From: Salinigranum halophilum | Lineage (GTDB): Archaea > Halobacteriota > Halobacteria > Halobacteriales > Haloferacaceae | Length of the DNA: 64,000 nt | Direction of reading: 5' to 3' | Assembly (NCBI RefSeq): GCF_007004735.1 | Contig: NZ_SSNL01000003.1 | Span: 682,001 to 746,000 of the forward strand | In this document: in pieces, positions 1-64,000 of the stretch | How positions within the stretch are numbered: the first letter of the stretch is position 1 | How the letters are laid out: each line of letters starts with the position of its first letter | Position numbers and translations under genes: made by a program | The notes under the pieces: generated by a model | Told to the model about the DNA's origin: nothing | The model's database searches: none | What the model saw: only the letters and a program-made list of their open reading frames with translations

Positions 1-1
1 C

Positions 2-283
2 GTGGCCGTTGGCAAGATGTTTGCGGCACTCGTCCACGCATCCTCGCTTGCGAGCCTCCAGCGGGGTGGACAACGAGTATTGGTGATGCTCTCGGAGCTC
101 CTAGTGGGGGCCGTCGTCGCGGTGGTTGCCTTTCTGCTCGTCGTTCTGTTCGGCTCGCTGATTACTTCAGCTCCGCTCCCCTCTCGGATTTCGGTGGTCG
201 CGTTCGCCCTCACGCTGTTTATCGGCTTCGTCGCCGACCTCTCACGGAACGGCCTTGTCAGCGTGACTACGGACGAGCTTTGA
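2..283 (+). CDS. Small membrane protein, start uncertain
   Basis: Not recognised. The readable frame gives 93 residues from a GTG at base 2 with two hydrophobic segments, about residues 30-55 and 62-80, and an acidic end (TTDEL). This suggests a small two-pass membrane protein. The frame touches the window edge, so the gene may begin upstream; an internal ATG at base 86, just before the first hydrophobic segment, is another possible start. It converges with the HAD hydrolase gene on the other strand. Confidence 0.45.
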   Translation: MAVGKMFAALVHASSLASLQRGGQRVLVMLSELLVGAVVAVVAFLLVVLFGSLITSAPLPSRISVVAFALTLFIGFVADLSRNGLVSVTTDEL

Positions 284-323
284 AGATCACCTCAAGACGG
301 GCGGGGTAGGACCCATCGTATCC

Positions 324-998
324 TCACCATGATAGGTTTTGCAACGACCAGAGGGAATCGAGACGGTAGTGCGGCTTGATCGTCGCCTCCTCCTCGTACG
401 CGGGAATCCAGACACTCCGGAGCCCCGCCGCGTGTGCGCCGGCCACGTCGGACGCGAGCGAGTTGCCGACGTGGACGGCCGTCTCGGCGTCCGAGTCGAG
501 CGCCGACAGGGCCCGGCGGAACGGCTCGGCGGCCGGTTTCGGCTCGGTGTCGTGACCGGCGAAGACGACCGTCTCGAACGTCTCGTCCAACTCTGCGCTC
601 GCGAGCTTCGGCCGCTGGACCGCCGGCATCCCGTTCGTCACGATTCCCAGTCGATACTCGCCGGCAAACGCGTCGAGTACCTCGCGCGCGCCCGGCAGGA
701 GCCTGACGTCGCCGTGGTCGCGACGCGCGTTGAACGCCCGGGCGACGTCGCGGCCGAGCGTCGAGTCGTACCCGTTGTCGGCGGCGATGGCGGAGAAACA
801 CGCCTCTCGAAGCCCCTCGATGGAGTCGGTCACCGGCAGGAACTCCTCGTAGCGCGAGAAGTACGCCTCGGCGGCGAAGAACGGGTCGACGCCGACGGCC
901 GCGAACGCCTCGTCGAGCACCTCGGCCGTGCTCCTGTTGTAGGTCACCAGGGTGTCGTCGAGGTCGAACAGGACGGTGTCGACCGGGGGGTTCGTCAT
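324..998 (-). CDS. HAD-superfamily hydrolase
   Basis: A 224-residue haloacid dehalogenase-type hydrolase, probably a phosphatase of small phosphorylated metabolites; the substrate cannot be read. Motif I is D12-L-D14-D-T16, motif II the TN pair at 121-122 after a hydrophobic strand, motif III K154 in an EPKP stretch, and motif IV the VGN...SD block ending at D184. A helical cap lies between motifs I and II. The ATG at 998 was chosen because it starts just before motif I; the longer open frame upstream overlaps the neighbouring gene. It is the third gene of a minus-strand group behind mch. Confidence 0.88.
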   Translation of the reverse strand: MTNPPVDTVLFDLDDTLVTYNRSTAEVLDEAFAAVGVDPFFAAEAYFSRYEEFLPVTDSIEGLREACFSAIAADNGYDSTLGRDVARAFNARRDHGDVRLLPGAREVLDAFAGEYRLGIVTNGMPAVQRPKLASAELDETFETVVFAGHDTEPKPAAEPFRRALSALDSDAETAVHVGNSLASDVAGAHAAGLRSVWIPAYEEEATIKPHYRLDSLWSLQNLSW

Positions 999-1056
999 CA
1001 GTGTGCCGTAGGGGCGGTTCGGAGAAAAGCCGTGTGCCCGGCGGGTGGGTGCGTGG

Positions 1057-1587
1057 TCAGCGCCCGCAATCTGCCCCGTCGCTCCCGACCGAGCGACCGG
1101 TCTCGTCGACGACGTACCCCTCCGCACGGCGCTCGGCGAGACCGAGCAGGACGAGCCAGTCGAGGATGAAGCCGACGCGTTCGCGCCACGTCTCGCGCCA
1201 CCCCGACGGGTCCTTGTGGTGTTCCCACACCGGAACGCGCGCCTCGAACCGCGCGAAGACGGCGTCGGCGTCTCGCGGCTCCGCGGTGAGGGCGTCGCGC
1301 ACTTCGCGCGCGCCGTACACGCGGTCGAGAAACGCGCTTCGGAGATGCGCCGGTGTCGGCTCCTGTGAGCGACGGACGAACCCCGTCTCGCGTTCCTCGG
1401 CGAGTTCCAGTGCGCGGAGGAACGTGAGCCACGTCCGCGCCACGTCCCGGCTCGGGAACTCGAGCCGTCGCATGAGCCGTGCACAGCAGTCGTCCTCGGT
1501 GCCCGGGACGAGCGGGACGGCACGCTGTGCCTCGGCGACCGCCTCGACGCGCTCGGGTGGCTCCGGAACGAGTTTGAACCGCGTCAT
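1057..1587 (-). CDS. Conserved hypothetical protein
   Basis: A 176-residue soluble protein of unknown function. No signal peptide or membrane segment is visible. It is rich in Arg, Glu and Ala, with predicted helices and a Trp-rich middle (the WEHHKDPSGWRETW region around residues 122-135). It starts 9 bases after the mch stop codon and is followed 58 bases later by the HAD hydrolase, so the three are probably cotranscribed. The strong codon bias and tight spacing support a real gene. Confidence 0.7.
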   Translation of the reverse strand: MTRFKLVPEPPERVEAVAEAQRAVPLVPGTEDDCCARLMRRLEFPSRDVARTWLTFLRALELAEERETGFVRRSQEPTPAHLRSAFLDRVYGAREVRDALTAEPRDADAVFARFEARVPVWEHHKDPSGWRETWRERVGFILDWLVLLGLAERRAEGYVVDETGRSVGSDGADCGR

Positions 1588-1596
1588 CTCGACCCC

Positions 1597-2550
1597 CTAC
1601 GCGAACCCGAACGACTCCGCGAGCAACTCCTCGTCGGTCCCGCCCAGCACCCGCGTCGGGCCGTCGACGACGTCGACGGTGACCTGTGCGGGGGCGAACA
1701 CCGACCCGGGGACTTCGTAGAAATCCCAGTCGGCCTCCTCGAAGACCGTCTCGAACGGGGTGCCGTACTCCTCGGCGGCGGTCGAGGGGAGTTCGTCGAA
1801 GACGTCACTGTCCTCGCGGACCTGTATGTACACCTGCCCGCCGTACGCGAGCGCGTCGTTCGTCCGACCCATCGCGACGCCCTCGTCGTAGCTGACGGGC
1901 GCGACGGGTGCCGACCCCGAGACTGTGAGCACGTCCGTCGGGTCGTAGCCGAGTTCGAAGAGACGGAAGACGGCGAGTTCGGCTGCCCGTGCGGCCATCG
2001 TCACGCTCCCGACGGTCGACCCGGTGGCGAACGTCGGCAAGAAGACGCCCGACGGCTCGACGCCCGTGAGCTCCGAGACGTGTTCGGCGACGGCGTCGTC
2101 GGGCAGGTCGATGCTCTCGACGGTGAGAACGGTGAGGTCGAACTCGTCGTAGTAGCCGACGGCCTGGAACTCGCTCTCTTGACCGACCAGCGCACGGGCC
2201 GGGCCGGACCCGAGGCCGTCGAACCCCGGCCCCCCCTCCTCGCCCTCGAACGCGAGTTCCCAGCCGGCCTTCTGCGAACAGAGCAGCGCGAGTGCCGGGT
2301 GGTCGGTCGTGAGTTCGACGTGGGGGACGGGCGCGCCCGCCACCTCGTCCATTCGCGTCTGTACGGTCGCGAGACCAGCCGTCTGCACCTCCGTGAGGAG
2401 GAGGCCCGCCTCCAGGCCGGCCTCGGCGTCGACGCCACAGTCGATGACCGTCGCGCCGGAGTCGAGTTCGTAGACGACGACCCCGAGTTCGTCGGCGAAG
2501 TCCAGCACCTCGTCGACGAGTTCGATGGCCATCCGGTTGAGACTCTCCAT
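1597..2550 (-). CDS. mch: Methenyltetrahydromethanopterin cyclohydrolase
   Basis: Mch interconverts methenyl- and formyl-tetrahydropterin C1 carriers; in methanogens the carrier is tetrahydromethanopterin, and haloarchaeal homologs are thought to act on a folate-type carrier. The 317-residue length matches the family. Family stretches include the N-terminal SLNRMA, the ATGSTVGSVTMAARA block near the middle, and SGSAPVAP followed by GRTNDALAYGG. It is the first gene of a minus-strand group with a hypothetical protein and a HAD hydrolase. The start ATG at 2550 sits immediately ahead of the family N-terminus. Confidence 0.93.
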   Translation of the reverse strand: MESLNRMAIELVDEVLDFADELGVVVYELDSGATVIDCGVDAEAGLEAGLLLTEVQTAGLATVQTRMDEVAGAPVPHVELTTDHPALALLCSQKAGWELAFEGEEGGPGFDGLGSGPARALVGQESEFQAVGYYDEFDLTVLTVESIDLPDDAVAEHVSELTGVEPSGVFLPTFATGSTVGSVTMAARAAELAVFRLFELGYDPTDVLTVSGSAPVAPVSYDEGVAMGRTNDALAYGGQVYIQVREDSDVFDELPSTAAEEYGTPFETVFEEADWDFYEVPGSVFAPAQVTVDVVDGPTRVLGGTDEELLAESFGFA

Positions 2551-2589
2551 ACCTCGTCTTCCGCGGCCTCGGATAAATGGTGCCGGGTT

Positions 2590-2901
2590 CTATCGGGTGC
2601 GTCTCGCCTCGCGCCCCAGTTCCGCTTCGACCCGGCTGACCTTCTCGCTCGCTTCCTGCGTCCGGGTCCGCTTGTCGTCGATCTTCAGGAACGTCGAGAC
2701 GCGGTCGCCGTCGACGGCCTTGTGTGCCGCAGCGACGGCGTCGAGGAGGGTGTCGACGTCGTCGGCCTCGACGACGGTCCCCATCGGGTTCGTCTCGTAG
2801 GCGACGTCGAAGTCGTCGAGCGCGGCGATGGCCTTCGCCACCTCCGAGGCCATGCTCCCTTCGATGACTGGTGCCACACTCAGCATCGCGATGACGGTCA
2901 T
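2590..2901 (-). CDS. MTH1187/YkoF-type thiamine-binding family protein
   Basis: A 103-residue cytosolic protein of the MTH1187 family, small ferredoxin-like domains that assemble as oligomers; related YkoF proteins bind thiamine. Visible marks are the N-terminal MTVIAMLSVAPV, the YETNPMGTVVE stretch, and the conserved helix with KAVDGDRVSTFLKID near the end. The ATG at 2901 matches the family start; the open frame extends further upstream without homology. It lies just upstream of mch on the same strand, 39 bases away. Ligand specificity is not shown by the sequence. Confidence 0.87.
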   Translation of the reverse strand: MTVIAMLSVAPVIEGSMASEVAKAIAALDDFDVAYETNPMGTVVEADDVDTLLDAVAAAHKAVDGDRVSTFLKIDDKRTRTQEASEKVSRVEAELGREARRTR

Positions 2902-3018
2902 GGTCGGGAGACGCGGGCAGAGAACGTAACTGTCGGTGGTCGGGTGACGCCGCGCCGCGACCGCGCCGACACCCGTGTGCCCTGTCAGGTTATCTTCCTC
3001 CCGACCGTATCCGATTCG

Positions 3019-4098
3019 ATGTCCGTCATCTCTCGCGCCGTCGCTGCAGACCCGCGGGTCGAGCGTGCGTTCGTCCTCCTCCGCGCCATCGTCCACGAGA
3101 TCCGTGCCGAGCGACTCACCTTCATGGCCGGGAGCATCGCCTACCACGCGTTCGTCTCGCTGCTCCCACTACTGCTCTTGGTGCTCGCCGTCGTCGCCCG
3201 CATCGGCGACCAGAGCCTCCAGGCGGCATTCGAGCGGTTCGTCGCCTCGGTCATCACGCCCGGCGCAGCGCCCATCTTCGTCGGCGAACTCTCCCAGGCT
3301 GGCGGCTCGGCGGGGCTGTCGCTGTTCGGACTCGTCTTCCTCGTGTGGGGGACCCTCCGCATCTTCCGCGGGCTCGACACCGCCTTCTCCGATATCTACG
3401 AGTCCGAGGCGGCCAACACGTTCGCCGATCAGGTCTCGGACGGCATCCTCGTCCTCGTCGTCTTCGGCGTCACCATCGTCGTGGCCATCGTCGTCGAATC
3501 ACAGCTGTCGTTCGGGGCCTCCGGGGTCGCCTGGGTCGCCCACCGCCTCGTGCTCGTCGCCCTCATCGGCGTCGCCCTCTTCCCGATGTACTACGTCTTC
3601 CCCGACTCGGACGTCAGTGTCGTCGAGGTCCTCCCCGGCGTCGCCTTCGCCGCCGTCGGTCTGGCGTCGTTCGAGACGCTCTTTCAGCTCTACGCCTCCG
3701 TCAGCTCGAAGGCCCAAGACCCCAGCATCGTCGCGGGCATCCTCGTCCTCCTCACCTGGCTGTACTTCTCGGGGCTGGTCATCCTCCTCGGCGCGGCCAT
3801 CAACGCCGTCCTGTCGAACCGCTCCCGCGACGTCAACGTCCGGCCCCTCCTGGGCGGCGTCGACTACGACAACTCGACGGGGCCCGCTCGCGACGAGGTG
3901 ACCGACGCGCTCGAAGCACTCGAACACGCCCTCGAGGCGGCCACCGAATCCGCAGAGAGTGACGAGGTCGTGGTGACCGTCGGCAACCGCCGAATAACCC
4001 TTCCCCTCCCCGACGCCGTCGTCGCCCGGACCGACACCGGCCTGTTCGCCGGTCCGGTCACGCTCGAACTCACCTGGTCGCCACGAGAGTCAGAGTAA
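3019..4098 (+). CDS. YihY/BrkB family inner membrane protein
   Basis: A 359-residue membrane protein of the YihY/virulence factor BrkB family (once misnamed RNase BN). Six hydrophobic segments follow a short N-terminal helix; the GSIAYHAFVSLLPLLL segment at about residues 37-52 and the VWGTLRIFRGLDTAF stretch are typical. The last 80 residues are a soluble acidic tail holding one beta-rich stretch (VVVTVGNRRITLPLP). The start at 3019 gives the normal family N-terminus; the open frame extends far upstream by chance. Transport function for this family is not established. It is divergent from the MTH1187 gene. Confidence 0.88.
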   Translation: MSVISRAVAADPRVERAFVLLRAIVHEIRAERLTFMAGSIAYHAFVSLLPLLLLVLAVVARIGDQSLQAAFERFVASVITPGAAPIFVGELSQAGGSAGLSLFGLVFLVWGTLRIFRGLDTAFSDIYESEAANTFADQVSDGILVLVVFGVTIVVAIVVESQLSFGASGVAWVAHRLVLVALIGVALFPMYYVFPDSDVSVVEVLPGVAFAAVGLASFETLFQLYASVSSKAQDPSIVAGILVLLTWLYFSGLVILLGAAINAVLSNRSRDVNVRPLLGGVDYDNSTGPARDEVTDALEALEHALEAATESAESDEVVVTVGNRRITLPLPDAVVARTDTGLFAGPVTLELTWSPRESE

Positions 4099-4146
4099 CC
4101 GACGGGTACGCTCCGTGTTTAATATTATGGCGTGCGTCTCGCTACC

Positions 4147-4446
4147 ATGGCTGTTCGAACACCGAGCCCGATGACCCCGGGGACCGTCCGTCACGAGGAG
4201 CACACCGAGACCCAGACGCAACGGTTGGTCGACAGCGGGACGGAGACGGCTAGCGCGGTCACCGAGTCGCGCGCGGTTCGACCGCCCGTCTCGGTGCGAA
4301 ACAAGCGGCTCCCGAACGAGTTCGGCGAGGCGTTCCTCGTCTGGCGCTGCCTCGACTGTGGCGCGCTCGGGTCGCTCGATGCCCTCCCCGCACGGTGTGA
4401 GTGTGGCGCTCGGCGCGAGGACCTCGTGTACGTCCTCGAGGACTGA
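4147..4446 (+). CDS. Small zinc-ribbon protein
   Basis: A 99-residue protein with a C-terminal zinc-ribbon-like site: C68 and C71 (WRCLDCG), then C84 and C86 (RCECG). The first 50 residues are polar, Thr-rich and probably disordered. ATG 4147 is preferred over the in-frame GTG at 4132 because an AT-rich box A (around 4118-4126) lies 21-29 bases upstream, as expected for a leaderless haloarchaeal transcript. It is followed by another small zinc protein 74 bases later. Specific function is unknown; nucleic-acid or protein binding is possible. Confidence 0.72.
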   Translation: MAVRTPSPMTPGTVRHEEHTETQTQRLVDSGTETASAVTESRAVRPPVSVRNKRLPNEFGEAFLVWRCLDCGALGSLDALPARCECGARREDLVYVLED

Positions 4447-4520
4447 GACCGTCCCCGACTCGTCGCCGACGTATCGGCTCCGAAGATAGTTTCAAATACG
4501 CCTCGGGCGTAGGGGCGAGT

Positions 4521-4691
4521 ATGGCGATCACTCGCCGCTGTTCTGGCTGTAACGCGCTCTTGCAGACCAAGCGCGACCTGACGAAACTCGAAGGCGTGAC
4601 GAAGCCCTCGTGGCGCTGCCGTCGCTGTCAGACGACCGTCCCCGGTATCGTCGCCGAACGCCTGAAACACCAGAAGCAACACGAGTTCTGA
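4521..4691 (+). CDS. Small CxxC/CxxC zinc-finger protein
   Basis: A 56-residue basic protein carrying two CxxC pairs, C7-S-G-C10 and C33-R-R-C36, which could bind one zinc ion. The basic helix at the end (ERLKHQKQHEF) suggests nucleic-acid or ribosome contact, but this is inference. A box A-like stretch (tttcaaata, about 4488-4497) sits 24-33 bases before the ATG, supporting a leaderless start at 4521. Such micro-proteins are common and conserved in haloarchaea. Confidence 0.78.
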   Translation: MAITRRCSGCNALLQTKRDLTKLEGVTKPSWRCRRCQTTVPGIVAERLKHQKQHEF

Positions 4692-4805
4692 CGCCGCGGC
4701 GTCGACGGTGCCGACGGTCGTAACCCGCGCAGACGGCGCTCGCTCGAACCGTGTGTGCCCGTGTCGTTCACGGGTAATCGTGCTCGTCTGTGGTCGTCCG
4801 TGATA

Positions 4806-4827
4806 GTTTACTACTGAAATAGTAAAC
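4806..4827. promoter_or_regulatory. Perfect 8-bp inverted repeat ahead of small gene
   Basis: The arms GTTTACTA (4806-4813) and TAGTAAAC (4820-4827) are exact reverse complements separated by six bases. The right arm ends just before the TTTAAC box A (4829-4834), so a protein bound here would sit against the TATA region of the 4858 gene. Likely a regulator site; the regulator is not known. Confidence 0.5.
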
Positions 4828-4834
4828 GTTTAAC
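4819..4834 (+). promoter_or_regulatory. Shared promoter motif, copy 1
   Basis: ATAGTAA, three bases, then TTTAAC, followed by a conserved TCGA. The same arrangement occurs at 5209-5224 ahead of the paralogous gene. TTTAAC lies 24-29 bases before the ATG and is the probable box A; ATAGTAA would occupy the upstream activator or BRE position. Confidence 0.55.
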
Positions 4835-4857
4835 GTTCGAGTCGGCTCCCATCGAGT

Positions 4858-5034
4858 ATGAGCCGTATTCTGACACTCACGGAGTCGCTCCGCGGCTTCG
4901 ACGCCGGTACCGAGTTCGACCGTGTTGCGACGTACGACCACTGGCACGTCTCGACCGCGAAGCTCGAAACGGTCGACGGAACGGGCCGCCTCGAGGTCAC
5001 CGCCGACGAACTCCTCAAGTTCTTCGCCGCGTAA
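4858..5034 (+). CDS. Small paralogous protein, copy 1 (58 aa)
   Basis: A 58-residue protein, not recognised by function. Most of it (TEFDRVATYDHWHVS...AKLETVD...LEVTADELLKFFAA) aligns without gaps to the product at 5251-5424, so the two are recent tandem paralogs. Both have a short N-terminal strand, a central W-H-V core and a C-terminal helix ending in FFAA. The ATG at 4858 is supported by a leaderless-type box A at 4829-4834. The gene is preceded by an inverted repeat. No membrane segment or metal ligands are visible. Confidence 0.7.
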   Translation: MSRILTLTESLRGFDAGTEFDRVATYDHWHVSTAKLETVDGTGRLEVTADELLKFFAA

Positions 5035-5208
5035 CCGGTCTGCACACCCGTTCGAGCGGTGCAGTCTCAGTTTTCGCCACGCGTCACGCCCACAGAGCGT
5101 CGGCTGACCGGCATTCCGGACGTCGTGGGAGTCGTCTGAGATAGAATCTCTCGAACGTCTACCGAATGTGGCCGTTCCTGAACGAAGATGAATATTTTAA
5201 TTCGTTTC

Positions 5209-5224
5209 ATAGTAAGTCTTTAAC
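5209..5224 (+). promoter_or_regulatory. Shared promoter motif, copy 2
   Basis: ATAGTAA, three bases, then TTTAAC (5219-5224), followed by a conserved TCGA. It repeats the arrangement at 4819-4834 but lacks the left arm of the inverted repeat seen there. The distance to the ATG is 42 bases compared with 39 in copy 1. Confidence 0.5.
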
Positions 5225-5250
5225 CCTCGAAGCGCGTTCGAACGGATGTG

Positions 5251-5424
5251 ATGAACAAAATCACCCTCCAGAAAGACTACCGCGGCTTCGAGGCCGACAC
5301 CGAGTTCGAGCGCGTCGCCGAGTACGGCAGCTGGCACGTCTCGGCCGCGAAGCTCGAGACGGTCGACAGCACGCGCCGGCTCGAGGTCACCGACGAAGAG
5401 CTCACGCAGTTCTTCGCGGCCTGA
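5251..5424 (+). CDS. Small paralogous protein, copy 2 (57 aa)
   Basis: A 57-residue protein, paralog of the 4858-5034 product. About 30 of the last 41 positions are identical by eye (TEFERVAEYGSWHVSAAKLE then TVD...RLEVT..EL..FFAA). The N-terminal 14 residues differ more. ATG 5251 is chosen from the alignment; an in-frame GTG directly before it (5248) is the alternative. It carries its own copy of the shared promoter motif, so each paralog is probably transcribed alone. Function unknown. Confidence 0.7.
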   Translation: MNKITLQKDYRGFEADTEFERVAEYGSWHVSAAKLETVDSTRRLEVTDEELTQFFAA

Positions 5425-5519
5425 ACGCCTCGTCCGCTCCGCTCGACGTCCGCCTCGGTCGTCGGCCCGTTCGTCACTGGGACGACGACCCGCTTACGTT
5501 CGACCGGAACGCTCCTGTG

Positions 5520-5657
5520 TCACTCGTGGTCCGCCTGCGGGCTGTGGGTTCTCCGGTACATCGCGACCATCCGCCACAGCGTCCCCTCGACGTCACCGTC
5601 TGTCGTTTCCGTCTCGAGCTGGGTGTAGAGCTCGTCCGAGATGGTGAGTTCGGGCAT
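5520..5657 (-). CDS. VapB-like small protein (possible antitoxin remnant)
   Basis: A 45-residue protein beginning MPELTISDELYTQLETE. It resembles the short haloarchaeal VapB/DUF7557-type proteins whose N-terminus forms a ribbon-helix-helix-like strand and helix. No PIN-domain toxin lies beside it, so a working toxin-antitoxin pair is not supported. A box A-like stretch (CAAAATAC on the minus strand, near 5686-5695) lies about 30 bases ahead of the ATG, supporting this start. The protein is short and the family call is tentative. Confidence 0.55.
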   Translation of the reverse strand: MPELTISDELYTQLETETTDGDVEGTLWRMVAMYRRTHSPQADHE

Positions 5658-5850
5658 CCCACCTGTGGTAACACGGCACAGGAACAAGTATTTTGAGTTA
5701 CACGTTCTCGAGTGAACGTCTCGGCGACGCGTCGAGTGAGGTCGTGAGTCACGGGCGGTCCACTCGCTGGTCGCTCGACGACCTTCACGCACCGACTCTC
5801 ACCAGCGCGAGCGACACGCGGAGCGGTCGCTCGCCGTCTTGTGTTCGAGA

Positions 5851-5898
5851 GAAGTGCGCTGGCTGGGATTTGAACCCAGGTTGTGACCATGGCAAGGT
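5851..5898 (-). repeat. attL: 48-bp tRNA-Gly 3' duplicate
   Basis: These 48 bases are identical to 8010-8057 and correspond to the anticodon loop, variable region, T arm and acceptor 3' strand of the tRNA-Gly gene, plus four bases beyond. Identity stops at 5850 and 5899. The tRNA cannot fold as a normal gene here because its 5' half is missing or degraded. Confidence 0.88.
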
Positions 5899-6120
5899 GT
5901 TCTGCGATACCCTCGAAAATACGCGCTGAGAGGCATTATTTCGAGCGATGCCGTCGATACAGTGGACAGAATCCGGAAATCACTAATTGAGTTCATATCC
6001 CTCTCGTGAGCCTAATTAGGAGTCCACTGGAAATCATAGTATTCTGATAATCCAATGGTCGGTCAAGGTTAACTGTATTCCACGAAAGTTCTATTTCCCA
6101 ACAGAACCACTCCGATAATA

Positions 6121-6681
6121 ATGCGACGCATAGCTATTCTCTCAGTAGTCGCCCTGGCACTCTTCTCAGGTATCTCAGTGTCACCAGCACTGGCACAAGA
6201 TAGCCTATCGTGTAATGCTCAGGAGAACTCTGAAATTTGTATCACTGAGTTCAATATAACTCAAAATGTGATAAAAAGGGGTTCAAATGTGGAAGGGGTG
6301 TTAGAGGTCAAGAATATCGGAAACGCTACTGGGGAGGCAGTCATTCTGGTTGCGACTGACAGACCAGATGCTATGACAAAATATCAAGAATATAAACAAT
6401 TTTCGCTCGATGCGGGACAAACCAGGGAGATACCGTTGGCGTTCACCACGGGGGAAAGCTCTCTCGGAGAGCATCGAGTGAATGTTCTCGTTTTGGACGA
6501 GGACAGTAACCACCTGTACGATGCAACAGGCTACTCACAGTCGGTGATAATTAAAAAAGACCCACTGACCTTGAGCGAAATAGCCGAGTTCATCCAGACT
6601 ACTCGTGCCCTTTGGGTATTGGTGACTGGCGTCCTAACCTTTCTCGCATTTCTAATAGGTAAGGGTGGGTCTAGACGGTGA
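6121..6681 (+). CDS. Exported membrane-anchored protein, element cargo
   Basis: A 186-residue protein with a Sec-type signal peptide (residues 1-25, likely cut after ALA-Q). Its extracellular domain (about 28-145) has the beta-strand pattern of CARDB/NEW3-like folds (VLEVKNIGNATGEAV). It ends in a transmembrane helix (about 163-182) followed by Gly and two Arg. Function is unknown. The gene is AT-rich with codon use unlike the flanking genes, which suggests transfer. It converges with the integrase gene 23 bases away inside the tRNA-bounded element. It may be a surface or envelope protein of the element; that is inference. Confidence 0.72.
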   Translation: MRRIAILSVVALALFSGISVSPALAQDSLSCNAQENSEICITEFNITQNVIKRGSNVEGVLEVKNIGNATGEAVILVATDRPDAMTKYQEYKQFSLDAGQTREIPLAFTTGESSLGEHRVNVLVLDEDSNHLYDATGYSQSVIIKKDPLTLSEIAEFIQTTRALWVLVTGVLTFLAFLIGKGGSRR

Positions 6682-6704
6682 CTTGTAACAAATCAGCCAC
6701 AGTC

Positions 6705-7847
6705 TCACCACATCGAGTCGGCCTTCTCTCCCCGAATCTTTGAGTCAGAGTGGACGTATCGCATAGTCGTACTACTACTCTTGTGACGCAACTGGTCGCG
6801 GGCGTGGTGGATTCCCTCGTTGTTGGCCCACAGAGTCGCAACACCGTGGCGAATCGAGTACCACGAGAGGTCGCGCCCCTGGCTGTCTATGTCAGCTTCT
6901 TCCAGCAATTTGTCAAGCAAGTAGTTGAGCGAGTTCGAGTCGTAGGGGTTCGCGCGTTGAGTCAGCCAGAGGTCGTCACGGCCGTCGTAGTCTTCGTAGA
7001 CCTGCCGTTCGTTCATCCAGCGTCCAAGCGCATCGACCGTCTTCTGTGAGAGGGCGCACGACCAGTTCTCGTAATTCTTCGTCGATTCTTCTTTCGGGAT
7101 ATTGAGTTCCCCATGTTGGAGGTTCACCCAGTCGACCGTCGCGCGGCCGACCTCGATGGGCCGAAGTCCAGTATCAAGCGTGACGGAAACAAGAGATGGG
7201 ACCTTCCAACAGTTCGCCCGTTTGAAGTGGTCGGGACTGATATGTTCCTTCTCGACTCCGAACCGTTGCGCTAAGTGAATTTTCAGATTCTCCCGCTCTT
7301 CAGGTGTCATCGTGCTGTTGTTGTAACTCTTGACTGTGTTGTACGAGAGTGCCGCTTCATAGAGCGCGGGGAATTCGCTCTGACGGAAGTAGTCCCGAGT
7401 GTTACTGGTGGTCGCTTGTGAGAGCTGAACCTTGCAGTCCCACTCGTGGTCAGTGTTCTCCTGATGGTTCTTGTACTTGAACAGGCGTTTGATTGCCTTC
7501 ACGAAGGTCAGGAGGGTCGAGTCGGCGTAATTACTCATCAACGCTAACTCTTCCATCATCTCGTCCGCGTGCGTGGGACCGAAGTTGAGACTGTACTTCC
7601 CTTCAGTGCGCCAGAGCCAGCGGTACGCTTTATCGACCTTGTAGTTCGTCGTCTTGAGTGTCGTAGCTGAGTATCCTCGGCGGCGGGTCGGGTTCTTCCC
7701 CAGAGTGGAGAGCCACTTCAGGAAGTCCTGTTTGAACTTGCGATAATCTGCATCGACGCGCGGGCCGAACTCATCGAGCGCGGATTCAGTCTGCTGTGCG
7801 ACGATACGGAAATCGTAATCCGGGGATTCGTCTGTGTTTGAGTCCAT
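6705..7847 (-). CDS. Tyrosine recombinase/integrase (XerC/D-like)
   Basis: A 380-residue integrase that should catalyse recombination between the element and the tRNA-Gly site. An N-terminal SAM-like core-binding domain covers about residues 35-130; the catalytic domain follows from about 200. Active-site residues are R229 (TGLRPIE), K257, Y330-x-x-R333 followed by H334, H355 (LRHKSSS) and the nucleophile Y364 (MRYVHS). The usual first His of HxxR is Tyr here. The gene is intact after integration, so it is not of the split SSV1 type. Its N-terminus faces the tRNA gene. Confidence 0.9.
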   Translation of the reverse strand: MDSNTDESPDYDFRIVAQQTESALDEFGPRVDADYRKFKQDFLKWLSTLGKNPTRRRGYSATTLKTTNYKVDKAYRWLWRTEGKYSLNFGPTHADEMMEELALMSNYADSTLLTFVKAIKRLFKYKNHQENTDHEWDCKVQLSQATTSNTRDYFRQSEFPALYEAALSYNTVKSYNNSTMTPEERENLKIHLAQRFGVEKEHISPDHFKRANCWKVPSLVSVTLDTGLRPIEVGRATVDWVNLQHGELNIPKEESTKNYENWSCALSQKTVDALGRWMNERQVYEDYDGRDDLWLTQRANPYDSNSLNYLLDKLLEEADIDSQGRDLSWYSIRHGVATLWANNEGIHHARDQLRHKSSSTTMRYVHSDSKIRGEKADSMW

Positions 7848-8009
7848 CGAGCGGGTGTGAAACTGCTATAGTGTCTGTAGGAAGCCCTACAGTAACGGTA
7901 ATCGCGTGACTACGGAGGGTTCGAAAATTAGCGTCTTCTGGATTCTTCGACGTTCATTGTTGCGCCACCAAGGTCAGCGAAAAATGGCGTCAGAGTGCCC
8001 ACAAGGGCG

Positions 8010-8057
8010 GAAGTGCGCTGGCTGGGATTTGAACCCAGGTTGTGACCATGGCAAGGT
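8010..8057 (-). repeat. attR: 48-bp repeat within tRNA-Gly
   Basis: Exact copy of 5851-5898. It covers the 3' part of the intact tRNA-Gly gene, from the anticodon stem to the acceptor end, plus four flanking bases. Together with the left copy it defines the core attachment site of the element. Confidence 0.88.
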
Positions 8058-8084
8058 CACGTGATACCACTACACTACCAGCGC
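8014..8084 (-). tRNA. tRNA-Gly(GCC)
   Basis: A 71-nt tRNA on the minus strand. The acceptor stem pairs GCGCTGG with CCAGCGC, the discriminator base is A (8014), the D arm contains GTGGTATCAC, the anticodon loop is TTGCCAT (anticodon GCC, glycine) and the T arm is CTGGG-TTCAAAT-CCCAG. There is no intron and no encoded CCA. It is the integration target of the adjacent element and remains complete. Confidence 0.96.
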
Positions 8085-8122
8085 GTCCTGCGCGTTCTAC
8101 GCATTAACTGCTAATGCCACGG

Positions 8123-8133
8123 TCATATAAAAA
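8123..8133 (-). promoter_or_regulatory. Box A promoter of tRNA-Gly
   Basis: On the minus strand this reads TTTTTATATGA, a strong TATA-like element about 40 bases upstream of the tRNA 5' end. It is the only AT-rich stretch between the tRNA and the divergent 8256 gene. Confidence 0.6.
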
Positions 8134-8255
8134 TCCGTCCTTTCACCGACGCCGTGGCAGAGAAACACAGGACGAGAGCCTCGCTGTGACACTGTTCGCT
8201 CCCCGAACCAAACATTGATGATAGTTCTCACCCATTGACATATGAGGCACCCTAC

Positions 8256-8600
8256 ATGACGACGAAAGAGATTCTGGACCACCACTGGGATGCGTTCACG
8301 ACACAGGACCTCGACATGGTGATGGAAGACTACGACGAGGGGTCTGTCGTCATCACGAACATGGGCACGTTCCGTGGACTCGACGAGATCGAGGGCCTGT
8401 TCACGAACATCTTCGACGAGTTCTCACAGGCGGGGTCGACGGCCGAACTGGAGATGGAAGAGATCGAAGGCGACACCGCGTACATCGTCTGGCACGGCGA
8501 GACGCCCGACAACCACTACGCGTTCTGCACGGACACGTTCCGCATCGAGGACGGGGTCATCACGATGCAGACGTTCGCCGGCGACGTCCAGCCGAAGTAA
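8256..8600 (+). CDS. SnoaL-like/NTF2-like protein
   Basis: A 114-residue single-domain protein with the NTF2/SnoaL cone fold: an N-terminal helix (ILDHHWDAFTTQDLD), a strand with YDEGSVV, then F-R-G-L-D-E-I followed by a helix and three long strands ending in the conserved IEDGVI-T-QTF. Members include polyketide cyclases and many proteins of unknown role, so no reaction is assigned. ATG 8256 is preferred to the upstream in-frame TTG (8235) because it begins at the usual family N-terminus. Confidence 0.85.
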   Translation: MTTKEILDHHWDAFTTQDLDMVMEDYDEGSVVITNMGTFRGLDEIEGLFTNIFDEFSQAGSTAELEMEEIEGDTAYIVWHGETPDNHYAFCTDTFRIEDGVITMQTFAGDVQPK

Positions 8601-8742
8601 GCCAGGCGGGGGACGAGCGCCACCGAACGAGAACCGCTGCGAACGACTCTCCGTCCGACTCTCCTCGGCTTTCGGTTTCTCTGATTCGCGCCCGCGCGCG
8701 AGGAGTTATTCTCTGCACGCCCCTCGGGATGTCCCCCGAACG

Positions 8743-8761
8743 CGTGTGGGGCCCCCACACG
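8743..8761. promoter_or_regulatory. 19-bp near-palindrome upstream of ribosomal operon
   Basis: CGTGTGGGG (8743-8751) and CCCCACACG (8753-8761) are perfect complements around one base. A smaller pair, ACACG (8772-8776) and CGTGT (8783-8787), follows. They lie in the 293-base gap between the SnoaL-like gene and the translation operon, which otherwise shows only a weak AT-rich spot near 8835. No T-run follows, so an operator or RNA hairpin is more likely than a simple terminator. Confidence 0.4.
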
Positions 8762-8893
8762 TGAACTCTACACACGGATTCTCGTGTTTACGAGACTGTC
8801 AGGGCCTCACACCCCCACACACGATTCGCTACCCTTTTCAACGAGGCTCAGGTACGTTGGGTACAGTCTAGACGCGACGATGGACGGCTCGGC

Positions 8894-9751
8894 ATGACAC
8901 TCAGCGTACTCGTGCCGTCTTCCCTCGTCCGGGAAGCCGAGGACCAACGCGAGGCGACTCGCAAACTCGGCTACGTCGCCCGTGCGGCGACGGTGTTCCG
9001 GGCGGACCGCCTCGTCGTCTTCCCCGACCGGGAAGGCGAGACGAGGTGGGGAGGCGGGTTCGTCGAAACCGTACTCCGGTACGCCGCCACACCACCCCAC
9101 CTCCGAAAGGAGGTGTGGGACAGGCGGGACGAACTGGCGTACGTCGGTGTCTTGCCGCCCCTCCGAATCGCGTCTACGACCGGCTCCGACTCGGACGAGT
9201 CGGGGTCGTTAACACAGGGAATCGTGACTGAGGTCGGACCTGAAGGCCGCGTTCGGGTCACTTGCGGACTGCAACACCCGATCTCGCTCCTCGTCCCCCC
9301 CGAGATGGCGGTCGAGGAGGGAGAGCGCGTCACCATCAGGATCTCTTCGAGAGAGCCGGTCCGTGCGCGGATCGTCGACGCCCCACAGCCGGGGTACGAC
9401 GTCGCCCGTATGGACCTCGCGGAAGCGTTGGCCCGCCCCGACGCCGGGATTCGCGTGGCGACATCCCGCTTCGGGCGGCCGTTGTCCGCCGACGGTGTGG
9501 CGGACCTCTCCCGACAGGTCGCCGGAGGCGCGACAGTCGCCTTCGGCGCACCGGGTCGGGGCCTTCCGGACATCCTCGGCATCGAGACCGAGGCCGTCGC
9601 CGCCGCGGAAGGTGGCGAAGTCGAACCCGACGATCCGGGGTTCGACCTCTGGCTGAATACGATTCCGAATCAGGGCAGCGAGGTCGTGCGGACCGAAGAA
9701 GCCATGTTCGCCTCCCTCGCGTCCCTGACACTCCCAAGCCAGACGGAGTAA
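8894..9751 (+). CDS. SPOUT-family RNA methyltransferase (COG2106-like)
   Basis: A 285-residue protein of the archaeal DUF171/COG2106 SPOUT family, putative RNA N-methyltransferases related to eukaryotic SPOUT1. The N-terminal half-knot (LSVLVPSSLVREA...) is followed by an inserted beta-rich OB-like segment, about residues 108-160 (GIVTEVGPEGRVRV). The C-terminal trefoil knot contains the cofactor loop FGAPGRGLPDIL near residues 216-227. It sits directly upstream of rpl3, five bases apart, a gene order frequent in archaea that suggests rRNA modification or ribosome assembly. Confidence 0.86.
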   Translation: MTLSVLVPSSLVREAEDQREATRKLGYVARAATVFRADRLVVFPDREGETRWGGGFVETVLRYAATPPHLRKEVWDRRDELAYVGVLPPLRIASTTGSDSDESGSLTQGIVTEVGPEGRVRVTCGLQHPISLLVPPEMAVEEGERVTIRISSREPVRARIVDAPQPGYDVARMDLAEALARPDAGIRVATSRFGRPLSADGVADLSRQVAGGATVAFGAPGRGLPDILGIETEAVAAAEGGEVEPDDPGFDLWLNTIPNQGSEVVRTEEAMFASLASLTLPSQTE

Positions 9752-9756
9752 CACAC

Positions 9757-10773
9757 ATGCCACAACCAAGCAGACCACGCAAAGGCTCGATGGGCTACAG
9801 CCCGCGAAAGCGCGCGGAGAGCGAAGTTCCGCGGTTCCGCTCGTGGCCCGACGACGAGGGGTCCCCTGCACTGCAGGGATTCGCCGGCTACAAGGCCGGA
9901 ATGACCCACGTCGTCATGGTCAACGACCAGGCCAACTCCGCCCGCGAGGGGATGGAGGAATCCGTGCCGGTGACCGTCGTCGAGACGCCGCCGATGCGCG
10001 CCGTCGCCCTCAGAGCCTACGAACAGACGTCGTACGGTATGAAGCCGACCACCGAGGTGTGGGCGAGCGAGTTCCACGAGGACCTCTCGCGTACGCTCTC
10101 GCTGCCGGCCGAAGACACGTTCGACGAGGACGCCGACGACCTCCGTGCCCTCCTCGACGAGGGGGCGGTCGACGACCTGCGGATGATCACCCACACGGTC
10201 CCCGGCGCCCTCGCGAACGTCCCGAAGAAGAAGCCCGACGTGATGGAGACGCGCGTCGGCGGCGGCTCGCTCGACGAGCGCGCCGACTTCGCGCTCGACC
10301 TCCTCGCCGAGGGCGGTGAGCACGCCGTCAACGACGTGTTCCGCCCCGGTCAGTACCTCGACGTGTCGGGTATCACGAAGGGGAAGGGCACCCAGGGCCC
10401 CGTCAAGCGCTGGGGCGTCCAGAAGCGCAAAGGGAAGCACGCCCGCCAGGGGTGGCGCCGACGTATCGGCAACCTCGGCCCGTGGAACCCCTCGCGCGTG
10501 CGCTCGACCGTCCCCCAGCAGGGGCAGACGGGCTACCACCAGCGCACCGAGCTCAACAAGCGCCTCATCGACGTCGGGGACGGCTCCGACGCCAGCGTCG
10601 ACGGCGGGTTCGTCAACTACGGCGAGGTCGACGGCTCGTACGCGCTCGTGAAGGGCTCGCTCCCGGGGCCGAACAAACGGCTCCTCCGATTCCGCCCGGC
10701 CGTCCGGCCGAACGACCAGCCGCGCCTCGACCCCGAGGTGCGCTACGTCTCTACCGCTTCGAACCAAGGATAA
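9757..10773 (+). CDS. rpl3: Ribosomal protein uL3
   Basis: Large-subunit protein uL3 (338 residues, usual archaeal length), which reaches the peptidyl-transferase region and helps start 50S assembly. Diagnostic stretches are GFAGYKAGMTHV near residue 44, DVSGITKGKGTQGPVKRWG in the middle, and GQTGYHQRTELNK. The ATG at 9757 begins the basic N-terminal tail (PRKGSMGYSPRKRA). Its stop codon overlaps the uL4 start (TAATG), implying coupled translation. Confidence 0.97.
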   Translation: MPQPSRPRKGSMGYSPRKRAESEVPRFRSWPDDEGSPALQGFAGYKAGMTHVVMVNDQANSAREGMEESVPVTVVETPPMRAVALRAYEQTSYGMKPTTEVWASEFHEDLSRTLSLPAEDTFDEDADDLRALLDEGAVDDLRMITHTVPGALANVPKKKPDVMETRVGGGSLDERADFALDLLAEGGEHAVNDVFRPGQYLDVSGITKGKGTQGPVKRWGVQKRKGKHARQGWRRRIGNLGPWNPSRVRSTVPQQGQTGYHQRTELNKRLIDVGDGSDASVDGGFVNYGEVDGSYALVKGSLPGPNKRLLRFRPAVRPNDQPRLDPEVRYVSTASNQG

Positions 10774-11516
10774 TGAACGCAACAGTACGCGACCTGAACG
10801 GCGACGATGCGGGCGAGGTCGACCTCCCCGACGTGTTCGACACGCCCTTCCGCCCGGACCTCATCCAGCGGGCGGTCGTCTCCGCACAGGCCAACCGGAA
10901 GCAGGCGTACGGCGCCGACCCCTTCGCCGGGATGCGAACCCCGGCCGAGTCCATGGGTAGTGGGCGCGGCATGGCCCACGTGCCCCGTGAGAACGGGCAG
11001 GGCCGCCGCGTTCCCCAGACCGTGGGTGGCCGCAAGGCCCACCCGCCGAAGGCCGAGAAGGACCAGGGGAAGCGAATCAACGACAAGGAACGGCAGCTCG
11101 CCGTGCGGTCGGCCATCGCGGCCACTGCCGACGTCGACCTCGTCCGCGAGCGCGGGCACCAGTTCGACGACGACGTCGAACTCCCGCTCGTCGTCAGCGA
11201 CGAGTTCGAATCGCTCGTCAAGACGAAAGAGGTCGTCTCCTTCCTCGAGGCCGTCGGCCTGGACGCCGACATCGAGCGCGCGGACGAACGGAAGGTCCGT
11301 GCCGGCCGCGGGAAGACCCGCGGTCGCAAGTACACGCGCCCCACGTCGATCCTCTTCGTCACGAGCGAGGAGCCGTCGAAGGCCGCTCGGAACCTCGCCG
11401 GCGTCGACGTCGCCACCGCGACGAACGTCTCCGCCGAGGACCTCGCGCCGGGCACCCACGCCGGTCGACTGACCGTGTGGACCGAGAGCGCCCTCGCGGA
11501 GGTGGCAGAGCGATGA
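10773..11516 (+). CDS. rpl4: Ribosomal protein uL4
   Basis: Large-subunit protein uL4, 247 residues. Its extended loop, rich in Gly and Arg (MGSGRGMAHVPRE followed by GRRVPQTVGGRKAHPPK, about residues 60-100), lines the exit tunnel. The globular part contains RKYTRPTSILFVTS near residue 185. The start overlaps the uL3 stop and the stop overlaps the uL23 start (ATGA). Confidence 0.97.
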   Translation: MNATVRDLNGDDAGEVDLPDVFDTPFRPDLIQRAVVSAQANRKQAYGADPFAGMRTPAESMGSGRGMAHVPRENGQGRRVPQTVGGRKAHPPKAEKDQGKRINDKERQLAVRSAIAATADVDLVRERGHQFDDDVELPLVVSDEFESLVKTKEVVSFLEAVGLDADIERADERKVRAGRGKTRGRKYTRPTSILFVTSEEPSKAARNLAGVDVATATNVSAEDLAPGTHAGRLTVWTESALAEVAER

Positions 11517-11767
11517 ACGGTGTCATCCACCACCCGCTCGTCACGGAGAAGGCGATGAACGAGATGGACTTCGACAACAAGCTCCAGTTCATCGTCCACC
11601 TCGACGCCACCAAAGACGAGATCAAAGCGCAGGTAGAGAGCCGATACGAGGTCACCATCGACAAAGTGAACACGCAGGTGACTCCGAAAGGTAAGAAGAA
11701 GGCGACCGTGCGTCTGTCCGAGGAGGACGACGCGCAGGAGATCGCCTCCAGAATCGGGGTGTTCTAG
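11513..11767 (+). CDS. rpl23: Ribosomal protein uL23
   Basis: Large-subunit protein uL23, 84 residues, located by the tunnel exit where SRP and SecY dock. It shows the family pattern HHPLVTEKAM at the start, the FIVHLDATKDEIKAQVE helix, and VNTQVTPKGKKKATVRL. The ATG at 11513 overlaps the uL4 stop and gives the normal short archaeal form. Confidence 0.97.
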   Translation: MNGVIHHPLVTEKAMNEMDFDNKLQFIVHLDATKDEIKAQVESRYEVTIDKVNTQVTPKGKKKATVRLSEEDDAQEIASRIGVF

Positions 11768-12499
11768 ATGGGACGACGAATCCAGGGACAGAAACGCGGG
11801 CACGGCTCCTCGACGTACCGAGCGCCGTCGCACCGATACAAGGCTGAACTGTCGCACAAGAAGAGCGAGGAGAAGGACACCGTCTCGGGCACGGTCGTCG
11901 ACATCGAGCACGACCCCGCCCGCAGCGCGCCCATCGCCGCCATCGAGTTCGAAGACGGCGACCAGCGCCTCGTCCTCGCGCCCGAGGGCATCACGGTCGG
12001 CGACACCATCCAGGTCGGTGTCTCCGCCGAGATCAAGCCCGGAAACACGCTCCCGCTCGCGGAGATCCCCGAGGGGGTTCCGGTGTGTAACGTCGAGTCG
12101 TCCCCCGGCGACGGCGGGAAGTTCGCCCGCGCGTCGGGCACCTCGGCACAGCTCCTGAGCCACGACCGCCGCGTCGCGGTCGTGAAGCTCCCCTCGGGCG
12201 AGGTCAAGCGCCTCAGCCCCGAGTGCCGAGCGACAATCGGCGTGGTGGCCGGCGGCGGTCGAACGGAGAAGCCGTTCGTCAAGGCCGGTAACAAGTACCA
12301 CAAGATGCGCTCGCGCGGCTCGAAGTATCCGCGCGTTCGCGGCGTCGCGATGAACGCCGTCGACCACCCGTTCGGTGGCGGCGGTCGACAACACCCCGGC
12401 AAACCCAAGTCCGTCTCGCGTAACGCGCCGCCGGGCCGCAAGGTGGGCGACATCGCCTCCAAGCGGACCGGTCGTGGCGGCAAGGCAGGGAACAAGTAA
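11768..12499 (+). CDS. rpl2: Ribosomal protein uL2
   Basis: Large-subunit protein uL2, 243 residues, needed for subunit joining and peptidyl transfer. The N-terminus ([23 protein letters not shown]) is the archaeal form. The essential C-terminal loop reads [20 protein letters not shown] near residues 195-215, including the His at the peptidyl-transferase-facing tip. It starts right after the uL23 stop. Confidence 0.98.
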
Positions 12500-12501
12500 T
12501 C

Positions 12502-12924
12502 ATGAGTTCGGAATACCGTACCGGCCGCGAGGGTGACTTCACCTACCGCGGTCACACGCTCGACGAGTTGCAGGATATGGAGCTCGACGAGGTCGCGGAA
12601 CTGCTCCCCGCTCGCCAGCGGCGAACCATCACCCGAGGGCTGACGGCCCAGCACGAGAAGCTCCTGGAGAACGTCCGCGACGCGGACCCCGAGGAGACGG
12701 CCAACAACCCGATTCGGACGCACCTGCGCGACATGGTCGTCGTGCCGTCGTTCGTCGACAAGACGTTCGCCGTCTACAACGGCCAGGAGTTCGAGCGCGT
12801 GCGTATCCAGCCCGAGATGATCGGGCACTACCTGGGCGAGTTCCAGCTGACGCGGACGTCCGTCGAGCACGGCCAGGCCGGCATCGGTGCGACCCGCTCG
12901 TCGAAGTTCGTGCCACTCAAGTAA
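12502..12924 (+). CDS. rps19: Ribosomal protein uS19
   Basis: Small-subunit protein uS19 of the head, 140 residues. Conserved pieces are [12 protein letters not shown] near the start, [18 protein letters not shown]-like text in the middle (here [15 protein letters not shown]), and the closing [13 protein letters not shown] followed by the Gly/Arg-rich C-terminal tail [14 protein letters not shown]. Two bases separate it from uL2. Confidence 0.97.
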
Positions 12925-12927
12925 ACC

Positions 12928-13386
12928 ATGGGAATCAACTACAGCGTCGAGGCCGACCCGGAGACCACCGCCAAGGGGATGCTCCGCGACCGGCCCATCA
13001 GCCTCAAGCACAGCAAGGCCATCTCCCGTGCCATCAAGGGGAAGACGGTCACCGAGGCCGAGGCGTACCTCGAGGCCGTCATCAACGAGGAGCGCTCGGT
13101 CCCGTTCAAACAGCACAACTCCGGTGTCGGACACCGCTCCGACATCGAGGGCTGGGACGCGGGTCGCTACCCCGAGAAGGCGTCGAAGGATTTCCTGAAG
13201 CTCATCGAGAACGTCCGCAACAACGCGGACGAGCAGGGCTTCGAGGGGTCGGAGATGACCATCAAGCACGTCGCCGCCCACAAGACGGGCGAGCGTCCCG
13301 GCCGCAAACCGCGCGCGTTCGGTCGCGCCGACCCGTGGAACACGACGCTCTGTGACGTGGAACTCATCATCGAGGAGGCCCAATAA
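12928..13386 (+). CDS. rpl22: Ribosomal protein uL22
   Basis: Large-subunit protein uL22, 152 residues. The helix with [20 protein letters not shown] and the tunnel-lining hairpin containing [21 protein letters not shown] (about residues 115-135) are characteristic of the archaeal form. It starts three bases after uS19 and its stop overlaps the uS3 start codon. Confidence 0.97.
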
Positions 13387-14333
13387 TGGCAGACGAACAC
13401 CAGTTCATCGAGAACGGACTTCAGCGCTCGCAGATCGACGAGTTCTTCGCGGACGAACTCGGTCGCGCCGGCTACGGCGGGATGGAGGTCGCGAAGACGC
13501 CGATGGGCACCCAGATCGTCCTCAAGGCCGAAAAGCCCGGGATGGTCATCGGGAAGGGCGGGAAGAACATCCGCAAGGTGACCCGCGAACTCGAAGACCG
13601 GTTCAACCTGGACGACCCCCAGATCGACGTCCAGGAGGTCGACGAACCCGACCTGAACGCCCGCATCGTCGCCGACCGCCTCGCCAACGCGCTCGAGCGC
13701 GGCTGGTACTTCCGGAAGGCCGGCCACACGACCATCGACCGCATCATGGAAGCCGGCGCACTCGGCGCCGAGATCGTCCTGAGCGGGAAGGTCACGGGCG
13801 CTCGCTCGCGCGTCGAGAAGTTCAACCGCGGCTACATCAAGCACAACGGTGAGCCCGCGGAGGAGATCGTCGACGAGGGTCAGGGCGTCGCCGTCATGAA
13901 GCTCGGTACCATCGGTGTCACGGTGAAGATCATCCCGCCGGGAGCCGAACTCCCCGACGACTTCTCCATCGAGGAGGACGTCGAGGTCGAGGCCGTCGAG
14001 CAGGTCGCCGAGACCGGCGGCGAGAGCGTCGAGGAACTCCTCGAGGAAGAGCCCGAGGAGGTCCCCGACTTCTCCGAGGAAGACGTCGAGGTCCCCACCG
14101 ACGAGCCCGACGAGGTGCTCGACGAGGAGGTCGTCGAGGTCGAAGAGGAAGTCGTCGACGAGGCCGACGAGGAAGTCGTCGACGAGCCCGACGACACCGA
14201 GGCCGACGAAGCGGCTGCCGAGGCAGCCGCCGAAGAGGCGCTCGACGAGGAGGTCGAGGCGGAAGCCGCCGACCTCGTCGCCGAGATGGAAGCGGCCGAC
14301 GACGACGAAGCCGACGAGGAGGAGGACGCGTAG
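13386..14333 (+). CDS. rps3: Ribosomal protein uS3 with long acidic tail
   Basis: Small-subunit protein uS3, 315 residues, at the mRNA entry site. A KH domain (about residues 15-90) carries the [14 protein letters not shown] loop; the C-terminal domain spans about 100-200. After residue 200 there is a very acidic extension of some 110 residues, built of Glu/Asp/Val repeats such as [17 protein letters not shown] similar but often shorter tail occurs in other haloarchaea. It is probably disordered. Confidence 0.97.
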
Positions 14334-14540
14334 ATGGCGATCCTCTACACCGCGGAGATCCGCGACATGACGCCCGCCGAGCGACAGGCCGAAGTCGAGG
14401 AGCTCGAGACCGAGCTGCTCAACGCGAAGGCCGTCCAGGCGGCGGGTGGCGCGCCGGACAACCCCGGTCGCGTGAAGGAACTGAAGAAGACCATCGCCCG
14501 GATCAAGACGATCCAGACGGAAGAAGGCGACCTCGAATAA
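14334..14540 (+). CDS. rpl29: Ribosomal protein uL29
   Basis: Large-subunit protein uL29, 68 residues, a helical hairpin near the tunnel exit. The pattern [23 protein letters not shown], a GG turn and [15 protein letters not shown] is typical. It follows uS3 with no gap and its stop overlaps the rnp1 start (TAATG). Confidence 0.97.
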
Positions 14541-15034
14541 TGCCGCTCACGCCCGAGACCCTGACTCGACACGAACTCAACGGCCTCCCCGTGGAGGTCA
14601 AAGCGGCCGCGAACCCCGACCTGGTCGGGATAGCGGGGCGTGTCGTCGTCGAGACGATGCGAACGCTCCACATCGACGATGGCTCTCGGGTGCGGCAGGT
14701 CCCCAAGCAGGGGACGACCTTCGAGTTCCGCCTCACGACCGCAGAGACGGCCGAAGCCCGGCCAGGCGACGCCCCTACCGTCGCCGCCGGTGCTCGGTCA
14801 CGACCCGCAGACACAGATGAAGCCGCCGAAGCTGCGAAGGCTTCGGGGACCGCGTCCGAACTGGTTTCGGGACCCGCAGAATCCGCCACCGACGCCGACT
14901 CCAACGGTGAGTCGGTCGAGGCGGCACGGGTCGAAGCTGGCGAGGGCGTGGCCTACGTTACGGTGGATGGCACACAGCTGCTCTCACGACCCGCGCTCCG
15001 CACGGAGAACGCAGGTGAATCAACATGGCGTTAG
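14540..15034 (+). CDS. rnp1: RNase P protein component 1 (Rpp29/Pop4 type)
   Basis: Protein subunit of archaeal RNase P, which trims tRNA 5' ends; it binds P RNA through a Sm-like barrel. The N-terminal half (residues 1-67) has the normal fold: [21 protein letters not shown], then HIDDG...[12 protein letters not shown]. Archaeal homologs usually end after a short final strand near residue 95-130. Here about 65 Ala/Glu/Ser/Pro-rich residues (68-135) are inserted before a final strand [16 protein letters not shown]. It overlaps the uS17 start by ten bases. Confidence 0.93.
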
Positions 15035-15351
15035 GACTTAACGTACCAGAACCGGAGGAGGCCTGCTCCGACCAGCACTGTCCGTTCCACGGATCGCTTT
15101 CCGTGCGCGGACAGACGCTGGAGGGCACCGTCGCCTCCACAGACATGGACAAGACCGTCGTCGTCGAGCGCGAGTACGACGTTCGCGTCCCCAAATACGA
15201 CCGGTACATGAAGCGTCGGAGTCGGATTCCGGCCCATGCACCGCCGTGTCTGGGACTCGAGCCCGGCGACACGGTCCGTATCGCAGAGACACGACCGCTC
15301 TCGAAGACGAAATCGCACGTGGTCGTCGAACGCGTCGGGGGTGACGACTGA
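15025..15351 (+). CDS. rps17: Ribosomal protein uS17
   Basis: Small-subunit protein uS17, 108 residues, an OB-fold protein of early 30S assembly. The N-terminal C14-S-D-Q-H-C19-P-F-H-G motif is typical of archaeal members. The core contains [28 protein letters not shown] and the closing [16 protein letters not shown] 15025 lies inside the end of rnp1; its stop overlaps the uL14 start. Confidence 0.97.
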
Positions 15352-15749
15352 TGGAGGCACTGAAGGCCGACGTCACTCGTGGCCTCAATCGCGGCGCGCT
15401 CGTCACGTGTGCGGACAACACCGGAGCCCGTGAGCTGAAGGTCATCAGCGTCCACGGCTACTCCGGCACGAAGAACCGACAGCCCTCGGCGGGTATCGGC
15501 GACAAGGTGACCGTCTCGGTCACCAAGGGTACCCCCGAGATGCGCCGTCAGGTGCTCGAGGCCGTCATCGTCCGACAGCGGAAGACGATTCGACGACCCG
15601 ACGGCACGCGCGTGAAGTTCGAAGACAACGCGGCCGTCGTCATCGACGAGATGGAAGAGCCGCGTGGGACCGAGATCAAGGGTCCCATCGCGCGCGAGGT
15701 TGCCGAACGCTTCGGGAGCATCGCATCGACAGCGACGATGATCGTCTAA
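15351..15749 (+). CDS. rpl14: Ribosomal protein uL14
   Basis: Large-subunit protein uL14, 132 residues, on the subunit interface. It shows [49 protein letters not shown] and the ending [18 protein letters not shown]. Its ATG overlaps the stop of uS17 (TGATG). Confidence 0.98.
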
Positions 15750-15762
15750 CCATAGAACAGCA

Positions 15763-16140
15763 ATGACGAAACAACCACGAAAACAGCGAAACCGGACGCG
15801 CGACGCGCCGCTCCACGAGCGGCACAAGCAGGTCCGTGCCACGCTTTCGGACGACCTCCGCGAGGAGTACGGTCGGCGCAACGCCCGTGTCAACGAGGGC
15901 GACACCGTCGAAGTGCTCCGCGGGGACTACGCCGGCGAGTCCGGCGAGGTCATCGCGGTCGACCTCAAGAAAGCGGTCGTCCACGTCGAGGACGTGACCG
16001 TCGAGAAGGCCGACGGCGAGGAAGTGCCGCGGCCGCTCGACGCATCGAACGTCCGCATCACGACACTCGAGTTCCACGAGGACGACGACCGCCGCGAGGC
16101 GCGACTCCGCGCGACGGAAGCGGAGGAGGATAACGAATGA
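15763..16140 (+). CDS. rpl24: Ribosomal protein uL24
   Basis: Large-subunit protein uL24, 125 residues, an assembly initiator. The KOW motif spans about residues 44-70 ([21 protein letters not shown]). The N-terminus [15 protein letters not shown] is usual for the archaeal/eukaryotic type. The last 25 residues are acidic. A 13-base spacer separates it from uL14; its stop overlaps the eS4 start (ATGA). Confidence 0.97.
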
Positions 16141-16853
16141 CGCGACACCAGAAGCGACTCTCGGTCCCGAACACGTGGCCGGTCGAACGGAAAGAATCGA
16201 CCTGGACCGTCAAGGCCGGCGCCGGCCCGCACGGTGAGGCGGGGGTTCCCCTGCTCATCCTGCTGCGGGACGTCCTCGGCTACGTCGACTCCAAGAAGGA
16301 AGCGCGCTACGCGCTCAACCAGGACAGTGTGCTGGTCAACGGCGTCGCGGTGTCGGACGAGTCCCGTCCCATCGGGATGTTCGACATCGTCGCCTTCACC
16401 CAGCGCGACGAGTACTACCGGGTCTTCCCCGACGAAGGGGGCCGCCTGGCGCTGACGCCCATCTCTGCCGACGCGGCCGACAGCCGCCTCGGCAAGGTGG
16501 TCCGCAAGCAGCAGGTGAAAGGTGGTGCCTTCCAGCTCACGCTCCACGACGGGACGAACGTCCGCGTCGAGGAGGGGAGCGACTACTCGACGAACGACTC
16601 CGTCGTCGTCGACAACGAGACGAAGGAGATCGTCGCCCACTTCGGCTACGAGGAGGGCGCGCTCGTCACGGCCGTCGACGGCCAGCACGCCGGCGAGATC
16701 GGCGAGGTCGCCGAGATCACGGTCACGCCCGGCAGCGGCTCCAACACCGTCCGCGTCGTGCGCGACGACGACAGCGAGTTCGAGACCATCGAACAGTACG
16801 TCGTCGTCATCGACGAGAACTTCACCGGCGGGTCGGAGGAGGGTGACGACTGA
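16137..16853 (+). CDS. rps4e: Ribosomal protein eS4
   Basis: Archaeal/eukaryotic small-subunit protein eS4, 238 residues. It opens with [19 protein letters not shown], followed by an S4-like RNA-binding segment ([18 protein letters not shown]), the [16 protein letters not shown] stretch and a C-terminal KOW-like region ([17 protein letters not shown]). It overlaps both neighbours by a few bases (ATGA at the start, TGATG at the end). Confidence 0.97.
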
Positions 16854-17389
16854 TGTCGTCTGACTCCGACGCGGGCTTCCACGAGATGCGACAGCCCGCC
16901 GTCGAGAAGGTCGTCGTCCACATGGGCGTCGGCACCGGCGGCCGCGAACTCGCGAACGCCGAGGACATCCTCGGCGAGGTCGCGGGCCAAGAGCCGGTCC
17001 GGACGCAGTCGAAGCGTGCCAGCCAGGACTTCGGTGTCCGCCGGGGCGAACCCGTCGGCGCGAAGGTCACCCTGCGCGGGACGGTCGCCGAGGAGTTCCT
17101 CGAGACGGCGCTGCCGCTGACGGAACTCTCCGCCACGCAGTTCGACGAGTACGGGAACTTCAGCTTCGGCGTCGCCGAGCACACCGAGTTCCCGAGCCAG
17201 GAGTACGACCCCAACATCGGGATCTACGGGCTGGACGTGACGGTCAACCTCGTCCGCCCCGGCTACCGCGTGCGCAAGCGCGACAAGGCAGCCAGTTCCA
17301 TCCCGTCGCGCCACAAGCTCACTCCCGAGGACGCCATCGCGTTCGTCGAGAGCGAGTTCGGCGTCGACGTGGAGGTGAGCGAAGAATGA
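16853..17389 (+). CDS. rpl5: Ribosomal protein uL5
   Basis: Large-subunit protein uL5, 178 residues, which binds 5S rRNA and the P-site tRNA. The N-terminus is [21 protein letters not shown]; later blocks are [24 protein letters not shown] and the C-terminal [23 protein letters not shown]. Start and stop overlap the neighbouring genes, indicating coupled translation. Confidence 0.97.
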
Positions 17390-17559
17390 GCGAAAGTGAG
17401 ACAGAGACGGGCGAGCACGCCTCGCGACGCACCGGCATCGAGCGCGAGTGCCGTCGCTGCGAACGGAAGCAGGGCCTGGTCGGGAAGTACGACATCTTCC
17501 TCTGCCGGCAGTGCTTCCGCGAGGTCGCCCGCAACATCGGATTCAAGAAGTATCGATAA
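17386..17559 (+). CDS. rps14: Ribosomal protein uS14, zinc-binding
   Basis: Small-subunit protein uS14 of the head, 57 residues. Two CxxC pairs, C22-R-R-C25 and C40-R-Q-C43, bind zinc in archaeal members; the ending [15 protein letters not shown] is diagnostic. Its start overlaps the uL5 stop (ATGA). It lies in the conserved place between uL5 and uS8. Confidence 0.95.
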
Positions 17560-17561
17560 CC

Positions 17562-17954
17562 ATGGCGGACAACGATCCACTCAGCAACGCGCTCTCCGGC
17601 GTGAACAACGCCGAGAGCGTGGGCCATCTGAGCCACACGGTACAGCCCGCCTCGAACGTCATCGGCTCCGTCCTCGAGGTCTTCTACGACCGCGGGTACA
17701 TCGACGGCTTCGAGTTCGTCGACGACGGCAAGGCCGGTAACTTCGAGGTCGAACTGAAAGGCGCGATCAACAAGTGTGGCGCCGTGAAGCCCCGGTACAC
17801 CACCGGAGCCGACGAGTACGAGAAGTGGGAGAAGCGATACCTCCCGGCCCGCGACTACGGGACACTCATCGTCTCGACGAGTCACGGTGTCATGAGCCAC
17901 TACGAGGCCCGTGAGGAGGGCCTCGGTGGCCAGGTGATCGCCTACGTCTACTGA
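17562..17954 (+). CDS. rps8: Ribosomal protein uS8
   Basis: Small-subunit protein uS8, 130 residues, which binds helix 21 of 16S rRNA. It begins [18 protein letters not shown] and ends with the classical [18 protein letters not shown] segment. The central YLPARDYG is archaeal. ATG 17562 is two bases after the uS14 stop; the frame open further upstream has no homology. Confidence 0.97.
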
Positions 17955-17956
17955 TC

Positions 17957-18496
17957 ATGACGCGAATAGAACTCGACATCCCCGACGACGTCTCCGCCGA
18001 GATGGACCACCTCACGCTCACCGTCGAGGGGCCGGAAGGAAGCGTCTCCCGACGCCTCTGGTACCCCGACATCAGCGTCAGCGTGGACGACGGCGTAGTC
18101 GTCATCGAATCGACGGCCGAAGACGCAAAGACCAACGCGACCGTGGGCACGTTCGAGAGCCACGTGCGGAACATGTTCCACGGCGTCACCGAGGGGTGGG
18201 AGTACAAGATGGAAGTCTTCTACGCTCACTTCCCGATGCAGGTCTCTGTCGACGGTGGCCACGTGGTCATCGAGAACTTCCTCGGCGAGAAGGCCCCGCG
18301 CCGCGCGCAGATCCGCGGCGACACCGACGTACAGGTCGACGGCGAGGAAGTCACCCTCTCCGGTCCGAACAAAGAGGACGTCGGCCAGACCGCGGCCGAC
18401 ATCGAGCAGCTCACCCGTGTGAAGGACAAGGACACCCGCGTGTTCCAAGACGGCGTCTACATCACGGAGAAGCCGACGGCGGCAGGAGGTGCCTAG
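17957..18496 (+). CDS. rpl6: Ribosomal protein uL6
   Basis: Large-subunit protein uL6, 179 residues, two repeated alpha/beta domains near the factor-binding centre. Visible marks are LTVEGPEGSVSRRLWYP, VGTFESHVRNMFHGVTEGWEYKM and NFLGEKAPRRAQIRGDTDVQVDG. It starts two bases after uS8 and abuts eL32. Confidence 0.97.
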   Translation: MTRIELDIPDDVSAEMDHLTLTVEGPEGSVSRRLWYPDISVSVDDGVVVIESTAEDAKTNATVGTFESHVRNMFHGVTEGWEYKMEVFYAHFPMQVSVDGGHVVIENFLGEKAPRRAQIRGDTDVQVDGEEVTLSGPNKEDVGQTAADIEQLTRVKDKDTRVFQDGVYITEKPTAAGGA

Positions 18497-19219
18497 ATGT
18501 CCGCTGACGAAGAAGGACCCATCGAACTCGAAGACATCAGTGGTGTCGGCCCGTCGAAAGCGGACGCGCTCCGCGAGGCCGGCTACGAGTCGGTCGAGGA
18601 CGTCAAGGCCGCGAGCCAGTCCGAACTCTCGGAGGTCGACGGTATCGGCAACGCGCTCGCCGCGCGTATCAAAGCCGACGTCGGCGGCCTCGAAGTGTCC
18701 GAGGAGACCGAGGCAGAGGTCGAAGACGAGACCGAAGCCGAGGTCGAAGCCGAAGAGGCCGAAGACGTCCCGACGAAGACCGTCCCCCGCGGCCACGCGG
18801 ACAAGACGCCGGAACTGGACGACGCGACCGAGCGGGCGCTCACGCAGAAGCACCGCGAGGGCAAGCCGCAGTTCAACCGGCAGGACTACCACATGAAGAA
18901 GCGGACGCCGACGTCGTGGCGGAAGCCACGCGGTAACCTCTCGAAGCAGCGCCGCGGCTACAAAGGCAAAGGCGACATGGTCGAGGCGGGCTTCCGCTCG
19001 CCGAAGGCCGCACGCGGACTGCACCCCTCGGGCTTCGAGGAGGTCCGCGTCCACAACACGGACGACCTCGAGGGTGTCGACGGCGACACCCAGGCCGTCC
19101 GCATCGCCTCGTCGGTCGGTGCCCGCAAGCGCGAGCGCATCGAAGACGAGTGCGAGGACCGTGAGATTCGCGTCCTCAACCCGACCTACATCGAGGTCGA
19201 AGTGGAGGGAGACGAATGA
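18497..19219 (+). CDS. rpl32e: Ribosomal protein eL32 with helix-hairpin-helix extension
   Basis: Archaeal/eukaryotic large-subunit protein eL32, 240 residues. The conserved core is C-terminal, from about residue 125 ([21 protein letters not shown]). The first 65 residues form two helix-hairpin-helix repeats ([17 protein letters not shown] and [13 protein letters not shown]), followed by an acidic linker. Haloarchaeal eL32 proteins are known to carry this extension; other archaeal ones lack it. Its stop overlaps the eL19 start. Confidence 0.96.
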
Positions 19220-19671
19220 CGGACCTGAAAGCCCAGCGACGGATGGCCGCCGACGTCCTCGACGTCGGTGCCGACCGCGTCTGGATGGACCCCGAGGAAC
19301 AGGCCGAGATCGCCGACGCCATCACCCGCGAGGACGTCCGCGACCTGGTCGACCAGGGAACCATCCGCGTCAAGGACGCGAAGGGCAACTCGAAGGGACG
19401 CGCGCGCGAGCGCAAGGCCAAGCGCGACTACGGCCACCGCAAGGGTGCCGGTTCACGTCGCGGGAAGGCGGGTGCCCGCCAGAACAAGAAGAAGGCATGG
19501 ATCAGCCGGATTCGCGCACAGCGGAAACGTCTCCGCAACCTGCGCGACGACGGACCGCTGTCGGCCTCCGAATACCGCACGCTCTACAACAAGGCGAGCG
19601 GTGGGGAGTTCGACAGCGTCGACCGGCTCGAATCGTACATCGAGACGCATTACGGATACGAGGTGAAATAA
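19216..19671 (+). CDS. rpl19e: Ribosomal protein eL19
   Basis: Archaeal/eukaryotic large-subunit protein eL19, 151 residues. The pattern [25 protein letters not shown], the basic middle [17 protein letters not shown] and the [21 protein letters not shown] helix are diagnostic. It helps form an intersubunit contact. Both ends overlap neighbouring genes. Confidence 0.97.
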
Positions 19672-20225
19672 TGGCGACAGGACCACGGTACAGAGTACCG
19701 ATGCGTCGTCGCCGCGAGTCCCGAACCGACTACCATCAGAGGTTGCGCCTGCTGAAATCAGGTAAGCCGCGGCTTGTCGCTCGCGTGAGCAACAAGCACG
19801 TCAGGGCGCAGCTGGTCACCCCGGGACCGCAGGGCGACGAGACACACGTGAGTGCCTCGAGCGAGGACCTCGCCGACTACGGCTGGGAGGCTCCCACGGG
19901 GAACCTTCCGAGCGCCTACCTCACGGGCTACCTCGTGGGCCTTCGGGCCCGCGAGGCCGGCCTCGAGGAAGCGGTGCTCGATATCGGCCTGAACACGGCG
20001 ACGCCTGGCAACAAGGTGTTCGCAGTACAGGAAGGCGCAATCGACGCCGGGCTCGACATCCCGCACAACGAGAGCGTGCTGGCGGACTGGTCGCGTAACC
20101 GCGGCGAGCACATCGCCGAGTACGCCGAGCAGCTCGACGAGCCGCTCTACAGCGGGGAGTTCGACGCCACGACACTGCCCGAGCACTTCGACAGCGTGCT
20201 CGAGCGACTTCAGGAGGACGCATGA
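19671..20225 (+). CDS. rpl18: Ribosomal protein uL18
   Basis: Large-subunit protein uL18, 184 residues, which binds 5S rRNA together with uL5. It begins [25 protein letters not shown], contains [18 protein letters not shown] and has the archaeal C-terminal extension rich in acidic residues. ATG 19671 overlaps the last base of the eL19 stop. Confidence 0.97.
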
Positions 20226-20878
20226 GCAGAAGCAACAACGGATGGGAGCCGCGCACGCGGCTCGGCCGTATGGTACAGGACGGCGACATCACATCGATGG
20301 ACCAGGCCCTCGAGTCGGGCCTCCCCCTCAAGGAGCCCGAAATCGTCGACCAGCTCCTCCCCGGACTGGACGACGACGTGCTCGACATCAACATGGTCCA
20401 GCGCATGACCGACTCCGGCCGCCGGGTGAAGTTCCGGTGTGTCGTCGCGGTGGGTAACCGCGACGGCTACCTCGGCTACGCCGAGGGCCGCGACGACCAG
20501 GTCGGCGGCGCGATTCAGAAGGCCATCGAGGTCGCCAAGCTGAACATCATCAAGGTCGACCGCGGCTCGGGCTCGTGGGAGGACCGCGCCGGCGGGACCC
20601 ACTCGCTCACCCGGAAGGCAGAGGGCAAGGCCGGCTCCGTCACCGTCGAGATCATCCCCGCCCCGCGTGGGCTGGGGCTCGCGGCGTCGGAGACGACCCG
20701 GAGCATCCTCGAACTCGCCGGCGTGCAGGACGCGTGGACGAAGTCCCACGGCAACACCCGGACCACCGTGAACCTCGCGAAGGCCACCTACAACGCGCTG
20801 CGCAACGCGTCGCAGTCGCGCACGCCGCGCCGCGCGCGGCAGGTCCAGGCCGACGCCGAAGGGGAGGTGTCCGAGTGA
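20222..20878 (+). CDS. rps5: Ribosomal protein uS5
   Basis: Small-subunit protein uS5, 218 residues, part of the mRNA entry and decoding fidelity region. The core has [24 protein letters not shown], then [11 protein letters not shown]-like text (here [11 protein letters not shown]) and [23 protein letters not shown]. It overlaps uL18 by four bases and uL30 by one. Confidence 0.97.
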
Positions 20879-21342
20879 TGCAGGCCATCGTCCAGGTCCG
20901 CGGCGAGGTCGACATGAGCTCGGGCGTCCGCGACACGATGAAGATGCTCAACCTCCACGGGGTCAACCACTGCACGTTCGTCCCCGAGGAGGACACCTAC
21001 CGCGGCATGATCACGAAGGTGAACGACTGGGTCGCTCACGGTGAGCCCTCGGTCGACGTCGTCGAGACGCTCCTCAGAAAGCGCGCCGAGCCCATCGAGG
21101 GCGACGCCGACCTCGACGAGGCGTGGCTCGCAGACAACACCGACTACGACGACTTCGCCTCGCTCGCGGCGGCGCTCGTCGACGAGGAGACGACGCTGCG
21201 TGAGCAGGGTCTCTCTCCCGTGCTTCGGCTTCATCCCCCGCGTGGGGGCCACAAGGGCCTGAAGCACGCCGCCCCCGAGGGTGGTCAGCTCGGTAAGCAC
21301 TCGACTGAACAGATCGACGACCTCCTGGAGGCCATGCGATGA
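20878..21342 (+). CDS. rpl30: Ribosomal protein uL30
   Basis: Large-subunit protein uL30, archaeal long form of 154 residues (bacterial ones are about 60). It opens with QAIVQVRGEVDMSSGVRDTMKMLNLHGVNHC and ends with RLHPPRGGHKGLKHAAPEGG, which fits the archaeal extension. The ATG overlaps the uS5 stop; the stop overlaps the uL15 start. Confidence 0.97.
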   Translation: MQAIVQVRGEVDMSSGVRDTMKMLNLHGVNHCTFVPEEDTYRGMITKVNDWVAHGEPSVDVVETLLRKRAEPIEGDADLDEAWLADNTDYDDFASLAAALVDEETTLREQGLSPVLRLHPPRGGHKGLKHAAPEGGQLGKHSTEQIDDLLEAMR

Positions 21343-21857
21343 CATCGAAGAAACGACGCCAGCGTGGCTCCCGGACGCACAGTGGCGGCACCCACAAGAA
21401 CCGGCGTGGCGCCGGTCACCGTGGCGGTCGCGGCCGTGCGGGTCGGGCCAAACACGAGTTCCACAACTACGAACCGCTCGGCAAGCACGGCTTCAAGCGT
21501 CCCGAGGAGACGACGGACACCGTCAGCGAGGTTCGCGTCCAGAAGCTCGACGAGGACGCCGCACTCCTCGCTGCGGACGGGGTCGCCGAGGCCGACGGTG
21601 ACGCGTACCACATCGACGCGCGCGACGTCGCCGAGGACGGCTACTCGGTCGACGTCGTCAAGGTGCTCGGCGGCGGGCAGGTCCGCAACGAACTGCACGT
21701 CGTCGCCGACGCCTTCACCAGCGGGGCGCGCGAGCTCATCGAGGAGGCCGGCGGCAGCGCCGAGCTGACAGAGCGCGCACAGGAAGCGGCCGAGGCCGAG
21801 GCCGACGCCGAGTCGGAAACCGAAAACGCTTCAGACGACGAGGCGAACGGAGAGTAA
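21339..21857 (+). CDS. rpl15: Ribosomal protein uL15
   Basis: Large-subunit protein uL15, 172 residues. The first 45 residues are very basic and Gly-rich (SRTHSGGTHKNRRGAGHRGGRGRAGRAKHEF), as in all archaeal members; the globular part follows. An acidic tail of about 25 residues (EAEADAESETENASDDEANGE) closes it. Three bases separate it from secY. Confidence 0.97.
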   Translation: MTSKKRRQRGSRTHSGGTHKNRRGAGHRGGRGRAGRAKHEFHNYEPLGKHGFKRPEETTDTVSEVRVQKLDEDAALLAADGVAEADGDAYHIDARDVAEDGYSVDVVKVLGGGQVRNELHVVADAFTSGARELIEEAGGSAELTERAQEAAEAEADAESETENASDDEANGE

Positions 21858-21860
21858 CCC

Positions 21861-23333
21861 ATGGGATGGAAGGAGGCCGCCGAACCGGTGCTGACGCGGA
21901 TGCCCTCGGTCACCCGCCCGGAGGGGCACGTGCCCTTCCGCCGCAAGCTCGGGTGGACCGCGGGCATCCTCGTCCTGTATTTCTTCCTGACGAACGTCAC
22001 CCTGTTCGGGCTCGCGACGGGCTCGGAGGACTTCTTCGGGCAGTTCCGCTCGATCCTGGCGGGGTCACAGGGGTCGATCCTCCAACTGGGGATCGGTCCC
22101 ATCGTCACGGCGAGCATCGTGCTCCAACTGCTCGGCGGGGCCGACCTGCTCGGCCTCGACACGTCCGACCCCCGCGACCAGATCCTCTACCAGGGGCTGC
22201 AGAAGCTCCTGGTCGTGGTGATGATCGTCCTCACGGGGCTGCCGATGGTGTTCGCCGGGAACTTCCTCCCCGCGGACCCGGCGGTCGCGCAGTCGCTCGG
22301 CGTCGGTTCCAACAGCGTGAAGGGGCTCATCTTCGCGCAGATCGCCGTCGGCGGCATCCTCATCCTGTTCATGGACGAGGTCGTCTCGAAGTGGGGCGTC
22401 GGCTCCGGTGTCGGGCTGTTCATCATCGCCGGCGTCAGCCAGCAGCTCGTCGCCGGGCTGTTCAGCTGGGAGGCGCTCGGCCGGACCTCGGGCTTCTTCC
22501 CGACCTGGTTCGGCATCATCACCGGCTCCACTGAACTGCCGTCGGTCCTCACCGCCGAGGGCCTCCAGGCGCTGTTCCTCGGACAAGGGCAGATCCTCGC
22601 GCTCATCACGACGCTGCTCATCTTCGGCATCGTCGTGTACGCCGAGTCCGTCCGCGTCGAGATTCCCCTCTCGCACGCCCGCGTGAAGGGTGCCCGCGGT
22701 CGGTTCCCGGTGAAGCTCATCTACGCGAGTGTCCTGCCGATGATTCTCGTTCGCGCCCTGCAGGCGAACGTCCAGTTCCTCGGCCGGATTCTCAACTCCC
22801 AACTCGCGGCGATGCCGGCGTGGCTCGGTCAGTACAACGCGAACGGACAGGTCACCGGTGGCCTGTTCTACTTCCTCGCGCCCATCCAGACCCGTGCGGA
22901 CTGGATGTGGTTCCTCGGGCTCACGTCGAACGAGCCGTGGGAGATCATGATCCGGATCCTCGTGGACCTGACGTTCATGATCATCGGCGGTGCCATCTTC
23001 GCCATCTTCTGGGTCGAGACGACGGGGATGGGCCCCGAAGCGACGGCCCGGCAGATCCAGAACTCCGGGATGCAAATTCCCGGCTTCCGGCGGAACCCAC
23101 AGGTCATCGAGAAGGTCATGGAGCGGTACATCCCGCAGGTGACGGTCATCGGCGGGGCGCTCGTCGGCCTGCTCGCCGTCGCGGCGAACATGCTCGGCAC
23201 CATCGGCCAGGTCTCCGGAACGGGGCTGCTGCTGACGGTCTCCATCACGTACAAACTGTACGAGGAGATCGCCGAAGAGCAGCTGATGGAGATGCACCCG
23301 ATGATGCGCCAGATGTTCGGCGGCGGTAACTGA
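21861..23333 (+). CDS. secY: Preprotein translocase subunit SecY
   Basis: Channel subunit of the SecYEG/Sec61 translocon in the cytoplasmic membrane, 490 residues with ten hydrophobic segments. The N-terminus has RPEGHVPFRRKLGWT; the lateral-gate region contains LQLGIGPIVTASIVLQLLGG and YQGLQKLL. The cytosolic loop GARGRFPVKLIYASVLPMILV precedes helix 7. The last gene of the translation operon, as expected in archaea. After it comes a T-rich stretch (about 23351-23372) that could end the transcript. Confidence 0.97.
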   Translation: MGWKEAAEPVLTRMPSVTRPEGHVPFRRKLGWTAGILVLYFFLTNVTLFGLATGSEDFFGQFRSILAGSQGSILQLGIGPIVTASIVLQLLGGADLLGLDTSDPRDQILYQGLQKLLVVVMIVLTGLPMVFAGNFLPADPAVAQSLGVGSNSVKGLIFAQIAVGGILILFMDEVVSKWGVGSGVGLFIIAGVSQQLVAGLFSWEALGRTSGFFPTWFGIITGSTELPSVLTAEGLQALFLGQGQILALITTLLIFGIVVYAESVRVEIPLSHARVKGARGRFPVKLIYASVLPMILVRALQANVQFLGRILNSQLAAMPAWLGQYNANGQVTGGLFYFLAPIQTRADWMWFLGLTSNEPWEIMIRILVDLTFMIIGGAIFAIFWVETTGMGPEATARQIQNSGMQIPGFRRNPQVIEKVMERYIPQVTVIGGALVGLLAVAANMLGTIGQVSGTGLLLTVSITYKLYEEIAEEQLMEMHPMMRQMFGGGN

Positions 23334-23413
23334 CCACTGCCTGCCGACCCTTCTGGCGGTTCTTTCTTCCCGGCGCGAGGCTCTTTAGTCGCGCGTCCGT
23401 GTTCTCACGCGAG

Positions 23414-24712
23414 ATGGAGTTTCCCGACCGCGACGTCGTCGCCTCGCTCCTCGACGCCCAGCCGCTGCCGTCGTTCGTCCGCGTCGACCACGACCCGTCG
23501 TCGACGACACTCTCCGAGCCGACGACCCACGTCCGCGATGCGCTCGCGCGGCTCGACCTCGATTCGCTCGCCCCCGGCGCGCGCGTCGCCGTCGGTGTCG
23601 GGAGCCGCGGCATCCACCGCATCGACGAGTACGCGGCAACCGTCGTCACCGCACTCACCGAACGGGGGTTCGACCCGGTCGTCGTCCCGGCGATGGGGAG
23701 TCACGGGGGAGCCACCGCCGAGGGCCAGCGCGAGACTCTGGCGTCGCTCGGTGTCACCGAGACGCGCGTCGGTGCCCCCATCGACGCGCGGATGGACGTC
23801 GAGCGGGTCGACGAGGTCCGCGTCGGGGAGACGTCGTATCCGGTGTTCGTCGCCTCGGCCGCACTCGACGCGGACGGGGTCGTCGTCATCAACCGCGTGA
23901 AGCCCCACACGAACTTCTCGGGCCGCATCGAGAGCGGCCTCTGCAAGATGCTCGTCGCGGGGCTCGGTAAACAGCGGGGCGCGAGCGCCTTTCACGCGAC
24001 GGCGCTCACCGAGGGCTACGTCCCGGCGCTGGAGGCGGCGTTCGCGGCCATCTCGTCGGCCGTCCCGCTGGTGGGCGGCATCGCACTCGTCGAGAACGCC
24101 GACGAGGAGACCGCACACGTCGAGGCCCTCTCCGGGGCCGAGCTACTCGACCGCGAACCCGCGCTGCTGGCACGCGCCTCCGAGGAGATGGCGACCCTCC
24201 CGGTGGACGATATCGACCTGCTCGTCGTCGACGAACTCGGCAAGGACGTCTCGGGGGCGGGGATGGACACGAACGTCATCGGTCGCTACCGCGTCCTGAA
24301 CGCGCCCGACCCCGACACCCCGCGAATCAAACTTATCTACGCACGGGGGCTCACCGACCGCACAGAGGGCAACGGCAACGGAATCGGCCTCGCCGACCTC
24401 ACTCGCCGGGTCGCCGTCGACCAGCTCGACTTCCAGAAGACGTACGCGAACGCGCTGACGAGCGGGTCGCTGGCCAAAGCGAAGCTACCCGTGGTCGCGC
24501 CCGACGACGAACTCGCGCTTCGCATCGCGCTGTCCGCGCTGGGGAGTCCCGCCCCCGAGACGGTCCGGGTCGTCTGGATACACGACACACAGGAGCTGGG
24601 TGAGCTGTTCGTCTCCAGCGGCGTCGTCGACGACCTCCCGGACACGGCGACGGTGACTGGCGAGGTGGCACTCGCGTTCGACGACGGGACGGCCCGGTTC
24701 GACCCGCGCTGA
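23414..24712 (+). CDS. LarA-like (lactate racemase N-domain family) protein
   Basis: A 432-residue cytosolic protein resembling the LarA/DUF2088 family, whose founding member is nickel-pincer-dependent lactate racemase. It shows a Gly/Arg-rich VGVGSRGIHRIDEY segment, PAMGSHGGATAEGQ, and RVKPHTNFSGRIESGLCKML in the middle. The relation to true racemases is distant and no lar maturation gene lies nearby, so the reaction is unknown. ATG 23414 is preferred to the GTG at 23399 because a box A (CTTTAG, about 23383-23388) sits 26-31 bases ahead of it. Confidence 0.7.
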   Translation: MEFPDRDVVASLLDAQPLPSFVRVDHDPSSTTLSEPTTHVRDALARLDLDSLAPGARVAVGVGSRGIHRIDEYAATVVTALTERGFDPVVVPAMGSHGGATAEGQRETLASLGVTETRVGAPIDARMDVERVDEVRVGETSYPVFVASAALDADGVVVINRVKPHTNFSGRIESGLCKMLVAGLGKQRGASAFHATALTEGYVPALEAAFAAISSAVPLVGGIALVENADEETAHVEALSGAELLDREPALLARASEEMATLPVDDIDLLVVDELGKDVSGAGMDTNVIGRYRVLNAPDPDTPRIKLIYARGLTDRTEGNGNGIGLADLTRRVAVDQLDFQKTYANALTSGSLAKAKLPVVAPDDELALRIALSALGSPAPETVRVVWIHDTQELGELFVSSGVVDDLPDTATVTGEVALAFDDGTARFDPR

Positions 24713-24786
24713 CGCGCCGTCGGCTCGGCTCCGACCCGATTTCCGCTACGGCTAGTTTTTCACCGCTCTCGGGGGTACGGCGTGAC

Positions 24787-25575
24787 ATGGACTTACACAT
24801 CGAGGGAAACGCGGCGCTCGTGACCGCGTCGTCCAGCGGGCTGGGAAAGGCATCCGCGAAGGCACTCGCCCGCGAGGGGGTGAACGTCGTCGTCAACGGA
24901 CGTGACGAGGCGCGCCTCGCGGACGCGGCGGCCGAGGTCCGGGAGGTCGCGACCGGCGAGGTCGTCGCGCAGCCGGGAGACATCACGGACCCCGAGGACG
25001 TCTCGACGCTGGTCGCGACCACCGTCGAGGAGTTCGGCGGGCTCGACCACCTCGTGACGAGCGCCGGTGGGCCGCCGTCGGGCGCGTTCCTCGACACCGA
25101 CGACGAGGACTGGTACGACGCGTACGACCTCCTCGTCATGAGTGTCGTCCGCCTGGCACGCGAGGCCGCCCCGCACCTGCGTGAGGGTGACGGCGGCACC
25201 ATCGTCACCATCACCTCCCGGAGTGTCAAGGAGGCGCTCGATAGCCTCGTGCTCTCGAACTCGGTCCGGATGAGCGTCATCGGGCTGGAGAAGACGCTCT
25301 CGAAGGAGTTCGCCCCCGAGGTTCGGGCGAACGCCGTCCTGCCGGGCGCACACGAGACAGCGCGCATCCGCGAACTGGTCGAACAGGCCGTCGACCGCGG
25401 CGAGTACGACTCCTACGAGGCGGGCGTCAGCGGGTGGGCGGACAACCCCCTCGAACGCGTGGGCGACCCGATGGAACTCGGCAACACGGTCGCGTTCCTC
25501 TCCTCGCCGCAGTCGGGGTTCATCAACGGCACCGCCATCCCCATCGACGGCGGGAGTTCGGGGTCGAACCTGTGA
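24787..25575 (+). CDS. Atypical short-chain dehydrogenase/reductase
   Basis: A 262-residue SDR with the Rossmann nucleotide loop TASSSGLGK (13-21), the NGRD region that suggests NADP preference, an SAGG motif in place of NAG, and the terminal PIDGGSSGS. The catalytic Tyr and Lys of YxxxK are replaced: by alignment of the following helix they are S157 and R161 (SNSVR). Related BKR-like SDRs with these changes exist. Reductase activity by the usual mechanism is therefore doubtful. A TTTTT box (24755-24759) lies about 30 bases before the start. Confidence 0.85.
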   Translation: MDLHIEGNAALVTASSSGLGKASAKALAREGVNVVVNGRDEARLADAAAEVREVATGEVVAQPGDITDPEDVSTLVATTVEEFGGLDHLVTSAGGPPSGAFLDTDDEDWYDAYDLLVMSVVRLAREAAPHLREGDGGTIVTITSRSVKEALDSLVLSNSVRMSVIGLEKTLSKEFAPEVRANAVLPGAHETARIRELVEQAVDRGEYDSYEAGVSGWADNPLERVGDPMELGNTVAFLSSPQSGFINGTAIPIDGGSSGSNL

Positions 25576-25654
25576 TGAAGAGTGTCGTACGTCAGCGCGG
25601 TACTCCGCCGGTCCCGCAGTCGGCGGCACCCGATGAACAGGGACAACAGTCCTC

Positions 25655-25999
25655 ATGAAGCCCGTCGACTTCGACGACGCGGCGTCGTACGAACCGGACG
25701 AGGGCTGGCGTCGCGTCGCGCTGGCGGGGAGCGACCAGTTCTCGTTCGAGTGGTTCGAGAAACCGCCGGGACACGCCTCGCCGATGCACGACCACGAGAA
25801 CGAGCAGGTGTGTGTCTGTCTGGAGGGGGAACTGACGGTCGAGACCGATTCGGGGTCGGTCTCCCTCGGGGCGTACGACTCGGTCCTCTTGGAGGCGGGG
25901 GAGCCACACCGCGTCGAGAACACCGGCGACGAACGGGCCGTCGGGCTCGACGTCTTCGCGCCGGGCCGGTCGTTCGACTTCTGGACCGACCGGGACTGA
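25655..25999 (+). CDS. Single-domain cupin protein
   Basis: A 114-residue cupin. Motif 1 contains HDHENEQVCVCLEGEL, with the two His and the Glu that usually bind a metal, and motif 2 has LEAGEPHRVENTG. The beta-barrel ends with a small hydrophobic strand. Metal and substrate cannot be predicted. ATG 25655 is the only start near the fold. It converges with the P-type ATPase, one base between the two stop codons. Confidence 0.86.
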   Translation: MKPVDFDDAASYEPDEGWRRVALAGSDQFSFEWFEKPPGHASPMHDHENEQVCVCLEGELTVETDSGSVSLGAYDSVLLEAGEPHRVENTGDERAVGLDVFAPGRSFDFWTDRD

Positions 26000-26000
26000 C

Positions 26001-28736
26001 CTACTTCTCGCGGTTCTCGCGGTTCTCGCGGCCGACGAGAAGGAGGTTGACGCCGAGAACGACCGCCACCGCGACACCGATACGCGTCCAGTCGGCGGGC
26101 GTGGGCACCACGACGCCGAAGAGCCCCGACAGCGGGGTGTAGAGGACGAGCGCGTGTAAGATGAGCGACGCGGCGACGGCCGCGAGCAGCCAGGGGTTCG
26201 ACGCGAACGAGTGGCCGAACCGCCGGCGGATGATCTGGACGAGTCCCATCTCCGAGACGACGAAGAAGGTGAACAAGACGGTCTGTGCACGCGCGAGCGA
26301 CCCGAACGTCGAGAGCGACTCGAAGAAGAGGACGACCCCCACGGCGGCGAGCGTCAGTCCGATGGTGATGATGGACACGGCGACCCCGCGGTCGATGACG
26401 CCGTCGTCGGCCTCCCGGGGGTCGCGTTCGAGCACGTCTTCGGCGGTGGGGTCGACCCCGAGCGCCAGCGCCGGCGGGCCGTCGGTGACGAGGTTGATCC
26501 ACAGGAGCATCACCGGGGTGAGAATCAGTGCCTCGGTCTGGGCGGCGAACAACTGCGGGAAGAGGATACTGCCGACCAGCACCCCCACGAACACCGTGAA
26601 CACCTCGCCGGCGTTCGCAGAGAGGAGGAAGGTGACGAACGCCCGGATGTTGTCGAAGATGCCTCTCCCCTCGGAGACGGCGTCGCGGATGGTGGCGAAG
26701 TTGTCGTCACGCAGCACCATGTCCGAGGCGTCGCGCGTGACGTCCGTCCCGCGCTGACCCATGGCGACGCCGACGTCGGCCGTCCGGACCCCGGGCGCGT
26801 CGTTGACCCCGTCGCCCGTCATCGCGACGGTGTGTCCGTTCGCCTGGAGCGCCTTGAGGACCCGGACCTTCTGTTCGGGGGTCGCTCGGGCGAACACCTC
26901 CACGGACTCGACGCGGTCGCGCAGTTCCTCGTCGGACAGGGCGGCGAGTTCGGTCCCGGTCATCGCGCCCGTCGGGTCGAAGCCGACCTCCGCGCCCACC
27001 GCCTTCGCCGTCTCGACGTTGTCGCCGGTCACCATGACGACGCGGATGCCCGCCTTCCGGCAGTCGGCGACGGCGTCGGGCACCTCCTCCCGTGGGGGGT
27101 CGATCATCCCCTGCAGACCGAGGAAGGTGAGCCCCGTCTCGAGTTCCTCCTCGTCGGCGTCGGGGTCGACACCCGCCTTCGAGGCGAAGCCGAGGACGCG
27201 CAGCGCGTCCCCCGCGAACTCGTCGACGGACGCGAGGAACTCCTGGCGGTGCTCGTCGGTCAACTCCCGTGTCTCTCCGTCGACGAGGACGGTGTCACAG
27301 CGGTCGAGGACGACCTCTGGTGCGCCCTTCGTGTAGGCGGTGTGGTCCCCCTCCTCCCGGACGACGACCGTCATCCGCTGGCGCTCCGAGGAGAAGGGGA
27401 CCTCGGCCACTCGCTCGCTGTCGTCTTCGACACCCGCCTTCAGCGCCGACACGAGCAGGGCGACCTCCGTCGGGTCACCGATGTACTGCTTCTCGGCGTC
27501 ACCACTCGCGTCCTCGACGCGTTCGGCGTTGTTACAGCAGAGGCCACAGCGGAGGATGGGTTCGAGGGGCGACACCGACGCGGACTCGCCGTCGACGTGG
27601 AACTCCCCGTCGGGGTCCAGTCCCGACCCGGTCACCTCGTACGTCGTCTCCCCGGTCGCGATGCGCGTGACCGTCATCTGGCTCTCGGTCAGGGTGCCGG
27701 TCTTGTCCGTGAGGATGACGTCGACGGAGCCGAGGCTCTCGACGACGGGGAGCCGTCGCACGAGGGCGTTGCGGTCGACCATCCGCCGCGCGCCGAGTGC
27801 GAGCGTCAGCGTCACCACGGCCGGCAACCCCTCGGGGACGGCCGCGACGGCGAGCGTGATGGCGGTCAACAGGACGGCGACGACGTTCGCCTCCGTGAGG
27901 AGCAGTTGGACGGCGACGACGAGCACGATGAGCGCGCCGACACCGAGGCCGATACGGCGACCGAGCGTGTCGACCTCGCGCTGGAACGGCGTCTCGTTGT
28001 CGGGGGCCGACTGCAACTGCGTCGCGATACCGCCGACCTCGGTGTCCATTCCGGTGTCGACGACGACGGCGACGCCGCGGCCAGCGACGACCGTGGTGTT
28101 CATGTAGACCATGTTCTCCCGCTCGGCCAGCGGGGTCTCCGCGTCGACCTCGCCGGTCGTCTTCGAGACGCTCGCGCTCTCGCCCGTCAGCGCCGCCTCG
28201 TTCGCCGCGAGCGCCCCCGCCTCGACGAGACGGGCGTCCGCGGGGACGGCGTCACCCGCCTCGAGGACGACGACGTCGCCCGGAACGACGGTCGTCGCGT
28301 CGACGACCTCCCGTGTTCCGTCCCGGACGACGGTCGCGTCCGGCGTCGACATCGCTCGAAGCCGCTCCAGTGACTGCTCGGCGCGGTAGTCCTGGACGAA
28401 GCCGAACACGCCGTTGCCGAGGAGGATGAGCAGGATGAGGCCGGCGTCGACGTAACTCGGCTCTTCTCCCGGCAGGAGTCCCGTCGCGAGCGAGAGCCCC
28501 GCGGCGAGGATGAGGAGGTAGATGAGCGCGTCCTGGAACTGGGCGACGAACAGCGCCAGCGGTGAGACCTCCGTGTCGTCGTGAATCTCGTTGGGGCCGT
28601 ACTCGTCGAGTCGACGCGCCGCCTCCTCGTCTGTCAGACCCGACTCGCTCGTCTCGAACGCGCCGAAGACCTCGTCGAGCGCGCGTGCGTGCCACTCACC
28701 CTGCTCGTCCCTCGGACGTGTCTGTGCCTCACTCAT
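26001..28736 (-). CDS. P2-type cation-transporting ATPase (Ca2+-like)
   Basis: A 911-residue P-type ATPase of the cytoplasmic membrane. An N-terminal cation-ATPase domain (about 15-85), actuator loop TGES (184-187), M4 PEGLP (301-305), phosphorylation site D344 in DKTGTLT, TGDN and GDGVNDAPG hinge motifs, and a six-helix C-terminal region with NLVTDGPPALALG in M6 are all present. PEGLP with this M6 is the pattern of Ca2+ or related P2A/P2B pumps; the ion is inferred. The C-terminus ends in three NRE-like repeats. Alone on the minus strand, facing the cupin gene. Confidence 0.92.
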   Translation of the reverse strand: MSEAQTRPRDEQGEWHARALDEVFGAFETSESGLTDEEAARRLDEYGPNEIHDDTEVSPLALFVAQFQDALIYLLILAAGLSLATGLLPGEEPSYVDAGLILLILLGNGVFGFVQDYRAEQSLERLRAMSTPDATVVRDGTREVVDATTVVPGDVVVLEAGDAVPADARLVEAGALAANEAALTGESASVSKTTGEVDAETPLAERENMVYMNTTVVAGRGVAVVVDTGMDTEVGGIATQLQSAPDNETPFQREVDTLGRRIGLGVGALIVLVVAVQLLLTEANVVAVLLTAITLAVAAVPEGLPAVVTLTLALGARRMVDRNALVRRLPVVESLGSVDVILTDKTGTLTESQMTVTRIATGETTYEVTGSGLDPDGEFHVDGESASVSPLEPILRCGLCCNNAERVEDASGDAEKQYIGDPTEVALLVSALKAGVEDDSERVAEVPFSSERQRMTVVVREEGDHTAYTKGAPEVVLDRCDTVLVDGETRELTDEHRQEFLASVDEFAGDALRVLGFASKAGVDPDADEEELETGLTFLGLQGMIDPPREEVPDAVADCRKAGIRVVMVTGDNVETAKAVGAEVGFDPTGAMTGTELAALSDEELRDRVESVEVFARATPEQKVRVLKALQANGHTVAMTGDGVNDAPGVRTADVGVAMGQRGTDVTRDASDMVLRDDNFATIRDAVSEGRGIFDNIRAFVTFLLSANAGEVFTVFVGVLVGSILFPQLFAAQTEALILTPVMLLWINLVTDGPPALALGVDPTAEDVLERDPREADDGVIDRGVAVSIITIGLTLAAVGVVLFFESLSTFGSLARAQTVLFTFFVVSEMGLVQIIRRRFGHSFASNPWLLAAVAASLILHALVLYTPLSGLFGVVVPTPADWTRIGVAVAVVLGVNLLLVGRENRENREK
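26005..26031 (-). repeat. Three tandem 9-bp units (TTCTCGCGG)
   Basis: Three exact copies of TTCTCGCGG at 26005-26013, 26014-26022 and 26023-26031. They lie in the end of the P-type ATPase gene and encode repeated Arg-Glu-Asn residues. Likely slipped-strand expansion of a basic/acidic tail. Confidence 0.85.
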
Positions 28737-28871
28737 CCGTGACCCAGGCTGTGTCGGGGTTCACCGTTCCGCGGCGATTCGAACGTGCAGGTGGTGACGG
28801 CGAAGCGGACATAGCGATTCCTGTCGGTACAGTCACAGGGATGTGGTTTAGCTACTGCGCCGCCGACTGCG

Positions 28872-29468
28872 TCACTCCTCGGCAGGGTCGACCGTGTCGG
28901 CGTCGTGGCCGCGGAAGTTCTCGAGCAGGCCGTCGGCGAACACGACGACCACGAGCGCGCCGACCAGGTCGAACACCAGGTCGAGGGCCGTGTCGACCCG
29001 TCCGTACGAGACGAGGACCGGTTCGATGCCGACACGCCGAGAGAGCCAGTGGGTGATGTACTCGGCGACCTCCCAGAGGACGCCCCCGGCGACGACGCCG
29101 GCGAGGACGTGCGGCCGCGGGTCGCGCCCCATGCGTCGCGCGACGGTGTGGGTGAGGCCTCCGAGGAGTGTCGCCGCGTGGACGTGTGTCAGGTGGTCCC
29201 ACCACCAGACGTCGTCGTAGGGGCCGAGCATGCCGACGGCGTGCGTGAGCATCGCCGACTCCGTGTAGACGCGCTGCCACGGGCGAAACGCCACCGGGTA
29301 GCGCCGCTCGACGACGTCGGGCAGGAAACTCCCCGCGAGCGCGAGGAGCGCGTTCACGACCGCGCCGTAGTCACGCCGGCGGATTCCGACGGCGAGGACC
29401 GCCACGATGCCGACGCGGATGGCTCGCTCCACCGTCCGCGTGACCGCTTGCCGGATATCACTCGACAC
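28872..29468 (-). CDS. Multi-pass membrane protein (YjdF/DUF2238-like)
   Basis: A 198-residue membrane protein with about five hydrophobic segments. It contains conserved-looking WWWDHLTHVHAATLLGG and GVLWEVAEYITHWLS, with acidic and His residues inside helices; this resembles the bacterial YjdF/DUF2238 family of unknown function. It is separated by about 130 bases from the ATPase gene, which lies downstream on the same strand. The ATG at 29468 is the first in frame. Confidence 0.75.
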   Translation of the reverse strand: MSSDIRQAVTRTVERAIRVGIVAVLAVGIRRRDYGAVVNALLALAGSFLPDVVERRYPVAFRPWQRVYTESAMLTHAVGMLGPYDDVWWWDHLTHVHAATLLGGLTHTVARRMGRDPRPHVLAGVVAGGVLWEVAEYITHWLSRRVGIEPVLVSYGRVDTALDLVFDLVGALVVVVFADGLLENFRGHDADTVDPAEE

Positions 29469-29567
29469 GTTCGCTCACCGTCAGTGTGACCCCGCGGGGG
29501 TGAAAACGTTCCGTCCGACCGACCCGCCGGTGGCGTTCGGGCCCGGCGTGCCGTGTCGCGCCGCCGC

Positions 29568-29726
29568 TCACCGGCTGAACCGGAGCTCCTTCGCGGGGTC
29601 TTCTGCGACCACCCACCAGCGGACGTCGGCCTTCGGGTGTCGGCGCTCCACGTGGCTCTCGAGTTCCTCGCCCGTCTCGAAGTCCCGTCCACAGAGGTTA
29701 CAGCGATGGTGTCGTTTCGATGCCAT
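29568..29726 (-). CDS. C2H2 zinc-finger micro-protein
   Basis: A 52-residue protein with one classical C2H2 finger: C9-x2-C12 and H25-x4-H30 (CNLCGRDFETGEELESH). The tail holds a short WWVV strand. Single C2H2 fingers of this size are widespread in haloarchaea; DNA or RNA binding is inferred. The frame stays open far upstream, but ATG 29726 places the finger at the N-terminus and avoids overlap with the hydrolase gene. Confidence 0.82.
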   Translation of the reverse strand: MASKRHHRCNLCGRDFETGEELESHVERRHPKADVRWWVVAEDPAKELRFSR

Positions 29727-29767
29727 GTGTCGAGGGAGGCCGTCCACAGTAATGACGGTTTCTCCGG

Positions 29768-30400
29768 TCAGGCGAGTCGCGTCGCGAACCAGTCCGCCGC
29801 GAGGTCGGCCACTCGTTCGAGTTCCCCGGGCCCCTCGAAGAGGTGTCCGGCCCCGTCGACGACTTCCAGTCCCTTCGCGCAGGTGAGGCGCTCGTAGGCG
29901 TCGCGGTTGAGCGCCAGCACGTCGGTGTCCGCGCCACCGACGATGAATAGCGTCGCGGCCGTGACGCGCGGCAGGTGGTCGGACGCGAGGTCGACCCGCC
30001 CGCCGCGTGAGACGACCGCCCCGACGTCGTCGCCGCGCTCGGCCGCGGCGCGGAGTGCGGCGGCCGCCCCCGTGCTCGACCCGAAGTAGCCGAGGTTCAT
30101 GCGCGCCGTCTCCGGGCGTTCGCGCAGCCAGTCGGTCACGCCGAGCAGGCGCTCTGTCAGGAGGTCGATGTCGAACCGCGTCTCGTACGTTTCGTCCTCC
30201 TCGGCGGTGAGGAGGTCGAACAGGAGCGTCCCCACCCCGTGGTCGCGAAGGACCGACGCGACGGCGGTGTTGCGTGGGCTGTGCCTGCTGCTCCCGCTCC
30301 CGTGGGCGAACACGACCAGTCCCGTCGCGGCGTCGGGGATGCGGAGTTCGCCGTCGAGGCGGACCGCGTCGACGGGAATCTCGACTGTCCGGGCTGTCAT
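29768..30400 (-). CDS. Alpha/beta hydrolase (dienelactone hydrolase-like)
   Basis: A 210-residue alpha/beta hydrolase. The oxyanion region is VVFAHGSGSSRHSPRN (residues 29-44); the nucleophile is S109 in the GSSTG elbow; the acid (near GGADTDVLALN) and His (GAGHLFEGP) complete the triad. Proteins of this type often occur with phosphoribosyltransferase domains, but none is fused here. Substrate unknown. Its start ATG is placed at 30400 after a short non-homologous in-frame leader. It is divergent from coaD. Confidence 0.88.
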   Translation of the reverse strand: MTARTVEIPVDAVRLDGELRIPDAATGLVVFAHGSGSSRHSPRNTAVASVLRDHGVGTLLFDLLTAEEDETYETRFDIDLLTERLLGVTDWLRERPETARMNLGYFGSSTGAAAALRAAAERGDDVGAVVSRGGRVDLASDHLPRVTAATLFIVGGADTDVLALNRDAYERLTCAKGLEVVDGAGHLFEGPGELERVADLAADWFATRLA

Positions 30401-30536
30401 GCGTGGAGTGACGCGCGCGGAACATGTCAACGTATCGTCGGGCGGGTGGAACGGGTCGGCGACCCCGCCTGCGTCCGGCCACCGGCTCCCCGCAGTGACA
30501 GGTACCTATACCACCGTGGAGCCAGAAGACGCCGCT

Positions 30537-31085
30537 GTGACGGACACTGACCGCACGGCCATCCTCGGCGGGACGTTCACACCGATCCACAACGGTCACC
30601 GTGCGCTCTTACACGCGGCGTTCCAGACTGCCAGCCACGACGGGCCCGGAGACGGGCACGTCGTCGTCGGGCTCACGTCCTCGGACCTCGCCACGCGGAC
30701 CCGAAGCGACCCCGAACAGGCGGCCCTCTTCGGTTCCTACGCCGAGCGCCGCGCCGCGCTCGCCGACGAACTCGACCTGCTGAGCCGCGCGTACACCGCC
30801 TCCTACGAGATTACGAAGCTGACCGACCCGCGGGGGCCGGCCGCGACGGACGACGACATCGACGCGCTCATCGCCTCGCCCGAGTCGAAGGCACAGCGCC
30901 GTGCCCACGAAATCAACCGCCAGCGGCTCGAACAGGGGTTGTGTCCACTGGAGGTCCACACCGCCCCGTTCGTCGTCGCCGAGGACGGCACCCGAATCAG
31001 CAGCACGCGCATCCGCCGCGGCGAGATAGACGTCCACGGTCGCGTCCTGGGCGGCCGCGGCGAGGACTCGTCGCCGACGGGGTGA
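30537..31085 (+). CDS. coaD: Phosphopantetheine adenylyltransferase, archaeal type
   Basis: Enzyme that transfers AMP from ATP to 4'-phosphopantetheine in coenzyme A synthesis; 182 residues. The nucleotidyltransferase motif is GGTFTPIHNGH (11-21), giving the TxxH and HxGH signatures; ISSTRIRRGEID near residue 162 is the second ATP-binding motif. The start is GTG 30537: an AT-rich element (ctata, about 30505-30509) lies some 28-32 bases upstream. The in-frame GTG at 30516 would be too close to it. Confidence 0.88.
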   Translation: MTDTDRTAILGGTFTPIHNGHRALLHAAFQTASHDGPGDGHVVVGLTSSDLATRTRSDPEQAALFGSYAERRAALADELDLLSRAYTASYEITKLTDPRGPAATDDDIDALIASPESKAQRRAHEINRQRLEQGLCPLEVHTAPFVVAEDGTRISSTRIRRGEIDVHGRVLGGRGEDSSPTG

Positions 31086-31303
31086 GCGAACGGTGTCGGC
31101 CGTGTTCCGCCGTCGCGCCGTCGTGTGAACGGTCGGTTCGTTCTTTCACCGACGAGAGACGCCGCCGAGCCGTCCGTTCGACGCCGGTAGCTCTGTCGCC
31201 ATCGTCTGTGACAAACTCGTTCGCAGTTTATTCACGTTTCACACCGCTTAAGTCTCCACCGCCGATTGACTAACCGAACGCTCGTTCAGTTCACACAGTC
31301 CAT

Positions 31304-32914
31304 ATGAAACCGACAACAACTGCCCTTCTCGGGCTCTGTCTCGCGGTCGTCTTCGCGTCGGCGGGAGCGCCGCTCGTCAGCGCCGAAGAACAGGTGATCG
31401 GGCGTCCGAACGTCGACGTGTACGTGCCGAACAACCAGGTCACACCCGGCGAGGAGACGACGCTCGACGTCTTCCTCTCGAACGACGGTGAACTCCGCCA
31501 GGACGGCGCTCCGGAGTACGTCGACCGCGTCACCACCGCGCGCGGGACCGTCGTCGAACTCGACGCAGCGAACAGCCCCATAACGTTCGACACGGGCGCG
31601 ATTCCCGTCGGCACGCTCCCGACGGGGACCGCCGGCCCACTCGAGGTCTCGCTGACGGTCCCCGAGGGGACCCCACCGGGGACCTACGAGGTACCCGTGG
31701 AGGTCCGCTACAGCTACACGCGCCTCGTCACGTACGGTGACGGGGAGCCCGAGTTCTCCGAGTCCTCCTTCTCGGGCGAGCAGACCGTCACGATTCGCGT
31801 CGTCGACGCCCCGCGCTTCGAAGTCGTCGACACCCAGTCGACGACACAGATCGGAGACCGCGGCGAGGTCACGCTGACGCTCCGGAACGTCGGGACCGAA
31901 CCCGCACGGGATGCGCGGGTCTCGCTCGCGTCGTCGAGTGACGAACTCGCGTTCGGGACCGATTCGAGCAGCGCCGACTCCTTCGTCGGAAGCTGGCGTC
32001 CCGGCGAGACGAAGCAGGTGACCTACGCGCTGTCGGCGACAGACGACGCCATCGAGCGTGAGTACTCGCTGACGTCGACGGTCGACTACACGGACGTCGA
32101 CGGCGTTCGACAGACCTCCACCGAGCTCGTGACGGGCGTCACCCCGCGCGCCGAGCAGTCGTTCGCGCTGTCGGCGCTCGACTCGACGCTCCGTGTCGGC
32201 CAGGAGGGGACCATCTCGGGCACCATCACGAACGAGGGCCCCTCGACGGTCACCGAGCCCGTCCTCGTCGTCTCCGGCGGGTCGCAGAACCTCGACTTCA
32301 CCGAGACGGAGTACGCCCTCTCCACGCTCGCGAGCGGCGACAGCGAGTCGTTCTCGTTCGAGGCGGACGTGAGCGACGCGGCGACCGCGGGTCGCCAGCA
32401 GTTCAGCTTCCAGGTGCGATACCAGAACGGCGTCGGTGACGACCGCACCAGCGACACGCTCCGACGGGCCGTCGACGTGGACACACAGCGTGACCGCTTC
32501 ACCGTCGAGCCGGTCCAGTCGACGCTCGAACGGGGCGGCTCAGACACGGTCACGCTCCGTGTCACCAACAACGGTGCCGAGCCGGTGACCGAGGTCAGCG
32601 TGAAGACGTACTTCACCGACCCGCTCTCCAGCAGCGACGACGAGGCGTTCGTCCCGTCGCTCGACCCCGGCGAATCGGCCGAGATTCAGGTGGCCGCCAG
32701 CGCCGGTAACGACGCGCTCACGAAGCAGTACCCGATGTCGGCCGACATCCAGTACACGACTCCCGACGGCGATACGGAGCTCTCGAACACGTACAAGGTC
32801 GCCATCGACGTCGTCGCCGCGGACGGTGGGGGTGGCGGCCTGCCGCTCCCGGCCATCTTCGGTGTCGTCGCCGTGGCCGCCGTGGGACTCGTCGTCTGGC
32901 GTCGCCGGGGGTAA
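31304..32914 (+). CDS. Exported S-layer-like protein with CARDB-type repeats
   Basis: A 536-residue surface protein (COG1361-like). A Sec signal peptide ends near residue 26 (VSA-E). Four or so beta-sandwich repeats follow, each with the pattern 'L-x-N-x-G-x-E-P' (TLRNVGTEPARDARV, TITNEGPSTVTEPV, RVTNNGAEPVTEV). A Gly run and a single C-terminal transmembrane helix (about 508-532) with a WRRRG end anchor it. It is followed ten bases later by an RND transporter, so it may act as its extracellular partner; that is inferred from position. Confidence 0.85.
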   Translation: MKPTTTALLGLCLAVVFASAGAPLVSAEEQVIGRPNVDVYVPNNQVTPGEETTLDVFLSNDGELRQDGAPEYVDRVTTARGTVVELDAANSPITFDTGAIPVGTLPTGTAGPLEVSLTVPEGTPPGTYEVPVEVRYSYTRLVTYGDGEPEFSESSFSGEQTVTIRVVDAPRFEVVDTQSTTQIGDRGEVTLTLRNVGTEPARDARVSLASSSDELAFGTDSSSADSFVGSWRPGETKQVTYALSATDDAIEREYSLTSTVDYTDVDGVRQTSTELVTGVTPRAEQSFALSALDSTLRVGQEGTISGTITNEGPSTVTEPVLVVSGGSQNLDFTETEYALSTLASGDSESFSFEADVSDAATAGRQQFSFQVRYQNGVGDDRTSDTLRRAVDVDTQRDRFTVEPVQSTLERGGSDTVTLRVTNNGAEPVTEVSVKTYFTDPLSSSDDEAFVPSLDPGESAEIQVAASAGNDALTKQYPMSADIQYTTPDGDTELSNTYKVAIDVVAADGGGGGLPLPAIFGVVAVAAVGLVVWRRRG

Positions 32915-32923
32915 GCTCCCTCG

Positions 32924-35449
32924 ATGAGGCACCAACAGCTCATCGACCGTGTCGACGACTGGATCGTCAACCGCCCGCGGGCGGTCATCCTGGCGTTCGT
33001 CGTCGTCACGCTCGTCATGTCGTCGGGGCTCGGAATGACGGCGACCGAGTCGGGGACCGACCAGTTCACCGAGGACATCCCGGCGCAGGAGGCCGCCGAG
33101 GAGATCAACGAACGGTTCGAGACCGAGAGCTTCACCGACGGGACCGCCTCGACACAGCTCATCCAGTCGAACAGCAACGTCCTCTCGAAGTCGAGCCTGT
33201 TGCGGATGCTGGAGGCACAGCACCGTCTCGAAGAGACACCCGACCAGCGCGTGGTCGCCACCGCGAGCGTCGCCCGCGCGGTCGCACAGGAGATCGACCC
33301 GGAGGCGACCACGCTCGACGCACAGATCGACGCGCTCGAACGCACCCCGGCGTCGACGGTCCGCGCGCACACGCGGTCAGTGCTCGGTGACCGACCTGGA
33401 CTGGTCGCCCTGCTCAGCGAGGACTACAACCGCGAGTCGGTGACCGCGTCGGCGACCATCGGCACCGTGACGCACTCGCTGCCGGACGCCGACAGCGGTG
33501 GCGGTGGTGGTGGCGGTGACAGCCCCGCCCAGGCGATTCAGCTCCAGGCCGAAGACATCGTGGCGACCGCCGGCGGCGACATCCGGGTCTTCGGCTCCGG
33601 GCTGCTCTCGGCCGAGTTCGGCAACGTCATCGGCGACTCGCTGCTCATCGTCGTCCCCGCCGCGGTGACGCTCATCTTCGTCTTCCTCGTCTACGCCTAC
33701 CGCGACCCCCTCGACCTCCTCGTCGGGGTGGTTTCGCTCGCGATGGCCATCCTCTGGACGTTCGGCTTCATGGGACTCGCGGGCATCGCGTTCACGCAGA
33801 TGCTCATCGCGGTGCCGCCGCTCCTCTTGGCCGTGGGAATCGACTTCGGCATCCACGCCGTCAACCGCTACCGCGAGGAGCGCGTCCAGGGCATCGGTAT
33901 CGTCGACTCGATGCGGACCGCCACCGACCAACTGCTCGTGGCCTTCTTCATCGTCACGGGCACGACCGTCATCGGCTTCAGCGCCAACCTGACGAGCGCG
34001 CTCCCGCCCATCCAGGACTTCGGCCTCGTCGCCGGCATCGGCATCATCTTCACCTTCCTCATCTTCGGCATCTTTCTCCCGGCTGCGAAGGTGTACGCCG
34101 ACCAGTGGCGGGCGCGAGTCGGCTTCCCGCAGTTCGGGAGTCAGCCGCTCGGCACCGAGGAGTCGGTGCTCGGGAAGGTCCTCCCCGCCGGTGTCACTAT
34201 CAGCCGGGTCGCGCCTCGGCTGTTCCTCGTCGTCTTGATCGTGAGCACGAGCGGCCTCGCGTACTACGGGTCGGGCGTCGACTCACGGTTCACGCAGGAG
34301 TCGTTCCTCCCGCCCGAGGACAACCCCGACTGGCTCGAACAGCTCCCCGAGCCCTTCGCGCCCAGCGACTACGACACGCCGGCTGTCCTCAACTATCTCG
34401 AAGAGACGTTCGAGAGCGGCGAGGACGACACGGTCACGGTGTACGTCGAGGGACCGTTGCGCCAGGACGACGCCCTCGAACAGCTCGCGCGGATGGGCGA
34501 GACCGCGCCGGAGAGCTTCGTCACCCGTGATGGGCGGACGGACTCGACGAGCATCGTCACGGTCATCCGCGAGCGCGCCGCCAGAGACGAGGAGTTCGCC
34601 GCGCTGGTGCGGCGGAACGACGCGAACCGAAACGGCATCCCCGACGACAACCTCGAGACGGTGTACGAGGCGCTGCTCTCGTCGCCCGCGCGCGACAGAG
34701 CGCTCAACTACATCACCGAGGATTACCGCAGCGCGCGCGTCCAGTACGCGGTGAAAGCCGACGCCTCACAGGCCGAGATCACGCGCGATAGCCGCGAGGT
34801 CGCCTCTCGCATCCGCTTCGAGGCGACCGCGACGGGGACCATCATCGTGTTCAAGGCCGTCTCGGACGTCATCACCGACTCCGCGCTCACGAGCCTCGCG
34901 CTCGCGCTCGGAGCGACCGCGGTGTTCCTCGTGGGCATCTACTGGCTCCTCGAGGGGCGGCCGCTGCTCGGCATCGCCAACACCGTCCCCATCGCGGTCA
35001 CCGTCGCGGCCATCGCCGCCTCGATGCGCTACGGGGACATCCCGCTCAACGCCCTGACCGGGACCATCCTCTCGATCGCTATCGGCCTCGGCATCGACTA
35101 CTCGGCCCACGTCGTCCACCGCTTCTCCGAGGAGTTCGACGACGACGACGACGTCTACGAGGCGCTCGAGGCGACGGTCCGCGGGACCGGTGGGGCGCTC
35201 ACCGGGAGCATGCTCACCACGGTCACGGGCATCGGGGTGCTCGTGTTGGCCATCACGCCCATCCTCGGCCAGTTCGGCCTCCTCACCGGGTTGAGCATCC
35301 TCTACTCGTTCCTGGCCTCCATCTTCGTCCTCCCTTCGACGCTCGTCGTCTGGGCGCGGCTCACCGGCCGCGGCGGGACCCCGGCCGACGACGCGCCCGC
35401 GGCTCCCAACTCGACCACCCCCGCTGACGGCACCCCCTCCAACGCATGA
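32924..35449 (+). CDS. RND/MMPL-family transporter
   Basis: An 841-residue membrane transporter of the RND superfamily (MMPL/HAE3 branch). Two repeats each have one helix, a large extracellular domain, then five helices. The GIDFGIHAVNRYREE motif in the first half and GLGIDYSAHVVHRFSEE in the second are the proton-relay helix 4 signatures. A run of seven Gly occurs in the first extracellular domain. Probably exports lipids or hydrophobic molecules. It forms a likely operon with the S-layer-like gene upstream; a TetR gene lies 346 bases downstream. Confidence 0.92.
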   Translation: MRHQQLIDRVDDWIVNRPRAVILAFVVVTLVMSSGLGMTATESGTDQFTEDIPAQEAAEEINERFETESFTDGTASTQLIQSNSNVLSKSSLLRMLEAQHRLEETPDQRVVATASVARAVAQEIDPEATTLDAQIDALERTPASTVRAHTRSVLGDRPGLVALLSEDYNRESVTASATIGTVTHSLPDADSGGGGGGGDSPAQAIQLQAEDIVATAGGDIRVFGSGLLSAEFGNVIGDSLLIVVPAAVTLIFVFLVYAYRDPLDLLVGVVSLAMAILWTFGFMGLAGIAFTQMLIAVPPLLLAVGIDFGIHAVNRYREERVQGIGIVDSMRTATDQLLVAFFIVTGTTVIGFSANLTSALPPIQDFGLVAGIGIIFTFLIFGIFLPAAKVYADQWRARVGFPQFGSQPLGTEESVLGKVLPAGVTISRVAPRLFLVVLIVSTSGLAYYGSGVDSRFTQESFLPPEDNPDWLEQLPEPFAPSDYDTPAVLNYLEETFESGEDDTVTVYVEGPLRQDDALEQLARMGETAPESFVTRDGRTDSTSIVTVIRERAARDEEFAALVRRNDANRNGIPDDNLETVYEALLSSPARDRALNYITEDYRSARVQYAVKADASQAEITRDSREVASRIRFEATATGTIIVFKAVSDVITDSALTSLALALGATAVFLVGIYWLLEGRPLLGIANTVPIAVTVAAIAASMRYGDIPLNALTGTILSIAIGLGIDYSAHVVHRFSEEFDDDDDVYEALEATVRGTGGALTGSMLTTVTGIGVLVLAITPILGQFGLLTGLSILYSFLASIFVLPSTLVVWARLTGRGGTPADDAPAAPNSTTPADGTPSNA

Positions 35450-35795
35450 CCCCGACACCATCTGCGACCGCAACGGCCGTCCGCTCCGCCGTCGAGTCCC
35501 GACACGGCTCGCGACGGTCACGGCCGTCACCCCCCTCGCTGACGCGTTCCCCCCTCCACCCCCACCCTCATCCCCACCGCCCCCTCCACTGCGGTCCCGC
35601 TGACGCGCGTTCGCCCCTGGCTCTCCACCACACCCGTGGCCGCCCCTCCGACACGACACCTCGTCTCTCGTCCGTCTCGGCGACGACCCAGTCCACCCCG
35701 GCCGCCGCGCGGTTCACGACCCTCCGAACGACCCACGCTCATGACACACACTACGACACGGTTCGAGAACCGACCCCGAGAGAGGGCAGAGACCG
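35450..35795. other. C-rich intergenic stretch with candidate TetR operator
   Basis: This 346-base gap holds no convincing gene. The plus strand is strongly C-rich (for example around 35528-35590, runs of CCC with A and T only). An open frame across it would give a Pro/Ser/His/Arg-rich product with no fold and is treated as chance. GCTGACGCG occurs twice (near 35536 and 35599). A palindrome near its end is listed separately. Confidence 0.6.
35759..35772. promoter_or_regulatory. Inverted repeat upstream of TetR gene
   Basis: CGGTTC (35759-35764) and GAACCG (35767-35772) are perfect arms around GA, ending 23 bases before the TetR ATG. A weaker GGTTC...GAAC pair lies at 35711-35729. TetR proteins usually bind such palindromes over their own promoter, so this is a plausible autoregulatory operator. 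Confidence 0.45.
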
Positions 35796-36371
35796 ATGAC
35801 CTCGACTGAAACGCGGATCATGGAGGCGACGTTCCGCGTCCTCGTCGAGGTCGGCTACTCCGGCCTCTCGATCAGACGCATCGCCGACGAGTTCGACGGG
35901 AGTCAGTCGGCCATCTACTACCACTACGACGACAAGGAGGACCTCCTCGCGGGCTTTCTCGCGTACCTCCTCGACGAGTTCGAGTCCCAGATCGAGGCGA
36001 TCGAACCCGCCGACCCCGTCGACAGGCTCACCGCGCTCGTCGAACTGGCCGTCCCACAGGCGGACGACCCCGCGCATCTGCCGTTCCAGCAGGCGCTCGA
36101 GGAGATTCGGACGCAGACGCCGTATCACGACCGCTACGACGACCTGTTCCGCGACATCGACGCGACGCTCCAGACGGAACTCGAGACGACCATCCAGCGC
36201 GGAATCGACGAGGGCGTCTTCACCGGTGTCGACGCCGAGACCGCGGCGGACCGACTCATGTTGCTGCTGTACGGTATCTCGACCCGGTACGTCCCGATGC
36301 GCGACTGGGAGGGTATCGAACGGTCCCAGGCGCTCGTCGAGGCCGACATCGAGTCGTGGCGCGTGGACTGA
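35796..36371 (+). CDS. TetR/AcrR-family transcriptional regulator
   Basis: A 191-residue repressor-type protein. The helix-turn-helix is at about residues 8-52 (IMEATFRVLVEVGYSGLSIR, then the Y-Y-H-Y-x-x-K-E-D-L end). The C-terminal helical domain should bind a ligand and dimerise. It lies downstream of an RND transporter, a pairing in which TetR commonly controls efflux. ATG 35796 starts ten residues before the first helix. A candidate operator is just upstream. Confidence 0.9.
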   Translation: MTSTETRIMEATFRVLVEVGYSGLSIRRIADEFDGSQSAIYYHYDDKEDLLAGFLAYLLDEFESQIEAIEPADPVDRLTALVELAVPQADDPAHLPFQQALEEIRTQTPYHDRYDDLFRDIDATLQTELETTIQRGIDEGVFTGVDAETAADRLMLLLYGISTRYVPMRDWEGIERSQALVEADIESWRVD

Positions 36372-36419
36372 CCGCGCCCGCCGCTCGTTTTTTGTCCCTT
36401 CGCGGCGCGCTCTCGACCG

Positions 36420-37127
36420 ATGGGTACGCTCGCACTCGACATCGAGACGGCCAGCCCGTTCGAGTCGCCGGGTGGCGACGACTTCGACGACACGCGCTAC
36501 TTCGAACTCGTCGCCGTCGCGCTCGGATACCGCGCCGCCCCCGACGCCGACCCGGAGACGACGGTCCTCCTCCGGCAGGGTGACTGGGCGGACGAACACA
36601 CCGCGGCCCTCCTCGAGCGAGCGATCGCGTGGTGTACGGCGCGGGAGGTCGACCGCCTCCTCACGTACAACGGCGAGGGGTTCGACCTCGTCCACCTCCG
36701 CCACTGGGTCGACGAAGCCGAGGCGGCCGGACACACGCCGCTCGTGGAGCCGTTCGACCGCCTCGCCGCCGTCCATCGGGACCTCAAACACCCCGCGACA
36801 GAGCGGTATCGTGACCGGCTCCCCGGGCGTGCGTCGTTCCACACGCTCGAGCGCGTCTGTCGATGGGAGGGGGTCGACGTCACGGAGACGCGCTACGCCG
36901 ACTACGACCTCAACCCGGACTTCCTCCGGGGGGCGAGCGTCCCCGAACACGACGCCGTGGTCGAAGGGAGACACGTCGGACGCGGTCTCGGGGCGGCCTA
37001 CGTCGAGGGGATCGCCGCCGGCCTCGACGACAGGCTCACGTACCGCGAACTCGGGCGACTCCTCCGCGACTACGCGCGGTCGGACGTCGCGGTGCTGTTC
37101 GGCCTGGCGGACGCGCTCGGCAACTGA
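36420..37127 (+). CDS. DEDD-type 3'-5' exonuclease-like (RNase H fold) protein
   Basis: A 235-residue protein with the RNase H-like exonuclease fold seen in the proofreading domain of family B polymerases. ExoI-like motif D7-I-E9 is at the N-terminus and the ExoII-like motif YNGEGFDL (83-90) carries N84 and D89. A possible third acidic site is in the EHDAVVEG region near residue 180. A nuclease role is likely; its substrate is unknown. A TTTTTT stretch at 36388-36393 is either its box A or the TetR terminator. Confidence 0.78.
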   Translation: MGTLALDIETASPFESPGGDDFDDTRYFELVAVALGYRAAPDADPETTVLLRQGDWADEHTAALLERAIAWCTAREVDRLLTYNGEGFDLVHLRHWVDEAEAAGHTPLVEPFDRLAAVHRDLKHPATERYRDRLPGRASFHTLERVCRWEGVDVTETRYADYDLNPDFLRGASVPEHDAVVEGRHVGRGLGAAYVEGIAAGLDDRLTYRELGRLLRDYARSDVAVLFGLADALGN

Positions 37128-37157
37128 GCGACCGGATGACCGACGCTCGCCGCCGGC

Positions 37158-38087
37158 TCAGCGTGGCTGGACGCCGCGGTCGTCGGTCCCGACGAGATTC
37201 GCGACGGCCGAGGCGGCGGTGCCAGCGGTGCTGACGACGCACGCCGCGACGTCGACGCCGAACTGGAGGGCTGCGTCGTCGTCGTCCCCGCGCACCCAGC
37301 CCGCGAGGACGCCTGACAGGAGCGCGTCGCCGGCACCGACCGTGTCGACGACGTCCACGTCAGCCGCGGGGACGTGCGTGCACGTCGCCTCGGAGACGAG
37401 GAGCGCGCCGTCGGGGCCGAGCGAGGCGACGACGCGCTCGTACCCCCGTTCGCGGAGCGCCTCCGCGGCGTCGATGCAGTCGTCGACGGTCTCGACGGGC
37501 AGTCCGGTCGCCTCGTGCAGTTCCTCCCGGTTGGGCTTGCACGCGGCGTACGTCGCATCGAGGCGAGCGAGGGCGGTGCCGTCGACGTCGACGACAGTCT
37601 CCCAGCCGCCCGCGTCGGCGATGGCGTCGACGACGCTGACGTCGAGCCCCGGTGGGAGGCTCCCGCCGACGACCACGGTCTCGGGACCGTGCGCCTCGAT
37701 GCGGTCGATGACGCGTGCGACGGCGTCGGCGTCGACCGTCGGGCCGTCGTGGTTGACCTTGTACTCGGCGTCGGAGGTGGAGAGGGTCACGTTCAGCCGC
37801 GTGTTCCCGGGGATGGAGACGAAGTCGTGAGCGATGTCGGTCTCGTCCAGGCGGGTGCGGATGAACGACCCGGTAAAACCGCCGAGGAGACCTGTCGCCA
37901 CCGACGGGACGTCGAGTGCGTGGAGGTACCCGGCGACGTTGATTCCCTTCCCGCCGGCGTCGAACCGGGCGTCGTCGGTCCGGGCGACCTGCCCGTCGGC
38001 GAGGGGGCCGGTCCGGACGGTGTAGTCGATGGCCGGGTTGAACGTGACGGTGACCACTGGTGGGGAGTCGGCGTCGTCCATCGTCAT
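37158..38087 (-). CDS. pfkB: 1-phosphofructokinase (PfkB family)
   Basis: A 309-residue PfkB sugar kinase, most likely phosphorylating fructose 1-phosphate to fructose 1,6-bisphosphate, a step in haloarchaeal fructose use. The N-terminus has TFNPAIDYTV; the substrate motif is DAGGKGINVAGYL; the C-terminal catalytic signature is DTVGAGDALLSG with D254 as base. No PTS gene is nearby in the window, so a tagatose 6-phosphate substrate is the alternative. Two close ATGs (38087 and 38081) are possible. Confidence 0.85.
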   Translation of the reverse strand: MTMDDADSPPVVTVTFNPAIDYTVRTGPLADGQVARTDDARFDAGGKGINVAGYLHALDVPSVATGLLGGFTGSFIRTRLDETDIAHDFVSIPGNTRLNVTLSTSDAEYKVNHDGPTVDADAVARVIDRIEAHGPETVVVGGSLPPGLDVSVVDAIADAGGWETVVDVDGTALARLDATYAACKPNREELHEATGLPVETVDDCIDAAEALRERGYERVVASLGPDGALLVSEATCTHVPAADVDVVDTVGAGDALLSGVLAGWVRGDDDDAALQFGVDVAACVVSTAGTAASAVANLVGTDDRGVQPR

Positions 38088-38287
38088 CGTCCCCGCGTGC
38101 GGGCCACGTGGTCGCGTCCGGGGGTCGGAGCGCGCGCGTGGTCGGACGCGACCTGGTCCGTGAGTCGGTACGGGTGGACTGGTGGACTCATCTCGCGCGA
38201 CCGTTCACGCGGTCCGGCAAAAGTACTGGTGAACGTGTTCGTTCTCGAGGACACGCGTGGAACGACTCGGGCCCGGTCGCCGAGACG

Positions 38288-40054
38288 TCACCGACCGTCC
38301 CAGCCGTTGATGATCGGCTCGCGGAAGTCGGTGCCGAACGCGCGGCCGGAGACGGCGACGACCGGCGGCGTCTGGACGCGCTTGAACGTGTTCTGTTTCA
38401 TCCGGCGGTAGGTGTCGTAGACGACTGTGGAGAACCCCTCGGCGTCGAACTTGTCGTACACCGTCCGGCCCTCGTCGTCGGGTCGGTACCGTTCGGGGTC
38501 CAGCGCTCGCCGCTCGAACCGCGCGACGACCTCGGCGGGGCTCAGCCGGCCTTCGAGGAGGTCGCTGACGACGGGCGCGACGACGTCGTAGTCGAAGGGG
38601 TCGACCTGGTCGGCACTGAGTTCGGCGCTCGGGGGGATGTCGAACACCGCCTCGGGGATGACCGCCTCTCCGGCCCGTTCGTTGACGTACCGCGCCACGT
38701 CGTAGACGTCGCGCTTCGAGAGGTCACCCAGGATGGAGAGCCCGCCGCAGGCGTCGCCGTACAGCGTCACGTAGCCGAGCGCCATCTCCGTCTCGTTGCC
38801 GTTCGTCACGAGGAGCCCGCCCGAATCGTTCGAGGCCAGCATCATCAACAGGCCGCGCACGCGTGCGTAGAGGTTCTCCTTCGCGACCCCGCGGGAGACA
38901 GGGCCGGCGTGGGACTCGTAGGTGTCGAGGAGTTCCTCGAACGACGACTGGACCGGGACGACGCGGTAGTCGACGCCGAGGTTCGCCGCCAGGTCGGCGG
39001 CGATACCCTTCGTCGTCTCGGTGTTGACCGAGGAGGGGAGGTTGTACGCGACGACGTTGTCGGGCCCCAGCGCCTCGACACAGATGGCGAGGCCGAGCGA
39101 CGAGTCGATTCCACCCGACACCGACTCGATGACCGTCTCGAATCCGGTCCGCCGGGCGTACCCCCGCAGCCCGAACGCGAGCGCCTCGAACAGCTCTCTC
39201 TCCCGCCGCTCCGGCTTCACCGTCTCGCCGGCCGGCACGAGCGGACCGTCGGCGGCGGCGACGCCCCCCGAGACGTGCTGTCCGACGCCGTCGTCGTCGA
39301 GTGTGACGGTGAGCAGGTCGGTGTCGAACTGCGCGCCACGAGCGACGAGCGCGCCCGTCGCGTCCACCGCGAGGGAGTCGCCGTCGAAGACGATGACGTT
39401 CCGGCCGACGTCCGCGACGCCGGCGGTGTTGACGTACAGGACGGGAACGCCGGTCGCGTCGACGTGGTCGCGGACGACGCGCGCGCGGTCGGCTCGCTTG
39501 CCGACCTCGAACGGCGACGCGTTGAGGTTCACGACCACGTCCGCACCGCCGTCGACCAGTTCTCTGACCGGTCGGCGGTCGTACGCGTCGTCCCACAGGT
39601 CCTCACAGACAGAGACGCCGAGTGAGACCGTCGTGTCCCCGACGTCGACCGCGATGGGGGCGACCTCCTCGCCCGGCTCGAAGTACCGCTCGTCGTCGAA
39701 GTAGCGGTAGTTCGGCAGGAGGACTTTTCGAGCGGTGCCCGCGACCTCGCCGTGCTGGCAGACGGCGGCGGCGTTGTACCGCGCCTCGCCGTCGCGGTCG
39801 ACGAATCCGACGACGGCAGCCGTCTCACCGGTGCGTGTGGCGAGTTCCGACAGCGCCTCGCGGTTCCGGTCGACGAACGTGTCGTCCTCGACGAGGTCGA
39901 GGATGCAGTAGCCGGTGACCGCCATCTCGGGGAAGACGACGACGTCCGCGCCCGCTCGAACCGCGCGGTCGTACGCGTCTGCCAGTAAGCCGGTGTTGTG
40001 GCCGATGTCGGCGGTGGTCGGGCCGAGTTGGGCGAGTGAGACGGTGAGCGTCAT
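38288..40054 (-). CDS. nadE: Glutamine-hydrolysing NAD+ synthase
   Basis: A 588-residue enzyme making NAD+ from deamido-NAD+, ATP and glutamine. The N-terminal nitrilase-type glutaminase has the triad E43 (FPEMAVTGY), K110 and C150 (VCEDLW). The C-terminal synthetase has the pyrophosphate loop SGGIDSS (313-319) and the KENLYARVRG and LVTNGNETEMALGY segments. This two-domain form frees the enzyme from needing ammonia. The start at 40054 begins the glutaminase fold directly. Confidence 0.95.
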   Translation of the reverse strand: MTLTVSLAQLGPTTADIGHNTGLLADAYDRAVRAGADVVVFPEMAVTGYCILDLVEDDTFVDRNREALSELATRTGETAAVVGFVDRDGEARYNAAAVCQHGEVAGTARKVLLPNYRYFDDERYFEPGEEVAPIAVDVGDTTVSLGVSVCEDLWDDAYDRRPVRELVDGGADVVVNLNASPFEVGKRADRARVVRDHVDATGVPVLYVNTAGVADVGRNVIVFDGDSLAVDATGALVARGAQFDTDLLTVTLDDDGVGQHVSGGVAAADGPLVPAGETVKPERRERELFEALAFGLRGYARRTGFETVIESVSGGIDSSLGLAICVEALGPDNVVAYNLPSSVNTETTKGIAADLAANLGVDYRVVPVQSSFEELLDTYESHAGPVSRGVAKENLYARVRGLLMMLASNDSGGLLVTNGNETEMALGYVTLYGDACGGLSILGDLSKRDVYDVARYVNERAGEAVIPEAVFDIPPSAELSADQVDPFDYDVVAPVVSDLLEGRLSPAEVVARFERRALDPERYRPDDEGRTVYDKFDAEGFSTVVYDTYRRMKQNTFKRVQTPPVVAVSGRAFGTDFREPIINGWDGR

Positions 40055-40101
40055 GCGAGAGATACTCCCTGGTGGCGTGACCCACCGTTGCTGATGGGGG
40101 G

Positions 40102-40507
40102 TCAGTGTCCGAGCGGCTTATACTGTCGGTCGGTTCGCTCGGGGCGGCCGTTCGGTGGGGGGCGGTCACCCGACCCGGTGGTGTCGACTCGGTACCGCGC
40201 CAGCGCCGCCGTGCCGAGCCACTCGTAGTCGGTGTCGAACGTGAGCGCGTCGAGGAAGTACGTGCCGGCGACGGCATCGAGCGCGACTGCGCGCGCGTGA
40301 CCAACACCGCGCGACAGCCACGCTCGCGACGAGGCCCACCGCCGCGTTGGCGGCGTGGTAGCGGACGAACAGCGCGTGGAGACGGAGGACGTCGAGCGGG
40401 TCGACCGTCTCTCCGACGCTGGCGACGGTCCACGTGGCGTACACCGCCGTCTGGTGGTGGCGACGCGGCTGAGCCCCGGCCCGCCCGCACCCTGTCGATT
40501 CTCTCAT
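40102..40507 (-). pseudogene. Frame-broken small membrane protein gene
   Basis: The minus strand starts at ATG 40507 with hydrophobic protein (DVLRLHALFVRYHAANAAVG, then LVASVAVA) and, after about position 40300, coding-like sequence continues in another frame (ARAVALDAVAGTYFLDALTF, then YEWLGTAALARYRV) to a TGA at 40102-40104. Adding one base in the GCGCGGTG stretch near 40306-40313 joins the two halves. A T-rich box (about 40526-40533) lies where a promoter is expected. Either a real single-base deletion or a sequencing error. The family is not recognised. Confidence 0.42.
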
Positions 40508-40590
40508 TTGATGGCGAATTTCGTGGAAAAAGACGTATCCGGACGCCGCCGCGCTACTGTATTCTCACCCACGATAACCGGTACCACACG

Positions 40591-40598
40591 TTTATATA
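40591..40598 (+). promoter_or_regulatory. Strong TATA box with long leader
   Basis: TTTATATA is the best box A in this region. It would start transcription near 40620, about 95 bases ahead of the only supported ATG (40715). The leader is rich in C and A and nearly free of G after 40650; no Shine-Dalgarno sequence precedes the ATG. Most other genes here appear leaderless. Confidence 0.5.
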
Positions 40599-40714
40599 CC
40601 GAAAGGTCACAGGTGTATCTGTGCCCGGCACGGGGGCACCAGCGGAAACCACACCCACCACAGACAACACCCAACCGCCCCCGTCGGGACACCCACCAAC
40701 CCCACCACCAGACC

Positions 40715-40912
40715 ATGAGCGCCATCGAACCGTCGAAACAGAGCCAGCACACCCACCTCGAGGAACTGCCGCAGTTCGACCTCGAATACCTCTTCGACGA
40801 CGACGAGAGTCCGACAGAGGTAACCGTCTTCTCGGACGACCCCGAGAGTCTCTCGACGCGATGGATCACCATCGACCGTGAGTTCTCGGTCCCGCTCGAA
40901 GAGGTCCGCTGA
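40715..40912 (+). CDS. Small acidic protein (DUF7511-like)
   Basis: A 65-residue acidic protein, not assigned a function, similar to short haloarchaeal DUF7511-type proteins. Features are LPQFDLEYLFDDDE, SDDPESLSTRWITIDREFSV and a hydrophobic strand. The frame continues upstream to a GTG at 40613 but that part is Pro/His-rich and lies inside the predicted leader, so ATG 40715 is chosen. It has a strong but distant TATA box. Confidence 0.65.
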   Translation: MSAIEPSKQSQHTHLEELPQFDLEYLFDDDESPTEVTVFSDDPESLSTRWITIDREFSVPLEEVR

Positions 40913-41107
40913 CGCTCGAGCCGACGGTTCCGGTCTCGTGTGTGACGGTCAGCACAGTCCGACGACCACCATCGATTCACCGATCACCCTGCCAGCCACG
41001 CCGTGCGGGACACGGCACTCGGCTTTTCATGTGACCACTCGACGCGAGCGCAGCGACCGCCGCGCGCCGCGGCAAGGATTTAGCCATCCCCTGACATAGT
41101 GGCAGGT

Positions 41108-41482
41108 ATGTCAGACGTCGTCGACGGCCTCGAGGGAGACCTGCGAAGCAACGGAATCAGTGTCGAAGCGCTCAGTGTCGACGAACGGGTCGACCTCACG
41201 TATCTCACCGCGTTTCCCGGCGCGCGAGTCAACCACCAGGAGATGGGCCGGGCGTGCAACACGTTCATCGACCGCGCCGAGACCGGCGACTGGTCGCCTC
41301 GTCGGGTCGAAGCGACAGTGCTGCGGTCGGACGACGACGTCCTCGGGTCGTGGCACATCGAACCCGAGTGGATCACGGGGTACACCGAGTACCGCCTCAG
41401 CGACGAGGACTTCTCCGAACGCGTCCTCGACACGCTCACCCACGAACACGAACACGAGGGGGAGACGGAGGCCCAGTCGTGA
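41108..41482 (+). CDS. Conserved hypothetical protein
   Basis: A 124-residue acidic soluble protein of unknown function. It has a Trp-containing middle (GSWHIEPEWITGYTEYRLS) and a His/Glu-rich tail (THEHEHEGETE) that might touch metal, though this is only compositional. ATG 41108 is preferred over the GTG at 41099 because a box A-like GATTTAG lies about 30 bases upstream. Its stop overlaps the GTG start of the hydrolase that follows (GTGA), so they are probably cotranslated. Confidence 0.7.
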   Translation: MSDVVDGLEGDLRSNGISVEALSVDERVDLTYLTAFPGARVNHQEMGRACNTFIDRAETGDWSPRRVEATVLRSDDDVLGSWHIEPEWITGYTEYRLSDEDFSERVLDTLTHEHEHEGETEAQS

Positions 41483-42378
41483 GCACCCCGCGCCCCCGCC
41501 TCGTCGACCGTCCCTCGAAGTTCGACTACTCGCGCGTCACCGTCACCTTCGATAGCGCCGGAGACGCGTGCACCGGCTGGCTGTACCGCCCCGACCGCCC
41601 GGCGGACGCGCCCGTCGTCGTGATGGCCGGCGGCCTGGCGCTCCCGCGGACCGTCCTCGAACCCATCGCCGAACGGTTCGCGGAGGCGGGCTACGCGGCG
41701 TTCGTCTTCGACTACCGCGGCATCGGCGACAGCGACGGTGACCCGCGCGGCCTGCTCGCACCCGCCCGCGGCGTCACGGACTGGGAGGAGGCCGTCGCGC
41801 GCGTTCGCGAACTCGACGGAATCGATACGAGACGGCTGGTGCTCTGGGGCCACTCGCTCGGCGGGTCGTACGCGCTCTCGGTCGCGGCCGACGACCCGCG
41901 GGTTCGCGCCGTCGTCGCGCTCGCGCCCGTCCTCTCCGGCACGACATTCCTGCGTGCGCGCCCACTTTCGGGCGTGGTGAAGGCGCTCGCTGCGGGCGTC
42001 CGCGACACGGTCCAGGGACGGCTGCCGCGTCTGGGACCGCACACGGTTCCGCTCGCCGGCGACGACGAGAGCGGGGCGCTCGTCCCCGACACCGGGTTCC
42101 GCGGGTCGTACCGGCGGCTCACCGACATCCCGGACGTTCCGGCCCGGTCGTTCCTGGCGCTCTCGGGCTACGGAGTCTCGCTCGACGAGGTCACCTGTCC
42201 CACACTGTTGATCGCCGGGAGCTACGACGACCTCGCGCCCGCGGACGCGCTCGCGGACGCCGCCGCCGAGCGCCCCGACGCGACGGTCCTTCGCGTCCCC
42301 GCCACCCACCTCGACCTCCTCGACGACGAGGGCGCGCTCGAACACGCGCTCGTCTTCCTCGACGGCGTCTTCGGCTGA
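41479..42378 (+). CDS. Alpha/beta hydrolase
   Basis: A 299-residue alpha/beta hydrolase with a lid region, substrate unknown. Nucleophile S126 lies in GHSLGGS; FDYRGIGDSDG (78-88) is the conserved strand before it; the acid is in the AGSYDDLAPAD stretch and the His in ATHLDLLD. An oxyanion-type MAGGLALPR occurs near residue 49. The GTG start overlaps the stop of the upstream hypothetical gene by two bases. Related proteins are often annotated as peptidase S15/X-Pro family or acylamino esterases. Confidence 0.86.
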   Translation: MSTPRPRLVDRPSKFDYSRVTVTFDSAGDACTGWLYRPDRPADAPVVVMAGGLALPRTVLEPIAERFAEAGYAAFVFDYRGIGDSDGDPRGLLAPARGVTDWEEAVARVRELDGIDTRRLVLWGHSLGGSYALSVAADDPRVRAVVALAPVLSGTTFLRARPLSGVVKALAAGVRDTVQGRLPRLGPHTVPLAGDDESGALVPDTGFRGSYRRLTDIPDVPARSFLALSGYGVSLDEVTCPTLLIAGSYDDLAPADALADAAAERPDATVLRVPATHLDLLDDEGALEHALVFLDGVFG

Positions 42379-42444
42379 CGAGTCAGTTTCGACGTTGAGA
42401 ACCGGGCGCGAACCCTTATGAGCTCACCTCTCCTCAGCAGTCGC

Positions 42445-42939
42445 ATGACACTCAGTGTATCGAGAACGACTGCGCTCGTCCTCGCGGCTCTCCTCGTCGC
42501 GAGTCTCGCGACGCCGGCCGCGGCACAGCAAGAACAGCCGTGGGACGAGGAGCTCTACGACCGGATGGTCGAGATGCGCGAACCGTACAACGAACAGGCC
42601 GCGTCGCTCGACCTCGGTCTCGCGGACGGGATGCTCGCGGACGAGCGCATCACGTTCGAGGTGACCCGAGGGGCCGAGACGGAGTACTTCTGGCTGGAGA
42701 CCGACGGACAGAAGCGAATCACCGAGATGGACCGCGGCCAGCACCCGAATCCGACGCTCGTCGCGAAGACCGACTACCAGACCATCCGCAGCGTCGCGTC
42801 CTCTGAGATGCCCGCCTCCGCCATGGCCTCGGCCGTCGAGTCAGGCGACATCACCTTCACCGGACAGGGTGCCGGCAAGTGGACCGCCACCACGGTGTTC
42901 AACATCGCGCTCAGCGTGAAGAACGCCCTCGGGCTCTGA
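42445..42939 (+). CDS. Exported protein with signal peptide
   Basis: A 164-residue exported protein. A Sec signal peptide spans residues 1-27 (hydrophobic VLAALLVASLATPAAA, then Q). The mature part has an SCP2-like layout by eye (RITFEVTRGAE, then an alternating strand-helix pattern ending with a hydrophobic helix NIALSVKNALGL), but the family call is weak. ATG 42445 is chosen over ATG 42418 because CTTATG at 42413-42418 is a fair box A for a leaderless start. Confidence 0.7.
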   Translation: MTLSVSRTTALVLAALLVASLATPAAAQQEQPWDEELYDRMVEMREPYNEQAASLDLGLADGMLADERITFEVTRGAETEYFWLETDGQKRITEMDRGQHPNPTLVAKTDYQTIRSVASSEMPASAMASAVESGDITFTGQGAGKWTATTVFNIALSVKNALGL

Positions 42940-43220
42940 ACCGGCGCTGCCGTTCGACCAGTCGACCCACGTTCTCTCCGTTCTGCGCCGTCCACTGGTG
43001 ATGTTCAGCGCGGGTCGTCCGTCTCGCGTACAGATACTATGTATCTTCGGTTAATCGGCAACTCGGGGGTTGTTTTCTCACACTTCTGAGGACTCGTTGG
43101 ATGAACGTCGAAGAATTCATGTGGTAGTTGTACGTAGGGGGCTTCGACGGAGCCAGTCACCGGTCGCGTGGTCGGTCGCTGGCCGCGCGGGCGGTCCGCT
43201 GCAACCGAACCGAGGAAACC

Positions 43221-44339
43221 GTGTCAGTATCCGAGTCCGGACCGATCAGACGGAGCATCGAGGTCGAGTACTGGGTCATCGACCGCGAGGGACGACTCAC
43301 CGAGCCGGGAGCGCTCGTCGAGACGTCGCCCGGCGTCGAGCGGGAGTTCGTCGCACCACTCCTCGAGGTCAAGACGACACCGTGTGAGACGACATCGGCG
43401 CTCGAGGCAGAGCTGTACGACAGGCTCGGGCGGCTCTTGCAGCGAGCCGACGAACTCGGTCTGGGGCTCGTCCCGCTCGCGACGCCGCTGAACCACGAGG
43501 AGGTCGAGGAACGCCCGAGCGAACGAACCCGGGTGCAGAACCGGGTCGTCGGCGAGGCCTTCGAGTACGTGCGACACTGCGCGGGGACACACGTCCACGT
43601 CGAACAACAGCCCGGCTCCGAAGTCGACCAGTTCAACACGCTCGTCGCGCTCGACCCCGCGCTCGCGCTCGTCAACACCTCGCCGTACTTCCGCGGCGAG
43701 CGGCTGTGTGCCGGCGCGCGCTCGAAGCTCTACCGCCGGATGGGGTACGACGACGTCCCACACCAGGGCTGGTTGTGGCGGTATCTCGACAGCGTCGACG
43801 AGTGGGACCGCCGCCTCGAACGCCGGTACGACGACTTCGTGCGGCGAGCAATCGACGCGGGTGTCGACCGCCGGACGGTCGAGTCGAGTTTCGACCCCGA
43901 GAGCGCCGTCTGGACGCCCGTCCAGTTCCGCGCGGCGTTCGATACGGTCGAGTGGCGCTCGCCCGACACCGCCCTCCCGAGCCAGGTGGTTCGGCTGGCC
44001 GACAGCCTCGCCGGCGTCGTCGAGCACCTCCACACGACGGACGCAACCGTCCGAATCGAGGGTGACACGGGACGCGTGACCGACGACGCGGTCGTCCTCC
44101 CCGAGTTCGACGCGGTCTTGAGATACGTCGAGGCGGCGATGGAAGACGGCCTCGAATCGCCGGCTCTGCGGTCGTACCTCGACCGGATGGGGTTCGACGT
44201 CGGGGCGTTCGAGCCACTGTCACACGAGTTCGACCGCCACGACCCCGTCTCTCGCGAGGAAGCGCGGGAGCTTCGACTCCAGTACGCCGAGCGACTCGAA
44301 CGGGACGTCTCGCGCGCGACGCCGGTCCGCAGCGACTGA
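43221..44339 (+). CDS. gshA: Glutamate-cysteine ligase, GCS2 type
   Basis: A 372-residue ligase of the GCS2/YbdK family. Haloarchaea use gamma-glutamylcysteine as their main low-weight thiol, so this is the likely thiol-making enzyme. The N-terminus has the SIEVEYWVIDREG strand (family E-x-E-x-x), the middle has CAGTHVHVEQQPG metal/ATP-site text, and ANTSPYFRG-like sequence (here VNTSPYFRGE). GTG 43221 is chosen: GAGGA (43212-43216) is a clear Shine-Dalgarno. The frame further upstream is non-homologous. Note this protein lacks one of the more usual EExE repeats. Confidence 0.8.
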   Translation: MSVSESGPIRRSIEVEYWVIDREGRLTEPGALVETSPGVEREFVAPLLEVKTTPCETTSALEAELYDRLGRLLQRADELGLGLVPLATPLNHEEVEERPSERTRVQNRVVGEAFEYVRHCAGTHVHVEQQPGSEVDQFNTLVALDPALALVNTSPYFRGERLCAGARSKLYRRMGYDDVPHQGWLWRYLDSVDEWDRRLERRYDDFVRRAIDAGVDRRTVESSFDPESAVWTPVQFRAAFDTVEWRSPDTALPSQVVRLADSLAGVVEHLHTTDATVRIEGDTGRVTDDAVVLPEFDAVLRYVEAAMEDGLESPALRSYLDRMGFDVGAFEPLSHEFDRHDPVSREEARELRLQYAERLERDVSRATPVRSD

Positions 44340-44396
44340 GACACCCGCCACCGCCGACCCACAACTCTCATACCCCCGACGCACGTCCCTCCGTCG

Positions 44397-45665
44397 ATGA
44401 CAGCCTCCCGCACGGTCGAACTCGAAGGCCACATCATCGACTCGGGGATGATGCAGCAGGCCTTTGGTATCGTTATGGATATGGGCGGCAACTTCGACGT
44501 CGAGGAGTTCGACGTCGGGACCCACAAGGAGGCGGAGTCGTACTGCCGGATGGCGGTGTTCGCCGACTCCGACTCCGAGTTACAGGAGATCCTGCACGAA
44601 CTCCACCAGATCGGCGCGAACCTCACCGACCCCGTCGACGCCCACCTCGAAGCCGCGCCCGCAGACCGCGTCGTCCCGACCGGCTTCTACTCGACGACGA
44701 ACCACCCGACGCAGGTGCGGTACCAGGGCGAGTGGGTCGACGTCGAGAACATCGAGATGGACTGTGCCATCGTCATCGAGGACGGCGACGACCCCCGCGC
44801 GTACACGAAAGTCCTCAACGCCATCCGCGAGGGCGACCTGGTCGTCACCGACGAGGCGGGCATCAGAGTCGACCCGCCCGAACGCCCCCGCGACTCCTCT
44901 GGCCCGTTCGGCTTCATGCAGGGTGGTGTCTCCTCGGAGCGCCCCTCCGAGTCACTCATCCGGCAGGTGGCCGACGCGATGAAGCAGACGAAGGAAGCGG
45001 GCGGAAACATCCTCGTCGTCACCGGCCCCGCGCTCATCCACGCCGGCGCTGGCGACGACCTCGCCCGCCTCGTTCGAGAGGGGTACATCGACATGCTCTC
45101 GGCGGGCAACGGCTTCGCGGTCCACGACATCGAGCGTGGGCTCTACGGGACGTCGCTCGGGATGGACATGGAGACGCTCGAACACCCGCGAAAGGGCCAC
45201 AAACACCACATCTACACCATCAGCGAGGTCATCCGAGCAGGCGGCATCGCCGAAGCCGTCGACGAGGGCCTCATCGGCGAGGGCGTGATGTACGAGTGCG
45301 TCACGAACGACGTGCCGTACGTGTTGGCGGGGTCGATTCGCGACGACGGGCCCCTCCCCGACACCATCACCGACTCCGTCGAGGCGCAGAACGCCATCCG
45401 CGAGCAGGCCCATCAGGCCGACATGGTACTCATGCTCTCGACGCTGTTGCACTCTGTCGCCGTCGGCAACTGCCTCTCCTCGACGACGCGCGTCGTCTGC
45501 GTTGACATCAACCCCGCCACGGTGACACAACTCCTCGACCGGGGGAGTTCGCAGGCCATCGGGATGGTGACCGACATCGGGACGTTCATCCCGACGCTAG
45601 CAGAGCAGGTCCTGGGTGAGGTCGAACCCGAAGCCGCGAACGACGCCGCCGCGGACGACGACTGA
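44397..45665 (+). CDS. Archaeal ornithine cyclodeaminase (LOR/SDH family, TIGR00300)
   Basis: A 422-residue enzyme of the TIGR00300 LOR/SDH-type family. A methanococcal member has been shown to convert ornithine to proline and ammonia. The N-terminal domain (about 1-100, VELEGHIIDSGMMQQAF...) is followed by the DUF6917-like FYSTTNHPTQVRY and a C-terminal Rossmann-like part with VTGPALIHAGAGDDLA and SAGNGFAVHDIE. The stretch GTSLGMDMETLEHPRKGHKH is highly conserved. It probably provides proline, since this route replaces ProC in many archaea. Confidence 0.9.
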   Translation: MTASRTVELEGHIIDSGMMQQAFGIVMDMGGNFDVEEFDVGTHKEAESYCRMAVFADSDSELQEILHELHQIGANLTDPVDAHLEAAPADRVVPTGFYSTTNHPTQVRYQGEWVDVENIEMDCAIVIEDGDDPRAYTKVLNAIREGDLVVTDEAGIRVDPPERPRDSSGPFGFMQGGVSSERPSESLIRQVADAMKQTKEAGGNILVVTGPALIHAGAGDDLARLVREGYIDMLSAGNGFAVHDIERGLYGTSLGMDMETLEHPRKGHKHHIYTISEVIRAGGIAEAVDEGLIGEGVMYECVTNDVPYVLAGSIRDDGPLPDTITDSVEAQNAIREQAHQADMVLMLSTLLHSVAVGNCLSSTTRVVCVDINPATVTQLLDRGSSQAIGMVTDIGTFIPTLAEQVLGEVEPEAANDAAADDD

Positions 45666-45776
45666 GCGCGACGCTCGCCGTCCCGGCGTCTCGATGCTCA
45701 TATTCCAGCCGTCGTCTCTCGCGTTCGGTCGAGTTACTGCGCGTCTTTATGTGTGTAGACGCCGACTAGTCTGTGC

Positions 45777-46052
45777 ATGCCAGAAGAGACCTTATTCAAG
45801 TCCGAGACCGTTCACGACCGCGGCGAGGTCGCCGACTACCTCCGGCGGGTCGCCGACACCCTCGACGCCGGTGAGGGCCTCACCCTGACTGCCGGCGACC
45901 AGTCGGTGACGATGGACCCGCCGCCGCGCCTCACCTTCGAGGTGAAAGCCGAGCGCGAGGGGCCAGCGGGCCAGCCCGGCGAGTTGAGCGTCGAGTTCGA
46001 GTTGGAGTGGGACGAAGACGGCGGCAGCGACGGGCCACTCGAAATCGAGTAA
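45777..46052 (+). CDS. Amphi-Trp domain protein
   Basis: A 91-residue protein of the amphi-Trp family, common in haloarchaea and of unknown function. It begins PEETLFKSETVHDRGEVADYLRRVADTL and has two amphipathic strand pairs (LTLTAGDQSVTMDPPPRLTFEVKAE) before the acidic end with ELEWDED. ATG 45777 is supported by a box A (CTTTATG, about 45745-45751) 26-32 bases upstream. No partner gene is evident. Confidence 0.88.
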   Translation: MPEETLFKSETVHDRGEVADYLRRVADTLDAGEGLTLTAGDQSVTMDPPPRLTFEVKAEREGPAGQPGELSVEFELEWDEDGGSDGPLEIE

Positions 46053-46166
46053 CCCGACGGCGACAGCCTCGTCGGCGCGCCTCGGTCCGTCTCCAGTGGT
46101 GCGTCTCACCGCTGGGGTGCACCGCGGCGACCGACCACGGCTCGAAGCGCCGCCGAGCGGACCGCC

Positions 46167-46571
46167 TCACGCGTCCCGTGTGAGCGGGACGACGGCCATC
46201 GGGACCGACGAGTTCAACAACACGGCCTGCGCCGTCGAGCCGAAGACGACCTTCGAGGTCGGGTTCCGTTTGCGGATGCCGATGACGAGTTCGTCAGCGT
46301 CGAACTCCTCGGCCGCCTGGAGGAGGTCCTCCTCGGGTTTCTGGTCGCGGATGTACTGGTGGGTCTCGACGGTACAGTGCGCACCGAGACGCGAGGCGAC
46401 CGCGTTGAGCGCGTCCTCACCGTCGCGAGCGTCCTCCGCGGAGGTGTCGTCACCCCCCTTGAGGGAGTTGACGGCGACGACGGTGTCACCCTCTCCTACG
46501 CGGGTCTGCAGGTAGTCACAGAGCGTCGCGGCGGTGTGGACGGATTGAGCTCCGACGACGTAGGTCGTCAT
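46167..46571 (-). CDS. Universal stress protein (UspA family)
   Basis: A 134-residue Usp-fold protein. The C-terminal nucleotide loop reads GIRKRNPTSKVVFGSTAQAV, close to the usual G-x2-G-x9-GS motif though with Arg/Lys in place of the first SHG, so ATP binding may be altered. ATG 46571 begins the first strand (TTYVVGAQS); the frame is open for another 60 codons upstream without homology. A poly-T stretch on the minus strand (46599-46604 region) is the likely box A. Confidence 0.87.
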   Translation of the reverse strand: MTTYVVGAQSVHTAATLCDYLQTRVGEGDTVVAVNSLKGGDDTSAEDARDGEDALNAVASRLGAHCTVETHQYIRDQKPEEDLLQAAEEFDADELVIGIRKRNPTSKVVFGSTAQAVLLNSSVPMAVVPLTRDA

Positions 46572-46796
46572 ATCTGACGGAGTGCGACCCGGGACCAAAA
46601 AACCGCCCCTCGGTTCTCGATTCTCGGCGCGTCCGCCGGTGGCCGCCCCGACACACTCCCCCTCGGCAGTCGGTCGAGGCCGGTTCGGACGGACCTCGAA
46701 CCAGCCGTCCTGCCCGTTCGCGGACACCGCTGCGCGTTTCTTCCGCCCCACCCACTGCAGAAGACATATACCGGAGAGTGTTTTGCTCGCACACGT

Positions 46797-47801
46797 ATGC
46801 CCCGTGACAGAACGCTAGCGGCGGGGGCGGTCGGACTCGTCACCGTGGCGCTCCTCGTCGCCGCGGTGGTTCCCGGCGTCCTCGCCGACCCCACCGACGA
46901 CGGCCCGACTCGTCCCGGTCCGGTCCGCATCGCCGAGACGAGTATCGCCCCCGGGACGGTGTCGGGTCAGACGACCGTCCTCCACGTCCAGACCCGACTC
47001 GACCACCGCGGGAATCCCACGCCGAACGTCACCGTACGCTTCCGCGCGACCGACGCCGACTCGGGCTTCGTCGCCGCCACGGAGACGGTCGACGTCGGGA
47101 CCCTCGACGGCGACGGCGAGACGCTCGTCGAGACGAACCTCACCGTCGAACGCGAGGGCGGTTACCGCATCGAGGCGACCGTCTTCCGCGACGGCGAGCG
47201 CATCGGTTCGGGCGGCAAGACCGTCTCCGGCCTCCAGGCGCTGACCCCCGAGTACGCTCGGACGAGCGTCGGGTTCACCGAGTCCGCGGCGCTCCCGCCG
47301 GTCTCGTTCTCCGTCGCCTCGGTGAGCCAGAACCGAACGACGCTGGACCTCGCGTCGACGCTGACGAACCGTGGTGACGAGCCTTCCGAGGACCTCCGCG
47401 TCACCGTCGTCCTCCGGCAGGCCGACTCGAACATCGTCGCCGCGCGCTCGGAGGCTCCCGTCGGGACCATCCGCCCCGGGCGAACCGAGACCGTCGAGAC
47501 GCAGGTGACCGTCCCCTCCGAGTACAACTACTACATCGACGCCGTGCTCTGGAAGGACGGCGTCGTGGTCGACACCGCCCGCTCGGCGGCGAACCTCGAC
47601 CCCACAGAGCGGATCAGCGTCAACGAGACCGAACGCGAGGTCGAACTCCGCGTCGAGGACTTCTCGGGGAGCGACGACGAGCGCCCGCGACCCGAGGCCA
47701 CCGAGGCAGCGACCTCGACGAGCGCGCCCGGGTTCGGCGTGGGCGTCGCCGTCGTCGCCCTCCTCTCGCTCGCGCTCCTCACCCGGAGGTGGGACGCATG
47801 A
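46797..47801 (+). CDS. PGF-CTERM surface protein
   Basis: A 334-residue exported protein with an N-terminal signal segment (GAVGLVTVALLVAAVVPGVLA) and two beta-sandwich repeats (about 35-150 and 155-275). The end is a Thr/Ser-rich stretch, then APGFGVGVAVVALLSLALLTRRWDA, a PGF-CTERM signal: PGF, hydrophobic helix, two Arg. In haloarchaea archaeosortase A removes it and attaches a lipid. Function unknown. Its stop overlaps the start of the downstream gene (ATGA), so they are cotranslated. Confidence 0.88.
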   Translation: MPRDRTLAAGAVGLVTVALLVAAVVPGVLADPTDDGPTRPGPVRIAETSIAPGTVSGQTTVLHVQTRLDHRGNPTPNVTVRFRATDADSGFVAATETVDVGTLDGDGETLVETNLTVEREGGYRIEATVFRDGERIGSGGKTVSGLQALTPEYARTSVGFTESAALPPVSFSVASVSQNRTTLDLASTLTNRGDEPSEDLRVTVVLRQADSNIVAARSEAPVGTIRPGRTETVETQVTVPSEYNYYIDAVLWKDGVVVDTARSAANLDPTERISVNETEREVELRVEDFSGSDDERPRPEATEAATSTSAPGFGVGVAVVALLSLALLTRRWDA

Positions 47802-48247
47802 GCGACACCGAGCCTGAGTCGTCCGAGCGCGACACCGCCGGGCGCGTCCGCCGCGGGCTCGACTACGCCCTGCTCGGCGGCCTGGTCCTCCTCGGCGCGT
47901 TCGCGGCCATCCAGTTCTACTTCGCCGCCGACCGCACCATCAACGTCTGGGTGACGAGCGAGTACCGGCCGCCGTTCAAGATGCTGTTCAACCTCGTCGT
48001 CCTCCTGGTGGTCGGCATCGGCCTCTCGCGACAGGTGCGGCGGCTGACGACCGCGGACGACGCCACCGGCACCGACGCGAACGACGAGCGCGACGCGGGC
48101 ACCGATGCGACCGCCGACGGCGGTGTCGACTCGGCGTCGACGGACGCGGCCGAACGGTCCGCCCCGACACCCACGACCGCACGCGAGCGCGCCGAGGACG
48201 CGGATGCGCCGGGCGACGAGCCCCCCTCGGACGCCGACCGCTCCTGA
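47798..48247 (+). CDS. Two-helix membrane protein with acidic tail
   Basis: A 149-residue protein of unknown function with two hydrophobic helices (about 25-43 and 60-78) separated by a short loop (VWVTSEYRPPFKM). The last 70 residues are rich in Asp, Ala, Thr and Glu and probably disordered. The ATG at 47798 overlaps the stop of the PGF-CTERM gene, suggesting the two proteins work together at the membrane. Family not recognised. Confidence 0.72.
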   Translation: MSDTEPESSERDTAGRVRRGLDYALLGGLVLLGAFAAIQFYFAADRTINVWVTSEYRPPFKMLFNLVVLLVVGIGLSRQVRRLTTADDATGTDANDERDAGTDATADGGVDSASTDAAERSAPTPTTARERAEDADAPGDEPPSDADRS

Positions 48248-48259
48248 CCCCGCGTTCGC

Positions 48260-48688
48260 TCATCTGACGACCGTCACGGGCACCGGCGAGTGGCGCATCA
48301 CGGCCTCGGCAGTGCTCCCCATCACGAGTCGCGAGACGCCCGTGCGACCGTGGCTCCCCATGACGACGGCGTCGGCGTCGTACTCGTCGACGGCCTCGAG
48401 GATTTTGCGCTCCGGTTTGCCGGTCGCACTCGCCGTCGTCACGTCGCCGGCGTGGTCGGCGGCCGTCGATTTGGCTTCCTCGAGGAGACGCGTCGACACG
48501 TCCGCGACGTCGTCCGGCCACCGCTTTGCCTGGGCGGGGCCGCCGAACTCGGCTTCGTACACCGCGTACACCGGATCGACGACGTAGAAGACGAGGAGGT
48601 CGTCGTCGGGGAACTTCCTGAGGGCGTACTCGAGGGCGCGCTGAGCGAGCGGTGAACCGTCGTACGCGACGAGCGCGAGGTCTCCCAT
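48260..48688 (-). CDS. Universal stress protein (UspA family)
   Basis: A 142-residue Usp protein with the standard ATP-binding signature GSHGRTGVSRLVMGSTAEAV near residues 109-128 and the VAYDGS strand end at the N-terminus (residues 7-12). It differs from the 46167 paralog, which has lost the SHGR text. ATG 48688 is placed directly before the first strand; twelve more in-frame codons exist upstream. It is convergent with the membrane protein gene at 47798, 12 bases apart. Confidence 0.9.
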   Translation of the reverse strand: MGDLALVAYDGSPLAQRALEYALRKFPDDDLLVFYVVDPVYAVYEAEFGGPAQAKRWPDDVADVSTRLLEEAKSTAADHAGDVTTASATGKPERKILEAVDEYDADAVVMGSHGRTGVSRLVMGSTAEAVMRHSPVPVTVVR

Positions 48689-48813
48689 GCGACTCGTACA
48701 ACGGTCAGTGACAAGTACCCACATGCTCGACCGGGGTCCGCCATCGCGTGGCGTGTCCGTGCTCGCCGGTGGGTCTATGCGAGCCGCAGGCGTCGGTAAG
48801 TGTCGAACGACCC

Positions 48814-49353
48814 ATGCTCGAGACGCTTCTCGGTGACGACGTCGACGATTCGGGAAAGTACCTCGCAGAGGTCATCTACGGGGCGAACGACGGCATCGTC
48901 ACGACGTTCGCGGTCGTCGCCGGCGTCGCCGGTGCCGCACTGAGTCCCTCGATCGTCCTCGTCCTCGGCATGGCGAACCTCCTCGCCGACGGGTTCTCGA
49001 TGGGGATGAGCAACTACCTGAGCCGACGCTCCGAGATGGACTACCAGCGCGCCCGCGGGACCCACGACGCCGGCGACGACGGGGGTAAGTCGCCGGCGTC
49101 GACCGCGTTCGTCACCTTCCTCGGGTTCGTCCTCGCCGGTGGAACACCGCTCGTCCCGTACGCCCTCGCGCTCGAACCGCTCTTCCCGCTGTCGATCGTG
49201 TTCACCGGCGTCGCGTTCTTCACTGTTGGGGCGAGTCGGAGTCTCGTCACGGCGCGTCGGTGGTACATCAATGGCGGAGAGATGTTCGTCGTCGGGATGG
49301 CCGCGGCGACGGTCGCGTTCGTCGTCGGAACGCTGCTGAAAGGAATCGCGTGA
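48814..49353 (+). CDS. VIT1/CCC1-family metal transporter
   Basis: A 179-residue membrane protein of the VIT1/CCC1 family, which in yeast and plants moves Fe2+ or Mn2+ out of the cytosol. The first helix has GANDGIVTTFAVVAGVAGA and the second NLLADGFSMGMSNYLS, both diagnostic. A short cytosolic loop replaces the long metal-binding domain of plant VIT1. Five hydrophobic segments are visible. ATG 48814 fits the family; the frame is open further upstream. It converges with a ZIP gene, 11 bases apart. Confidence 0.88.
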   Translation: MLETLLGDDVDDSGKYLAEVIYGANDGIVTTFAVVAGVAGAALSPSIVLVLGMANLLADGFSMGMSNYLSRRSEMDYQRARGTHDAGDDGGKSPASTAFVTFLGFVLAGGTPLVPYALALEPLFPLSIVFTGVAFFTVGASRSLVTARRWYINGGEMFVVGMAAATVAFVVGTLLKGIA

Positions 49354-49364
49354 CCGGGGGTGAC

Positions 49365-50222
49365 TCAGGCGAGCGTGAGCCACGCGACGAAGACGACGAG
49401 GCCGCCGAGGACGGTGCTGGCGACGGCGTGGAGACGGAGTCGGTCGAGCAGGGCGTGCGCGTCGCCGTCGACGGAGAGGGCGTCGTGGACCTCGCTACCC
49501 AGTTCACAGCGCGGCAGGAAGTCCATGGCGACGTGGAGGAAGATGCCGGTCGCGAAGCCGAAGACGATGCCGCGCAGCGCGGGGTTCGTCGGTAACTGGA
49601 GCGAGGCGGCCGTGATGGCGGTGAGGCCGACCCCGACCGACGGGAGGAGGATGGCGGAGACGTTCCCGCCGTCCCGTGCGAGTCGGGAGGCCGCCGCGTA
49701 GCCCGCCGGGCCCTTGTGTGAGACGATGGAGAGTCCTAAGAGGAGTCCGAGGTCGGGCATGTTGCCGTAGACGACGCCGATGACGACGCCCGCCGCGAGC
49801 GCGTGCGCGGAGAGTTCGGCGACGGTGCGGTCGAGCGGCATGTCGAGGTGAGCGAGGCGGTGGCCGATGGAGTGTGACCCGAAGCCGACCAGCACCCCGA
49901 GCGCGACGCCGAACCCGCCGAACTGGGCGTGGTGACCGATAGCCGAGGGGAGCAAGAACACCGCCGCGGAGGTGATCATCGCACCCGAGGCGAGGCCGTA
50001 CCCCCACACGAGGACCGTCGGGCTCTCCCCGCGGGTCCGCCCGCCGAGCGCGGCCGCGCCGGCCATCGCGGCGAACGCAGCCCACGATATCCCGAGCAGC
50101 TTCCACAGTCCCGCGGAGACGGCGTACGCCGAGAGCGCGACGAGGAGCCCCACGGCACCGAGGCCGAGCCGCGAGCCCTCCGGGTTGGATATTAACTCCC
50201 GTGTCTCGGTTGTTAATCCCAT
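49365..50222 (-). CDS. ZIP-family metal transporter
   Basis: A 285-residue membrane protein of the ZIP family, importing Zn2+ or other divalent ions. Eight hydrophobic segments are visible. The signature helix-4 region ALAAGVVIGVVYGN (near a His in AELSAHALA) and helix 5 SIVSHKGPAGYAAA carry the His and polar residues of the metal path; HVAMDFLP near the end is a variant of the usual HEP/DFLPE motif. ATG 50222 is chosen because an AT-rich box A (50244-50253, minus strand TTATTAACG) sits 22-31 bases ahead; ATG 50231 is less favoured. Confidence 0.85.
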   Translation of the reverse strand: MGLTTETRELISNPEGSRLGLGAVGLLVALSAYAVSAGLWKLLGISWAAFAAMAGAAALGGRTRGESPTVLVWGYGLASGAMITSAAVFLLPSAIGHHAQFGGFGVALGVLVGFGSHSIGHRLAHLDMPLDRTVAELSAHALAAGVVIGVVYGNMPDLGLLLGLSIVSHKGPAGYAAASRLARDGGNVSAILLPSVGVGLTAITAASLQLPTNPALRGIVFGFATGIFLHVAMDFLPRCELGSEVHDALSVDGDAHALLDRLRLHAVASTVLGGLVVFVAWLTLA

Positions 50223-50231
50223 GGTTAACAA
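50210..50231. promoter_or_regulatory. Likely operator over the ZIP gene start
   Basis: TTGTTAA (50210-50216) and TTAACAA (50225-50231) are perfect inverted arms with an 8-base spacer that contains the start codon. A protein here would cover the leaderless transcript start just inside the box A, so it should repress. Metal-dependent DtxR/SirR-type repressors are candidates. Confidence 0.6.
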
Positions 50232-50272
50232 TCATCTCGCCCTCGTTAATAAGGCCTCTGGTCGGAGGGCGT

Positions 50273-50953
50273 CTAGCGTGTCGCTTTCTTCCACGCCCGC
50301 AGGTCGACGACCTGTCCGTCGAGGTCTGCGGCGGGGCAGTCGGTCGCCGCCCACAGGAACATCGGTGCCACGTCCTCGGCCTCTCGCCCCTGGCCGCCGG
50401 TGACCTCCGTCGCGACGAGGCCGGGGTCGACGATGCCGACCGACTGGTCGATGTCGGTGGCGAACCCTCGGACCAGCGCCTCCGCGCCCGCCTTGGAGAT
50501 GGCGTACGCGCCCATCCCCGGCTTCGCCTCCCGAGCGATGGAGCCGGAGGGGACGAGCAGTCGCGCCCCCTCGGAGAGGTGGGGGACGGCCTCCTTGATG
50601 GTCGTGAAGACGCCGCGAACGTTGGTCCGCAGCGTGTCGTCGAACCGCGAGTACGGCTCCTCGGCGAGGTTCATCTGCCCGGGGGGTCCGTGGTTGATGC
50701 CCGCGTTGGCGACGACGACGTCGATGGTGCCACCGAGTCGCGCCGCGGTCTCCATCAGCCGCTCGACGTCGTACTCGTCGCGGACGTCGGCTCGGACGGC
50801 CTCGACCGTCTCGAACTCGGCCGCCATCGTCTCGATGGCATCGGTCTCTCTCGCGCACGCGACCACCGTCGCGCCCTCGCTCGCGAACGCCCGGACGCAG
50901 GCCGCGCCGATGCCGCTGCTCCCACCGGTGATGACTACTGTCGTGTCGTCCAT
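50273..50953 (-). CDS. Short-chain dehydrogenase/reductase
   Basis: A 226-residue classical SDR. The Rossmann loop is TGGSSGIGAAC (about 8-18), the NAGINHGPPG motif is near residue 82, catalytic S and the GAYAISKAG box (Y and K, near residue 150) are intact, and VDPGLVATEV follows. NAD(P)-linked oxidation or reduction of an unknown alcohol or ketone. ATG 50953 is right before the first strand. Divergent from the carotenoid desaturase gene, sharing a 97-base upstream region. Confidence 0.9.
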   Translation of the reverse strand: MDDTTVVITGGSSGIGAACVRAFASEGATVVACARETDAIETMAAEFETVEAVRADVRDEYDVERLMETAARLGGTIDVVVANAGINHGPPGQMNLAEEPYSRFDDTLRTNVRGVFTTIKEAVPHLSEGARLLVPSGSIAREAKPGMGAYAISKAGAEALVRGFATDIDQSVGIVDPGLVATEVTGGQGREAEDVAPMFLWAATDCPAADLDGQVVDLRAWKKATR

Positions 50954-51050
50954 AACGTGCCGTAGGACGGACGCGACTTGACCTCTTCCCCTCCTCACCG
51001 ATTCCCGCTCCGGTCAGTCGATTTATGCCCCCGACGCCCTTAGCCGAGGT

Positions 51051-52553
51051 ATGAATTCGGTCTCGGACCTGTCGGCGCTCGACGGTGCCTCGGTTGTCGT
51101 CGTCGGGGGCGGTTTCGGTGGACTCTCTACTGCGTGTTATCTCGCGGACGCCGGTGCCGAGGTAACGCTCCTCGAGAAGAACGACCAGCTCGGCGGGCGC
51201 GCCTCCCGGCTCGAACGTGACGGGTTCCGCTTCGACATGGGGCCCTCGTGGTATCTCATGCCCGACGTCTTCGAGCGCTTCTTCGGGTACTTCGACCGGA
51301 CGCCCAGCGACTACTACGGGCTCACGCGCCTGGACCCGCACTACCGCATCTTCTTCAAGGACGGCGACCGGGTCGACATGGTCCCGGACCTCCAGGAGAA
51401 CCGCGAGACGTTCGAGGCGTACGAACCCGGCGCGGGCGCGAAGTTCGACGAGTATCTCCGCAAGTCGGAGCGGAACTACCAGATCGGGATGGAGCACTTC
51501 GTCTACGAGGACCGCTCTCGCCTCCGGGACTTCCTCGACCTCGACGTGGCGAAGAACGCGTGGGGGCTCTCGCTCATCGGGTCGATGCAGGACCACGTCG
51601 AGAAGTACTTCTCGCACCCGAAGCTCCAGCAGATCATGCAGTACACGCTGGTCTTTCTCGGCGGGTCGCCGAAGAACACGCCGGCGCTGTACAACCTCAT
51701 GAGCCACGTCGACTTCAACCTCGGCGTCTACTACCCCGACAACGGCCTCGGTGGGGTCGTCGACGGCATCGTCGAGATGGCCGAGGAACTCGGCGTCGAC
51801 TTCCACACGGGGACGCCCGTCGAGGAGATTCGGGGACGGTCGGGCGCGTTCGTCGTCCGCACCGCGAACGGTGAGTTTCTCGCGGACTACGTCGTGAGCG
51901 ACGCCGACTACGCCCACACCGAAAGAGAGCTCCTGCCGCCGGAGAAACGGCAGTACTCCGACGCCTACTGGGAGTCGCGGACCTACGCCCCCTCCGCGTT
52001 CTTGCTCTACCTCGGGGTGGAAGGCGACGTCGACCCGCTCGCACACCACACGCTCGTGCTCCCGACCGAGTGGGACGAACACTTCGAGAAGATCTTCGAC
52101 GACCCCGCGTGGCCGGACGACCCGGCGTACTACCTCTGTGTCCCCTCCGAGACCGACGACTCGGTGGCCCCGGCGGGCCACTCGAACCTCTTCGTGCTCG
52201 TGCCCGTCGCCGCCGGCCTCGAGGACACGCCCGCGCTCAGACGGGAGTACCGCGAACTCGTCCTCGACGACATCGCCGCCAACACGGGTGTCGACCTCAG
52301 AGACAGAATCGTCGTCGAGGAGTCGTTCTGTGTCTCCGACTTCGCCGCCCGATACAACGCGACGAAGGGGACCGCGCTCGGTCTCGCACACACCCTCCGG
52401 CAGACCGCCATCTTCCGCCCGCCGAACGCCTCACAGAAGATGGACGGGCTGTTCTTCACGGGGTCGTTCACCCAGCCCGGTATCGGCGTCCCCATGTGTC
52501 TCATCAGCGGACAGCTCACGGCAGAACGGATGGCCGAGACAATCGGTGAGTGA
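51051..52553 (+). CDS. crtD: Carotenoid 3,4-desaturase (CrtD/CrtI type)
   Basis: A 500-residue FAD-dependent desaturase. The dinucleotide fold is VVVGGGFGGLSTACYLADAG followed by LLEKNDQLGGRA (about 15-52), and the C-terminal FAD motif is LFFTGSFTQPGIGVPMCLISG. In Haloarcula japonica the gene beside lyeJ and cruF is CrtD, which desaturates dihydroisopentenyldehydrorhodopin on the way to bacterioruberin. By the same order this is crtD; phytoene desaturase is the alternative. It is followed at once by the elongase gene. Confidence 0.9.
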   Translation: MNSVSDLSALDGASVVVVGGGFGGLSTACYLADAGAEVTLLEKNDQLGGRASRLERDGFRFDMGPSWYLMPDVFERFFGYFDRTPSDYYGLTRLDPHYRIFFKDGDRVDMVPDLQENRETFEAYEPGAGAKFDEYLRKSERNYQIGMEHFVYEDRSRLRDFLDLDVAKNAWGLSLIGSMQDHVEKYFSHPKLQQIMQYTLVFLGGSPKNTPALYNLMSHVDFNLGVYYPDNGLGGVVDGIVEMAEELGVDFHTGTPVEEIRGRSGAFVVRTANGEFLADYVVSDADYAHTERELLPPEKRQYSDAYWESRTYAPSAFLLYLGVEGDVDPLAHHTLVLPTEWDEHFEKIFDDPAWPDDPAYYLCVPSETDDSVAPAGHSNLFVLVPVAAGLEDTPALRREYRELVLDDIAANTGVDLRDRIVVEESFCVSDFAARYNATKGTALGLAHTLRQTAIFRPPNASQKMDGLFFTGSFTQPGIGVPMCLISGQLTAERMAETIGE

Positions 52554-52557
52554 CGGG

Positions 52558-53451
52558 ATGGACACGAGCACGACCACCGAGGAGGGACGGGCGAACGCCA
52601 CCTCGAACGGGGGTGTCCAGGAGACGGGTCGCTATCTCCTGACCCTGTCGCGGCCGCGCTTCTGGCTGTATCTCGCCGGCCCCGTCGTCGTCGGTGTCGC
52701 CGCCGCCGCTCGCACGCCAGGGGAACTGTTCGCCCCGCTGGCCGTCGCCTTCTTCGCGTACTTCCTCGTCCCGGCGAACCTCTTCCTGTACGGCGTCAAC
52801 GACGTCTTCGACGCCGACGTCGACGCGGAGAACCCGAAGAAAGAGGGCCGAGAGGCGCGCTGGCAGGGTGACCGGACGGTTGTCGCCACCATCCTCGTCT
52901 CGGGCGCGCTCGGCTTCGGACTCACCGCCGCGACGCCCGCCGTCGCGTGGCCGTACCTCGCCGGCTTCTTCTTTCTCGCCGTCGAGTACAGCGCGCCACC
53001 GCTGCGGTTCAAGACGACGCCGTTTCTGGACTCGCTGTCGAACGGGCTGTACATCCTGCCCGGGGCGGCCGCCTTCGCCACCCTGACGGGGACCCACCCG
53101 CCGCTGGGCGCGCTCGTCGGCGCGTGGCTCTGGACGATGGGGATGCACACCTTCTCGGCCATCCCCGACATCGAACCCGACCGCGAAGCGGGAATCGCAA
53201 CGACGGCGACGGTCCTCGGCGAGGAGCGGACGTACGCCTACTGCGGGGCGGCGTGGCTCGCCGCGGCCGTCGCCTTCGCCGTCGTCGACGCGCGCATCTC
53301 CTTGCTCCTCCTCGCGTACCCCGTCGTCGTCTTCGCGCTCTACTGGTCTGACGTGCCGACCGACCGCGCGTACTGGTGGTACCCCGCGTTGAACACGCTG
53401 GTCGGGATGGTCCTGACCATGGGGCTGCTGTGGAGGCTCATCTATGGATAG
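52558..53451 (+). CDS. lyeJ: Lycopene elongase/1,2-hydratase (UbiA family)
   Basis: A 297-residue membrane prenyltransferase that adds C5 units to lycopene to make the C50 chain of bacterioruberin. Eight or so helices are visible. The first Asp-rich motif is NDVFDADVDAENPKKEGR (NxxxDxxxD) and the second DIEPDREAGIATTA; both bind Mg2+-prenyl diphosphate. It starts at ATG 52558, or at GTG 52546 inside the crtD end. It overlaps cruF by eight bases. Confidence 0.93.
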   Translation: MDTSTTTEEGRANATSNGGVQETGRYLLTLSRPRFWLYLAGPVVVGVAAAARTPGELFAPLAVAFFAYFLVPANLFLYGVNDVFDADVDAENPKKEGREARWQGDRTVVATILVSGALGFGLTAATPAVAWPYLAGFFFLAVEYSAPPLRFKTTPFLDSLSNGLYILPGAAAFATLTGTHPPLGALVGAWLWTMGMHTFSAIPDIEPDREAGIATTATVLGEERTYAYCGAAWLAAAVAFAVVDARISLLLLAYPVVVFALYWSDVPTDRAYWWYPALNTLVGMVLTMGLLWRLIYG

Positions 53452-54283
53452 ACACGACGTGGAGGCCCGACTGGAGCGACTCGTCCGCGAGAACCGCTTC
53501 ACCATCTCCGTGTTCTTCCCGCTGAACGGGGCGGTCCTCCTCGTCGCCAGCGCCGAGGGCCTCCTCCCGGCACCGCTGTCGTTCAACCCGCTTCTCATCC
53601 TCTTTGGGACGCTCGTCATGCGGTCGCCGCTCGTCGTCGGTGTCCTCCCGCTCGTCGCCCGGCGGGCGGCGCTCGCGCTCGGCGCGCTCGTCGCGTACTC
53701 GTACGCCATCGAGTACATCGGTGTCCACACGGGCTACCCGTACGGCGAGTTCTTCTACGGCGTCGACCTCGGCCCCACCCTGTACGGGGTGCCGCTCGGC
53801 CTCCCCGTGTTCTTCATCCCGCTGGTGATGAACGCGTACCTGCTCGTCTCGCTCCTCCTGGGCGAGAAGGCGGCGTCGCGACCGCTCCGGCTCGTCAGCG
53901 TCATCGCCGCCGTCCTCGCGATGGACCTCGTCCTCGACCCCGGGGCCGTCGCACTCGGCTTCTGGGTGTATCCGGCCGGCGGACTCTACTACGGCGTCCC
54001 GCTGTCGAACTACGCGGGGTGGGTGCTCTCGGCGACCGTCGCCGTCGTCGCCCTCGACGTCGCGTTCTCCCGTGAGGCGCTCCTCGACCGCCTCCGGTAC
54101 ACCGAGTTCATGCTCGACGACCTGGTGAGCTTCGTCATCCTCTGGGGCGGTATCAACGCCTGGTTCGGCAACTGGGCCGCCGTCGCCATCGCCGCCGTCT
54201 TCGGCGTCGGCCTCGTCCGGACCGAACGCTTCGACTCCCGGCTGCTCCGGGTCCCGCGCCCCCGACTCGACCGGTTCTGGTAG
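53444..54283 (+). CDS. cruF: Bisanhydrobacterioruberin hydratase CruF
   Basis: A 279-residue membrane protein of the CruF family, which adds water at the ends of the C50 carotenoid in the last step to bacterioruberin. It has eight hydrophobic segments and the conserved EYIGVHTGYPYGEFFY, FFIPLVMNAYL and GGLYYGVPLSNYAGW stretches. The start ATG lies inside lyeJ, consistent with translational coupling in a crtD-lyeJ-cruF operon. Confidence 0.93.
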   Translation: MDRHDVEARLERLVRENRFTISVFFPLNGAVLLVASAEGLLPAPLSFNPLLILFGTLVMRSPLVVGVLPLVARRAALALGALVAYSYAIEYIGVHTGYPYGEFFYGVDLGPTLYGVPLGLPVFFIPLVMNAYLLVSLLLGEKAASRPLRLVSVIAAVLAMDLVLDPGAVALGFWVYPAGGLYYGVPLSNYAGWVLSATVAVVALDVAFSREALLDRLRYTEFMLDDLVSFVILWGGINAWFGNWAAVAIAAVFGVGLVRTERFDSRLLRVPRPRLDRFW

Positions 54284-54311
54284 GGTGACGTGACCTTCTC
54301 TGAGAACGTTA

Positions 54312-54320
54312 TGTATATAA
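54312..54320 (+). promoter_or_regulatory. TATA box of the histidine kinase gene
   Basis: TGTATATAA lies 26-34 bases before ATG 54346, in an unusually AT-rich stretch (54308-54338) between cruF and the kinase gene. It suggests the kinase has its own leaderless transcript independent of the carotenoid operon. Confidence 0.6.
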
Positions 54321-54345
54321 GATATCCAATAAAACATGAGAGTCG

Positions 54346-55749
54346 ATGACCGCTGGAGAGGGGGAGATACAGTCATGTGCGGGGTATCGCGCGTTGCTCG
54401 ACCACGTCTCGGACCTCGTGCTGCTCGTCGACGACGCCGGGACGGTCAGCTACGCCAACGCGACAGCGGCGCGCACGCTCGGTGTCGACCCCGACGCGCT
54501 CGTCGGTGAGTCGCTTCTCGACCGCGTCCACGAGGCAGACGTCGACGAACTCGAGTCGCTGCTGGCCGCGACCGAGGCGCGGGCGGCCGACGAACGTCTC
54601 AGCGCCGAGGTGCGCGTCAGGACCGGAGACGGCGAGTGGACCTGGCAGTCGTTCAGCCGCGAGGGCACCCAGCCGACGTCGCTCGACGGCGTGGTCGTCA
54701 CCGCCCGCGACGTCACGGCACAGCGACGTATCGAAGAACGGTTCAGACACCTCGTCGAGACGGCCTCCGACCTGTTCGTGGTGCTCGACGAAGACGGCAC
54801 CGTGACGTACGCGACGCCCGCGGCGAGTCGCGTCCTCGGATACGAACACGACGAACTGGTCGGGGAGAACGTCCTCGAGCATATCCACCCGGACGACCGC
54901 GACGCGGTCGCCACGGAACTCCACCACGGACTCGACGACCCCGGCTACACCGCTACCATCGAGCACCGCTTCCGAACGAAGAGCGGCGAGTGGCGCTGGC
55001 TCGAATCGCGGGGCCGGAGCCTCCCCGACGCGCCCGCACTGGAGGGCCGTGTCGTCGTGGTCACGCGCGACATCACCGACCGCCACCGTCGCGAGCGACA
55101 GATCACCGCACAGAACGAGCGGCTGAACGCCTTCACCGCCATGGTCTCACACGACCTCCAGAACCCGCTCGCCGTCGCCAGCGGGAGCCTCGAACTCTAC
55201 CGGCAGACGGGTGACGAGGCCGCCCTCGACCGCGTCGACCAGGCCCTCCGGCGGACGTCGGAGCTGACGTCGGACCTGCTCAGCCTCTCTCGTCAGGGAC
55301 GCACCGTCGAGGACCCCGTCCCGGTCGACATCGCCGACTGTGTCACCGCCGCGCTGGAGACGAGTCCCCTCCCGGCCGACACCGTCACCGTCGCCGCGGG
55401 GCTCCCGACGGTGCGCGGAGACGAGAGTCGCGTCCGGTCGCTGTTCGAGAACCTCTTCCGCAACGTCGCCGACCACGCCGGTGACGACCCGCGGGTGTGG
55501 GTCGAACCGCTCGCTGGCGCCGATGGGGTGGGTTTCGCCGTCGAAGACGACGGTCCGGGCATCCCGGTCGACGCCGCCGACTCGGTGTTCGAACTCGGCC
55601 ACTCGTCGGACCGCGACGGCACCGGCATCGGGCTGTACATCGTCGACACCATCGCGGCGGCGCACGGCTGGGACGTCTCGGTCACGACGGGGCGAGACGG
55701 TGGCGCGCGCTTCGAATTCACGGGCATCGACGTCGTCTCGGCGGCGTAG
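54346..55749 (+). CDS. PAS-domain sensor histidine kinase
   Basis: A 467-residue soluble kinase with two PAS domains (about 12-125 and 133-245), each closed by a PAC-like segment, then a HisKA dimerisation helix with the phospho-acceptor H269 (MVSHDLQNP) and a HATPase domain with N-box ENLFRNVADHA, G1 DDGPGIP and G2 GTGIGLYIVD. No membrane segment or response regulator is present. It sits between the cruF and crtB genes, so a role in light or oxygen control of carotenoids is possible; that is inferred only from position. Confidence 0.9.
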   Translation: MTAGEGEIQSCAGYRALLDHVSDLVLLVDDAGTVSYANATAARTLGVDPDALVGESLLDRVHEADVDELESLLAATEARAADERLSAEVRVRTGDGEWTWQSFSREGTQPTSLDGVVVTARDVTAQRRIEERFRHLVETASDLFVVLDEDGTVTYATPAASRVLGYEHDELVGENVLEHIHPDDRDAVATELHHGLDDPGYTATIEHRFRTKSGEWRWLESRGRSLPDAPALEGRVVVVTRDITDRHRRERQITAQNERLNAFTAMVSHDLQNPLAVASGSLELYRQTGDEAALDRVDQALRRTSELTSDLLSLSRQGRTVEDPVPVDIADCVTAALETSPLPADTVTVAAGLPTVRGDESRVRSLFENLFRNVADHAGDDPRVWVEPLAGADGVGFAVEDDGPGIPVDAADSVFELGHSSDRDGTGIGLYIVDTIAAAHGWDVSVTTGRDGGARFEFTGIDVVSAA

Positions 55750-55815
55750 TCGCGCGGCAGAAGAGCCAGCGCCGACACCGTCGTGTCGAACGCGGCATAA
55801 GCGGTAGCGACAGCG

Positions 55816-56811
55816 TCAGATGAGGTCGCGGACCCACGAGGCGAAGCGGTCCCCACGCCCGCTGCCGGGGCGTCTGTCGGGGTCGCGTGCGGTGTGGGTG
55901 CTGGGATATGGGACGACGCTGACCCGCCGGAACACCGTCTCGGGGTCGCGCGTCCGCATCCACGCCAGCCGCGTCCGCGCGAGGAGCCAGAGCTTCCGGG
56001 GGGTCGACAGCGAGGGGGTCGTCGACAGCACGTCGTAGTCGTGGCGCCGGATGGCGCGGTGGTGGTCCGCGTACAGCACCGCCGCCAGCAGGACCGCGAA
56101 CTGGCAGTCGTCGGGGAGGTACTTGATGCCCGCGACGCCCTCGCGGTAGAGTTCCTCGGTCCGGGCGAGTTCGTCCTCCATGACGGCGCGGAACCGCTCG
56201 GAGAACTCGAACGCCTTGACCTCCTCCTCGCTCACGCCGTGTCGACGGAGCGTCTCCTGGGGGAGGTAGACCCGGTCGCGCTCGACGACGTCCTCGCGGA
56301 CGTCACGGAGGAAGTTCGACATCTGGAACGCCTCTCCGAGTTTCGTCGCGTGCGGGAGTGCGCGCTCGCGTGCCGGCGGGTCGGGGTCCATCACGGCGGT
56401 CATCATCCGGCCGACGGCGGCGGCCGAGCCGTCCATGTACGCCTCGAGTTCGTCGTAGGTCTCGTACCGACTCGTGTCGATGTCGGAGCGCATCGCGTCG
56501 ACGAACACCTCGACGTCCTCGTCGGCGATGCCGTTCCGTTCGCAGACCTCGTTGAACGCGGCGAGCACCGGGTCCGTCGGCTCTCGCTCCCCGAGCGCCT
56601 CCGCCCGCAACCGCTCGAGTTCCGCCCGTTGTTCCTCGGGCGGGGCGGGGTCGGCCGTGTCGACCACCTCGTCGGCGACGCGGAAGAACGCGTACAGCAC
56701 GTAGGTGGCGTGTCTGACGCGTTCGGGGAGGAGTCGGGTCGCGAGGTGGAACGTCTTCCCCGTCCGCTGCTGGATCCGTTTGCTCTGTTCGACCTGTCGT
56801 GTGTTTACCAT
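55816..56811 (-). CDS. crtB: Phytoene synthase
   Basis: A 331-residue trans-isoprenyl diphosphate synthase-fold enzyme joining two geranylgeranyl diphosphates into phytoene, the first step of carotenoid synthesis. The first Asp motif is RVADEVVDT (DxxxD) after YVLYAFF; the second is DVREDVVERDRVYLP. Family blocks SNFLRDVREDV and YADHHRAIRRHDYDVL are clear. It faces the kinase gene and is followed on the minus strand by nothing within 60 bases. With crtD-lyeJ-cruF it supplies the bacterioruberin pathway. Confidence 0.94.
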   Translation of the reverse strand: MVNTRQVEQSKRIQQRTGKTFHLATRLLPERVRHATYVLYAFFRVADEVVDTADPAPPEEQRAELERLRAEALGEREPTDPVLAAFNEVCERNGIADEDVEVFVDAMRSDIDTSRYETYDELEAYMDGSAAAVGRMMTAVMDPDPPARERALPHATKLGEAFQMSNFLRDVREDVVERDRVYLPQETLRRHGVSEEEVKAFEFSERFRAVMEDELARTEELYREGVAGIKYLPDDCQFAVLLAAVLYADHHRAIRRHDYDVLSTTPSLSTPRKLWLLARTRLAWMRTRDPETVFRRVSVVPYPSTHTARDPDRRPGSGRGDRFASWVRDLI

Positions 56812-56970
56812 TGTGTGCGAGGAGACGAGAGGGTGGTCTGTCCGTGACGCCGCGAGCGGAAGAGCATCGTATTACATACGCCTACGGACTCTCGTAACAT
56901 AACGCTTGAGGCTGTCCGACACCCGTGGTCGTCACTCGATTTCGGCGGCGACACGGGGCCTTCGCGAGGG

Positions 56971-57093
56971 TCACCAGAAGGTGTCACTACAGTCGTAGAC
57001 GACCCCGTGTTCGGGGCAGATGTACTTGCAGTGGCGGTGGTCCATCGAGGCCCCACAGAGTGGACAGGGACGGCCTCTGATATCCGGCTCCAT
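56971..57093 (-). CDS. Small zinc-finger protein, HVO_2523 type
   Basis: A 40-residue protein with C10-P-L-C13-G, then H-C22-K-Y-I-C26-P-E-H-G and a final C35. It matches the haloarchaeal HVO_2523-type zinc-finger micro-proteins. In Haloferax volcanii, as I recall, the phytoene synthase gene (HVO_2524) lies next to this one, so the neighbourhood is conserved. Function unknown. ATG 57093 starts eight residues before the first CxxC-type pair. Confidence 0.82.
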   Translation of the reverse strand: MEPDIRGRPCPLCGASMDHRHCKYICPEHGVVYDCSDTFW

Positions 57094-57233
57094 ACGCGGA
57101 GGGGCGGACTCGCCGACAAAGACTGTTTCTCTCCCTCGCGGCCCGCCGTCGCGTTCGAAGTTGGGACTGATTTGGAAGAGAGTGTGAGGTGAGTTCGGCC
57201 AAGGGATATCCCTGCGTGCGCCAACTACCGGGT

Positions 57234-58784
57234 ATGGAGTCGAACTCGACGCGTCGACGGCCAGTCCGCACGCGGGCACTCGAGGGGGCCGTCGCGGTCG
57301 CCGTCGGCCTCGGTGCCGTCTCTGGCTCGTACGCCGCCGTCGGTGCCGACCCGACGTTCCTCGCCGCGCCCGTCGCCGGCTGGGTGACGGCGCTGACGCC
57401 CGACGCCGTCATCACGTGGGCGATCTTGACCCTCGGGAGCCTCGGCCAGTCGCTGGGGTTCGCCCTCGCCCTCGGCGTGAGCGCCGTCGGTGTCGGCGTC
57501 GTCGCCGCAGGGAGCCGCATCCTCGCCAGAGCGACGGACGCCGACCCGCTCGTGCGACACGCACTCACCGTGGTCGCCGTGGGTGCGGTGACGCTCGTCC
57601 TCACCGGTGGCCTGCTGTCGGCGGTCGGTGCAGCACTCGGGGCCGGAGTGGTCTCGCTGTCCGCCCACCGACTTCGGCCGACGGCGACCGCCCGAACCGA
57701 CCGCCGCGGCTTCCTCCGCGCCGTCGCGGCCGCCGCCGCGGTCACGGGCGCGGGTGCCCTCCTCGGGACGCGGTCGGGGACCGACAGCGCGACCAGCGAC
57801 GTCGAGAGCGCGACGACCGGTGGGGACACCGACCCCGTGGTCGACGACCTGCTGGCGACAGCGTCGGCGCGGACGCTCGACCTCCCCGACCTCGACCCGC
57901 TCGTCTCGCGGGAGTTCTACCAGGTGGACATCAACAGCGTCGACCCCGACCTCTCGGTCGCGGCGTGGTCGCTTCGGCTGACCGGCGCTGTCGACGAGCC
58001 ACGCGCGTTCGACTACGACGAACTCACGAGTCTCCCCGCCGAACACCGCTTCGTCACGCTCCAGTGCGTCGGTGACGGGCTCAACGGGAAGAAGATCGAC
58101 ACCGCGCTGTGGACCGGCGTTCCCATCGTCGACCTCCTCCCCGACCTCCCCGACGAGTGCTGCGTGATGCTCCGGGCAGCGGACGACTACTACGAGGAGT
58201 TCCCCATGGAGGCGTTGCGGAACGGCTTCATCGCCTACCGGATGAACGGCCGGCCGCTGCCGCGCGGACACGGCTACCCGGTTCGGGCGCTCATCCCGGG
58301 CCACTGGGGGGAGATCAACGTGAAGTGGCTCACCGAAATCGAGGTGCTCGAAGAGCCGGCCGACGGCTACTGGGAGGAGCGCGGCTGGCACGGTACCGGC
58401 CCCGTCAACACCGTCGCGAAGCTCCACTCGGTGTCCAGCGCGGGCGACGGGGGGCGGGTGCGGGTCGGCGGACACGCCTACGCCGGCACTCGCGGTATCG
58501 AGCGGGTCGAGGTGTCGACGGACGGCGGCACCTCGTGGGCCGAGGCGACGCTCTCGGAACCGCTTCCGGGTGCGGTCGACGCGCGGACGGGCGAGGCCCG
58601 CCGCGAGGAAGCCGAAGACGCCTGGCGGATGTGGGCGTACGAGTACGCCGCCGCCGACCCACACGAGGTGGTCGTCCGCGCCGTCGACGGCACCGGCCAA
58701 CTACAAGAGGAGACCGAACGACGGGCGTTCCCGCGCGGGCCGACGGGCTGGGTCTCTCGGCGTGTCGACCCACGGAGATTATAA
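57234..58784 (+). CDS. Membrane-anchored sulfite oxidase-like molybdoenzyme
   Basis: A 516-residue oxidoreductase of the sulfite oxidase superfamily. Residues 15-145 form four hydrophobic helices. A twin-arginine segment then follows (R157-R158-G-F-L-R plus a hydrophobic AAAAAV stretch). The molybdopterin-binding domain starts near 215 and holds the likely Mo ligand C278 (LQCVGDG); the Mo-co dimerisation domain covers about 400-505. The catalytic part should face outside. An electron acceptor is not obvious. A box A (gggatatc, about 57203) supports ATG 57234. Confidence 0.85.
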   Translation: MESNSTRRRPVRTRALEGAVAVAVGLGAVSGSYAAVGADPTFLAAPVAGWVTALTPDAVITWAILTLGSLGQSLGFALALGVSAVGVGVVAAGSRILARATDADPLVRHALTVVAVGAVTLVLTGGLLSAVGAALGAGVVSLSAHRLRPTATARTDRRGFLRAVAAAAAVTGAGALLGTRSGTDSATSDVESATTGGDTDPVVDDLLATASARTLDLPDLDPLVSREFYQVDINSVDPDLSVAAWSLRLTGAVDEPRAFDYDELTSLPAEHRFVTLQCVGDGLNGKKIDTALWTGVPIVDLLPDLPDECCVMLRAADDYYEEFPMEALRNGFIAYRMNGRPLPRGHGYPVRALIPGHWGEINVKWLTEIEVLEEPADGYWEERGWHGTGPVNTVAKLHSVSSAGDGGRVRVGGHAYAGTRGIERVEVSTDGGTSWAEATLSEPLPGAVDARTGEARREEAEDAWRMWAYEYAAADPHEVVVRAVDGTGQLQEETERRAFPRGPTGWVSRRVDPRRL

Positions 58785-58814
58785 GCCGACTGTGAGAAGA
58801 GTTCACAGCCTCAG

Positions 58815-59090
58815 ATGGAGAAGGCGCTCTGGTATCTGCTCACGGCGACCCGCGGCGGTGAGAACCGCGTCCGCCTCATCCGTGCGTTATCGGAGCGCCC
58901 GCGCAACGCGAACAAACTCGCGGAGGAACTCGACGTGAGCTACAAGACCGTCCGCCACCACCTCGACATGCTCGAAGACCACGGCGTCGTCGAGAGCGGC
59001 GGGAACGAGTACGGGAAGCTCTACTTCCTCACCGATCGGTTCGAGACGAACCGCGAGACGTTCGAGCGCATCACGGAGCACATGGACTAA
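58815..59090 (+). CDS. ArsR-type winged-helix regulator
   Basis: A 91-residue protein consisting of a single winged helix-turn-helix: LIRALSERPRNANKLAEELD, then SYKTVRHHLDMLEDHGVVES as the recognition helix and wing. No metal-binding Cys is seen, so it is probably not a metal sensor. ATG 58815 follows a GATTATAAG box A (58777-58785) at about 30-38 bases. It is four bases ahead of a membrane protein gene, an arrangement common in haloarchaea. Confidence 0.88.
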   Translation: MEKALWYLLTATRGGENRVRLIRALSERPRNANKLAEELDVSYKTVRHHLDMLEDHGVVESGGNEYGKLYFLTDRFETNRETFERITEHMD

Positions 59091-59093
59091 CCA

Positions 59094-59390
59094 ATGGCGA
59101 TGGAACCCACGATACAGGCGGCGAGCCTCCTCGCAGCAGTGAACATCATCTTCCTCACCGCGCTGTCTGCGGTGTGGCTCCGCAACTACCGCACCTTCCG
59201 CACGCCGCTCGTCCTCGGCCTGGTCGCGTTCGGCGGCGTCATGCTCGTCGAAAACGCCCTCGCGGTGTACTTCTTCTTCACGATGCAGAGCTTCTACTCG
59301 GGCGACGCACACGTCCAGCAGGCGGTACTGGTGCTGCGGGGACTCCAGCTCGTCGCGCTCGGCTTCTTGACCTACGTCACGCTGCGCTAG
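59094..59390 (+). CDS. Small membrane protein (DUF7521-like)
   Basis: A 98-residue protein with three hydrophobic segments (about 8-28, 38-63 and 77-96). It resembles DUF7521-type haloarchaeal proteins encoded beside ArsR-like regulators. It follows the regulator by three bases and probably shares its mRNA. Starts at ATG 59094 or 59100 are both possible. Function unknown. Confidence 0.78.
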   Translation: MAMEPTIQAASLLAAVNIIFLTALSAVWLRNYRTFRTPLVLGLVAFGGVMLVENALAVYFFFTMQSFYSGDAHVQQAVLVLRGLQLVALGFLTYVTLR

Positions 59391-59432
59391 GCGAGGGATA
59401 CGCTCTTTTCGCTCCTCGCCCTCACCTCGCAC

Positions 59433-59951
59433 GTGTTCCGCCGCCTCCGCAAGAACGGTCCGATCCTCTTGGTCCCGCTCGCGTGGACGTTCGTCACCGT
59501 CGCCCACCTCGGTCTCGTCGCCCGCGAGACGGTCGTCATCGCCCACGTCGTGATGACGACCGTCTTCGTGGTCTTCACCGCCGCCTCGTGGTCGGAGATG
59601 CGTACGGGCGTCCTCTACGCGTGGCAGGTCGTGTTGCTGGTCGGCACCGGTGTCACGCTCGTCGGGTTGGCCGCGCTCGCCGTCGCCCCAGCGTACACCG
59701 AACCCGTCGCGGTGATGCTGTCGGCGTGGATGCTCGCCCCCGCCGCGGCGTACGTCTACACCGCCCGGAACGTCGACGCCGACACCGCCCCCGCCGTCTA
59801 CCAGTTCGCCGCGATACTCAGCGTCGCCGGTTGGATTGTCTACTTCTGTGGTCCGCTCGTCGGGCTCGGCACGACCGCCGCCGTCGCCGGGCTCACGCTC
59901 GTCAACGTCGGCCAGACGGCCGGCATCGCCAACGCCGGCTACCAGTACTGA
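59433..59951 (+). CDS. Multi-pass membrane protein
   Basis: A 172-residue hydrophobic protein with about five to six helices and few charges; the N-terminus is FRRLRKNGPILLVPLAW, positive-inside. The start is GTG 59433; no ATG is suitable nearby. It lies 42 bases after the DUF7521-like gene, continuing the same operon. Family and role are not recognised. A redox or signalling partner for the upstream molybdoenzyme cannot be excluded. Confidence 0.7.
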   Translation: MFRRLRKNGPILLVPLAWTFVTVAHLGLVARETVVIAHVVMTTVFVVFTAASWSEMRTGVLYAWQVVLLVGTGVTLVGLAALAVAPAYTEPVAVMLSAWMLAPAAAYVYTARNVDADTAPAVYQFAAILSVAGWIVYFCGPLVGLGTTAAVAGLTLVNVGQTAGIANAGYQY

Positions 59952-60054
59952 CCGCACATATCGTCGACGCCGCGTGCTCCCCGCTGACGACTGCACCGCG
60001 TCAGCATTCCTCACTCGAGATTTATGCCCTGACCCCACGAGATGACAGTCGATT

Positions 60055-60411
60055 ATGCAGTTTGCCCTCCCTCCGGTGACAGACCTCGTCGCGTTCGGCT
60101 TCCTCGCGCTCGTCGTCCTCGCTACCATCGGCTTCTTCGCCGCCGTCCTCTACGCCGAACACCGCAAGACGATGGCCCTCATCGAGACTGGCCAGTACGC
60201 AGACGCCCGCGACGACCCCACGTGGGTCCTCGCGGCCGGCCTCCTCCTCGTGGCCATCGGCGTCGGGCAGGCGGTGGAGGCGCTCGCCGCCGGCGCGCCG
60301 CTCGAGGGGCTGACCGTCGCGCTCGTCGGTGTGGCGGCGCTCGCGTACTACGGCATCCAGCGCCGCTCGCGGACCGACGCCGACCGCTCCCGGGGACAGC
60401 CCGAACGGTGA
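60055..60411 (+). CDS. Small membrane protein
   Basis: A 118-residue protein with an N-terminal helix (about 8-30), a second hydrophobic segment (about 57-70) and a third (80-98), then a charged tail (QRRSRTDADRSRGQPER). The pattern 'ALIETGQYADARDD' between helices one and two is similar to SHOCT-like or DUF6249-type loops, but the family is not certain. ATG 60055 is preceded by a box A (atttatgc, 60020-60027). Convergent with the lipoprotein gene. Confidence 0.68.
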   Translation: MQFALPPVTDLVAFGFLALVVLATIGFFAAVLYAEHRKTMALIETGQYADARDDPTWVLAAGLLLVAIGVGQAVEALAAGAPLEGLTVALVGVAALAYYGIQRRSRTDADRSRGQPER

Positions 60412-60423
60412 GCGGGGGGGGGC

Positions 60424-61410
60424 CTAGCTGGTCGGCGTCGCCGTCGTCTCACCGGCGATTTCCCGTGCGTCCCGTGTCTTGGCCGCGGCCATCTCGACCA
60501 GTTGCGTCGTGATCGGCTGCAGCGAGGCCGCGTCGTCGCCGATTCCCTCTAAGACGTTCCGGAGCCCCGTCTCGGCGCTCTGGAGCTGCTCGACGGCCTG
60601 ACTGGCCGTCTCCGCCGCACTGTCGGAGTTGTTCGCCTCCTGCTGTCGTGCCGTCTGGAGTCTGTCGACGCCCCGACTCAGTGTCTCCGCGGGCGAACGG
60701 AGCCGCCTCATCGTCGATATCTCGGCGCTGAACTGCGCCACCTTCGCCTCGTACGCCGTGGTGTCGATGCGGTCGATGACGCTGACGCTCGCGGCGTCGG
60801 TCTCCGAGCGGAGCTGTTCGAGAAGCGGCACGGCGAGGCGTCGCTCGTTCTCCATCCGCTGGAGGCGTTCGCGCGCGTCGCTCCCTTCCTCTTCACTCAG
60901 GGCGGCGCGGGCGCGGTCCAGCGCGAAGAAGGCGTTGTTCAAGGCGATCTGAATCTGCGTCGCGAGGTCGAGAAAGCGAATGGTGACGGCGAGGCGGTCG
61001 ACGGTCCGCTCTTGCTGGCGCGTCACCACCCGCTCGCGGGCGACGTCGAGTTCCTCCTCGGCCTCCGAGAGCGAGCCCTGGATGCGCCCGCTCTCGAACT
61101 CCGCCGAGGACGCGTCCGTCCCCAGGAGGCTGTCGCTGTCGGGGCCGCCGTACACGGCGACGACGTTGTTGAGCGTCTTCTCCACCTCGGCGATGGCCGC
61201 GTTACCCTCCCGCTCGGGGCCCCCCGGCGTCGCCGTCTCCGTCGCGGTCGGTGTCTCGGTCGCGGTCGCGGTCGGTGTCTCGGTGTCTGTCGGACTCGCG
61301 GTGGTCGTCGGGGTCGGCGTCTCCGTCTCTGTCGTCCCCTGTCCCCCACAGCCGGCGGCGAATCCGGTGACGGGAACACTGAGAAGGGCGAGGACCTGTC
61401 TGCGATGCAT
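60424..61410 (-). CDS. Tat lipoprotein, helical, unknown function
   Basis: A 328-residue exported lipoprotein. The signal starts M-H-R3-R4-Q-V-L with a hydrophobic core and lipobox AAGC, C21 being the lipid anchor. Residues 24-63 are a Thr/Glu/Pro/Ala linker. The rest (about 70-320) is almost entirely helical and probably a coiled bundle, with many Glu/Gln/Arg heptads. Function unknown. Found beside two other exported proteins. Confidence 0.85.
   Translation of the reverse strand: MHRRQVLALLSVPVTGFAAGCGGQGTTETETPTPTTTASPTDTETPTATATETPTATETATPGGPEREGNAAIAEVEKTLNNVVAVYGGPDSDSLLGTDASSAEFESGRIQGSLSEAEEELDVARERVVTRQQERTVDRLAVTIRFLDLATQIQIALNNAFFALDRARAALSEEEGSDARERLQRMENERRLAVPLLEQLRSETDAASVSVIDRIDTTAYEAKVAQFSAEISTMRRLRSPAETLSRGVDRLQTARQQEANNSDSAAETASQAVEQLQSAETGLRNVLEGIGDDAASLQPITTQLVEMAAAKTRDAREIAGETTATPTS
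61222..61341 (-). repeat. Low-complexity coding repeat in lipoprotein linker
   Basis: The segment encoding the Thr/Glu-rich linker is built of repeated GTCTCGGTCGCGGTC-like units on the plus strand. Units vary by a few bases. Such linkers are typical of haloarchaeal lipoproteins and expand easily. Confidence 0.7.
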
Positions 61411-61652
61411 ACACGTCCCCTCCTCTCTGGAGGAGTATCAGTGTATCCCGGACGTCTCGACAGCCACGGCGAGCGCTCGGCCACGCTGTCGAACCCCTCG
61501 AAGCACCAGTTCCACGCGCGATTTGACGGTGATCCCCTCGATTTTATCCAGGTTTCGTGACAACTCTCGGCCCTCAATGCGCGGAACGTCCCGTTCTCAC
61601 CGGGAGAAAATCACCACCGAATGCTATGTGATGTGGTAACAAACACTGGTGT

Positions 61653-62894
61653 ATGGGGGAGAACGTGGATTCGTCGTTCAGTGGAATCGCTCGTCGACCG
61701 TTCCTCGCCGGCACGGCGACGCTCGCCGCGGGTGCGCTCGGAACCCGATATGCGGTCGAGCGTGTCTCGGCGGCGTCGGCCGACTCGCTCGGTAGTGCCG
61801 TCGCGATCAGCATCCGCCCCAAGTTCGGGGTGTACTACGCCGCCGGCGCACCGGGCGACGACGCGGTGCGTCCGAACGCGGGCGCAGTGTCCGTCTTCCG
61901 CCGTGGGAAGACCGGCCCGACCGACGTCTCGCGACTCACGGCCGCGGACGGTGGCGTCGGCGACCGCTTCGGCCACGCCGTGAGCATGGACGCCGCCGGG
62001 AAGATGCCGTACGTCTTCGTCGGCGCACCGGGTGAGAGTGCGCAAGGAAGCAACGCTGGCGCGGTGTACGCATACCGTGGCAGACCCGGCAATCCGACGG
62101 ACTGGAGCCAGCACTGGAAGTTCACCGCGCTCGATGGGAGGCCCGGCGACGAACTCGGGCACGCGCTCGCCGCCGCAGGCGACTTCATCGTCGTCGGCGC
62201 GCCGGGGGCTGACGGGAACGTCGGCGTGGCGTACGTCCTCGATTACCGGGGGAAACAGCTCTACCGACTGGTGCCCCGAGACGGTGCGTCGGCCGACCGG
62301 TTCGGGACCGCCGTCGCGACCGACGGCCGGTACTTCCTCGTCGGCGCGCCGGGTGCGGGGAACACGGGTGCAGCGTACCTCTTCGACGGTAAGAAGCAGG
62401 CCGCGAAGCTCGTCCCGTCCGACGCGGCAGGTGGTGACCGGTTCGGCGCGGCTGTCGCCAGCGGGTGGTACTTCGTCATCGGTGCACCGAACGCGTCGAC
62501 GGAGAACGGGAGGACGGGACGCGTCTACGTGTATCGGGACGCGAAACCGACGCCCCTCACGACGCTCGACCCAGAAGACGGTGCGCCCGGCGACCGCTTC
62601 GGTGCCGCCGTCGACACCGAGGGCACGTCCATCCTGGTCGGCGAGCCAGGTGGCAGTTCCGGTGGGGGAGGAAACGCCGGTGCGGCCTTCCTGTACACCC
62701 TCAAGGGGGACCGAGTCGGGACGTTTACCGCGACCGACGCCGACCAGGGCGATAACCTCGGCACCGCCGTCGCCATGACCGCCAACGAACTCATCGTCGG
62801 GAGCCCCGGCGACGACGACGTCGCCGCCAACAGCGGCGCCGCGTACGTCTTCGAGCTGCGGTACGACCCGCTGCTGTCGAAGTTCACCGGCTGA
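61653..62894 (+). CDS. FG-GAP repeat exported protein
   Basis: A 413-residue exported protein. A twin-arginine-like signal (R14-R15-P-F-L plus hydrophobic AGTATLAAGALG) directs it outward. Six or seven FG-GAP/integrin-like repeats follow, each with the pattern GDRFG..VA...Y.LVGAPG....G.AYVF; calcium-binding DxDxD-type loops are weak. These should fold as a beta-propeller of about seven blades. Function may be adhesion or binding; not known. The ATG 61653 precedes the signal by 13 residues. Confidence 0.85.
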   Translation: MGENVDSSFSGIARRPFLAGTATLAAGALGTRYAVERVSAASADSLGSAVAISIRPKFGVYYAAGAPGDDAVRPNAGAVSVFRRGKTGPTDVSRLTAADGGVGDRFGHAVSMDAAGKMPYVFVGAPGESAQGSNAGAVYAYRGRPGNPTDWSQHWKFTALDGRPGDELGHALAAAGDFIVVGAPGADGNVGVAYVLDYRGKQLYRLVPRDGASADRFGTAVATDGRYFLVGAPGAGNTGAAYLFDGKKQAAKLVPSDAAGGDRFGAAVASGWYFVIGAPNASTENGRTGRVYVYRDAKPTPLTTLDPEDGAPGDRFGAAVDTEGTSILVGEPGGSSGGGGNAGAAFLYTLKGDRVGTFTATDADQGDNLGTAVAMTANELIVGSPGDDDVAANSGAAYVFELRYDPLLSKFTG

Positions 62895-63086
62895 CCCCGT
62901 CGGCCGTCTGCATCGAACAACGCGTTCGCGGCCACCGTGAACCCGGGGACAGGTGCGACAGTCACGCTCTCGTGACTGGGTCCGAGTTACCCCGCATTCG
63001 GCGGAGAGTTGGAAGAGAGTGGGCGCGAAGTCGACCCACATCTTGGAAAATGGATATGATTCGACCGCGCCTCGGTCCGGCTGTCG

Positions 63087-63866
63087 ATGACCAGTGATTC
63101 CCGACTCCCGACGTCGCGCAGAGCGTTCCTCGCAGCCACCGGTGCTACCGTCGGTGGCCTCGCCCTCGGTGGAACTGCCCTCGCCCAGCAAGACGGCGGC
63201 AACGGTGCGAACGGCAACGCCGCCCGCACGTATCGCGTCACCGTGACCAACCTCACCCCGTACCAGCCCTTCACCCCGCCCGCCATCGCGCTCCACCGAC
63301 CGAGCGTCGAGGTGTTCCCCGTGGGCGACCCCGCGAGCACGGCCGTCCAGGAGATTGCCGAGAACGGCAACCTCGACCCACTCCTCGACGTCGTCTCTAG
63401 CACGAACGCTATCCGCGGTGCCGCCGTGGGCGACGGCCCGCTCGTTCCCGCGAGCGACCCCGGTGACACCGGCCTCCCGTACGTCGCCGAACTCGAGGTC
63501 GGTGCCGACGCCAGCGCCCGCTACCTCTCGTTCATCTCGATGCTCGTCGCGACGAACGACGGCTTCGTCGGCCTCGACACGGTGCCGCTCCCCGTCGACG
63601 TGAACGGCTCGCTCACCTACTTCGCACAGGGGTACGACGCCGGTACCGAGACCAACACCGAGCAGTTCGCCGACCTGGTCCCGCCCGCACAGGCGCTCAC
63701 GGGTGAGAACCGCGAGGGAATCGACGGCACGGGGACGAGTGACCCGGCCCTCGCGGAGGACGGCGTCATCACGCCCCACCCCGGCATCACCGGTATCGGC
63801 GACGTCCCCGAGGCGTTCGACTGGCCCGAACCCGCGGCCTCGGTCGTCGTCGAACGCATCAGCTAG
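63087..63866 (+). CDS. Spondin-domain exported protein
   Basis: A 259-residue protein with a clear Tat signal: R11-R12-A-F-L, hydrophobic stretch, and ALA-Q cleavage near residue 33. The mature part matches the spondin_N fold: YRVTVTNLTPYQPFTPPAIALH (residues 47-68), GDPAS...IAENGN, and SFISMLVATNDGFVGLD. Bacterial and haloarchaeal spondin proteins are of unknown role, presumably surface binding. ATG 63087 gives the best signal. A T-rich spot (TTTTT, 63941-63945) downstream may end its transcript. Confidence 0.88.
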   Translation: MTSDSRLPTSRRAFLAATGATVGGLALGGTALAQQDGGNGANGNAARTYRVTVTNLTPYQPFTPPAIALHRPSVEVFPVGDPASTAVQEIAENGNLDPLLDVVSSTNAIRGAAVGDGPLVPASDPGDTGLPYVAELEVGADASARYLSFISMLVATNDGFVGLDTVPLPVDVNGSLTYFAQGYDAGTETNTEQFADLVPPAQALTGENREGIDGTGTSDPALAEDGVITPHPGITGIGDVPEAFDWPEPAASVVVERIS

Positions 63867-64000
63867 CGCGTGGGCGACAGCGGTGAGAAACCCGCGACAC
63901 GAACCGAGCAGCACAGGGACGCGAGACCGAGACCGCGTCCGTTTTTCAGGCGCGTTTCAGCGCTTCAGCGGTTCAACGCTTCAGCACTCCGACCAGCCGC

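Follow-up and report, generated by a model that had tools for sequence, protein, structure and literature searches.

Within the 64,000-nucleotide stretch of Salinigranum halophilum DNA analyzed here (the window, to which coordinates refer unless another locus is named), an integrase gene and a gene for an exported protein form a small element inserted precisely at a tRNA-Gly(GCC) gene, occupying positions 5899 to 8057. We hold with very high confidence that the element is genuine and its integration precise; probably it is also complete, a recently integrated minimal element made up of an integrase and its cargo, rather than a decayed stub. Its features, with the evidence for each, are as follows.

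5899..8057, no strand: integrated unit of 2,159 bp, the element plus one att copy (repeat spacing; 5899-8009 missing from empty sites)
5851..5898, minus: att copy at the far end, the displaced 3' part of tRNA-Gly(GCC), 48 bp (repeat and flank alignments)
8010..8057, minus: att copy within the intact tRNA gene, 48 bp (direct repeat)
8013..8084, minus: tRNA-Gly(GCC), with an element-derived 3' part and a chromosomal 5' part and promoter side (ARAGORN, flank alignments)
6705..7847, minus: tyrosine recombinase (integrase) of the HF2-like family, 380 aa (Pfam, alignment, viral relatives)
6121..6681, plus: cargo, a predicted exported protein of 186 aa with a signal helix, a CARDB/Ig-like domain, and a C-terminal TM helix (AlphaFold, Foldseek, hydropathy, element-borne homologues)
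7848..8009, no strand: non-coding arm of 162 bp from the integrase start to the tRNA
5899..6120, no strand: non-coding distal arm of 222 bp upstream of the exported gene
5785..5850, no strand: former downstream flank of the tRNA, displaced 2,159 bp by the insertion (contiguous with the tRNA 3' part in sister species G166, locus L090)

An earlier, sequence-only reading had described an AT-richer segment flanked on each side by an identical 48-bp copy of the tRNA 3' part, holding an integrase and one exported membrane-anchored protein but no replication or packaging gene, and all of this was borne out. The two att copies form a direct repeat, identical at 48 of 48 positions with a spacing of 2159, which comprises the tRNA 3' part from the anticodon loop on and 3 bp past the tRNA end; the first 19 nt of the repeat, with three mismatches allowed, matched twice in the window, against 0.01 matches expected by chance. 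The G+C content of the element is 51.5%, compared with 63-64% in the 2-kb flanks, and GC3 is 0.71 for the integrase and 0.47 for the exported gene, compared with 0.79-0.90 for most of the flanking genes checked. The two genes, which lie tail-to-tail 23 bp apart, were the only credible ones between the att copies, and no pseudogenes or gene fragments were found there. Apart from the integrase, scans with Pfam, PHROGs, and NCBIfam detected no virus, conjugation, or transposon hallmark gene in the element; replication, packaging, and transfer genes are absent from it, as are, by comparison with the Humcor2 gene list, pleolipovirus spike, VP4-like, and ATPase genes. The size of 2.2 kb given originally (5851-8057) holds as 2,207 bp when both att copies are included, but the integrated unit proper measures 2,159 bp. 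The genome and viral collections searched yielded no further copy of this same element.

The empty-site comparison suggested with that reading came out in its favor, and the outcome named there as refuting it, a segment present in all relatives, did not occur. Three congeneric species (G165, G166, and G167) keep the flanking gene order on both sides and the tRNA-Gly gene, with no integrase at the site, and 5899-8009 had no match at the site in any of the three. Window positions 5785-5898 aligned continuously to G166, across the tRNA 3' part and the flank downstream of it (86% over 114 bp), the alignment of 8010-8400 ran from the tRNA into the SnoaL gene, and the left- and right-flank alignments to G166 overlapped by exactly 48 bp, which shows a precise insertion of 2,159 bp. 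The insertion is probably young, since its displaced tRNA fragment has stayed identical, whereas the flanks diverge by 10-28% between species of the genus.

Degenerate copies of the tRNA 3' end occur as palindromic units (GGATTGTGAACC ... GGTTCAAATCC) next to tRNA-Gly and in several other places (L090 2860-4600; L091 3000-4300; L092 12950-13250; G000 C1:330227 and C4:299920), and all four genomes of the genus contain them, with 4 to 11 matches each. Two neighboring short ORFs of about 60 aa, at 4851-5033 and 5242-5424, look like paralogues, and orthologues of the latter are kept in three of three sister species.

The integrase is one open frame lying inside the element, unsplit, unlike the SSV/pTN3 suicidal integrase elements, and matched Pfam Phage_integrase at 8e-18. 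Residues R229, K257, R333, H355, and Y364 were invariant among 21 aligned relatives, and from general knowledge of tyrosine recombinases we take them to be the catalytic set. Scans of viral and genome contig collections with patterns from the window integrase alone gave no match; with the 21-sequence alignment we reached 80 named loci across Halobacteria and 11 viral ones, and 108 of 170 genomes of the host family had an integrase match. The best viral relatives (48-50% identity over 98%) belong to tailed viruses of the HF1/HF2, HRTV, and HSTV types, with genomes of 74-78 kb. Integrases of this HF2-like family adjoin tRNA genes across Halobacteria; HF2-related integrases have been reported beside tRNA genes with truncated tRNA copies 5-52 kb away (PMC3119063), and an HF2-type integrase is present in all members of the Hafunaviridae (PMC8651126). 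In the Halorubrum phage HRTV-14 (L089 4678-6125) the integrase likewise follows a tRNA gene, tRNA-Thr(GGT), in the layout of the integrated chromosomal elements, which suggests that this gene may be the viral attP. An HF2-like tailed provirus (Hafunaviridae) was considered for the window element and rejected because only the integrase matches viruses at the DNA level; no DNA similarity to viruses was detected outside it, and no head, tail, or packaging genes were found between the att copies.

Bounding elements of this integrase family by exact repeats overlapping a tRNA, with duplicates removed by hand, gave 37 elements, 10 of them no longer than 4 kb, in a search that favors short elements because it covered only 10-17 kb. 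The window element was the smallest of the 37, consistent with its original description as among the smallest plausible tRNA-targeting elements. The ten are listed by size.

Window element: 2159 bp, tRNA-Gly(GCC)
Halogeometricum limi: 2292 bp, tRNA-Thr
MAG SW_7_65_23: 2548 bp, tRNA-Leu
Halobellus clavatus: 2580 bp, same tRNA-Gly as the window element
Natronocalculus amylovorans: 2585 bp, tRNA-Glu
L123: 3016 bp, tRNA-Gly CCC
L251: 3092 bp, 19-bp repeat only
Halarchaeum nitratireducens: 3123 bp, tRNA-Glu
Halorubrum sp. Boch-26: 3708 bp, tRNA-Gly CCC
MAG SW_8_68_21: 3722 bp, tRNA-Thr

Several relatives share the plan of an integrase plus few genes at 2.2-3.7 kb, and six of the ten small elements, the window element included, carry at least one membrane protein. 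The small elements are scattered on the integrase tree, requiring at least seven changes, so that smallness is a recurring state and not a clade; a common origin of all small elements was thereby ruled out. The tRNA-Gly(GCC) locus is an integration hotspot. Upstream of an RNA methyltransferase gene and rpl3, it is occupied by related integrases, some of them broken, in four genomes from other genera of the family (G086, G089, G069, and G158; L094, L093, L095, and L096).

Comparison of related elements at the same tRNA gene showed that cargo had been swapped behind a conserved integrase and conserved ends in two pairs, both of them relatives and not copies of the window element. Elements L123 and L124 occupy the same tRNA-Gly(CCC) in related genomes and match at 89% from the left flank through the integrase to its stop codon; past that codon there is no match until the last stretch before the tRNA, where it resumes and continues through the flank. 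The cargo is two multi-TM proteins in one and three other proteins in the other. The two integrases differ at 66 nucleotides and only 5 amino acids, with dN/dS of 0.022 (NG86) or 0.031 (YN00), so that purifying selection on the integrase is evident in this pair of relatives. The same arrangement was seen at tRNA-Thr, where L114 and L117 share the integrase and ends; the cargo of L114 is two small TM proteins, whereas that of L117 is a ScaI-like restriction enzyme and a DNA methylase. The L117 integrase has an internal stop. The whole cargo of this 3.7-kb element (L117 13719-15427) consists of the ScaI-like restriction endonuclease and an N6/N4 DNA methylase, and these were the only other cargos tested that PADLOC recognized, apart from a marginal Avs3a match (0.019). 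Elsewhere the cargo is a DUF6498 membrane protein (L171), a multi-TM protein (L170), or a 214-aa protein without a family (L094). Two proteins, in L204 and L124, have an RN-x3-5-H motif which, judged from the sequence, is reminiscent of HEPN RNases.

The cargo of the window element is predicted to be a secreted, membrane-anchored protein with a CARDB/Ig-like domain. In an AlphaFold model (18 sequences, pLDDT 80), an Ig-like beta sandwich lies between a signal helix and a C-terminal TM helix, and the alignment contains two invariant cysteines. The Foldseek matches, many of them FnIII/Ig-type domains, included the CARDB domain 3idu (TMt 0.72), but Pfam CARDB gave no match. PADLOC gave no match for the protein, and an NCBIfam match to AAC(3)-I (2e-4), far below the cut-off, was taken as spurious. 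Scans of viral contigs for the protein were empty; its alignment was too variable for use in scanning. Homologues fell into two groups, one a family located on chromosomes, in a related genus as well as others, close to UspA-like and KaiC-like genes, and the other consisting of three copies on integrating elements: the window element, the alphapleolipovirus Humcor2 (MW344764) together with its provirus copy, and a 4,167-bp element of G391 at tRNA-Val with a 34-bp repeat. Besides the homologue, the G391 element encodes a Prim-Pol protein and an integrase of a different type; homologue and integrase lie 5 bp apart and, like the window pair, tail-to-tail. The three element-borne copies share one branch with support 99/99, although the branches are long. 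The exported gene thus turns up repeatedly with integration modules that have no common origin, and this speaks for a role in the life of the elements. As other integrating elements carry this lineage, the protein probably acts at the cell surface for the benefit of the element or of its host; our best guess is that it excludes competing viruses.

We propose that the element integrates as a 2.16-kb circle, which the integrase recombines with the tRNA-Gly(GCC) gene, and that it may still be able to integrate in this way. The crossover would take place in or close to the anticodon loop, the point from which the 48-bp identity runs, and the former 3' part of the tRNA would be displaced to the far end of the element; as the element brings a new 3' part, the tRNA would stay whole. 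In the window element and its relatives the repeat edges lie at the anticodon arm, whether the 3' half is duplicated (the window element) or the 5' half (L114, L117, L123, L124, and L204), and this placement of the edges suggests strand exchange in the anticodon loop. That loop is a known target region, and 5'-half attB sites have been called unique to pTN3-like integrases, with rare similar cases (PMC8371274). The integrase always adjoins the promoter side of the tRNA. In the window element it follows the tRNA closely on the same strand, and the tRNA promoter may drive its transcription. As the element has neither replication nor transfer genes, once excised it must move passively; transfer would be by cell fusion or mating, in vesicles, or by a transducing virus, followed by reintegration.

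The sequence-only reading had offered a minimal element or a stub as alternatives; the first is favored here, and the second appears unlikely. A stub would be the immobile remnant of a larger provirus or integrative plasmid whose replication and structural genes had been deleted, as might be suspected because the closest integrases at the same tRNA sit in larger elements (that of Halobacterium salinarum is 7.6 kb with many more genes), the viral integrase relatives reside in the large genomes noted above, and the cargo homologue in G391 is accompanied by a Prim-Pol gene absent here. Such decay fits poorly with an integrase that is open and complete with all catalytic residues, with identical att copies enclosing a compact layout free of gene fragments, and with a viral DNA match limited to the integrase; moreover, independent elements of 2.2-3.7 kb have the same plan, and relatives have exchanged cargo.

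Less probable still is a satellite whose replication and packaging depend on one particular helper virus, either a tailed HF2-like virus or a pleolipovirus. The integrase does have relatives in HF2-like viruses and the cargo a homologue in Humcor2, but these point to two different virus groups, the window and Humcor2 integrases are unrelated (no significant similarity, E 0.8), and outside the integrase there is no viral DNA similarity able to serve as a packaging signal. It is very improbable that the exported gene is not cargo but a normal surface gene of the host next to an integrase relic: homologues do sit in fixed chromosomal neighborhoods with UspA-like and KaiC-like genes in the related genus and others, but the window copy groups with the element-borne copies, is much poorer in G+C (GC3 as given above), lies inside the att repeats, and is absent from the three sister species.

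Returning to the preferred reading of a complete minimal element, we offer a broader proposal only tentatively: haloarchaea may host minimal integrase cassettes, circles of 2-4 kb in which a tRNA-targeting integrase and conserved ends accompany a single exchangeable cargo module (a surface or membrane protein, restriction-modification, or other), spreading without replication or transfer genes of their own, and the Ig-like surface protein could be a virus-exclusion module common to cassettes and viruses. With two genes and precisely defined ends, the window element lies at the lower size limit of integrase-driven mobility in archaea. Together with relatives that carry different cargo behind one integrase, it makes persistence without replication or transfer genes directly testable, and likewise whether small surface or membrane proteins carried in this way protect the host from viruses.

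Elements of this kind are known, since cryptic integrated elements of 2.6-98 kb have been described in Thaumarchaeota (Krupovic et al. 2019, PMC6563490). Like these, the window element has a tyrosine recombinase and direct repeats and no virus or conjugation hallmark genes; in contrast, it occurs in Halobacteria, its integrase is of another family, its repeats are 48-bp tRNA repeats, its 2.16 kb falls slightly below their minimum, and its family gives evidence that single cargo modules are exchanged while the integrase is conserved. With the HF2-like integrase islands and proviruses (PMC3119063, PMC8651126) it shares the integrase family, the whole tRNA, and the truncated far-end copy, whereas those span 5-52 kb and contain many genes or whole viruses. 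A literature search for single-cargo mini-elements with an integrase found none, which is weak evidence of novelty as few subscription papers were covered; as far as the literature covered shows, what is new is the 2.16-kb size, the use of an HF2-type integrase to carry small cargo modules that can be swapped, and the link to integrases of an Ig-like surface protein common to unrelated elements and a virus. Humcor2 and the 4.2-kb tRNA-Val element of G391, which hold the nearest homologues of that protein, also integrate at tRNA genes but differ in having a Humcor2/SNJ2-like integrase unrelated to that of the window, att sites of 13 and 34 bp, and replication genes. Tycheposons combine tyrosine recombinases, tRNA sites, and modular cargo. 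Like the window element, tycheposons and phage satellites (reviewed in PMC11389934) are small, integrate, and rely on others to be transferred; the window element is archaeal and smaller, and shows no evidence of a helper or of packaging.
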